This document shows, one piece after another, positions 1 to 35,026 of a DNA stretch of 35,026 nt. The translations under genes were made by a program, and so were the position numbers. Origin of the DNA: a virus. Position 1 is the first letter of the stretch, and each line of letters begins with the position of its first letter. The stretch covers positions 1 to 35,026 of the IMG/VR virus record IMGVR_UViG_3300030085_000396; one strand, 5' to 3'. The notes beneath the pieces are model-generated. The model had not been told where the DNA came from. It made no database searches and saw nothing but the letters and a program-made list of their open reading frames with translations.

Positions 1-1
1 A

Positions 2-43
2 GATGAGTGGTTTGATGATCTTGATCTCGACTCTCCCTGCTAA
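2..43 (+). CDS. C-terminal end of an upstream gene (5' truncated)
   Basis: From base 2 an open frame reads DEWFDDLDLDSPC and stops at TAA (41-43). The acidic, aromatic-containing tail looks like a genuine protein C-terminus, and the stop codon falls in the loop of a strong hairpin, as expected at the end of a transcription unit. The body of the gene lies outside the window, so no function can be given. An overlapping frame starting with ATG at 3 is a weaker alternative. Confidence 0.3.
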   Translation, partial: DEWFDDLDLDSPC

Positions 44-77
44 GGGGGAGGAGAGTCTCGATCTTCAATCACCACTC
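5..77 (+). terminator. Long imperfect hairpin overlapping a stop codon
   Basis: The core is a perfect 8-bp stem (GACTCTCC at 29-36 with GGAGAGTC at 50-57). It extends outward through GATC/GATC around a 2-nt mismatch and ends with a 7-bp outer stem (GAGTGGT at 5-11 with ACCACTC at 71-77). No U-tract follows, so it may be an RNA-processing or mRNA-stabilising structure rather than a classical terminator. Confidence 0.45.
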
Positions 78-313
78 ACTGCCTCAGAACCTTGACAACT
101 GCATAGCCGCTGCAACTGCCGTCGGATCATAGGCACGTTGATCACCAACTATGTTGGTCGGTTGCACTAGGGCAAGCTCATACATACAGCGGAGCCACAC
201 GCTTTGTTTGCTCATGGCATACCAGCACGGTGCACCGACGCCCTGCCCGTTTGAGTCGGGCTGCTTGGTCTTGAGTCATCACGGACTCAAACGTTTGTTT
301 ATTTCTTTCATTC
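78..313. other. Non-coding stretch before the first complete gene
   Basis: I see no convincing gene here. It contains a small perfect hairpin (ACCAAC at 144-149 with GTTGGT at 153-158) and a TTGACA hexamer at 92-97 that resembles a -35 box but has no good -10 box at 16-18 nt spacing. As the leader of the early region it is a reasonable place to look for host-type promoters, but none can be assigned by eye. Confidence 0.3.
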
Positions 314-592
314 ATGTTCATCAACATTCCTTGCCGTACATCCGACTGTGTCGAGCGTATGGTCGTTGATCCGTTGCGTGGTGTTGTGCAAGTTGCATAC
401 GCCAAAGGCAACATCTACGAGTACGACTGCGTTAGCCGTCGTGCAATCCTCAACCTTCTCATGAACCCAAACATGAGCCTTGGTTTCTGGGTTAACACAA
501 ACCTCTTGCCTTTCGATTGCAAGACACGGCTACTCGGTAGCTGCACTCCACTCCGTGGACTCAGTGCATCCGACATGCCTATCACTGCTTGA
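314..592 (+). CDS. KTSC-domain-like small protein
   Basis: A 92-residue protein. Residues about 10-65 follow the KTSC pattern: a strand that carries the residue pair D-C-V-E-R-M, then a short hydrophobic strand (VVQVAYAKGNIYEYDCV), then a helix and a segment ending S-L-G-F-W-V-N, which matches the family's 'G..Y.Y..VP' core and its terminal 'S.G.y.n' motif. KTSC domains occur as short stand-alone proteins in phages and bacteria; their role is not established, and links to nucleic-acid processing are only suggested. It is the first complete gene of the early block, separated from the next gene by two hairpins. The residues after about 70 are outside the domain and look unstructured. Confidence 0.6.
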   Translation: MFINIPCRTSDCVERMVVDPLRGVVQVAYAKGNIYEYDCVSRRAILNLLMNPNMSLGFWVNTNLLPFDCKTRLLGSCTPLRGLSASDMPITA

Positions 593-606
593 GTCATAGC
601 TCACAT

Positions 607-649
607 GCAGGGTGCAATGCCCTGCTGCAGTCTGGGACTTCGTCCCTTT
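607..649 (+). terminator. Tandem hairpins, second one terminator-like
   Basis: GCAGGG (607-612) pairs with CCCTGC (620-625). A second stem, GGGAC (634-638) with GTCCC (642-646) around a UUC loop, is followed directly by TTTATT. The second is a compact rho-independent-type terminator between the KTSC-like gene and the ArdA-like gene. Confidence 0.5.
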
Positions 650-669
650 ATTGTTACACTAGGTCACAC

Positions 670-1080
670 ATGGCTACGCTCTCGCCTGCATTTGTTGCTT
701 CATCCGAGCGCTTCGAGCGTTGGTATGACAGCAAGGACGCAGACACTCAAGCATTGATTGAGGAGATCTCGACTCTAACTTCATTCATCATTGATGAAGC
801 TGAGTACGATGCATTTATCAAGATGCTTGATTCACATGTAGGTATCACAACTGCTGAGCAGTTCTGTGATGCATTCTCTGGTGAATGGGAAGGTGTGGGT
901 GACCACATCACTACCAAGTACACAGAAGAATGGTGTGAGGATGTCTATCCAACGGATGACATGCCTGACATCTACAGGAACGCGATTGACTTTGAACTCG
1001 TGTGGTATCAGTCATTGCGACATGACTATTACGACATGGACTTCAAAGGTAATACTTACTTCTTCAATCGCAACGCTTGA
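670..1080 (+). CDS. ardA: ArdA-like antirestriction protein
   Basis: A 136-residue acidic protein. ArdA proteins mimic B-form DNA and block type I restriction enzymes, protecting incoming phage or plasmid DNA. The C-terminal half carries the family pattern: 'AEQFCDAFSGEWEG' (residues about 69-82), an acidic stretch, 'NAIDFELVWYQSLRHDYY', and a terminal aromatic strand 'GNTYFFNRN' matching the usual 'g.vyvF' ending. It is shorter than typical ArdA (about 165 residues), mainly in the N-terminal part. ATG 670 is preferred because the in-frame sequence upstream of it (from 589) runs through the hairpins. It sits among the first genes, where an anti-defence protein needs to be. The family match is by eye. 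Confidence 0.65.
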   Translation: MATLSPAFVASSERFERWYDSKDADTQALIEEISTLTSFIIDEAEYDAFIKMLDSHVGITTAEQFCDAFSGEWEGVGDHITTKYTEEWCEDVYPTDDMPDIYRNAIDFELVWYQSLRHDYYDMDFKGNTYFFNRNA

Positions 1081-1090
1081 TTCTCACTAA

Positions 1091-1145
1091 CAACCATTCC
1101 ACATGGTCACACATGTGGTTGGTTATTTGAGGGAATCACCCCTCA
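1091..1145 (+). terminator. Two adjacent intergenic hairpins
   Basis: The first stem pairs CCACATG (about 1099-1105) with CATGTGG (1112-1118), supported by an outer CAAC/GTTG. The second is TGAGGG (1128-1133) with CCCTCA (1140-1145). No U-tract follows either. They separate the ArdA-like gene from the next small-gene cluster and could be processing sites or weak terminators. Confidence 0.4.
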
Positions 1146-1164
1146 TGTCTTATCTCACGGACAC

Positions 1165-1293
1165 ATGACACAACAGCAGATCAAAGAGCTGCAGTGTGTC
1201 GCCCTTGCTGATTATCACAAGGGTTTAATCACACGGACGCAGTTACTCAACATCGTTCACACATTGGATAGGAGATCGTTTATTAAACAATGA
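1165..1293 (+). CDS. Small protein of unknown function (42 aa)
   Basis: An ORF from ATG 1165 to TGA 1291-1293. It reads MTQQQIKELQCVALADYH, then KGLITRTQLLNIVHTLDRR, and ends FIKQ. It is predicted to be two short amphipathic helices. Its stop overlaps the start of the next gene (ATGA at 1290-1293), a typical translationally coupled arrangement in this genome, which supports it being a real gene. I do not recognise a family. Confidence 0.55.
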   Translation: MTQQQIKELQCVALADYHKGLITRTQLLNIVHTLDRRSFIKQ

Positions 1294-1493
1294 CAAAAGA
1301 AAAGACAGATGATTGGTTGATCAAGAACGCCATTGGTTGTTGGTTGCATCACTTCCCCAATCATCCATGGACGCCGCGATACAAAGCTCTTGTAAAGCGT
1401 GAGGTGTATCTACCTAAGCCGCGGCCTGCCCGCAAACGTTCACAATCACGAGCCAAGGACGCCGATGCCACTACTGGGAAAACAGAATCTTGA
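1290..1493 (+). CDS. Small basic protein of unknown function (67 aa)
   Basis: Starts in the ATGA overlap with the preceding small gene. The N-terminal half is Trp- and His-rich (W9, W18, W27; 'CWLHHFPNHPWTPRYK'). The C-terminal half is strongly basic and low-complexity (PKPRPARKRSQSRAK), which could bind nucleic acid. No family recognised. The order of small overlapping genes here suggests one early operon. Confidence 0.55.
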   Translation: MTKEKTDDWLIKNAIGCWLHHFPNHPWTPRYKALVKREVYLPKPRPARKRSQSRAKDADATTGKTES

Positions 1494-1644
1494 TGAATAC
1501 ATGGTCGTATTGGAAGACGGTGAGGAACGTTGGACAGAGTATGTCTACGCTCCCGACTTAGAACACGCCGCCTGGGCTGCTTTTGAGTTGTCCACTAACC
1601 GTAAAGCACAACTAAAGGACGTAATTAGAACAGATGAGTGGTAA
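1465..1644 (+). CDS. Small acidic protein of unknown function (59 aa)
   Basis: The start chosen is ATG 1465, which has AAGGA about 7 nt upstream and overlaps the previous gene by 29 nt. The core reads 'YMVVLEDGEERWTEYVYAP' followed by 'DLEHAAWAAFELST', i.e. two beta strands then a helix. The frame is open further upstream to 1399, but that part would overlay the previous gene. A shorter start at ATG 1501 is possible. No function can be assigned. Confidence 0.55.
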   Translation: MPLLGKQNLDEYMVVLEDGEERWTEYVYAPDLEHAAWAAFELSTNRKAQLKDVIRTDEW

Positions 1645-1966
1645 GAAGTATTTTCCAAACAACTGGCAGAAGTTCAAGGACGCACCTGATGAGTTGTTTC
1701 TGCCACACACATACGATGAGATCATGGACTTCAAGATCGCTGCTTGGGAACTACCAAGCAACGTTTGTTGTGTGATCAGAGAATCTGACCTTGAAACAAA
1801 GAAGGTCAAAGAGTATGTGTATCAACGGAAATCAGCTGCTGAAAATAAAGTCAAGCAGTTGATGAAGAAGGACGGGATTGAGTTCACCGTTTGTACTCCT
1901 GAACAAATCCATTTCGTATCCCAACTTGACATTGAAGACTATGAAGATGAGCAAGAAGACAGCTGA
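1634..1966 (+). CDS. Hypothetical protein (110 aa)
   Basis: Starts 11 nt inside the end of the preceding gene. It is a soluble protein: 'YFPNNWQKFKDAPDELFLP', then a segment with 'KIAAWELPSN' and two Cys, a basic helix around residues 56-80 and an acidic end (DIEDYEDEQEDS). The mixed-charge pattern with an acidic tail is seen in small early phage proteins, but I do not recognise the family. Confidence 0.6.
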   Translation: MSGKKYFPNNWQKFKDAPDELFLPHTYDEIMDFKIAAWELPSNVCCVIRESDLETKKVKEYVYQRKSAAENKVKQLMKKDGIEFTVCTPEQIHFVSQLDIEDYEDEQEDS

Positions 1967-2078
1967 ACGTTTGGTCGCACGGCTTGTCAAGGAACTTGAA
2001 GCACATGAACATCGTAACGAGATCGTATCACTCGCTACTCAACAATTGATCGACGACACTAGCTTTGTATCTAGCTGA
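1941..2078 (+). CDS. Small helical protein of unknown function (45 aa)
   Basis: From ATG 1941 (alternative ATG 1947), overlapping the previous gene by 26 nt. The sequence begins MKMSKKTAERLVARLVKELE and continues with a His/Glu-rich helix and 'SLATQQLIDDT'. It would be almost entirely alpha-helical and amphipathic, possibly a dimerising or adaptor peptide. No family recognised. Regular spacing and the absence of any better gene here support it. Confidence 0.45.
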   Translation: MKMSKKTAERLVARLVKELEAHEHRNEIVSLATQQLIDDTSFVSS

Positions 2079-2089
2079 ACCACCAGCCT

Positions 2090-2317
2090 ATGAAGCGCAT
2101 CAACTTCAACATGGCACCTGAATGTGCGCGTTTACTCAAAGCCTCATGTGCTCTCTTGGACATAAGCGTTAGTGAGTACTGTTACGACGCAGTAGCTGAG
2201 CGTTTCTACAAACTATGTTTGGAGGATGAACGATTCCTAAGGTTGCTTGAAAACGAGGACCTGCCTGTCGGGTCTCGTGCGTACAATCTCCGCGAACAAC
2301 TATTAAAAAAGCCTTAA
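2090..2317 (+). CDS. Possible ribbon-helix-helix DNA-binding protein (75 aa)
   Basis: The N-terminus has a short strand, RINFNMA, followed by two helices ('PECARLLKASCALLDI' and 'SVSEYCYDAVAERFYKLC'). This is the strand-helix-helix order and spacing of MetJ/Arc-type RHH proteins, in which a paired strand contacts the major groove and 'SvSeyi..Ai..r' is the usual start of helix 2. The C-terminal 30 residues are acidic then basic. If correct, it would be an early transcriptional regulator. The assignment rests on pattern only. Confidence 0.5.
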   Translation: MKRINFNMAPECARLLKASCALLDISVSEYCYDAVAERFYKLCLEDERFLRLLENEDLPVGSRAYNLREQLLKKP

Positions 2318-2518
2318 TTGATTGACGTTTGTATTTCTAAGGACGAACTATCCTTCTTTGACCTATGGACCGAGCCACATTGTGTCATTTTGCACTTGGG
2401 CAAGTATCGTGTAGACTTCTGTCGTTGTCCTCGCTGTCGTCATGGACGCAGTAAACATCGGTACCCGCTCCGACATGCTCCGCTTGTTGGGCGTCATCGA
2501 GACTCTCCGCGTTCTTGA
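2318..2518 (+). CDS. Doubtful small ORF with a CxCxxC cluster
   Basis: An open frame begins at TTG 2318, right after the preceding stop, and runs to 2518, overlapping the MarR-like gene by 77 nt. The first 45 codons look protein-like ('ELSFFDLWTEPHCVILHLGKY', then FCRCPRC). The last part is Arg-rich and probably a shadow of the next gene. There is no ATG start, so it may be non-coding or a remnant. Confidence 0.3.
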   Translation: MIDVCISKDELSFFDLWTEPHCVILHLGKYRVDFCRCPRCRHGRSKHRYPLRHAPLVGRHRDSPRS

Positions 2519-2798
2519 CGTTGAGATGCCTGCTCAGGTCATCTCCTGTTTCTTGTTCGTAGCCACCCGTCCTGACGGTTGCACTACAGCAGAGTTACAG
2601 GAAGAACTTGGTCTGACTGCTGCCAGCATGTCCCGTACCACAACGTGGCTCACTGGTCAGCACCGCAGCAATCCAAAGCGAGGCCTCAACCTGATCACAA
2701 AGGAGGTGTACCAACCAAACAAACGCCTGCGTTACCTGCGACTTACACAGCAGGGACGCAACCTTGCCAAACAACTATCTACCCAACTCAATGGCTGA
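2442..2798 (+). CDS. MarR-like winged-helix regulator
   Basis: A 118-residue protein. Residues about 25-105 give a winged helix: 'PAQVISCFLFVATRPDGCT' (helix 1), 'TAELQEELGLTAASMSRTTT' (helix-turn-helix with the MarR-type recognition helix 'AASMSR'), then a wing and 'KRLRYLRLTQQGRNLAKQL', the usual MarR strand with 'LT.qGr.l...l'. MarR proteins are dimeric repressors. It overlaps the integrase start by 8 nt, so the two are probably co-transcribed, and it may control the integrase or the early promoter. No ligand-binding features can be read. Confidence 0.65.
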   Translation: MDAVNIGTRSDMLRLLGVIETLRVLDVEMPAQVISCFLFVATRPDGCTTAELQEELGLTAASMSRTTTWLTGQHRSNPKRGLNLITKEVYQPNKRLRYLRLTQQGRNLAKQLSTQLNG

Positions 2799-3741
2799 AT
2801 TCCTTACATGGGGTCAAGCACTTGATTACACGGTCCGATACAAGGACACGTGGAAGGTAAGTCACCCACCATCCAAGACTGTCCGCATTAACGCAAATCA
2901 TGCGACTCAATTTTGGTCACGAGGTATGCGTATTGCTGACATCAATCAAGGAACGATCGATGAACTCAAAACAGATTACTGCTATGGGCTTCACAATCAC
3001 ACGAACACAACCGTCAAAAAGATCATTGCATCAGTGCAAACATGCCTCAATTACTGCATTGACCGATCTAAAATTGAGCCAGGCAATCCTCGCCATCAAT
3101 CACACTTCAATTACCAAGGACGGTATTCCTTTGATTCCGTACGGAACAACAGAGTAGAACGCATCATTCTCACACCTGCTGAGATTGATCATCTACATGC
3201 TTGTGCCAAGACGTGTAACGAGGATGTGTTAGCTGAGGCTATTTGGCTGGCTACCTACACATGTACTAGCCACCACGAATGGTCTCAGATTCAACCACGT
3301 GATCTTGTTTTGGGGGTTCCTACTCCTTACATCAAGATTGGTCGTCGTCCTGACTTCAAGGTCAAGCGTGGCTGTCGTGCACGGGATATTTACATCCCGA
3401 AGGACTCAGCCAGTGGTGATCGTCTCCTGCCAATGCTTACCAAGTACGCAGAAGACTTAAAGGATCATCCGACGCTTCCCATTTGGGGTGACTACCTGGA
3501 CAAAGAAACGTTACGGCGCAAGTTCAGCTACGTGAGGGACTATGCGGGTGTTGATCCAAAGTTCACACCTAACTGTCTCCGCCACTCAGGCATCACGTGG
3601 ATGGCTTGGAATGACGTTCACCCTGAGAAGGCAAGGCAGATCGCTGGTCACTCACAAATCAGCACCACGATCGGTTACTACACGCACATTGACCACAACC
3701 AACTGGCTGAGGCTCAAAGTCGTATCGGTACACGCCTGTAA
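2791..3741 (+). CDS. int: Tyrosine recombinase / phage integrase
   Basis: A 316-residue protein starting at ATG 2791, preferred over the in-frame TTG at 2764. The N-terminal core-binding domain spans about 1-115 and the catalytic domain about 120-310. The C-terminal signature is clear: 'NCLRHSG' (R264, H265), 'AGHSQISTT' (H287) and the nucleophile region 'GYYTHI' (Y296/Y297). Two usual catalytic positions differ: the 'tGlR.sE' box reads TCTSHHEW, with Ser160 where Arg I is expected, and the first His of H-x-L-R is Asn261. The gene is followed directly by a tRNA-Leu fragment, the classical int-attP arrangement. It would catalyse site-specific integration, but activity is uncertain given these substitutions. 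Confidence 0.85.
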   Translation: MAEFLTWGQALDYTVRYKDTWKVSHPPSKTVRINANHATQFWSRGMRIADINQGTIDELKTDYCYGLHNHTNTTVKKIIASVQTCLNYCIDRSKIEPGNPRHQSHFNYQGRYSFDSVRNNRVERIILTPAEIDHLHACAKTCNEDVLAEAIWLATYTCTSHHEWSQIQPRDLVLGVPTPYIKIGRRPDFKVKRGCRARDIYIPKDSASGDRLLPMLTKYAEDLKDHPTLPIWGDYLDKETLRRKFSYVRDYAGVDPKFTPNCLRHSGITWMAWNDVHPEKARQIAGHSQISTTIGYYTHIDHNQLAEAQSRIGTRL

Positions 3742-3789
3742 CCCCTGACTAACGGTTCTACCAACGCCATTCTGCTACTCTGGACACAT

Positions 3790-3824
3790 CGATCAGACAA
3801 AGCCTCTCGGCTGTCTCGTGATCG
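3790..3824 (+). terminator. Bulged hairpin downstream of the integrase gene
   Basis: CGATCA (3790-3795) pairs with TGATCG (3819-3824), GACA (3796-3799) pairs with TGTC (3812-3815), and AGCC (3801-3804) pairs with GGCT (3809-3812) around a TCTC loop, with a few unpaired bases between. No U-tract follows. It may be a structure at the end of the int mRNA or a protein-binding inverted repeat next to attP. Confidence 0.35.
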
Positions 3825-3863
3825 TATCCCGCTAAGACTCCAGTCATAGCATGGGATCTGCCC

Positions 3864-3906
3864 GCGGATGTGGCGGAATTGGTAGACGCGCTAGTTTCAG
3901 GTACTA
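3864..3906 (+). other. attP: Probable attP: 5' half of a tRNA-Leu(CAG) gene
   Basis: Starting GCGGATGTGGCGGAATTGG, these 43 nt are the acceptor 5' strand, D arm and anticodon arm of a leucine tRNA, with anticodon CAG in the loop TTCAGGT between CTAGT and ACTA. The match to a tRNA stops just after the anticodon stem and the sequence that follows cannot form a T arm, so this is a fragment, not a gene. P-SSP7 is known to carry a roughly 42-bp match to a host tRNA-Leu just after its integrase gene. The position and length here are the same kind of element. Confidence 0.8.
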
Positions 3907-3959
3907 CTGTCCACAATCACGTTCTTTTGGACAAGGTCAGGGGTAAAACCCTGGCCTTT
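3907..3959 (+). terminator. Two hairpins after attP, the second terminator-like
   Basis: GTCCACAA (3909-3916) pairs, with one mismatch, with TTTTGGAC (3925-3932). Next, GGTCAGGG (3935-3942) pairs with CCCTGGCC (3949-3956) with one G-U pair, and TTTACTT follows. The second has the form of a rho-independent terminator closing the early/int transcription unit before the RNA polymerase gene. Confidence 0.55.
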
Positions 3960-4041
3960 ACTTATGACTGACTTCTTCACTTAGCAAACGATTGCACTAA
4001 GAAGAAGTTTGAGACTAATGACAACACTACCGTGAGATTGA

Positions 4042-6384
4042 TTGCCAACACCAGCACAGATTGATGAACAAATAGCTCTTGAACGAGAGCAAATCAGACA
4101 AGGTTTAAAAGAGCTACGAGACAACACTTACAAGCTTGAAGAGAAGAGTTATGCGAGTGCTTCTGTTTACGGAGTTGTTTCTATTGATCAGTTGCTCCCT
4201 CTTGTGGTTGCACGTATTCAAGACACTCACCTTCGGATAAGACAAGGAAATGCAGGAGTTGCGTTTGCTGAAATCATTCAATATCTCGCAGATCTTGAAC
4301 CCGAAGCAGCCGCAGCTATTACTTTAAAAGTAACCTTTGACAAGGTATTTAGCGTCAAGCCAGGTCAATCAACAGTCGCGAATGTGACCGCTGCAATTGG
4401 TCAAGCGGTCGAAAATGAGTGCATGATGCGTCACTATGAACGCAACGTACCTGGTCTTCTTAAGACCTTAAAGGACAACTACTTTCACCGTTCAATAGGA
4501 ACGACTCAAAAGGTCACGGTCATCAAAACTTTGATGAAGCGTTATGACGTTGACTATTGGAAAGGTTGGAATCAAACCAGCAGGGTCAAGCTTGGGGGTT
4601 GGTTGCTGGACTGCATTTGTGAAGTCAGTAACTACTTTACGAAGACCCTTCGCAGACAAGGACGCAAAACAATCAATGAAGTGTGTCCTACGCCTGAGTT
4701 CTTATCCGTTAAGGACGAGATTATGGCGCAAGCGGAGCTATTCAGCCCGTTGGCGTGGCCGATGTTGGTCGAGCCGAATGACTGGACACCTGAAGGTAAG
4801 CACGGCGGATACATCCTCAATGAGGTGATGCGCGGCTACGACATGGTGCGTCGGGGAAACCCCTCCCTTATACAGGGAGAACAACCCGTTGAATTCCTTA
4901 ACCGGATTCAAAAAGTTGCTTATACCCTGAACCCGTTCATTGTTGAGGTCGCTGAGACATTACAAAGACAACAAATGCAAGTCGGAAAATTCATTCCGAT
5001 TATTGAGATACCTCTGCCACCAAAGCCTGTAGACATCGCAAACAATGCGGAGTCCCGTAAGGACTACCGTAGGAGGGCAGCAGAGGTTTGTAATATCAAC
5101 GCACAAGCATTCAAAAAGTCATGTCGAACACGGATGACAATGAATGCGGTGGAAAGATTTAAGGATGTAGATAAATTTTTCATTCCGTGGTCATTTGACT
5201 ACCGTGGAAGAGCTTATCCAATCCCAGCATTTCTCACACCACAAGATACAGACTTTGGTAAATCACTACTAAAGTTTCACAATCATGCGCCGATGACAGA
5301 AGCGGCTGAGTATTGGTTGTCATTTCAATGTGCCACTACATATGGCAGAACAAAAGACACCATTACTGAACGCCTCACATGGACGCTTGAAAACCTAGAT
5401 CTAATTACACGTATTGCAGAACATCCAATCAGATACCTACCTGAATGGGAAGGAGCTGACGAGCCTTGGACTTTCCTTGCTGCCTGTGATGAATACTATC
5501 ATTGTGTCATCAAGCGTACTCGTAAGTACACTAACTTGCCTGTCGCCGTTGATGCTACATGCAGTGGGCTACAAATTCTCGCTGGATTGGCAAGAGATAA
5601 AAGCACAGCAAAGTTGGTCAATGTCATTCCCAGTGAAAGACCACAAGATGCTTACAAGGTGATAGCTGAAGAAGCTAAACCTCACGTACCTGTTCATCTA
5701 CAGCCGTACATGGACAGAAAGACAACAAAAAGAACAGTGATGACTGTTCCTTACAACGCTAAACCTTTCAGTAATCGAGGATATATCCGCGAAGCATTAG
5801 CTGAGAAAGGTGTAGAAGTTGAAAAGGAAGATCTCACTGCTGTTGTCAAAGCTGTACGTGATGCCATGAACGTCATTGTTCCTGGTCCTATGCGTGTAAT
5901 GAAGTGGATTGAATCTGAGGTGGCCGCGGCTATCGATAGAGGAGCTACTGAACTCTCTTGGGTCACACCTTCAGGCTTTGTGGTAACACAAAAGCTAATG
6001 AAGAAAGACATAAAGAGAATCGAGCTTCAATTATTAGGACGTTGTCAAATCAAGGTGGCTGACGGTCATACAGATCAAGTTGATAAAAACCACCACAAGA
6101 ATGCAACCGCACCCAACCTAATCCACTCGCTTGATGCGTCACTACTTCACTTATCTGCAACACGCTTCAACGCTCCGATTTCCCTCATACACGACTCGGT
6201 ACTTTGTCGTGCTACTGACATGGATGCTCTTTCAGAGATCATTCGTGAAACATACATGTATTTATTTGCGGAGCATGACTACTTAACAGATTGGGCGCAA
6301 CAGATTGGCGCTGAATCTGAACCACCGATTATTGACACACTTCAACCTGAGTCAGTAATTGAATCTACATATTTCTTTTGTTAA
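4042..6384 (+). CDS. T7-like single-subunit RNA polymerase
   Basis: A 780-residue enzyme (T7 gp1 has 883) that transcribes middle and late phage genes. Motifs in order: 'FDYRGRAYPIP' (about residue 385, the DxxGR motif), motif A 'VDATCSGLQILAG' with the metal-binding Asp near 504, motif B 'KRTVMTVPYNAKPF' (about 563), and motif C 'LIHDSVLC' with catalytic Asp near 718. The N-terminal 'NTYKLEEKSYASASVYG' is typical of cyanophage RNAPs. The start is TTG 4042: an in-frame TGA lies immediately upstream and no ATG occurs near the conserved N-terminus, so a non-ATG start is likely. It overlaps the SSB start by one base (TAATG). Confidence 0.96.
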   Translation: MPTPAQIDEQIALEREQIRQGLKELRDNTYKLEEKSYASASVYGVVSIDQLLPLVVARIQDTHLRIRQGNAGVAFAEIIQYLADLEPEAAAAITLKVTFDKVFSVKPGQSTVANVTAAIGQAVENECMMRHYERNVPGLLKTLKDNYFHRSIGTTQKVTVIKTLMKRYDVDYWKGWNQTSRVKLGGWLLDCICEVSNYFTKTLRRQGRKTINEVCPTPEFLSVKDEIMAQAELFSPLAWPMLVEPNDWTPEGKHGGYILNEVMRGYDMVRRGNPSLIQGEQPVEFLNRIQKVAYTLNPFIVEVAETLQRQQMQVGKFIPIIEIPLPPKPVDIANNAESRKDYRRRAAEVCNINAQAFKKSCRTRMTMNAVERFKDVDKFFIPWSFDYRGRAYPIPAFLTPQDTDFGKSLLKFHNHAPMTEAAEYWLSFQCATTYGRTKDTITERLTWTLENLDLITRIAEHPIRYLPEWEGADEPWTFLAACDEYYHCVIKRTRKYTNLPVAVDATCSGLQILAGLARDKSTAKLVNVIPSERPQDAYKVIAEEAKPHVPVHLQPYMDRKTTKRTVMTVPYNAKPFSNRGYIREALAEKGVEVEKEDLTAVVKAVRDAMNVIVPGPMRVMKWIESEVAAAIDRGATELSWVTPSGFVVTQKLMKKDIKRIELQLLGRCQIKVADGHTDQVDKNHHKNATAPNLIHSLDASLLHLSATRFNAPISLIHDSVLCRATDMDALSEIIRETYMYLFAEHDYLTDWAQQIGAESEPPIIDTLQPESVIESTYFFC

Positions 6385-6938
6385 TGGCACGAAACACTTT
6401 TGTTACTGAAGAGCCTGTAATCCTTGAAGGTTATCAGGCAGTAATGCAACCGTCTCAATATGGCTACTCACTTAAAGCCGTAGTTGATCAAGATCTGATC
6501 AATAAACTAGAAGATGATCGAACCGATTCACTCAAATGGGCTGAGTCGAAATTGAAGAATCCCAAGCGTTCTGTTCTTCGTCCTGAGCCTTGGGAAGAAG
6601 TTGCTGAAGACAAATATATTGTCAAGTTCAGCTGGAACGAAGAGACTAAACCTCCTGTTGTCGATACGGAAGGTTCACCTATCACTGATGTTCGTACACC
6701 AGTCTACTCTGGAAGCAAAGTAAAACTTGCGTTCTATCAAAAGCCTTATGTACTGAAGGATCAGACTACTTACGGTACGTCTCTCAAGTTGGTTGGTGTG
6801 CAGGTCGTTACTTGTAACGGAAATGCCAGTGTTGATACTGGTGACATGGCACCGGAAGATGTCGCACAACTGTTCGGTAAGACAGAAGGATTCAAAGCAA
6901 ACGATCCGAATGTTCAAACCGTAGAGGATGACTTCTGA
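6384..6938 (+). CDS. Single-stranded DNA-binding protein (gp2.5-like)
   Basis: A 184-residue protein in the gp2.5 position directly after RNA polymerase. It has a beta-rich OB-type body ('DKYIVKFSWNEE', 'KVKLAFYQKPYV', 'SLKLVGVQVVTC') and a strongly acidic C-terminus ending TVEDDF, with a terminal Phe. That tail is the hallmark of T7-type SSBs, used to contact DNA polymerase and primase-helicase. It protects single strands during replication. ATG 6384 overlaps the RNAP stop (TAATG). Confidence 0.85.
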   Translation: MARNTFVTEEPVILEGYQAVMQPSQYGYSLKAVVDQDLINKLEDDRTDSLKWAESKLKNPKRSVLRPEPWEEVAEDKYIVKFSWNEETKPPVVDTEGSPITDVRTPVYSGSKVKLAFYQKPYVLKDQTTYGTSLKLVGVQVVTCNGNASVDTGDMAPEDVAQLFGKTEGFKANDPNVQTVEDDF

Positions 6939-7111
6939 TGAATGACACTCAAATCTGGCCTTCTGAACCACCTATGACCTTCGACGAAAAATACACTGTG
7001 TCACACAACGAAAAAGCAGAAATGCTCAATGGACGCCTGGCAATGCTAGGTGTCATGGCTGCGCTAGGTGCGTATGCCTTGACTGGACAAATTATCCCCG
7101 GAGTTTGGTAA
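6938..7111 (+). CDS. hli: High-light-inducible protein (HLIP)
   Basis: A 57-residue single-helix membrane protein. The chlorophyll-binding helix carries the signature 'EKAEMLNGRLAMLGVMAA' (residues about 25-42; E-x-x-N-G-R-x-A-M) and ends 'TGQIIPGVW', the ending of cyanophage and Prochlorococcus-type HLIPs. HLIPs sit in the thylakoid membrane, bind chlorophyll/carotenoid and help protect or assemble photosystem II under stress. It overlaps the SSB stop (ATGA-type) and lies just upstream of psbA, consistent with joint middle-phase expression. Too short for many gene finders, but the motif is unambiguous. Confidence 0.93.
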   Translation: MNDTQIWPSEPPMTFDEKYTVSHNEKAEMLNGRLAMLGVMAALGAYALTGQIIPGVW

Positions 7112-7182
7112 TGCCACAAGGACCAGGAACGTACGGTACAAAGAAAGGCCGTCCACCTAAGAAAGGAACCAAGAAAAAGTAA
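7111..7182 (+). CDS. 23-residue basic microprotein with AT-hook-like motif
   Basis: The ORF from ATG 7111 (overlapping the hli stop, TAATG) ends at TAA 7180-7182, which overlaps the next ATG (7182). It begins MPQGPGTYGT and continues KKGRPPKKGTKKK. The KKGRPPKK core resembles an AT-hook (G-R-P flanked by basic residues), which binds the minor groove of AT-rich DNA. Chained start-stop overlaps on both sides argue that it is translated. Function unknown; AT-hook-like DNA binding is inference. Confidence 0.6.
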   Translation: MPQGPGTYGTKKGRPPKKGTKKK

Positions 7183-7421
7183 TGGCTAACAATGTCAGTC
7201 TGAAGATCGGTAAGCACAAGTCCCGAACCGGAGGACTGACAAAAGCTGGCCGTGAAAAATACAATCGTGAGACCGGATCAAACCTCAAGGCTCCACAGCC
7301 TGGTGGCGGTAAGCGTAAAAAATCATTCTGTGCACGAATGGGTGGGGTCAAGGGTCCAATGAAGGATTCCAAAGGTAGACCTACCCGTAAAGCACTTGCT
7401 CTTCGTAAATGGAAATGCTAA
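7182..7421 (+). CDS. DUF6321-like basic protein (79 aa)
   Basis: Contains 'LTKAGREKYNRETGSNLKAP', then a basic linker, then 'KKSFCARMGGVKGPM', and ends 'ALRKWKC'. This 'R+SFCARM.gm....DP.......ALRKW.C' pattern is the conserved core of a small phage protein family that I place as DUF6321. Two conserved Cys (in FCARM and the terminal Cys) and high Lys/Arg content suggest a compact nucleic-acid or metal-binding fold, but no role is established. It is part of a run of basic small proteins between hli and psbA. Confidence 0.65.
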   Translation: MANNVSLKIGKHKSRTGGLTKAGREKYNRETGSNLKAPQPGGGKRKKSFCARMGGVKGPMKDSKGRPTRKALALRKWKC

Positions 7422-7571
7422 ATGGCTAAACCTGGATTGTATGCAAACATCCACGCCAAGCGTAAGCGTATTGCTGGTGGTAGTGGAGAAAAGATGAGAA
7501 AGCCTGGTAGCAAAGGTGCGCCCACCGCATCTAACTTCAAGCGGGCTGCTAAGACAGCTAAGAAAAAGTAA
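7422..7571 (+). CDS. Small basic protein (49 aa), cyanophage-type
   Basis: ATG 7422 follows the previous stop with no gap. The protein reads MAKPGLYANIHAKRKRIAGG, then a 'GEKMRKPGSKGAPTA' segment and 'NFKRAAKTAKKK'. The 'LYANIHAKR.RIA.GSGEKMRKPG..GAPT...F..AA.T' pattern is one I associate with small proteins repeated across marine phages. It is very basic with a Gly/Pro hinge. No function known. It is the last gene before the psbA leader. Confidence 0.65.
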   Translation: MAKPGLYANIHAKRKRIAGGSGEKMRKPGSKGAPTASNFKRAAKTAKKK

Positions 7572-7616
7572 TTAATTGCGGCGGGTGGGAGGTTCAGGTA
7601 ATTAATTAATCCCGCT
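7568..7616 (+). promoter_or_regulatory. Structured psbA leader
   Basis: GCGGG (7581-7585) can pair with CCCGC (7611-7615), which ends one base before the psbA ATG (7617). The loop holds a GGGAGG Shine-Dalgarno-like run (7587-7592), too far (24 nt) from the ATG in linear sequence but brought close if the stem forms. A direct repeat GTAATTAATT occurs at 7568-7577 and 7598-7607. psbA-leader RNA motifs (PhotoRC-I/II) have been described in cyanobacteria and cyanophages. This may be an instance, unverified. Confidence 0.45.
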
Positions 7617-8690
7617 ATGACTGCAACTATTGCACAGCAGAGGTCTTCCACCTGGGAGGACTTCTGCGCGTGGGTGACGTCCACTAACAACCGTCTATAC
7701 GTTGGCTGGTTTGGTGTCCTTATGATTCCATGCCTTCTAGCCGCAACCATTTGTTTTATTACGGCGTTCGTCGCAGCGCCACCTGTCGATATTGATGGAA
7801 TCAGAGAACCAGTATCCGGCTCCTTGTTGTATGGAAACAACATCATATCGGGAGCCGTCGTTCCGAGCAGCAATGCCATCGGACTTCACTTCTACCCAAT
7901 TTGGGAAGCTAATACACTTGATGAATGGCTCTACAACGGGGGTCCATATCAACTCGTCGTTTTCCACTTCCTCATTGGCGTCTTTTCTTACATGGGACGC
8001 GAGTGGGAACTTAGCTATCGATTAGGAATGCGGCCATGGATCTTCGTCGCTTACAGCGCACCAGTCGCGGCTGCTACTGCAGTCTTCTTGGTGTATCCAT
8101 TTGGTCAGGGTTCCTTCTCGGATGGTATGCCACTTGGAATCTCTGGGACGTTCAACTACATGCTCGTGTTTCAAGCGGAGCACAACATCTTGATGCACCC
8201 CTTCCACATGTTGGGAGTGGCTGGTGTCTTTGGTGGTGCCCTGTTCAGCGCGATGCATGGATCCCTAGTGACTTCTAGTCTGATCCGTGAAACAACGGAA
8301 GAGGTTAGTCAAAACTATGGATACAAATTTGGACAAGAGGAAGAGACCTACAACATCGTGGCTGCCCACGGATACTTTGGTCGTCTTATCTTCCAATACG
8401 CTTCTTTTAACAACAGCCGCAGCTTGCACTTTTTCCTTGCTGCTTGGCCGGTGGTTGGAATTTGGTTTGCAGCTCTCGGTGTTAGCACCATGGCTTTTAA
8501 CCTCAATGGTTTCAACTTCAACCAATCAATCCAAGCTCAAGGACATGTGGTCAACACCTGGGCTGACATTCTGAATCGTGCCAACCTCGGCTTTGAGGTT
8601 ATGCATGAGCGGAATGCACATAACTTCCCGCTGGATCTTGCATCAGCTGACACAACCCCTGTCGCGCTGAAAGCACCAGCAATCGGATAA
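7617..8690 (+). CDS. psbA: Photosystem II D1 protein
   Basis: A full-length 357-residue D1, the photosystem II reaction-centre subunit that turns over fastest in light. Hallmarks visible: '[13 protein letters not shown]', '[20 protein letters not shown]', '[15 protein letters not shown]', '[18 protein letters not shown]', '[20 protein letters not shown]' and '[14 protein letters not shown]'. A C-terminal extension follows the processing site after DLA and ends PAIG. Glu129 corresponds to position 130 of cyanobacterial D1, where Glu marks the high-light form. No intron or truncation. Cyanophages use psbA to keep photosynthesis running during infection. It stands in the replication module, after hli and the basic microproteins. 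Confidence 0.99.
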
Positions 8691-8704
8691 GAAACGTACG
8701 TTCA

Positions 8705-8749
8705 TCCCAATCGGGACGCATGACGCCTAACCATGGAACGGGGGTTAGG
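8705..8749 (+). terminator. Hairpins after psbA
   Basis: TCCC (8705-8708) with GGGA (8713-8716) is a small stem. CCTAACC (8726-8732) with GGTTAGG (8743-8749) is a perfect 7-bp stem with a 10-nt loop. No U-tract follows. They probably stabilise or delimit the psbA mRNA rather than stop transcription fully. Confidence 0.4.
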
Positions 8750-8766
8750 TACTTCAATGTTTAATC

Positions 8767-8913
8767 ATGCCTACAGTCGAACTTCGTCAACGGGTCCGTG
8801 AGCAAAGCGCTGCTCGTCGTGAGCAGCAACTGAAGTATCGCGGCGTTTCTTACATCAAAAAATCAATCAATGTAGATGGCATTCAGATCTGGGCTGGAGG
8901 AGAAGGTCGCTGA
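8767..8913 (+). CDS. DUF4278-like small protein (48 aa)
   Basis: ATG 8767 to TGA 8911-8913, overlapping the endonuclease start by 38 nt. A basic/Gln-rich helix (ELRQRVREQSAARREQQ) precedes 'LKYRGVSYIKK', which matches the 'L.YRG..Y' motif of DUF4278, a short domain common in cyanobacteria. Function unknown. It is the only candidate gene between psbA and endonuclease I, and the motif makes chance unlikely. Confidence 0.5.
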   Translation: MPTVELRQRVREQSAARREQQLKYRGVSYIKKSINVDGIQIWAGGEGR

Positions 8914-9229
8914 CCTTCTTGTCGAGCTAGGTGTCAAGTATGAATACGAAAGCACCAAGGTCCCGTATGTAATCAAACATTCCTATACGCCAGACTTCGT
9001 TCTTCCAAACGGGGTCTGGTTGGAATGCAAAGGTTATTGGGATAGTGCTGACCGTAGGAAGGTAAAGGCTGTCAAAGAACAGAATCCTGACATAGATCTT
9101 CGTATGGTGTTTCAAGCACCGTTTAATAAAATCAGCAAAAAATCTAAGACGACGTACGCCAAGTACTGCGAAAAACTGAATATACCTTGGACAACATGGT
9201 CCAACATTCCACTTGCTTGGTTGATATGA
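8876..9229 (+). CDS. Endonuclease I, Holliday junction resolvase (gp3-like)
   Basis: A 117-residue protein. The nuclease core 'HSYTPDFVLPNGVWLECKGYW' contains D40, E50 and K52 with the same spacing as T7 endonuclease I D55-E65-K67, and an N-terminal Glu (E8 or E9) can supply the fourth catalytic residue. It resolves branched DNA and cuts host DNA to supply nucleotides. Slightly shorter than T7 gp3 (149 residues), mostly at the N-terminus. ATG 8876 lies inside the preceding small gene, and the stop overlaps the primase start (ATGA). Confidence 0.92.
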   Translation: MAFRSGLEEKVADLLVELGVKYEYESTKVPYVIKHSYTPDFVLPNGVWLECKGYWDSADRRKVKAVKEQNPDIDLRMVFQAPFNKISKKSKTTYAKYCEKLNIPWTTWSNIPLAWLI

Positions 9230-10797
9230 CCAGCGAGTTTGAACGACACATACCTTGTGAAGAGTGTGGGTCATCTGATGGCAATAGTTTGTACACCGAT
9301 GGGCACACCTTCTGTTTTGTTTGTCACACCTGGAAAGGCGGAGACGGCAATGTTCACAATCACAAACCCACCAATGCAAGACAAAATTACATGGAACCCA
9401 GAGGTATTTCCCGTCGACTTTCTCGAAGAGGAATCTCTGAGAGAGTCTGCGAGGAATATGGCATCACCGCTGACGGAGACATCCTATGCTTCCATTATCG
9501 AGATAGCTCTGGACGAATTGTTGGGATAAAAACCAAGACAAAAGACAAAGAATTTAGATACGAAGGAGAATCAGATGGGAGGTTCTTCGGCCAACATCTC
9601 TTCCGACACAAAGGAAAGAGAATGGTTATATGCGAAGGTGAGATTGATGCTGCTACGTGCAGAGAAGCGTTCCCGACATGGGAAGCTGTGTCACTCCCGT
9701 ATGGCGCAGCGGCTGCAAAGAAATCAATCAAACACAACTACGAATGGCTTGAGAACTGGGATGAAGTCGTCCTGTTCTTCGATAACGATGATGCAGGCCG
9801 TAAGGCGACGCAGGAGGCGGCAAGCGTACTGCCACCTGGCAAGGTCAAGATCGCTGATCTCAAAGGCTATAAGGACGCCTCAGATGCCGCACAAGACAAT
9901 AATCTTGAGGCGGTACGTCAAGCTATTTGGAATGCTCAACCATATAAGCCTGACGGGATTGTCGATGGAAAGTCTTTACTTTCACTTGTAATCGAACCTC
10001 AACAGGATTGTATTCATGAGTATCCATACCCAGGATTACAAGAAAAATTACAAGGTGTACGTGCAGGTGAGTTAGTAACTATCACCAGCGGTACAGGGCA
10101 AGGCAAATCCTCGCTTTGTCGTGAACTTGCTACCCACTTTCTTTCCAAAGGGGAGCGGGTTGGGTACGTGGCACTTGAAGAGTCAAACCGACGCACTGCA
10201 TTAGGACTTATGTCCTCAGCTTGCGGAAAACAATTTCACATAGGAACACATGAACGATCTGATCTCACCGAGGCTTATCAAAATACTCTTGCTCAGTGGA
10301 ACCTCTATCTTTTTGATGGCTTCGGTTCTTTTGATCCTGATAACATCATCTCCCGAATTCGGTATCTCGCTGCAGGACTCGACTGCAGGATTGTATTTCT
10401 AGATCACCTCAGCATTCTGCTGTCTGGTCTAGACGGTGATGAGAGAAAGATGATCGACACCACAATGACCAAACTTAGGTCGTTGTGTGAAGAGACTGGC
10501 ATCTCAATGTTCCTTGTATCCCACTTACGTAGAGCACAAGGCGACAAAGGACATGAAGATGGAGCAAAAGTATCACTTGGACAGCTGCGCGGAAGTCACA
10601 GCATTAGTCAAATCTCTGACGCAGTTATCGGACTCGAACGGGATCAGCAGAGTACAGATGAACACGCTGATACGACAGTGCGAGTCCTTAAGAATCGCTT
10701 TACTGGGGAAACTGGTATCGCGTGCCAACTGACATACGACAAAGAAAAGTGCAAGTTCTATGAAGCAAAGCAATTCAACCCGTCAACTGATTTTTAA
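9226..10797 (+). CDS. DNA primase-helicase (gp4-like)
   Basis: A 523-residue protein from ATG 9226. The zinc-binding domain has C11-x2-C14 and C30-x2-C33 in 'PCEECGSSDGNSLYTDGH'. The TOPRIM primase region follows, with 'MVICEGEIDAAT' and 'VVLFFDNDDAGRK'. The RecA-type helicase starts near residue 280 with Walker A 'SGTGQGKSS' (about 287-295), then 'VALEE', Walker B-like 'CRIVFLDHLS' and 'SHLRRAQGDKG', and ends with 'LGQLRGSHSISQISD' and the arginine-finger region 'VLKNRFTGETG'. It unwinds the fork and primes lagging-strand synthesis. The longer frame from 9187 would overlap endonuclease I by 43 nt; ATG 9226 matches the T7 start. Confidence 0.96.
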   Translation: MTSEFERHIPCEECGSSDGNSLYTDGHTFCFVCHTWKGGDGNVHNHKPTNARQNYMEPRGISRRLSRRGISERVCEEYGITADGDILCFHYRDSSGRIVGIKTKTKDKEFRYEGESDGRFFGQHLFRHKGKRMVICEGEIDAATCREAFPTWEAVSLPYGAAAAKKSIKHNYEWLENWDEVVLFFDNDDAGRKATQEAASVLPPGKVKIADLKGYKDASDAAQDNNLEAVRQAIWNAQPYKPDGIVDGKSLLSLVIEPQQDCIHEYPYPGLQEKLQGVRAGELVTITSGTGQGKSSLCRELATHFLSKGERVGYVALEESNRRTALGLMSSACGKQFHIGTHERSDLTEAYQNTLAQWNLYLFDGFGSFDPDNIISRIRYLAAGLDCRIVFLDHLSILLSGLDGDERKMIDTTMTKLRSLCEETGISMFLVSHLRRAQGDKGHEDGAKVSLGQLRGSHSISQISDAVIGLERDQQSTDEHADTTVRVLKNRFTGETGIACQLTYDKEKCKFYEAKQFNPSTDF

Positions 10798-10909
10798 ACG
10801 TCCTAATCCTCCTACTGAGGAGATGATTAAAAAAGCACAATTTATCGACAAAACTTACATCTGGAAACATGCTGGTATTCGATCTGGAGACGGACGGTCT
10901 TCTAAATGA
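10760..10909 (+). CDS. Small basic ORF between primase and polymerase (49 aa)
   Basis: ATG 10760 to TGA 10907-10909. It overlaps the end of primase-helicase by 38 nt and the start of the polymerase gene by 41 nt, and fills the only gap between them. The protein starts MKQSNSTRQLIFKRPNPP and includes 'EEMIKKAQFIDKTYIWKHAG'. T7 also has small genes (4.x) in this position. No family recognised. The middle part (10798-10868) is covered by no other gene, which favours it being real. Confidence 0.5.
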   Translation: MKQSNSTRQLIFKRPNPPTEEMIKKAQFIDKTYIWKHAGIRSGDGRSSK

Positions 10910-11384
10910 TGTTACCCGTATTCACTGTTTGGTCATTCACGACTCGGAGGTTAATGAGACGTATGTATTTAACGACGAGGGTTCTGAAGAGCCGATCGTT
11001 CGTGGGATACAGCTGCTTGAACAAGCAGATATTATCTGCGGTCATAATGTTATCTCGTATGACATTCCAGTTATTGAAAAAATTTACCCGTGGTTTTCGT
11101 GCAAAGCCTTGGTCATTGACACCTTACTTCTGTCGAGGCTATATCACGCGAATATGCTCGAAGTAGATAAGCGGCTAGACAATAGCCGAATGCCACAGCA
11201 ACTACGAGGTAGACACTCGCTTGAATCCTATGGTTACAGGTTAGGTGAATACAAAGGTGAGTTTGGGAAGACCACTGATTGGAAAGAGTGGTCAAAAGAA
11301 ATGCAGGACTACTGCATACAAGATGTAAACGTTACACGCAAATTATGCGAACACTTCCACCCCTACCTGAGTGGGTCGCGTTAG
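10869..11384 (+). CDS. Family A DNA polymerase, 3'-5' exonuclease part
   Basis: A 171-residue frame holding a complete proofreading domain. Exo I is 'VFDLETDG' (D5, E7), Exo II is 'GHNVISYDIPV' (D65, the same number as in T7 gp5), and Exo III is 'YCIQD' (Y148, D152). The frame stops at TAG just after the point where T7 gp5 continues into its polymerase domain. The polymerase domain follows in the -1 frame. The two are therefore either separate subunits, a frameshift product, or one gene with a sequence error (see the split-polymerase finding). Confidence 0.9.
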   Translation: MLVFDLETDGLLNDVTRIHCLVIHDSEVNETYVFNDEGSEEPIVRGIQLLEQADIICGHNVISYDIPVIEKIYPWFSCKALVIDTLLLSRLYHANMLEVDKRLDNSRMPQQLRGRHSLESYGYRLGEYKGEFGKTTDWKEWSKEMQDYCIQDVNVTRKLCEHFHPYLSGSR

Positions 11385-12667
11385 AGCACAAGGTTGCACA
11401 AATACTAGCTAAGCAAGAACAACATGGATGGTATTTCGATGAGCGGTCTGCATGGCAACTTGCATCGTCTCTCCAACAAGAACTTCAAGATCTTGAAGAA
11501 GTACTTCGCACGCGACACCCTTACGTCGCAGGAAGTCGCTTCACTCCAAAACGAAATAACAAAACTAGCGGCTACATCCAAGGCACTGGATTAGTAGAAA
11601 AACATGAACATTGTGGTGAGCTAATCCCTATTGAACAATGTTCCTTCACCCGACTCAAAGAACTAAACCCAACCTCTCGCGATCACATCTCATGGATATT
11701 GCAAACGTACTATGGCTGGAAGCCAACCCAGATGACAGCTACTGGGAAGCCTATCGTGGACGAAGTTATTCTGACCGAGATTGGATCAGAGATTTCTACG
11801 ATGTTTGCGAGATGTTTGACGGTAACGAAAATGCTTGGGATGCTGTCGAACGGCACGAACGCATGGCTGAAACTATCCACGAAACATAATCGTATTCATC
11901 ACCATTGTTCAGTTGCTACAGCGACACATCGTTGTGCACATCGTAAGCCCAACTTGGCTCAAGTTCCTAGTGATCTTGAGTTCAGAGCATTATTTACAGC
12001 CACGCCTGGACAGGTGATGGTTGGTGCTGACCTTAGTGGTATTGAGCTGAGAATGCTCGCACATTACCTATCTAGGTACAGCACAGACTTTGCTGATGTC
12101 CTGTTGAATGGTGACATCCACCAAGTCAATGCTGACAAAGTGGGTGTGTCACGGCGACAGATTAAAACAATCACGTACGCCTGGTGCTATGGCGCAGGCA
12201 ACGAAAAGATAGGTCATAGTTATGACCCACAACTCTCTGCATCTAAAGCCAAAAAGAAAGGAGCAGAGATTAGAGAAGCATTCGTTGCAGCCATTCCTGG
12301 CATGGCTGACCTGCTATCAGCAATCGATGCTGCTTCTAAACGTGGCTGGGTGAGTTCTATTGATGGTCGGAAGATCATTCTTGATAGTCCTCACAAATGC
12401 CTTAACTTCCTACTCCAGTCAGGAGCCGGTGTTATCGCGAAGCGTTGGCTTGTTATCAACGACGAAATTATCCACCAAACAAAGTTGTGTGCATCACAGC
12501 TTGCATTTATACATGACGAATTACAGTTCGAGTGTGCCAAAGAGCACGCAGAAGACTTATCAACATCCTTGGTATTCAGCGCAGCAGCGGCTGGTGAGTA
12601 CTACAACCTCCGACTCCCAATTGCAGCAGAAGCCAAAATCGGGACAACCTGGGCGGAGGTTCATTGA
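11345..12667 (+). CDS. Family A DNA polymerase, polymerase part
   Basis: A 440-residue frame from ATG 11345, overlapping the exonuclease frame by 40 nt. 'EWVALEHKVAQILAKQEQHG' aligns with the T7 gp5 segment linking exo and pol domains. Motif A is 'GADLSGIELRMLAHYL' (about residue 228), motif B 'RRQIKTITYAWCYGAG' (about 270), motif C 'LAFIHDELQFEC' (HDE about 390). The Tyr in motif B matches T7 Tyr526. The thumb insertion that binds thioredoxin in T7 is shorter here. There is no clear Shine-Dalgarno before 11345, so separate initiation is not proven. It ends flush with the exonuclease gene. Confidence 0.9.
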   Translation: MRTLPPLPEWVALEHKVAQILAKQEQHGWYFDERSAWQLASSLQQELQDLEEVLRTRHPYVAGSRFTPKRNNKTSGYIQGTGLVEKHEHCGELIPIEQCSFTRLKELNPTSRDHISWILQTYYGWKPTQMTATGKPIVDEVILTEIGSEISTMFARCLTVTKMLGMLSNGTNAWLKLSTKHNRIHHHCSVATATHRCAHRKPNLAQVPSDLEFRALFTATPGQVMVGADLSGIELRMLAHYLSRYSTDFADVLLNGDIHQVNADKVGVSRRQIKTITYAWCYGAGNEKIGHSYDPQLSASKAKKKGAEIREAFVAAIPGMADLLSAIDAASKRGWVSSIDGRKIILDSPHKCLNFLLQSGAGVIAKRWLVINDEIIHQTKLCASQLAFIHDELQFECAKEHAEDLSTSLVFSAAAAGEYYNLRLPIAAEAKIGTTWAEVH

Positions 12668-13450
12668 ATGAAGTTATTGGTAGACGCAGACTTTATTGTC
12701 TATAAGTCCTGCGCTGCTGCTGAAACAGAAATCGACTGGGGTGATGATGTCATCCTTGTTACCAGTAAATTTAGCGATGCGTACAACAACGTTCTAAAAG
12801 AACTAAATAAAATCAAGAACGAGTTCATGTGGGATACACCTGAGCTTATTCTATTCTTCAGTGACTCAAAGAATTTTAGGAAGAAAATTTTTCCCGATTA
12901 CAAGGGACATCGGAATCGTAAAAAGCCCTGTGGCTATCGAAGAGTTATTGAGCAACTTAAAAACGAATACGAAGTCATCCGGTTGCCTGAACTGGAAGCA
13001 GATGATGCTATGGGTATTTACGCGACAGCTAATCCTGGCAACATCATTGTTAGTCCTGACAAAGACATGCGCCAGATTCCTGGTCGTGTCTACAACCTAG
13101 ACGAAACGATTCATGTCACACCAGAGGAGGGTGCCAAGTGGCATCTGATTCAAACACTTGCTGGTGACCAAACAGATGGTTATAGCGGTGTCCCAGGCAT
13201 TGGTGTGAAGCGTGCAGTAGCTCTCTTTGATGAAGACGGTTACAGCTGGGAGACAGTACTGAAAGCATTTGCAAGTAAGGATCTCGGTGAAGATGCTGCA
13301 TTGATGAACGCACGTCTTGCACGAATTCTTACCTGTAATGACTATGACCAAATCAACAGACAAGTCATTCCTTGGACCCCCACCGCCGGTTACAGAATTG
13401 ACGATGGAGCAGCAGTTCAAGATGAGAAGGATAGAGGATCTACTACCTGA
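12668..13450 (+). CDS. 5'-3' exonuclease (gp6-like, FEN/PIN family)
   Basis: A 260-residue enzyme that degrades host DNA and removes RNA primers. Acidic metal ligands are seen at 'LLVDADFIVYK' (D6, D8), 'ELEADDAMG' (E110, D112, D113), 'SPDKDM' (D131, D133) and 'AGDQTDGYSGVPGIGVKRA' (D167, D170), the last being the helix-hairpin-helix DNA-binding region of FEN nucleases. The start codon follows the polymerase stop with no spacing. The last 16 codons overlap the NblA-like gene. Confidence 0.93.
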   Translation: MKLLVDADFIVYKSCAAAETEIDWGDDVILVTSKFSDAYNNVLKELNKIKNEFMWDTPELILFFSDSKNFRKKIFPDYKGHRNRKKPCGYRRVIEQLKNEYEVIRLPELEADDAMGIYATANPGNIIVSPDKDMRQIPGRVYNLDETIHVTPEEGAKWHLIQTLAGDQTDGYSGVPGIGVKRAVALFDEDGYSWETVLKAFASKDLGEDAALMNARLARILTCNDYDQINRQVIPWTPTAGYRIDDGAAVQDEKDRGSTT

Positions 13451-13580
13451 TGCTGACAAGAAAGATCTGATCACGGTCTTTCTTGCTCTTCAAAAGCAGA
13501 ACTTTGTTCTATCTAATACTGTCACTAATCTCATTAAGCAATGGCCGAATCACCCAGCCACTACACCAGAGGTCAAATAG
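13404..13580 (+). CDS. nblA: NblA-like phycobilisome degradation adaptor
   Basis: From ATG 13404 the protein (58 aa) begins MEQQFKMRRIEDLLPDADKK and continues with 'ITVFLALQKQNFVLSN' and 'LIKQW'. NblA proteins are about 55-65 residues with the same start (LSLEQQF.lR.fe..v), a second helix after a short turn and a C-terminal helix ending near Lys-x-Trp. The residues just upstream in frame are TEL-T, which also fits the NblA N-terminus, so the true start may be ATG 13344 or 13338 despite greater overlap with the exonuclease gene. NblA tethers phycobiliproteins to the Clp protease, dismantling the antenna and freeing amino acids. Assignment by pattern. Confidence 0.72.
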   Translation: MEQQFKMRRIEDLLPDADKKDLITVFLALQKQNFVLSNTVTNLIKQWPNHPATTPEVK

Positions 13581-13840
13581 AAGTATGGGACTTCATTAGA
13601 GACCAAGACCTCAACTATCATCTTGGCAATGCTATTAAATATATTTGCAGAGCCGGTTTCAAAAGTAATAACACAAAGACTCAAGACCTTAAGAAGGCTA
13701 TCCACTATCTTGAAAATGAACTCCACCACTGCACATTGCAGATCGAAAAGTCTGAGCGATCAAGCAATCGAATTCCGGTCAGCGTATGGGATCCCGAACG
13801 CGACGGACAACCGGACTATGCAACGGGATTTGATCGCTGA
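13541..13840 (+). CDS. DUF3310 protein (gp1.7-like)
   Basis: A 99-residue protein. 'HYTRGQIEVWDFIRDQDLNY' followed by 'HLGNAIKYICRAGFK' and 'DLKKAIHYLENEL' is the DUF3310 signature (HY...iE.id.i....l....GnaiKYi.RaG.K....eDl.Ka..yL). T7 gp1.7, which carries this domain, is a nucleotide kinase that affects dTMP/dGMP use. The domain ends near residue 70; the rest, 'WDPERDGQPDYATG', is likely flexible. It overlaps both neighbours and sits with MazG-like and RNR genes, pointing to nucleotide metabolism. Confidence 0.8.
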   Translation: MAESPSHYTRGQIEVWDFIRDQDLNYHLGNAIKYICRAGFKSNNTKTQDLKKAIHYLENELHHCTLQIEKSERSSNRIPVSVWDPERDGQPDYATGFDR

Positions 13841-14099
13841 AGAATGCAAAGAGTTTCTTGATGCGGTTGAGAATGAACCGTACGAAAATGAACTAAAGGA
13901 ACTGGCAGATCTTGTTTATGTCTGCTTCCAATACGCTGAAAATATGGAATGGGATCTAGAGGAAGCACTTGATCGTGTCCATAAATCAAACATGTCCAAG
14001 CTTGGTTTGGACGGTAAACCAATCCGCCGTGTAGATGGCAAGGTCCTCAAAGGACCAAATTATCAACCACCAATTTTGAACGATCTCGTCAATGCCTGA
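13716..14099 (+). CDS. MazG-like nucleotide pyrophosphohydrolase
   Basis: From ATG 13716 the protein has 127 residues, overlapping DUF3310 by 125 nt. The catalytic pattern of all-alpha NTP pyrophosphatases is present: EExxE at 'IAEECKEFLDA' (E42, E43, E46) and ExxD at 'KELADLVYVC' (E62, D65). The C-terminus 'SNMSKLGLDGKPIRRVDGKV' is the 'K.g.dGk...r.dGKv.Kg..y' tail of phage MazG-like/HisE-like enzymes. Such enzymes hydrolyse (d)NTPs and, in cyanophages, are suspected to tune nucleotide pools or (p)ppGpp. A later start near the conserved domain (Met 13818) cannot be excluded. Confidence 0.8.
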   Translation: MNSTTAHCRSKSLSDQAIEFRSAYGIPNATDNRTMQRDLIAEECKEFLDAVENEPYENELKELADLVYVCFQYAENMEWDLEEALDRVHKSNMSKLGLDGKPIRRVDGKVLKGPNYQPPILNDLVNA

Positions 14100-15462
14100 A
14101 CTTATCTCTAGAACTGGACGTGTCCAATCGTGGATTGATGATCCCGATGGCCGTCTCCCTGTGTCGTGCACAGTATTTGTAGTTGAAGATTCCATGGAAG
14201 GACCAGATGGCATTGAAGCCAGCTGGCGCTTCGCATCACACGCCCTGCGAAATGGAGCAGGAGTTGCAATCCACCTCAGTAAACTCCGACCCAAAGGAGA
14301 CGATAATGGCAAAGGGCTTGTTGCCTCTGGTCCTGTCTCATTCGGGAAGATCTATTCTACTTTGAATGAAGTTCTTCGTCGTGGTGGAAAGTATAAGAAT
14401 GGAGCTATTGTTCTTCATCTCGATGCTAACCATCCTGACATCGAAGAATTTATCAACACTCCACGTGAACAACTCCCGTGGGTTAAGCGTTGCGTAGACA
14501 TCAACGATGAGTGGTGGCAAGCAATGGATGTTGTCACCCGTGTCAAGCTGCTCAACAGCATGAAGCGTGGTGATGTATGGCTAAACAAAGTTAAGTATGA
14601 CAATGAAGGACAACGCATTTATGGAAACGTCTGCCTTGAAGTTTACCTGCGCTCACGCGGAACATGCTTGCTTGAACATATCAATCTCGCTGCCTGTGAG
14701 TTCGACACAATCCCAAAAGCTTTCGTTCAGGGTATGTCGGAGTTGTGCAGCCTCCACGCTAGTACTGGTGTCGGCGATACAGGAGAATATCTCCAGCCTG
14801 AATCCGACCGTCAAGTCGGACTTGGGATGCTCGGACTCGCTAACCTTCTCAGGCGATACGGAATCACCTACAAGCAATTCGGAGACGCCCTGGAATCTCT
14901 CAATTCAGGACTGGTAAAAGCATCTCCAGCATTCGAGCTTGCTAAACAACTGCGCGATGGCATCGAGGCGGCTGCTCAAATTGCTAGGCAGCACAACATG
15001 GTCCGTGCCTTTGCAATCGCTCCCACAGCGTCTTGTAGCTACCGCTCACAGGACGTTGATGGTTACACCTCCACCCCTGAAATTGCTCCACCTATTGCCA
15101 CCACAGTTGACCGTGACAGCGGTACCTTTGGTGTACAAACCTATGACTACGGAAACGTAGAGATTGCCTCTGCTGTCGGATGGGAGGCTTTCAAAAAAGT
15201 ATCCGATAACATAATGATTTTGTTGGATAGGACTGGACTTCTTCACGGATACTCACAGAACTGGTGGTCAGATATGGTCACCATGGATGAGTCCTTTATT
15301 GAAGAGTGGCTTGAATCGCCTCAGACTTCCCTCTATTACTCCCTTCAAGTGATGGGCGACGTACAGGATAAGTCAAGCGCATATGCAGCTTTGGATGAAA
15401 CTGAGGTCAACGATTACTTGGAGGGTCTTCTTAAAGAACCTCAATGTGATTGTCAAGAATGA
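14092..15462 (+). CDS. nrdA: Ribonucleotide reductase large subunit, cyanopodovirus type
   Basis: A 456-residue enzyme making dNDPs or dNTPs. Active-site residues: Cys26 in 'LPVSCTVFV' (redox Cys), N179-x-C181-x-E183 in 'GNVCLEV' (thiyl radical Cys), Cys in 'GTCLLEHINLA', the phosphate-binding 'APTASCSYR', and a C-terminal C452-x-C454 pair. Tandem Tyr415-Tyr416 in 'QTSLYYSLQ' corresponds to the class I radical-transfer pair (Y730/Y731 in E. coli NrdA), and a candidate small subunit follows directly. The N-terminal ATP-cone is absent. Related cyanopodovirus RNRs were long labelled class II (nrdJ); the YY pair and the downstream gene favour class I. Overlaps MazG by 8 nt. Confidence 0.85.
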   Translation: MPELISRTGRVQSWIDDPDGRLPVSCTVFVVEDSMEGPDGIEASWRFASHALRNGAGVAIHLSKLRPKGDDNGKGLVASGPVSFGKIYSTLNEVLRRGGKYKNGAIVLHLDANHPDIEEFINTPREQLPWVKRCVDINDEWWQAMDVVTRVKLLNSMKRGDVWLNKVKYDNEGQRIYGNVCLEVYLRSRGTCLLEHINLAACEFDTIPKAFVQGMSELCSLHASTGVGDTGEYLQPESDRQVGLGMLGLANLLRRYGITYKQFGDALESLNSGLVKASPAFELAKQLRDGIEAAAQIARQHNMVRAFAIAPTASCSYRSQDVDGYTSTPEIAPPIATTVDRDSGTFGVQTYDYGNVEIASAVGWEAFKKVSDNIMILLDRTGLLHGYSQNWWSDMVTMDESFIEEWLESPQTSLYYSLQVMGDVQDKSSAYAALDETEVNDYLEGLLKEPQCDCQE

Positions 15463-16172
15463 ACCCTTATCAAAAACTAATGGCGCGGAAGCGCAAGTGG
15501 ACACCAGTACAAGTGAGTGCTGGTACATGCAAAGCAGGCGCGGAAGAAGCGATCTTCCGTGCTCTTGCATTGCGACATATGGAACTACCTGTGGGAGATT
15601 TTATTACTGATGCTTTATCCACTGAAGTACCAGAGGCATCGCGTGATCTCTTGCGATCTAATGTCACCGACGAAGAGAACCACGACCTGGCACTTGGTTA
15701 CATCGCCTCTGCTTACGGCGTTGATGAGAAAGCTGAAGCTGAAGCGCTCAAACTCAAGGCTGCGTGGGAGGCACATCCTGATCACACGATCACCAAAGCG
15801 ATGGTGGCCGAGCGTGCGATTTTCTTCGTTCTTTTACCATTCTTTAGGTTTAATGGTGACGCTGGTATGCGAACAGTAAGTGCAGACATCAGCAGAGATG
15901 AACAAATTCATGTGGCTACCAATAGTCTGGTTCATACTGAGCTGGGGTATAACATCAGTCCTTCTCTTGATAAACTCCGGAAGGCAACTATCAATTGGGT
16001 GATGCAACCTCTTGGTAAATCAGACAATAAATATTTAGACAAACAATTCTGGCTTGCTTCTAGTGATCGTCTTATGTACGAAGGTAAGGCACCAGAGTTG
16101 GCAGATACTAAGGCGGGTCGTATGCCTGCATTCTTTGAACACAGCAATGTCAATCTCCCCCAATATGCTTGA
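15459..16172 (+). CDS. nrdB: Ribonucleotide reductase small subunit, R2-like ferritin fold
   Basis: A 237-residue helical protein starting in an ATGA overlap with the large-subunit gene. Six carboxylate/His ligands fit an R2 dimetal site: E29/E30 ('KAGAEEAIF'), E72-x-x-H75 ('TDEENHDLALGY'), E118 ('VAERAIFF') and E148-x-x-H151 ('SRDEQIHVATN'). The residue four after the first His, where R2 proteins carry the radical Tyr (E. coli Y122), is Leu79. A Glu as first ligand and a non-Tyr residue are features of class Ic (Mn/Fe) enzymes. It would generate the oxidant for the large subunit. Shorter than typical R2 (about 320-375). Assignment by ligand pattern and position. Confidence 0.75.
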   Translation: MNPYQKLMARKRKWTPVQVSAGTCKAGAEEAIFRALALRHMELPVGDFITDALSTEVPEASRDLLRSNVTDEENHDLALGYIASAYGVDEKAEAEALKLKAAWEAHPDHTITKAMVAERAIFFVLLPFFRFNGDAGMRTVSADISRDEQIHVATNSLVHTELGYNISPSLDKLRKATINWVMQPLGKSDNKYLDKQFWLASSDRLMYEGKAPELADTKAGRMPAFFEHSNVNLPQYA

Positions 16173-16335
16173 GGTCTTCGGAATGGAGGCCAGAGCCATC
16201 ATGACTGAAATGGAGTCAACGTTTCCTCCCTTGACTCCTAGTCCTGATGACACAATTGAAAAAATTATGTACCGCTCTGGTCAACGTTCTGTTGTGGAGT
16301 GGTTGCAAACAAAGCTAGAAGAATCCAATGAGTAG
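16147..16335 (+). CDS. Small hypothetical protein (62 aa)
   Basis: From ATG 16147 (ATG 16165 and 16183 are alternatives), overlapping the RNR small-subunit gene. The sequence has 'MLEVFGMEARAIMTEME', a Pro-rich turn (FPPLTPSP) and 'IMYRSGQRSVVEWLQTKLEE', which forms a helix typical of short conserved proteins found before phage portal genes. I know no function. It is coupled to the next gene, with 8 nt overlap. Confidence 0.6.
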   Translation: MSISPNMLEVFGMEARAIMTEMESTFPPLTPSPDDTIEKIMYRSGQRSVVEWLQTKLEESNE

Positions 16336-16723
16336 ATTAAAGCTTAATCCATCTAGACCAACTAGCGATCACCTCAGATACTTTTACGACAGAGCAGTCA
16401 TACCATCTTACTCTGACAAGGAAAAAGTAAAGATCGATATTGGTCAAGGTAAGACTTATGAGATCCCCAAGATCAACTACGAGACTAAGATTCTCAAGCC
16501 ACCCAAAAGATTTAGTTATGGTGGTAGGGTTTACCAACCACGAAAAAAGTTTCTTAATCAAAACAAGGGACTAAAGACCAGTTTTAAAGGCACCAAGTTT
16601 GGTAAATCAGCAATTGCAAACCGAGTCAAAAAGGCAACTAAGAAGCCTAGCCTTTCTTTTTCCTTGCAGCCTGTAGCACTTGTCAAGCCTACGTATGGTC
16701 GTACACCTAGGACATTTATCTAA
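16328..16723 (+). CDS. Basic hypothetical protein before the portal (131 aa)
   Basis: A Lys/Arg- and Tyr-rich protein with little predicted structure. Segments such as 'PPKRFSYGGRVYQPRKKF' and 'KGTKFGKSAIANRVKK' are low in acidic residues. It is placed between the RNR genes and the portal gene and overlaps both neighbours by a few bases, so it is probably expressed with the virion module. The strong positive charge would suit DNA or membrane contact. No family recognised. Confidence 0.6.
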   Translation: MSRLKLNPSRPTSDHLRYFYDRAVIPSYSDKEKVKIDIGQGKTYEIPKINYETKILKPPKRFSYGGRVYQPRKKFLNQNKGLKTSFKGTKFGKSAIANRVKKATKKPSLSFSLQPVALVKPTYGRTPRTFI

Positions 16724-17409
16724 TGGCTAAACAAAAGAAAAACTTTTTCCAACTCGCTCGTGGTTTTGGAATATTCAAAAAGAGTCCTCGGTCTATTTTC
16801 AGAGATAAGATCACTTCCTCTAGTGCACTTTCTAATAAAGAACGTAAGTCAATCCAACAGGAGACTGGTTTATCTAAGCAGCAGGTCTTGAGGCTTGCTA
16901 GAAAATATAGCCGACAGTACTTGAAGACACCCTACTCTAAGTTGGGTAAAAATATCTCCGATAAGATTCCTACCAACTTGAAGGATGCTAATCCAATTGA
17001 TACGACCGCTGTCAATAATGTTAATAAGGTTGATCCTAAGTTAGGATCTGATGCCAATAATGTTGACACCAAGTCTTCCGATTTGGCTGACCTTGCTAAG
17101 GCATTTACGGATTTGGCTTCAGGTTACCAGTCAAAGATTGATGATCAAGCTAGTACTATCCGAGGTTATGAAGATGACATTGGTGGTTATGAAAGCGATC
17201 TAAGTGACATGGCTGACAAGCTTAGCGATACAGCTGCGTCAGCTAAAGAGTTTCAGCGGTTTGATACTCAGTATTTAAGTAACAACACAGCAGGTGGTGT
17301 AAGGCTGCGCCGTTCTAAGAATTTTAGAAAGAATCTATTTGCTTTGGGTGCTTCAGGATTAAATCGGAAGAACCGCACACCTTTTAAAGTTAGTAATGTA
17401 AACCTATGA
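16723..17409 (+). CDS. Putative virion-associated protein before the portal (228 aa)
   Basis: Starts on the stop codon of the previous gene (TAATG) and overlaps the portal start by 4 nt. The N-terminal 80 residues are basic. Residues about 120-185 form an acidic coiled coil ('LAKAFTDLASGYQSKID', 'YEDDIGGYESDLSDMADKL'). The C-terminus reads 'GGVRLRRSKNFRKN', then 'GASGLNRKNR'. T7 has gp7.3, a small virion protein needed for adsorption and tail assembly, in the same place, and its C-terminus is also basic and Gly-rich. A gp7.3-like role is a position-based guess. Confidence 0.5.
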   Translation: MAKQKKNFFQLARGFGIFKKSPRSIFRDKITSSSALSNKERKSIQQETGLSKQQVLRLARKYSRQYLKTPYSKLGKNISDKIPTNLKDANPIDTTAVNNVNKVDPKLGSDANNVDTKSSDLADLAKAFTDLASGYQSKIDDQASTIRGYEDDIGGYESDLSDMADKLSDTAASAKEFQRFDTQYLSNNTAGGVRLRRSKNFRKNLFALGASGLNRKNRTPFKVSNVNL

Positions 17410-18947
17410 CAAAAGCAAAGGAAAGGTACGACGCGCTTTCCTCTACTCGTTCTCAATATCTGAAGATTGCAGAGCAAGCCTCTGAGCTTACCCTTCCGTA
17501 TCTTGTTCGTGAAGATGAGACATACAACCGCAGTGCTCGCAACCTGATTACTCCTTATCAAAGTGTTGGAGCAAAGGGTGTTGTGACACTGGCTTCCAAG
17601 CTCATGCTTGCGCTTCTTCCTCCTCAAACAAGTTTCTTTAAACTACAAGTAGACGAAGCGATGCTAGGTCAGGTTGCTGATCCACGTATTAAATCTGAGC
17701 TTGACCTTTCCTTTTCTAAGATTGAACGCACAATCCTTGAAGCCATTGCTGCTTCTGATGATCGTGTGGTTGTACACCAAGCACTAAAGCATTTGGTTGT
17801 CGCCGGTAATGTTCTTATCTTCATGTCCAAGGATGGTCTGAAGCTCTTCCCGCTTAACCGCTTTGTTGTTGAACGAGACGGTGACGGTAACATCCTTGAG
17901 ATTGTTACTAAAGAACGAATCAGTAGAAAGCTACTCGAAACTGAATACGGTATTGATCCCCTCCCACCTGTTGATGTCAACACTGACTACAGTAATCAAG
18001 AGGACGCTGACATCTTTACTTATGTCAGGCGTGAAAAAGGATCAATGGTATGGCACCAAGAAGTTTTTGGTGACATCATTCCAGACACAAAAGGCAAAGC
18101 ACCATTATCTTCCAACCCTTGGATCCCATTGAGGTTCCAAACAGTTGATGGTGAGTCTTATGGTCGTGGTCGTGTCGAGGAATTTATGGGTGACTTGCAG
18201 TCACTCGAAGCATTATCACAAGCCCTTGTAGAAGGCTCAGCTGCCGCTGCAAAGGTTGTATTCACAGTGTCTCCTTCCAGTACTACCAAGCCATCTTCGT
18301 TGGCTAAAGCTGGTAACGGAGCAATCATTCAAGGCAGACCTGATGACATTGGTGTTGTACAGGTAGGTAAAACAGCTGACTTTGCCACTGCTTATCAGAT
18401 GATTCAGCAGCTTGAGCGTCGGTTGTCTGAGGCGTTCCTTGTGTTGACTGTTCGTCAGTCTGAACGTACTACTGCTGAAGAAGTGCGTATGACACAGATG
18501 GAACTAGAGCAACAGCTTGGCGGCTTGTTCAGTCTCCTTACTGTTGAATTCCTTAAGCCGTACCTGGCTCGTAAGTTGGATGTCTTCCAGAAGTCTGGTG
18601 AGATTCCAAAACTTCCTAAGGGCGTCGTTCGTCCTGTCATCGTTGCAGGTCTAAATGCACTTGGTCGTGGACAAGACCGTGAGAGTCTTGGTCAGTTCTT
18701 GACCACCATTGCTCAGACAATGGGTCCAGAGGCTATTGGTCAATACATCAATTCCGAAGAGGTTGTCAAACGTCTTGCCGCTGCTCAAGGTATCGACACT
18801 CTCAACCTTGTTAAGACCCAACAGGAAGTTCAACAAGAACAGCAGCAAGCGATGGAACAACAGCAGCAAATGGAACTTACTAAACAACAAAGTAAGTTTG
18901 CTCAAGTACAGCAGCAAGCAGTTGCAGCCCAACAATCACAACAATAA
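17406..18947 (+). CDS. Portal (head-tail connector) protein, gp8-like
   Basis: A 513-residue protein (T7 gp8: 536). It begins 'ERYDALSSTRSQYLKIAEQA' and continues 'LTLPYL', the usual T7-like portal opening, followed by 'GVVTLASKLMLALLPPQTSFFKL', 'QALKHLVVAGNVLIFM', 'RVEEFMGDLQSLEALSQALV' and 'RQSERTTAEEVRMTQMELEQ'. The dodecameric portal is the channel for DNA packaging and ejection. The C-terminus is strikingly Gln-rich (residues about 470-513). Followed after 6 nt by the scaffold gene. Confidence 0.95.
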   Translation: MTKAKERYDALSSTRSQYLKIAEQASELTLPYLVREDETYNRSARNLITPYQSVGAKGVVTLASKLMLALLPPQTSFFKLQVDEAMLGQVADPRIKSELDLSFSKIERTILEAIAASDDRVVVHQALKHLVVAGNVLIFMSKDGLKLFPLNRFVVERDGDGNILEIVTKERISRKLLETEYGIDPLPPVDVNTDYSNQEDADIFTYVRREKGSMVWHQEVFGDIIPDTKGKAPLSSNPWIPLRFQTVDGESYGRGRVEEFMGDLQSLEALSQALVEGSAAAAKVVFTVSPSSTTKPSSLAKAGNGAIIQGRPDDIGVVQVGKTADFATAYQMIQQLERRLSEAFLVLTVRQSERTTAEEVRMTQMELEQQLGGLFSLLTVEFLKPYLARKLDVFQKSGEIPKLPKGVVRPVIVAGLNALGRGQDRESLGQFLTTIAQTMGPEAIGQYINSEEVVKRLAAAQGIDTLNLVKTQQEVQQEQQQAMEQQQQMELTKQQSKFAQVQQQAVAAQQSQQ

Positions 18948-18953
18948 CCACCC

Positions 18954-19760
18954 ATGGCAGAAACCCTTACTTATAACGAATCTCAACCAACCGAATCTTC
19001 TGAAGTCTCACTTAACGAAGCAGAGCAAGAGGCTCTTGAAGTTGGAGAACAGATGGATAAGGAGCAAGGCAATGCTTTGCTCGCTGGAAAATATTCTAGT
19101 CCTGAACAGCTTGAGAAAGCTTATCTAGAACTTCAATCAAAGCTTGGTTCTCAGTCAGATGATCCTGGTGAGGAAGAGGTTGAGTATGAAGATGATGAGA
19201 TTACCTCTGATGAAGAGGATGGTGGAGAGGAGTATGAATATGATTCTTCTTTTCTTGATCAACTATACGAGCAGGCTCAAGGTGATCCATCCGAAGAGTT
19301 TGTAGAACAACTTCAGAACATGGATGTTGGTGATCTTGCTGACATGTATGTTCAGTATCGTCAGGGTGTAGAAGAACAACTCTCACAAAACCAAGACTTC
19401 ACTGAAGAGCAGACAGAAGCTTTGTATGGAATTGTTGGAGGCCGTGATGAGTATGCACAACTAACCTCTTGGGCATCGGAAAACCTATCCCAAGAAGAGG
19501 TTGCAATGTTTGATGCGGTAATGGATCAAGGCGATGCCAACGCTGCTTATTGGGCTATTCGTGGTCTTGCTATGCAATACGTAGATTCCGTCGGTTACGA
19601 GGGTAAACGTATTTCTGGCAAAGCACCCCGCTCGTCTGACACTCAATTCCGTAGCCAGGCAGAGCTTGTTCAAGCTATGTCTGATCCACGTTATGAGAAC
19701 GACGATGCTTATCGCAACGATGTTCTAGACAAACTTTCTCGCTCTAACATTGATTTCTAA
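18954..19760 (+). CDS. Capsid scaffolding protein, gp9-like
   Basis: A 268-residue, very acidic protein in the gp9 position. 'GKYSSPEQLEKAYLELQSKLG' is the conserved N-terminal motif of T7-like scaffolds ('aGKy.spe.LekAylelq.K'). It is followed by a Glu/Asp-rich linker (residues about 68-98), a helical centre, and a conserved end, 'FRSQAELVQAMSDPRY' plus 'DVLDKLSRSN'. Scaffold proteins direct capsid assembly and leave before maturation. The end overlaps the next small ORF by one base (TAATG). Confidence 0.92.
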   Translation: MAETLTYNESQPTESSEVSLNEAEQEALEVGEQMDKEQGNALLAGKYSSPEQLEKAYLELQSKLGSQSDDPGEEEVEYEDDEITSDEEDGGEEYEYDSSFLDQLYEQAQGDPSEEFVEQLQNMDVGDLADMYVQYRQGVEEQLSQNQDFTEEQTEALYGIVGGRDEYAQLTSWASENLSQEEVAMFDAVMDQGDANAAYWAIRGLAMQYVDSVGYEGKRISGKAPRSSDTQFRSQAELVQAMSDPRYENDDAYRNDVLDKLSRSNIDF

Positions 19761-19864
19761 TGGCACAACAATCTGATGCGCTCAAGGCTTATGTAACTAG
19801 GTATGAGCCTGAGCCTGAACAAAAAGAAGAAACTGAAGACACTCCTGAAACTGAAGAGGAGTGA
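19760..19864 (+). CDS. 34-residue acidic ORF between scaffold and capsid
   Basis: Begins MAQQSDALKAYVTRYEPEPE and ends in an acidic run finishing TEEE. It starts in the TAATG overlap with the scaffold stop. The first 15 nt around its start (AATGGCACAACAATC) are identical to those at the capsid start (20009-20023), so both proteins begin MAQQS. It may be a real small acidic protein, or a duplicated capsid start. No family recognised. Confidence 0.5.
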   Translation: MAQQSDALKAYVTRYEPEPEQKEETEDTPETEEE

Positions 19865-20009
19865 CAGCTTGGGAGGCACCTCAGAGTCGGACCTCCCTTG
19901 CATTGGCTTTGGCCCGTACGCGGATACCCTTAGCCGTCTAGACGGTGGGATAGACCACACAAAAATTTTCCAAGATCTTGGAGTTGTTAATACTTAATTA
20001 CTCCTTACA
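19865..20009 (+). promoter_or_regulatory. Capsid gene leader with hairpin and palindrome
   Basis: GGGAGG (19871-19876) pairs with CCTCCC (19892-19897). A perfect 12-bp palindrome, CCGTCTAGACGG, lies at 19934-19945. There is no clear Shine-Dalgarno directly before ATG 20010, although GGAG occurs at 19980. Long leaders before the capsid gene fit a highly expressed gene with its own promoter or processing site, but no promoter consensus is known to me for this phage. An overlapping 64-codon frame (19803-19997) also crosses this region. Confidence 0.4.
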
Positions 20010-21140
20010 ATGGCACAACAATCAGCCAGCGGCAAGCTTGAAGCACAGCTTGTACGGCCTGGTCAATCTAATAGTACGGGTGACGCCCGTGCTCTTTACC
20101 TTAAGCTCTTCTCGGGTGAGATGTTTAAGGGTTTCCAGAACAACACTATCGCCCGTGACCTGATCATGAAGCGTACGCTGAAGAACGGTAAGTCTCTTCA
20201 GTTTATCTACACTGGTCGGACTAAGTCTGAATTCCACGTCCCTGGTCGCAGCATCCTTGGCAACGATGATGGTGCACCGCCGGTGGCCGAGAAGACCATC
20301 ACCGTTGATGATCTGCTCATTAGCTCAGCTTTCGTGTACAACCTCGACGAGGTTCTGAGCCACTACGATCTGCGCTCGGAGATCAGCCGCAAGATCGGCT
20401 ATGCCCTCGCCGAAAAGTATGACCGGCTTGCCTTCCGTGCTGTGGCACGTGGTGCACGTCAGGCATCTCCTATCACCAAGTCTGGCTTCGTAGAGCCTGG
20501 TGGTACTCAGATTCGTGTGGGTTCTACCACTAACGATTCTGACGCTTACAGCTCCTCCAACCTGGTGGCTGCTTTCTATGACGCAGCTGCTGCTCTGGAC
20601 GAGAAAGGCGTGTCCTCTGACGGACGTGTGGGTGTTCTCAACCCCCGTCAGTACTACGAACTGATCCAAGCTGTTGGTTCCAACGGTTTGGTCAACCGCG
20701 ATTCTCAAGGTACTGCGCTGCAAGGCGGTAACGGAATCATTGAGATCGCTGGTATCAAGATCTTCAAGTCCATGAACATTCCGTTCCTGGGCAACTACGG
20801 TACTAAGTACGGTGGCACCACCGGCCAGACATCTCCTGGCAACGTTGGTTCCTTCGTTGGCGAGACCATGGAAGACGCTTCTGGCGCTACCACTGGCATC
20901 AACAACGATTACGGTACTGCTTCTGAAGTTGGCTCCAAGTCCTGCGGCCTGATCTTCCAAAAGGAAGCAGCCGGTATGGTTGAAGCCATCGGTCCTCAGG
21001 TGCAAGTCACCAGTGGCGACGTGTCCGTGGTCTACCAAGGCGACGTGATGCTCGGCCGCTTGGCCTGTGGTGCAGATTATCTGAACCCTGCAGCTTCTGT
21101 TGAGCTGTATGTGGGTGCTACTGCTCCTTCTGCATTCTGA
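20010..21140 (+). CDS. Major capsid protein, gp10-like
   Basis: A 376-residue protein (T7 gp10A: 345). It opens 'DARALYLKLFSGEMFKGF', the standard start of T7-like capsid proteins ('D..aL.LK.FsGevl.aF'), then 'FIYTGRTKSEFHVPGRSI' and 'DDLLISSAFVYNLDEVLSHY', followed by 'GRVGVLNPRQYYELIQ' near residue 210. The C-terminal part contains 'GLIFQKEAAGMVEAIGPQ' and 'YQGDVMLGRLACGADYL', typical of the HK97-fold capsid in this group. Codons appear richer in C and G than in neighbouring genes, as expected for very high expression. I see no sign of a 10A/10B-type frameshift. Followed by a strong terminator. Confidence 0.97.
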   Translation: MAQQSASGKLEAQLVRPGQSNSTGDARALYLKLFSGEMFKGFQNNTIARDLIMKRTLKNGKSLQFIYTGRTKSEFHVPGRSILGNDDGAPPVAEKTITVDDLLISSAFVYNLDEVLSHYDLRSEISRKIGYALAEKYDRLAFRAVARGARQASPITKSGFVEPGGTQIRVGSTTNDSDAYSSSNLVAAFYDAAAALDEKGVSSDGRVGVLNPRQYYELIQAVGSNGLVNRDSQGTALQGGNGIIEIAGIKIFKSMNIPFLGNYGTKYGGTTGQTSPGNVGSFVGETMEDASGATTGINNDYGTASEVGSKSCGLIFQKEAAGMVEAIGPQVQVTSGDVSVVYQGDVMLGRLACGADYLNPAASVELYVGATAPSAF

Positions 21141-21151
21141 TTTTTATTCAC

Positions 21152-21182
21152 AAGGGGATCCTTCGGGGTCCCTTTTTTTTAT
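21152..21182 (+). terminator. Strong rho-independent terminator with UUCG loop
   Basis: AAGGGGATCC (21152-21161) pairs with GGGTCCCTTT (21166-21175, including G-U pairs) around a UUCG tetraloop, followed by a run of eight or more T. It lies 12 nt after the capsid stop, the place of the T7 late terminator, and would boost capsid mRNA relative to downstream tail genes. Confidence 0.9.
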
Positions 21183-21192
21183 TTACAAAGAT

Positions 21193-21816
21193 ATGTCTTC
21201 TTCTTCGATTAGCCGACTTACCGAGCTAAATGCAATTAATGAAGTCTTGGCAGCTGTTGGTCAAGCACCTGTCACCACACTGGATCAAACAAACCCGGAC
21301 GTTTCGATTATCCAACAGACTCTCAAAAATGTGTCTCGGGAAGTTCAGTCTGAGGGTTGGCATTTCAACAAAGAATATCATTACAAATTAGTTCCTCAAT
21401 CCGATCAAACAATTCCTATTCCTGACAACATGCTGCAGCTGGACCTGAGTCCTAAGTACCATGGTGGTAAGGATGTTGTACGGCGTAGTGGCAAGCTGTA
21501 TGACAAGTGGAAAGAACCACGTGAAGATGCTTACAAATTTGAAGGTGACATCTACGCTGATATTGTTTGGTACTTTGAGTGGGAAGACCTGCCGGCACCC
21601 ATTCAGGATTACATCATTGCTAGAACATCTACTGTTACTTCCTCCCGTCTTGTAGGTGACACTGCTCAGTTCCAGATCTTGAAAGATCGTGAGCAATTCC
21701 AACGTGCTAATGCACTTGAGTACGACTGCAACCAAGCTGACTACACGTACTTTGGACACCCTGAAGGTGAAAACTTCCACGTCAGCTATCAACCATACAG
21801 AGCTATCTACCGATAA
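21193..21816 (+). CDS. Tail tubular protein A, gp11-like
   Basis: A 207-residue protein (T7 gp11: 196) starting at ATG 21193, since the in-frame sequence upstream runs through the terminator. It opens 'RLTELNAINEVLAAVGQAPV', the typical gp11 N-terminus, then 'VQSEGWHFNKEYHYKL' and 'WEDLPAPIQDYIIARTS'. It forms the ring between portal and nozzle. It overlaps the next gene by one base (TAATG). Confidence 0.95.
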   Translation: MSSSSISRLTELNAINEVLAAVGQAPVTTLDQTNPDVSIIQQTLKNVSREVQSEGWHFNKEYHYKLVPQSDQTIPIPDNMLQLDLSPKYHGGKDVVRRSGKLYDKWKEPREDAYKFEGDIYADIVWYFEWEDLPAPIQDYIIARTSTVTSSRLVGDTAQFQILKDREQFQRANALEYDCNQADYTYFGHPEGENFHVSYQPYRAIYR

Positions 21817-24473
21817 TGGCAGCGATTACTCAGAGAATTACAAACTTTCTGGGTGGTGTATCAACTCAACCTGATGCTAAGAAACTCCCAGGTCAAGTTA
21901 AAGAAGCCAAGAATGTCTACCCTGATCCAGCCTTAGGTCTTACCAAACGACCTGGATTTAAGTTTCTTGATGCACTACACGATGGAAGTGGTACAGACTA
22001 CACAACACCCGCATTTGCAAATGCAAAGTGGTTCTACATAAATAGAGATGATGATGAAGTTTATCTTGGATGTATTGTAGGTAACGCTACTCCAGCAAGT
22101 GCTGCAATCCATATTTGGAATGCCACACCCAATAACAGTGGTCAATATGTAAAAGCTACTGTTACTTACGGATCTACTGGCACGCCTCAAGCTTATCTCA
22201 GTGCTTTAACTTCTAAGGATTATGAAGTACTGACAGTTCAAGATACTACCGTCGTTGTCAACAAAGATAAGACAGTTGCCGCACGCACTGGTACTTCACC
22301 TTCGACTTACTCTGGTTCAGTGATTGTTCGTGCTGTCGAGTACAGTGCTACTTATTCGGTAATCATTGATGGCACAACTATCAGTTACCAAACATATAAC
22401 GCTGACAACTTCACATCAGCATCTGCAACTAACACTAAGCTGAATGCTAATACAATCCTAACTGGCCTCAAGACAGCAATTGATGCTCAAAGCATTTCAG
22501 GGTTGACTGTTGAAGTTGGTAGTAATTGCCTCGAATTAACCAAAACATCGTCATTCACACTGGATGCTAAGGGTGGCGTTGGCGGTACTGCACTACGTTC
22601 TTTCCAGGGTGAGGTGGATACTGTCACTGACCTTCCTACTGTTTCAAAGCACGGCAGGCAGGTTACTGTTGTCAATACCTCTTCAACACTTAGTACTTAT
22701 TATGCTCAGTTTGTTGCCAACAAAGGCAGTGGACTTGGTGATGGTTATTGGGAGGAATGTTTGAAGCCAGGACTATCTCCTGGTCTTGATGCATCCACCA
22801 TGCCACACGAGTTGGTCAACACAGCGGCCAACACTTTCGTCTTTCAACAAATTACCTACACTGACCGCTTGGTTGGTGATGACACCACTAATAGTCAGCC
22901 AAGTTTTGTTGGCGATAAAATTAATGGTGCTTTCTTCAATAACAACAGACTTGGGTTCCTGACTGGTGAAAACGTTTCAATGAGTCAGGCTGGTGAATTT
23001 TTTAATTTTTACCACGTTACCTCTTCTGCATCGACAGCATCAGATCCTGTTGACCTCGCTTGTTCTAGTGTTCGTCCTCTTCAGCTTCATGCTGCACTGC
23101 CTTCTGTCAACGGCATGATGCTGTTTAGTCAGAACCAGCAGTTCGTGATGTACTCCGAGTCAGGCAACCTTACGCCTCAAGACTCGATTATTAACGGACT
23201 GTCTAACTACGAAATGGATAAGGACATACCCCCTGTAGAAGTGGGTACGAATATCTATTTCATCAGTAAGACTCCAGCTTGGTCTCGTATCTTCTCTTAC
23301 ACCATTCGTGGGTTGCAGACGCCTCCACAAGTACTAGACATTGGAAAGGTTGTATCTCAATACATCCCTTCTTCTGTTACACAGATGGTTAGTAGTCCAC
23401 AGAACTCTTTTGTGTGTCTCTACGGAGAAACTGAAAAGACGTTGTACTTCTACCGTTTCTATGACACAGGTGAGCGTCAAGAGATGCAAGCTTGGTTTAA
23501 GTGGACACTTCCTGGCTTCCCCTTGAGTGTCAATATTGAACAAGATGTGATGTACGCCATCCTGCAGGCTGGTGATAAATACATCATGTGTAGTTTGAAT
23601 ATTTCTAGTACACCTAGTGAAGCAATCGTCACTAGCTCTGCTGGTAATCCAGTTAATCCTTACATGGACTTCTATGCAGATGCAGCTAGTGTCACCTCAC
23701 TGAATGGTGGTTCACGTATCAACCTTCCTTTTGATGACATCTCTGGTCTTGATCCAGTGATTCTTGTGAAAGGTTCTGGCATCAACTTCTCCAACATTAC
23801 TCAATCAGGCTTCACCGCACCTGTCACTAAGGTGACATCCGGTGGTTCTACTTACTTCTTTGTTGCTAACAAAGACCTGAGTGGTCAAGCCAGTGATGTT
23901 GTTGTTGGTTATAAGTTTGCCTATGACGTAACCCTACCAACTATTTATTATCAACAAACACCTGATGGCTCACGCACAGACTATGCTGACTACCTTTCTT
24001 TGAATCGGCTTAAGTTCTCTTGTGGTGAGAACTCTGGATTTGGTCTAAAGCTTCGAGTTAAAGGTATCCGAGGTGAGTCCTTTACCTTTACTGGTGACGG
24101 TACTAAGACTTCGTTTGCTTTACCGTTTACACCCAATGACCGTAACGACGTTGTGGTCAAAATAAACGATGTTGCGTCTACTGCATTCACTATTGATGAT
24201 GCAGGCAACATTGTCTTTACTACCGCTCCAGCTAATAACAGTTCTATCCTTGCATACGAAGACTATATCTTTGTTGAACAAGGTGCTGCTGATGTCAACT
24301 ATTATCTGGCAGATGATGTGGCTATTGAAGGTGAATCTATCTATTCTTTTCCAGTGAATCAACGAAACAAAAACGTAGAAATACGAGTATTTAGTAACAC
24401 ACCATTTCCTGTCTCTCTTAGCTCAATGGTCTGGGAAGGTCAGTACTCACCACGCTTTATTAGGAGGGTGTAG
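21816..24473 (+). CDS. Tail tubular protein B (nozzle), gp12-like
   Basis: An 885-residue, beta-rich protein (T7 gp12: 794). The N-terminus 'RITNFLGGVSTQPDAKKLPG', followed by 'NVYPDPALGLTKRPGF', is a near-universal gp12 signature. Other conserved parts are 'NNNRLGFLTGENVSMSQAGEFFNF', 'LFSQNQQFVM' and 'ATAWFKW'-like 'MQAWFKWTLPGF'. The C-terminus 'RNKNVEIRVFSNTPFPVSLSS' with 'WEGQYSPRF' matches the family ending 'GR....I.N.s..p..i.s..WeG.y..R'. It forms the tail nozzle on which the fibres sit. Confidence 0.95.
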   Translation: MAAITQRITNFLGGVSTQPDAKKLPGQVKEAKNVYPDPALGLTKRPGFKFLDALHDGSGTDYTTPAFANAKWFYINRDDDEVYLGCIVGNATPASAAIHIWNATPNNSGQYVKATVTYGSTGTPQAYLSALTSKDYEVLTVQDTTVVVNKDKTVAARTGTSPSTYSGSVIVRAVEYSATYSVIIDGTTISYQTYNADNFTSASATNTKLNANTILTGLKTAIDAQSISGLTVEVGSNCLELTKTSSFTLDAKGGVGGTALRSFQGEVDTVTDLPTVSKHGRQVTVVNTSSTLSTYYAQFVANKGSGLGDGYWEECLKPGLSPGLDASTMPHELVNTAANTFVFQQITYTDRLVGDDTTNSQPSFVGDKINGAFFNNNRLGFLTGENVSMSQAGEFFNFYHVTSSASTASDPVDLACSSVRPLQLHAALPSVNGMMLFSQNQQFVMYSESGNLTPQDSIINGLSNYEMDKDIPPVEVGTNIYFISKTPAWSRIFSYTIRGLQTPPQVLDIGKVVSQYIPSSVTQMVSSPQNSFVCLYGETEKTLYFYRFYDTGERQEMQAWFKWTLPGFPLSVNIEQDVMYAILQAGDKYIMCSLNISSTPSEAIVTSSAGNPVNPYMDFYADAASVTSLNGGSRINLPFDDISGLDPVILVKGSGINFSNITQSGFTAPVTKVTSGGSTYFFVANKDLSGQASDVVVGYKFAYDVTLPTIYYQQTPDGSRTDYADYLSLNRLKFSCGENSGFGLKLRVKGIRGESFTFTGDGTKTSFALPFTPNDRNDVVVKINDVASTAFTIDDAGNIVFTTAPANNSSILAYEDYIFVEQGAADVNYYLADDVAIEGESIYSFPVNQRNKNVEIRVFSNTPFPVSLSSMVWEGQYSPRFIRRV

Positions 24474-24475
24474 AT

Positions 24476-26521
24476 ATGAGTTTAAGTATTTCAGGAGCAA
24501 TCCAAGGCACGACATCTGGTTTAGGCGTTGGCGCAGCGCTTGCCGCCACACCATATTTAGGCCCTCTGGCAATTCCAATCGGTGCAGCCCTTATGGGAAC
24601 TGCTGGCGCTCTTTTTGGTGGAGGTCGTTCAGCACCATCTATGGCTGGTAAAAAGACTAAAAAATATATCAGAGACCTAAATAAATACACACTTGATAGT
24701 CTCAAGAAGGATGTTGCTTTAGCAATTCAGCTCGAAGAAAAGGCTAAGATCTTATATGAAGCTGAGGCTGATCGTGCCTTTAACGAGTCGATGAAGGATT
24801 ACAACCTTTATCTCAAGCAGCGTAAATCTGATCACAAAGTTGCCACTGCTCAGTTCAAAGATAGTGTTCGAGCATTTGATGAGACTGTCGATCTCAACGA
24901 CATCTCCGCTACTATTGCTATCAATGATGCGATGCGGCTTCGTACTCAAAGACTTGAAGAATTAGGCAATCAATCACAAGCTCTTATGTTGGAGCTTGAG
25001 TTAGGTAAGACAAGCACTGAGCTGAACAAAGAGCTTATTAGGTCGCAGATGGCTTCTTCCATCAAAGATGCCAATTTGAGTAAACGTGGTATTGAACAAG
25101 ATCTTAGGATTGCTGTACGTGACGGCGAGCGTACCGTTGACTCCAATACCCGCACCTTTGAATTTGATGCAGCTGTAGCCTCCGCAAAAACCAAAGCTCA
25201 AGAAGCTGAGCTTGCTGCACAAGGCGAGCTTATCGATGCGGACATGGTAACCATGGAGGGTGAGCAAGATGCAATCATTAAGAGCGGAAAGCTGAAACGA
25301 CAAGACGTACTTAATAGTCTTCAGAATTCTTCAGCTGAAGCCGCCTTTGCAAATCAAACCCTACAGCTACAGCAAGATGAGCGTTATGCGGAATCTGCTA
25401 TTCAGACTGACGAACTTCGTCGACAAGGACTGCTTGAGCAAGGTGCGCAGATCGCTAAAGGACAGGCTGGTCGATCTGCTCTGAAGTCAGTACAAGGTAT
25501 TGCTTTTGCTAATGAACAAGCACAAGCCTTGGTTGCCAGCGCTATTACACGTGCTGATGCTAAGTACCTTATCGACAAGAACCAGATTGTTCAGCAGCTT
25601 ACAAACTTCCGAAATCAAGCTGATTCTGAACTCCAATCTTCTGCTATTGGGTTAGATAAGTCTTCTGCTGACTTTAAGGCTGGCAAGCTGAAGATGTCTG
25701 CTCAACGCAGGCAGCTTGATAGTCTTAAGCAAGATTCTAAGATTCAATCTCTTACAATCAATAACCGCAAAGCTGACACGATTGCTGCTAATGAATTAAC
25801 TGCTCTACGTGTTTCTGATGCAGGCAAGTTGTCTCAACTCAACCTGGATAAGCTCTCTAGCATGTTGCTGCAATCACAAGAGCAGTATCAGAACCAGCTT
25901 GTAAATTCAGACCTGGCTCAATTCAGTCTTGCTGCACAGACTCAGTTGTCTATGAATTCTCTCCGTTCCGCACGTCAAAGTGCTACGGATCAATTCAAGC
26001 TTAGTAAAGAGCGTATCAAGTTTGACGAGTTCCTGTCTAACAAGGCTGCTGAATCTCAAATCCTTGATGAGCCTAAGCTTCCTGCGCTTCTGCCGCCTCC
26101 TAACGAAGCTCCTCCACTGGTTTCTCAGCCAATGCCAGATGTTGATTGGAAACGCATTAAGAAACTTATGGATAAGGCTAGAAGGGCTAAGACTTATTAT
26201 GACCCTAGTGCTGAATCACAGTTTGCACAGATGCAGCAAAACATCGTAAACATCGCGCAGCAAGCAGGTGCAATTGCTAAAACTTTCCAAAAGCCAGAGC
26301 AAGTAATTAAACAGCCCTCTTATCAACCTAAGTTTGGTGCGGCTTTTAATACTACTACTGTACCTAATCCTGATACCTTTTATGCAACCCCTATAAATTA
26401 CACTCCGGCAGGCGGAACGCCTCAGTTGGCATTCGATTCATCTAATGTCAGTTTCGACGCTTCATCCATAGACTTTAATTCAACACCACCTATAGATTAC
26501 AGCACAATTACCCAACAATAA
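24476..26521 (+). CDS. Internal virion protein, gp14 position
   Basis: A 681-residue protein with a good Shine-Dalgarno (AGGAGG at about 24462) before ATG 24476. Residues about 5-50 are Gly/Ala-rich and hydrophobic ('GVGAALAATPYLGPLAIPIG', 'AALMGTAGALFGGG'), able to span a membrane. The centre (60-510) is a very long alpha-helical region rich in Ala, Gln, Glu and Lys. The last 150 residues are Pro/Asn-rich. T7 gp14 (196 residues) also has a hydrophobic segment and forms the outer-membrane pore after ejection. This one is more than three times longer but stands in the same place and has the same logic. Confidence 0.75.
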   Translation: MSLSISGAIQGTTSGLGVGAALAATPYLGPLAIPIGAALMGTAGALFGGGRSAPSMAGKKTKKYIRDLNKYTLDSLKKDVALAIQLEEKAKILYEAEADRAFNESMKDYNLYLKQRKSDHKVATAQFKDSVRAFDETVDLNDISATIAINDAMRLRTQRLEELGNQSQALMLELELGKTSTELNKELIRSQMASSIKDANLSKRGIEQDLRIAVRDGERTVDSNTRTFEFDAAVASAKTKAQEAELAAQGELIDADMVTMEGEQDAIIKSGKLKRQDVLNSLQNSSAEAAFANQTLQLQQDERYAESAIQTDELRRQGLLEQGAQIAKGQAGRSALKSVQGIAFANEQAQALVASAITRADAKYLIDKNQIVQQLTNFRNQADSELQSSAIGLDKSSADFKAGKLKMSAQRRQLDSLKQDSKIQSLTINNRKADTIAANELTALRVSDAGKLSQLNLDKLSSMLLQSQEQYQNQLVNSDLAQFSLAAQTQLSMNSLRSARQSATDQFKLSKERIKFDEFLSNKAAESQILDEPKLPALLPPPNEAPPLVSQPMPDVDWKRIKKLMDKARRAKTYYDPSAESQFAQMQQNIVNIAQQAGAIAKTFQKPEQVIKQPSYQPKFGAAFNTTTVPNPDTFYATPINYTPAGGTPQLAFDSSNVSFDASSIDFNSTPPIDYSTITQQ

Positions 26522-26527
26522 TCGACA

Positions 26528-29317
26528 ATGGCAAAGCTTTTCTCTGGGTACGCCCAAAGTAGAGGGTTTCAAAATAAACCTTCTGCCAATCGAGCAAGGC
26601 AAATTGCCTCTGGTTCTGAGTATGTACGCAGCTTAGAACGTATGAGGCAGGTAGAACGCAGCAATGCAGTGCAGACCCATCAGTTACTGCAACAAGCCTT
26701 TGATATTGATCAGCAGAATCGACAGAACTTTCGTGACATTGAGGTCAAGGCCGCCAATGTAGAAAGGCAGGCTAAAAAAGATTTGTTTGATAATCAAATC
26801 AAACGCCTAGAAATAGAGGCACAACAGCAGACTGATATTTTCACTGCTTTGTCTGGTATCTCATCTACTGCTGCTGACATAATTAAAACAGAAGCTGACA
26901 AACGTAAACAAGCTGAGATTCAGTTTGGTCAGAATCTTGTTATTCAGTATGGCCTCAACTCTCAGGAGGTTGCTGAACTGCAAGCAATGGAAGGCGGACT
27001 GAAGGAGTATCACAATCAACAATCTCCTTTGATCCACCGTCTACGGCAGCAGGGTGCATCTGAAAAAGACATCAACGCACTTATGCAATCCAGTGGCTGG
27101 AATGCCTATGGATCTGCACTAGCTGCTGTTCAAAGAGCTGGTAAAGATTATGATCTTTATCTGACTGAGAAATATAATCAAGATGTCACCATCAATGGTG
27201 TCAACATGTCTCTTGCTTCAGCAGAAGCTGACGGAGACGTTGCAGCTATTGCGGGCATCTTTGATAGACATAGGATGAACTTCCTCCAGGAGTATCTTCC
27301 TGGATATGACGCTGCCTTCGTAGCTAAGCATGCACGAGAAGGTATGCAGCAGGCTGAGAGTCGGCGGAAGCGTAGTCTTTCAACCCGAATCGAAGAGCAG
27401 AATAGAGCCGGTAACGAAGCCAAAGAAAAAGAGAATATTGCTCTTGCTTTAAATGCTGACCATACTGATCCTTCTGCCTTTATTGATCACTACACCAGTG
27501 AAGCTGGTGGCATTGATAGTGACATCCTCTCCCAAGTTCACATCCGCAAGCACGGTCTTCTCAAAGAACTTGTTGAAGATGGAGCTGTCGATTCACGTAT
27601 AGCTGAAAAGATTCTTCAGGCACCTGTCTTTGCCAAGCACTTCAACCGTGAAGTCGCCTATGCCACAGCGTTTCCTGCAATGGCTACGGAGCTTCGTGAG
27701 GCTATTCAAAAGCAAGACGAAGAGCGTACAAGACTTAAAGACATTGCACGTCAATCCCAGATTGATCAAGGCAAACAGCTTACCTTTGCACTTGAGCAAC
27801 AGTTTTTGGAGGATCCTTCTCAGATCTCCCAAGAGTCAATTGCACAAGCGCAGATGGCTATTGCCAAAACAGGCTATACCGAAGGTCATAACCGCATGGC
27901 GCGGATGCTTCAGTTCAGTACTGAAAAGACTAACGACCGTGAGTTTGATCAGAAGTATGCCGCACAAAAAGCTCTTGGCGTCTTCCCATCCACCAGAGAG
28001 ATTCTTTATTCTGGTTTGTCTTCTCAAAAGATGACCGCTGAACTGCAAGCCCGTAAAGAGTTTGAGGATACTGGTCTTACTGACGAGGTTGTGTCAGCAC
28101 TAGATAAGAGTATCAACAGTGCTCTACGTAAAAAACTAGGTGATAACGGTCTTCTGGATAAAGTCCTTCCTGAAAGCTTTGAACTTGCAAAGTTCGATGC
28201 AAAGCAACAGGCTCTTCTTGATTTCCGTACGTCATACAAAGGTCCTGGCTCTACTTCTGAATCACTAAATTATGCAATTGGTCAGCTTAATAAGGAGCTG
28301 CAAAACCCTGAAGGTAAATTTAAAATCAACGTACAAACGACTGATAGTCAAGGTCGTTCTAAGTTTACCCCTGGTTTTTCTAACTACATGGGTCTTAGCA
28401 GCAAAAAAGAAAGTACCCTTCCATATATTTATGATCAGCACAGTAATGGCACAGAAGCCTTCCGCGGTGAGTTGTTTCTAGAAAGTGGTAGGGTCAAATC
28501 ATTAGTCAATAATTTAAACCGCGGTAACGTATCTGCACTTCCATCTGAGTTCTTTGCTATCAGCAAGTCTCTTAAAGGTAAGGTTCCAATGTCTGAAATC
28601 TTGCTTGAGCAGATTAATCAAGCTCGTAAAGCAGACCCATCGATCGAAGAGCTTAGTCCTGAAGTCAAGTCTATTTTCCAAAAGGTTGAAAAGGCTGTAC
28701 CTCCAGACATCCTCTCTACCATTCAACGTTACAGCACACCAGCTACTATTAACCGTAGTTTAGTAAGTGCTGATATACCAGCTATTTACGATCAATCTGA
28801 CCCGTATGTATCCTTTGGTCGGATGCTTGAAGCTGTAGAGATTGAAGATTCATATATTCCTATCTTTCTAGCCATCATGAAGGGTGAATCTTCAGGTCAA
28901 CCCGCTATTGATACGGTTAAATCTGGCTTGGATCCCGAAAAGAAGAATGAGTATTCGATTGGGTTGTTGCAGGTTAATACTAAAGCTCACATGGATAAAA
29001 TCCGTAAACTCGGATATACCATCGATGATCTAAGGAATCCAGTCAAGAACTTACAAGTGGCAATGCTTGTTTATGAAGAGTGGGTCAATGTCCGTATGAA
29101 TGAATATGGCGACACTTTAGAAGAAGCTAAGATGAATGCCCTTGATCGTTGGGGTGCATACTCTAACGGAAAGTATGAGGAATTCCTTCCTGAAGCTCAA
29201 GCAGCTTGGGAACGTTATAAACAAGAACGAAATCTGCCTAAGTGGCAACAATCATCATTTATGAATCCATCTGCACAACGCTGGGTTGACCAAAACGGGG
29301 AGGCTTGGAAACAATGA
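26528..29317 (+). CDS. Internal virion protein, gp15 position, with C-terminal transglycosylase-like domain
   Basis: A 929-residue protein. Residues 30-130 and most of the centre are helical and Gln/Glu-rich, as in T7 gp15. Near the C-terminus (about 775-910) there is a lytic transglycosylase (SLT)-like domain: 'IFLAIMKGESSGQ' with catalytic Glu787, 'YSIGLLQVNTKAH', 'DLRNPVKNLQVAMLVYEEW' and 'ALDRWGAYSNGKY'. In T7 the equivalent cell-wall-cutting domain is at the N-terminus of gp16, so the enzyme here is on the other internal protein. It would open peptidoglycan for DNA entry. Overlaps the next gene (ATGA). Confidence 0.85.
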   Translation: MAKLFSGYAQSRGFQNKPSANRARQIASGSEYVRSLERMRQVERSNAVQTHQLLQQAFDIDQQNRQNFRDIEVKAANVERQAKKDLFDNQIKRLEIEAQQQTDIFTALSGISSTAADIIKTEADKRKQAEIQFGQNLVIQYGLNSQEVAELQAMEGGLKEYHNQQSPLIHRLRQQGASEKDINALMQSSGWNAYGSALAAVQRAGKDYDLYLTEKYNQDVTINGVNMSLASAEADGDVAAIAGIFDRHRMNFLQEYLPGYDAAFVAKHAREGMQQAESRRKRSLSTRIEEQNRAGNEAKEKENIALALNADHTDPSAFIDHYTSEAGGIDSDILSQVHIRKHGLLKELVEDGAVDSRIAEKILQAPVFAKHFNREVAYATAFPAMATELREAIQKQDEERTRLKDIARQSQIDQGKQLTFALEQQFLEDPSQISQESIAQAQMAIAKTGYTEGHNRMARMLQFSTEKTNDREFDQKYAAQKALGVFPSTREILYSGLSSQKMTAELQARKEFEDTGLTDEVVSALDKSINSALRKKLGDNGLLDKVLPESFELAKFDAKQQALLDFRTSYKGPGSTSESLNYAIGQLNKELQNPEGKFKINVQTTDSQGRSKFTPGFSNYMGLSSKKESTLPYIYDQHSNGTEAFRGELFLESGRVKSLVNNLNRGNVSALPSEFFAISKSLKGKVPMSEILLEQINQARKADPSIEELSPEVKSIFQKVEKAVPPDILSTIQRYSTPATINRSLVSADIPAIYDQSDPYVSFGRMLEAVEIEDSYIPIFLAIMKGESSGQPAIDTVKSGLDPEKKNEYSIGLLQVNTKAHMDKIRKLGYTIDDLRNPVKNLQVAMLVYEEWVNVRMNEYGDTLEEAKMNALDRWGAYSNGKYEEFLPEAQAAWERYKQERNLPKWQQSSFMNPSAQRWVDQNGEAWKQ

Positions 29318-32300
29318 CATACAGTGGACTAACTGAATTTGAACGTCAGGTTGAACAAGCCCGTCAAAACAACCTAGAAGTACAGGAAGAGCGTGAGCTT
29401 CAACAGGAAGCTGAACGTGCTGAACGTGCTGCTGAAGAACAAGCGTATATTGAAGCCGTAAGTGAGGGTGAAAAGAGTGGTCCTACCCTCGAACCCACTC
29501 AGGGTGAAAAGGACAACCTATCTGGAAAGTATCGCGGTAGTAACCTTATAGACAATCTCCTGACCAGTCAGGCTATTGCTGCTGGTGGTTCTGTTCGTAA
29601 TCCTGAGCAGTACGAATCTTCTGAGGACATGAATACTCAGAATGTCGAAGATTTTGTTTCTGACCCTGTCAGCACTCTTGCTACTAAAGGGACACTTGAG
29701 ACTTTGGGTAATGCTATCGGTCTTGTTCCGTGGCTTAAGCCTGTGGATCAAGCTATCGACAAAGCTATACCACCTGAAAATGATCCTACTGAAAAGCTTA
29801 TTCGTGACGTAGGTGGTTTGGTTGTTCCTTCAATGATCGGAGGAGCAGCTATCGGTGGCATTAGTGGTGCTGTGTCTATGCCTTCCAAAATCAAGGTAGG
29901 TGGTGAACTGGCAGCAAGACTTGGTCTTGAGGCTGGTATCGCTTACAGCGCAGGCTCATCCTCTACCGATGAGAATATGGCACAGACCCTAAACGAAACG
30001 TTTGGTCTCTCTATTCCTAACGCTACTACTGATGATGATACGCCAAACACTCGGCGTAAGAAACATGTTTTAGAAGCTGCTGGATTCTTTGCTCTTGGAG
30101 AGGCGTTGGGTCTCGGTATTAAGTTCGGTGCTTCACGGCTCCGCAAACTACGCGGAACTGATGAACTGTCTGAGCAAATCGTACAACAAGCACCTCAGGT
30201 TGACCCTGAGACACCACTAGAAAGTGCCTACAACATTGTTAAAGACGAACGTCAGAAAGTCTTTACTGAAGAGATGGTGCGTCGTCTTGAAGCAGGTCCA
30301 GGACAAATAGGACCATTTGGAGACAATCTTGTTAATGCTGCAAAGACAAAGGCGATTACTGACATTGAAGCGCCACTTGCTGAAGGCGGTAATTTCCCGA
30401 AGATGACACAGCAGTGGCATGACCCCTTCATCCACAAATACGCTGAACCACACGAAACCTATGTCCCTAATGCTGGTGCTAATGCACTAGAGACTAAGGT
30501 TGACATTGCAGAAGAGGTCTACAACCCTAACTATCCAATCAACGGACGTGCTGTTCCTGTAGCAACTGAATCGTTTGAGAAGAAGTTCATGGGTATTACA
30601 GGACCCGGTGACCGTAAGGATGCTCTAGATGAGCTTTTTAATACTGTCGCACCTTCTGTTGAAGCTATTCGGGAAGGTCAGACCAGATATACAGCTCAAC
30701 AGCTGAATGATGCTGTAGACGTAATGGTTGACCGAATCTTCGATGACAGCCTTCCGTTTGCTCAGTTTGAAGAGCTTGTCATGGATATGCGTGCCAACGT
30801 TTATCAAGGTCAAAAGTTCCTTACTGAAGAAGCCTTTAGCGTCTCTGCAAATGCCTTTAATAAAGCATTCTTTGAGATGTTTAACCCTAACAGTAAGCGT
30901 GCTTCTGCTCTCCTTGTCAAGGATGCTGCTGGTACTGCCTCTGATTTGGGACGTGCTATTGACCTTATTCCTGAAAAGAATACTGCCAACCTTCAAGCTA
31001 AGATGTTTGAAAAGCTTGAACTTATTGCTTCTGAAATCCGTGCCAACCAGTATATCGCTGGTAAGACATTGGAATATAAGAAGCTAGTTAAGAATGGTAA
31101 TCACGCTAAGGTTGCTGCTTGGATGGCTGAACAGGCTGACGAGTTTAAGGCTGGATTTGAAGCTGCTAAAGCTAAAGGTTTGCAGACTGTCGCTACGTAC
31201 AAAGAGATTGCAGAAAAAAACCCTGAGTATCTCAAGGTATTTGCTGAAGCTGTCGATCACACCAATGGCCGGGTCGATACGCTTGCCAAACTCAAGGCAT
31301 ACGCTGACAAGAATATTGGTTCGTTGAAGGCCGCCATCAGAGAAGATGATGAAGTACCTAGTTGGTTTATCCGTGGTCTCACTGGTGTTCGGTACAACTC
31401 GATGCTGTCTGGCAAGTCCGCTATTAACGCCATGGAGGGTAATGTCCTTGGTCTTGCACTCAAGCCTTTGACTGCAACACTTGGCGCAGCAGGTCAGCTT
31501 GACGGTGGTCAACTGCAAAAAGCAGTGGCTACTTACGGTGGTATCTCTGAAAACTTTAAACGTGCTGCAAAGCACATGGTTGAGGAGTGGAAATTTGCTG
31601 TTTCTAATCCAGAAGCTGCAATGATGAAAGGTCGTCAAGACTTGATTCAAAAGCAACTTGATAACTTCGAAATTATGGAGCAAATGGCTGAGGTTTGGGC
31701 TCAAGAGGGTCAAACTGGCAAAGTCATGATGTGGAACCTGAGTAAGTCTCTTAATGGATTTAACAACAGTAAGTTTGCGCGCTATGGCCTTAATGCCATG
31801 TACGCATTGGATGGTTTTACCAATTCGATGATTATGTCTGCCAATGCACGAGCAAAGGCATACGATGAGCTTATTCAGAATCGTGGTAACTATGCATCCA
31901 AAGAGGCTTTCAAAGAAGCATTCCAGGCCAAGCAGTCAGAGGTCTACGATCAATTCTTTGATGCCAATGGCGCTTTAAAACAAGAGCTGCCAGGTAGTGT
32001 TAAATACCAAGCTAGTGAACTTGAGTTCAACCTCGATGATGGGCTTGCAACCCAGGTTACCAAGCTTACTGACAGATGGCCTATTCTCAAAGCCCTATTT
32101 TCCTTTCCACGTACAGGTATTAACGCCCTGAAATATTCGTGGTCATTTAATCCTATTGGTGGTGTTATCTCTAGCGCTGCTGGTGTTGGAAAGATGGGTG
32201 CTGTTTTTAATGCCAAGACAGATGAGCAGATTCTTGCTGCTTTGAAAATGCATGGTATCGATGAACTCGACAAGAAAGCGTTTGCTGCTTTGAAGAGTGA

Positions 32301-33438
32301 GTATATCGGGCGTCAAATGGTTGGCGGAACAGTTGTCACCTTGGCTGGCTTGTGGGCTGCTGAAGGCAACTTACGTGGCAATGGTCCGACTAATGGAAGA
32401 GAGCGTAAAGCTATGGAAGCTATCGGTTGGGAACGTAATACTATCCGCAACCCATTTACTGGTGAGTGGGTGAGCTATGCCAACCGCGAACCTTTCACTT
32501 CTATTCTGTCTACTGTTGCTGATATTGCATATATGAGTAATCGTGTTGACCAAGCTACTTCTGAGCAGTTTTACCAGAAGGCTGTTGCTGCTATTGCTGT
32601 GGGTCCAACTGCTAACACCTTCCTTAGTGGTCTTCGTCCGCTGGCTGCAATGCTTGCAGGTGATATGGGTGAGTGGAATCGCTTTGCTGCTAATACTGCA
32701 ACCTCCATGGTTCCTTATAGCGGTGCTGTCAGCTCTCTTAACCGTGTTGTTACCCCACAACTTAAGGATGTACAAAATGACGTGCGTGAGTACGTCAAAA
32801 ACAGGTACAAGTTTCTGTCTCCTAACCAAGAGCATTTGGTCGATTTGCTGGACGTTTATACCGGTAAACCGATTGACTACACTGACCCCTTCACAGCTTT
32901 GATGAATGAAGTTGTTCCTTTCTTTAACACTAACACAGGTGAGGAAGACTTCCGATTTAAGTTGATTGAATCGGGATGGAAGGGTATGCCGTCCTTCCAA
33001 ACTAACCCATTTACTGGTTCTGAAATCCATCCTGAAGAACGTTACTTTATTAATAACTGGGTTGCACAGAACTATCCTCTCCGTGAGCGAGTTGAAGAAC
33101 TATTTGACGAGTCCACTGAAAAAGGAAAACTTGCTATGCAATCGTTGCGTGAGTACCGCAAGGTCCGCGGTCAACGCACCCAAAAAGAACTGCCAATTAA
33201 AAACATCTTCCTTCATGATCAATTGGATTCTATCCATCGTGAAGCTTTTGACATGGGATTCAACGAACTCCGCAAGTCATACGAAGAGTTTGAAACTATT
33301 GGTACTTTGAGAAAGGCTGCAAAGGTTGCTTCAGAGCAGAGCGATCTACTCAAAGCAGACAAACTGACTTCTCAAGCTAAAGCCGTCGAGGAAGGTTACC
33401 TTACTCGGATGCGTCAGGATTTTAAAAACAGAAATTAG
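29314..33438 (+). CDS. Internal virion protein, gp16-like
   Basis: A 1374-residue protein, the largest in the window (T7 gp16: 1318), from ATG 29314. The N-terminus is charged and helical and has no transglycosylase motif. Hydrophobic Gly/Ala stretches occur at about 170-200 ('GGLVVPSMIGGAAIGGISGA') and near 245-270. The C-terminal third has conserved-looking features: 'FPRTGINALKYSWSFNPIGG', 'GRQMVGGTVVTLAGLWAAEG', 'GWERNTIRNPFTGEWVSY' and 'PFTSILSTVADIAYM'. The protein is packed in the capsid core and ejected to form the inner-membrane channel that pulls DNA into the cell. Confidence 0.88.
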   Translation: MTYSGLTEFERQVEQARQNNLEVQEERELQQEAERAERAAEEQAYIEAVSEGEKSGPTLEPTQGEKDNLSGKYRGSNLIDNLLTSQAIAAGGSVRNPEQYESSEDMNTQNVEDFVSDPVSTLATKGTLETLGNAIGLVPWLKPVDQAIDKAIPPENDPTEKLIRDVGGLVVPSMIGGAAIGGISGAVSMPSKIKVGGELAARLGLEAGIAYSAGSSSTDENMAQTLNETFGLSIPNATTDDDTPNTRRKKHVLEAAGFFALGEALGLGIKFGASRLRKLRGTDELSEQIVQQAPQVDPETPLESAYNIVKDERQKVFTEEMVRRLEAGPGQIGPFGDNLVNAAKTKAITDIEAPLAEGGNFPKMTQQWHDPFIHKYAEPHETYVPNAGANALETKVDIAEEVYNPNYPINGRAVPVATESFEKKFMGITGPGDRKDALDELFNTVAPSVEAIREGQTRYTAQQLNDAVDVMVDRIFDDSLPFAQFEELVMDMRANVYQGQKFLTEEAFSVSANAFNKAFFEMFNPNSKRASALLVKDAAGTASDLGRAIDLIPEKNTANLQAKMFEKLELIASEIRANQYIAGKTLEYKKLVKNGNHAKVAAWMAEQADEFKAGFEAAKAKGLQTVATYKEIAEKNPEYLKVFAEAVDHTNGRVDTLAKLKAYADKNIGSLKAAIREDDEVPSWFIRGLTGVRYNSMLSGKSAINAMEGNVLGLALKPLTATLGAAGQLDGGQLQKAVATYGGISENFKRAAKHMVEEWKFAVSNPEAAMMKGRQDLIQKQLDNFEIMEQMAEVWAQEGQTGKVMMWNLSKSLNGFNNSKFARYGLNAMYALDGFTNSMIMSANARAKAYDELIQNRGNYASKEAFKEAFQAKQSEVYDQFFDANGALKQELPGSVKYQASELEFNLDDGLATQVTKLTDRWPILKALFSFPRTGINALKYSWSFNPIGGVISSAAGVGKMGAVFNAKTDEQILAALKMHGIDELDKKAFAALKSEYIGRQMVGGTVVTLAGLWAAEGNLRGNGPTNGRERKAMEAIGWERNTIRNPFTGEWVSYANREPFTSILSTVADIAYMSNRVDQATSEQFYQKAVAAIAVGPTANTFLSGLRPLAAMLAGDMGEWNRFAANTATSMVPYSGAVSSLNRVVTPQLKDVQNDVREYVKNRYKFLSPNQEHLVDLLDVYTGKPIDYTDPFTALMNEVVPFFNTNTGEEDFRFKLIESGWKGMPSFQTNPFTGSEIHPEERYFINNWVAQNYPLRERVEELFDESTEKGKLAMQSLREYRKVRGQRTQKELPIKNIFLHDQLDSIHREAFDMGFNELRKSYEEFETIGTLRKAAKVASEQSDLLKADKLTSQAKAVEEGYLTRMRQDFKNRN

Positions 33439-33451
33439 TATTTACTAGCAA

Positions 33452-35005
33452 ATGGCTGTAACTGAAAATCTTTATACAGGGGATGGTTCCACCGTCCTCT
33501 TTTCTTTCACTTTCCCATATCTCAATACTACTGATGTCAAGGTTTCACTTGACGATGTAGATACAACTGCATATTCACTAGCCAATGCTACCCAGGTACA
33601 ACTTAATTCTGCACCTGCCTCTGGAGTAGCTATACGGATTTTTAGAGACACTAATGATGCCTCTTTGACTTCTGAGTTTTTCCCAGGAGCAGCAATTAAA
33701 TCAGATGATCTAAACAATAACTTTACTCAAAATTTATACGTTACCCAAGAGTCTAACGCGATTGCAACCAAAGCAACCACTACTGCAAATACCGCAAAGA
33801 CTACCGCTGATTCTGCATCTACTACTGCTACTAGCGCTTCTACAACGGCTACCAGTGCAGCCTCTGATGCTTCTACAGCTGTAACCACTGCTAACACTGC
33901 TGCTACAAACGCTAGCTCTGCAGTAACTACTGCGAATTCCGCTGTTACCACAGCTAACGCTGCGTCTGCTACGGCTACTGCAGCTCAGAACGCTGTTGCT
34001 AACGCACTCTTCTATACACCTGTAGCCAACGTCTCTTCCATTCCTGGTTCACCTAGTGATGAAGATCGTATTGAGATCAGTAACTCCACTGGTATCGAAT
34101 CCTTTAGTCCACTCAATGGACTCCCAAGTGGCTTTACAGGTAGCAGTGATCTTGTAGTTCGTCTTGAGTACGATGCTACTAACTCCCGTTGGGATTGGAA
34201 GCAGTACTTTGCTGATGATCCAGAAGCTCGATATTTTAAGCAGTCTGGCGGTACCATCACTGGTTCTACTAGCTTTGATGACGACGTAATTATCAAAGGT
34301 GATAGCACAAACGGTAGTGGTAAACTTACACTTAACTGTGAAAACAACAGTCACGGTGTAAATATCAAAGGACCACCGCACAGTGCTGGTGCTACTTACA
34401 CATTGACTTTGCCTACATCTGCTGGCACTAACGGTCAGTTTTTGTCAACTGATGGTTCTGGTGGTTTGTCTTGGGGTTCCGTTGATTTGAGTACAAAGGC
34501 CGATATTGCCTCACCTACATTCACTGGCACTCCTGCAGTGCCTACAGCATCACAAGGCACTAACTCAACGCAGATTGCTAGCACTGCTTATGTGCAATCT
34601 GAGATTGGTCAATCTATCCAAGCTCATGACGCTGACACTGCTAAGACTGACGTTGCACAATCGTTTACTGCTGCACAGCGTGGCTCTATCACCACGTTGA
34701 CCGATGCAGCTACTGTAACGCCTGACTTTGCTGCTAGTAATAATTTTGCCCTTACCTTCACTTCTTCTGTTGGTAATAGCCGCAACGTCGCTAACCCTAC
34801 TAACCTGACTGCTGGTCAATCTGGTTCTATCTTTCTTGTCCAAGATGGTACTGGATCCCGCTCTATTGTCTGGGGTTCTTATTGGGACTTTGCAGGTGGT
34901 ACTGCACCGACTTTGACGACTACAGCTAATGCTGTTGATCGGATTGATTATGTCGTTCGTAGTTCTACTTCTATTCATGCTGTTGCTACCCTTAACTATT
35001 CATGA
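33452..35005 (+). CDS. Tail fibre protein, gp17-like
   Basis: A 517-residue protein. Residues 1-115 form the T7-type tail-attachment domain: 'YTGDGSTVLFSFTFPYLNTT', 'VKVSLDDVDTTAYSL', 'IRIFRDTN' and 'AIKSDDLNNNFTQ'. About 110-185 is an Ala/Thr/Ser repeat forming a coiled-coil shaft. From about 190 there are beta-rich shaft and tip segments ('KQSGGTITGSTSFDDDVIIK', 'TNGQFLSTDGSGGLSWG', 'STQIASTAYVQSE'). The last part, 'SGSIFLVQDGTGSRSIVW' and 'DRIDYVVRSSTSIHAVATLN', resembles fibre C-termini with a trimeric tip. It recognises the host surface and determines host range. It overlaps the next gene by 4 nt (ATGA). Confidence 0.92.
   Translation: MAVTENLYTGDGSTVLFSFTFPYLNTTDVKVSLDDVDTTAYSLANATQVQLNSAPASGVAIRIFRDTNDASLTSEFFPGAAIKSDDLNNNFTQNLYVTQESNAIATKATTTANTAKTTADSASTTATSASTTATSAASDASTAVTTANTAATNASSAVTTANSAVTTANAASATATAAQNAVANALFYTPVANVSSIPGSPSDEDRIEISNSTGIESFSPLNGLPSGFTGSSDLVVRLEYDATNSRWDWKQYFADDPEARYFKQSGGTITGSTSFDDDVIIKGDSTNGSGKLTLNCENNSHGVNIKGPPHSAGATYTLTLPTSAGTNGQFLSTDGSGGLSWGSVDLSTKADIASPTFTGTPAVPTASQGTNSTQIASTAYVQSEIGQSIQAHDADTAKTDVAQSFTAAQRGSITTLTDAATVTPDFAASNNFALTFTSSVGNSRNVANPTNLTAGQSGSIFLVQDGTGSRSIVWGSYWDFAGGTAPTLTTTANAVDRIDYVVRSSTSIHAVATLNYS
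33763..34008 (+). repeat. Ala/Thr/Ser-rich repeat in the tail fibre gene
   Basis: A degenerate heptad-like repeat encoding blocks such as 'TTANTAKTTADSASTTATSA' and 'AVTTANTAATNASSAVTTAN'. It alternates Ala/Val at spacing fitting a trimeric coiled coil. Repeats of this type can change in number by recombination, altering fibre length. Confidence 0.7.
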
Positions 35006-35026
35006 GTGTAATTGCAAATAATATTG
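35002..35026 (+). CDS. Start of the gene after the fibre (3' truncated)
   Basis: ATG 35002 overlaps the fibre stop (ATGA) and reads MSVIANNI up to the window edge. This N-terminus resembles fibre-adjacent structural proteins of cyanopodoviruses as I remember them, but eight residues are too few for a firm call. Confidence 0.5.

Follow-up and report, generated by a model that had tools for sequence, protein, structure and literature searches.

What is encoded by the short open reading frame that straddles the junction between an exonuclease gene and a DUF3310 gene in the viral record IMGVR_UViG_3300030085_000396? The window analyzed here is the whole 35,026-nucleotide stretch of this IMG/VR record. 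A sequence-only reading had proposed that the frame encodes an NblA-like adaptor for phycobilisome degradation. In our analysis, positions 13344-13580 are very probably the nblA gene of a T7-like cyanophage, encoding a 78-aa helix-turn-helix protein that would act as a ClpC adaptor in phycobilisome proteolysis. The locus is organized as follows:

12668..13450, + strand: T7 gp6-like 5'-3' exonuclease (PF02739, 46.6 bits)
13344..13580, + strand: nblA, 78 aa (PF04485, 30.5 bits; start assigned by conservation and synonymous constraint; AlphaFold2 model)
13541..13840, + strand: DUF3310 gene (PF11753, 61.5 bits)

As originally noted, the frame contains EQQFKMR, ends at 13580 (stop codon 13578-13580), and overlaps both neighbors. 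The last 107 bases of the exonuclease gene are shared with nblA in a different frame, and the last 40 bases of nblA are shared with the DUF3310 gene.

Membership in the NblA family

The 78-aa protein scores above the curated cut-off of 25 bits of the Pfam NblA profile (E = 5e-7), and the match covers residues 18-66 and profile positions 1-49 of 50. This is the sole NblA match in the 35 kb record, and the same profile detects 27 of 32 diverse relatives at E <= 0.1. A family profile built from 61 relatives was searched against the PDB sequences; the top four matches, 3cs5 (E = 1e-4), 1ojh (1e-3), 2q8v (0.13) and 2qdo (0.15), are all NblA crystal structures, with E-values that are modest throughout (1e-4 to 0.15). 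The phage protein has low sequence identity to cellular NblA. Its conserved proline run falls opposite PPLP of 3cs5 in the alignment, and window residues L63 and K65 are paired with the Leu and Lys within ELLK of 1ojh, the C-terminal residues of Anabaena NblA that we take to contact the phycobilisome. Among the relatives, the Leu at L63 is invariant, and the Lys is variable in some, e.g., in S-TIP37.

The AlphaFold2 model of the monomer is a helix-turn-helix, with helices at 21-33 and 39-65 and pLDDT of about 90 over the domain, so that the two-helix hairpin anticipated from the sequence was recovered, along with a significant profile match for the longer starts. Searches with Foldseek and VIA-align using this monomer model, a very small hairpin, yielded nothing significant and listed no NblA entry. 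The assignment of the product of 13344-13580 to the NblA family is supported by the profile matches and the predicted fold. PHROG 27006, currently annotated as 'unknown function', matches the protein with E = 4e-21, which supports relabeling this group as NblA.

Phage context

Two photosynthesis genes in the same record had been pointed out before, and both were detected by profile search:

6938..7111, + strand: hli, high-light-inducible protein, 57 aa (PF00504, 24.2 bits; cut-off 22.3)
7617..8690, + strand: psbA, photosystem II D1 protein (PF00124, 301 bits)

The nearest isolates genome-wide, S-TIP37 and S-SBP1, are both Synechococcus phages, in agreement with the host inferred initially; Synechococcus is a host with phycobilisomes. 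S-TIP37 belongs to clade B, and psbA and hli are present in nearly all clade B phages and absent from clade A (PMC9381782). The source phage is described here as a marine T7-like cyanophage similar to those of clade B. In the clade A phages Syn5, P60 (presumably a member of this clade), S-CBP42 and S-TIP28, no nblA was reached by tblastn. The small genes that follow the exonuclease gene in three of these phages (Syn5 gp30, P60 gp19 and S-CBP42_0054) were considered as NblA candidates and rejected, having neither a Pfam match nor visible resemblance.

Two other features of the window can be mentioned. The DNA polymerase is split into an exonuclease part and a polymerase part encoded in overlapping frames (10869-11384 and 11279-12667), an arrangement also mentioned in the records of S-TIP37 and P-SSP7. 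In addition, a tyrosine integrase gene (PF00589) is located at 2764-3741 in this T7-like phage.

Proposed function

NblA serves as an adaptor that brings phycobilisome proteins to ClpC, the solved structures are dimeric four-helix bundles, and for cellular NblA, binding of phycobiliproteins and ClpC as well as bleaching are established (PMC7966870). Activity of phage NblA is described in PMC9602691 and PMC12892361. With the NblA literature as the guide to dimerization, target, protease and physiological effect, the following scenario can be proposed for the window protein. Translation from the ATG within the terminal part of the exonuclease gene would produce the 78-aa helix-turn-helix protein, the monomers of which would pair into a four-helix dimer during infection; the dimer would then attach to phycobiliproteins in the host's phycobilisome and hand them over to the host ClpC/ClpP protease. 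The antenna would shrink and amino acids would be freed, and meanwhile, the phage-encoded D1 (psbA) and HLIP would help keep photosystem II running. The window phage might, in other words, destroy the antenna while retaining photosystem II, as suggested in the sequence-only reading.

Orthologs in Prochlorococcus-phage lineages

The distribution of the family bears directly on the target. Orthologs of the window gene persist in two lineages that include Prochlorococcus-infecting isolates:

L094:1195-1506 (P-SSP7) and L106-L185: ortholog of the P-SSP7/P-SSP3 type
L098:2180-2407 (P-GSP1) and L186-L240: ortholog of the P-GSP1 type

The hosts of these lineages are those of the isolates, nearly all IMG/VR contigs in both lineages being without a known host: MIT9312 for P-SSP3 and MED4 for P-GSP1, the one isolate of its lineage. 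The P-SSP7 record names no host, and the P-SSP2 record names a Synechococcus strain. Prochlorococcus has neither phycobilisomes nor nblA (PMC7439483).

The P-SSP7-type proteins are the more NblA-like of the two and have a longer C-terminal tail that extends across the DUF3310 start. In the P-GSP1 type, HQ replaces EQ, and neither the proline run nor the C-terminal Trp is present; nevertheless, this group aligns with the window family with a probability of 98 (E = 6e-14), its gene overlaps the end of the exonuclease gene at the same position, and the AlphaFold2 model is again a helix-turn-helix. Matches to the NblA profile are weak (best E-value 1.9e-4 for the P-SSP7 type, 0.07 for the P-GSP1 type), and the protein of P-SSP7 itself has no Pfam NblA match. 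Both groups are under purifying selection: synonymous diversity in the overlap core is 0.008 in the P-SSP7 type and 0.000 in the P-GSP1 type, and pN/pS outside the overlap is 0.26 and 0.14, respectively.

Because these relatives are found in phages of phycobilisome-free Prochlorococcus, the family is not tied to a phycobilisome target everywhere. The orthologs in these lineages could tentatively be viewed as NblA proteins that now serve Clp as adaptors for another host protein, although we consider this to be somewhat less probable than the contrary. Purifying selection on these orthologs also raises the question of whether the window protein itself is a repurposed NblA-derived adaptor that kept ClpC docking and acquired other cargo, such as a host enzyme or a defense protein. 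Such repurposing appears improbable for the window copy, which groups nearest to Synechococcus phages, still has the EQ motif, proline run and C-terminal LxK-W segment, and scores above the NblA cut-off, whereas matches to this profile are weak or absent in the diverged lineages. An adaptor for phycobilisome proteolysis is the reading that we adopt for the window gene.

Start codon and length of the protein

Three candidate starts (13338, 13344 and 13404) had been left open, and the comparison of 95 loci aligned on the EQ motif singles out the second one. An ATG is aligned to 13344 in 93 of the 95 relatives, the two exceptions being S-SBP1, with TTG at this place, and S-SRP01, with an ATG five codons downstream. 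The start at 13338 was rejected, with an aligned ATG in only 27 of the 95, and so was that at 13404, where an ATG is found in 69. Of the distinct sequences with Tyr at the exonuclease codon that bears the 13344 ATG, all 62 use TAT, whereas both TAT and TAC occur in every one of the ten further Tyr columns that are well populated (321 TAT versus 408 TAC over all exonuclease Tyr codons, the start column included). Thus, nblA starts with the ATG at 13344 and encodes 78 aa.

A 58-aa product starting at 13404 would be closer to the typical length of cyanobacterial NblA (~60 aa), but is highly unlikely to be the true one. An ATG is missing at this place in 26 of the 95 relatives (LTVEQ, LTLEQ), and the domain begins upstream of it, so that the shorter form loses profile positions 1-3 and scores 24.6 bits, slightly below the cut-off. 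Moreover, the N-terminal extension shows synonymous constraint and contains a conserved GPPPP motif.

The annotation of P-SSP7 (PSSP7_019A) begins exactly at the ATG aligned to 13344; in other phage records, nblA is omitted or begins at different codons. In S-RIP1 (L095:1201-1401), an apparent frameshift interrupts the nblA frame and the exonuclease aligns in two pieces, so that the two are either pseudogenes or affected by sequencing errors. In one IMG/VR contig (L069:1504-2265), the nblA frame continues uninterrupted across the DUF3310 region and into a MazG-like gene, apparently because of a fusion or an error in a single base.

Selection on the overlapping frames

Relatives of the nblA protein were found in about 37 phage records (tblastn; RefSeq duplicates included) and in 119 IMG/VR stretches. 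In the exonuclease frame, mean synonymous diversity drops from 0.44 before the overlap to 0.20 at 13344-13403 and 0.015 at 13404-13447. The difference between the upstream region and the overlap is significant (Mann-Whitney p = 2.5e-11, with codon columns taken as independent, though the sequences are kin). Beyond the overlap, pN/pS in the nblA frame is 0.25, indicative of purifying selection, with synonymous sites close to saturation. Conservation of the start, synonymous constraint in the overlap and this pN/pS value jointly identify the frame as coding, with the start at 13344; hence, it is confirmed as a real gene. An open frame arising by chance across the exonuclease end and the interval up to the DUF3310 gene would fit with its short length, the overlap with both neighbors and the lack of a clear Shine-Dalgarno sequence upstream of 13344 (by eye), but is ruled out by the near disappearance of synonymous variation from the exonuclease frame and by the pN/pS in the non-overlapping part, with the PF04485 match and conservation in more than 100 genomes and contigs further against it, and hardly any probability remains for this explanation.

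Significance and comparison with known systems

Viral NblA makes a phage able to dismantle the host antenna, and the window gene is one more member of this group. In PMC12892361, which cites earlier literature, the effect of viral NblA is put at as much as 5% of the light captured by photosynthesis worldwide. The present analysis firmly settles the family's start codon, for which GenBank records differ where they do not omit the gene, provides PHROG 27006 with an annotation, and adds a set of orthologs in Prochlorococcus-phage lineages, where the usual NblA target does not exist.

Viral nblA of this kind is already published. As reported in PMC9602691, Nadel et al. 2019 predicted nblA in 14 strains of marine and estuarine cyanopodoviruses, and Nadel et al. 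2025 (Nature 648:434), as cited in PMC12892361 and PMC13386980, deals with viral NblA of oceanic cyanophages. The window gene is therefore correctly identified but not new, and the expectation that it would be easily missed applies to the many GenBank records that omit it or misplace its start, but not to the literature.

The best relatives, e.g., S-TIP37, S-RIP2/KBS-P-1A and S-CBP1/3/4, are cyanopodoviruses in which nblA is likewise located between the exonuclease and DUF3310 genes; the window gene differs from these isolate genes by sequence divergence only (~60-72% identity). With cyanobacterial NblA (3cs5 of Synechococcus elongatus, 1ojh of Anabaena, and 2q8v/2qdo), the window protein shares the helix-turn-helix and the L-[ST]-x-EQ-x-F N-terminal motif, in addition to the proline run of 3cs5 and the Leu and Lys of the 1ojh segment. 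Unlike the cyanobacterial proteins, it has an N-terminal extension to 78 aa and a C-terminal tail of its own, and its gene starts inside another gene. PHROG 27006 represents the same protein family, as do the nblA products of the freshwater cyanophages Ma-LMM01, MaMV-DC and PaV-LD and of the marine cyanomyoviruses S-TIM5 and S-SCSM1; by the description in PMC9602691, marine cyanopodovirus nblA clusters apart from that of freshwater cyanophages and cyanomyoviruses.
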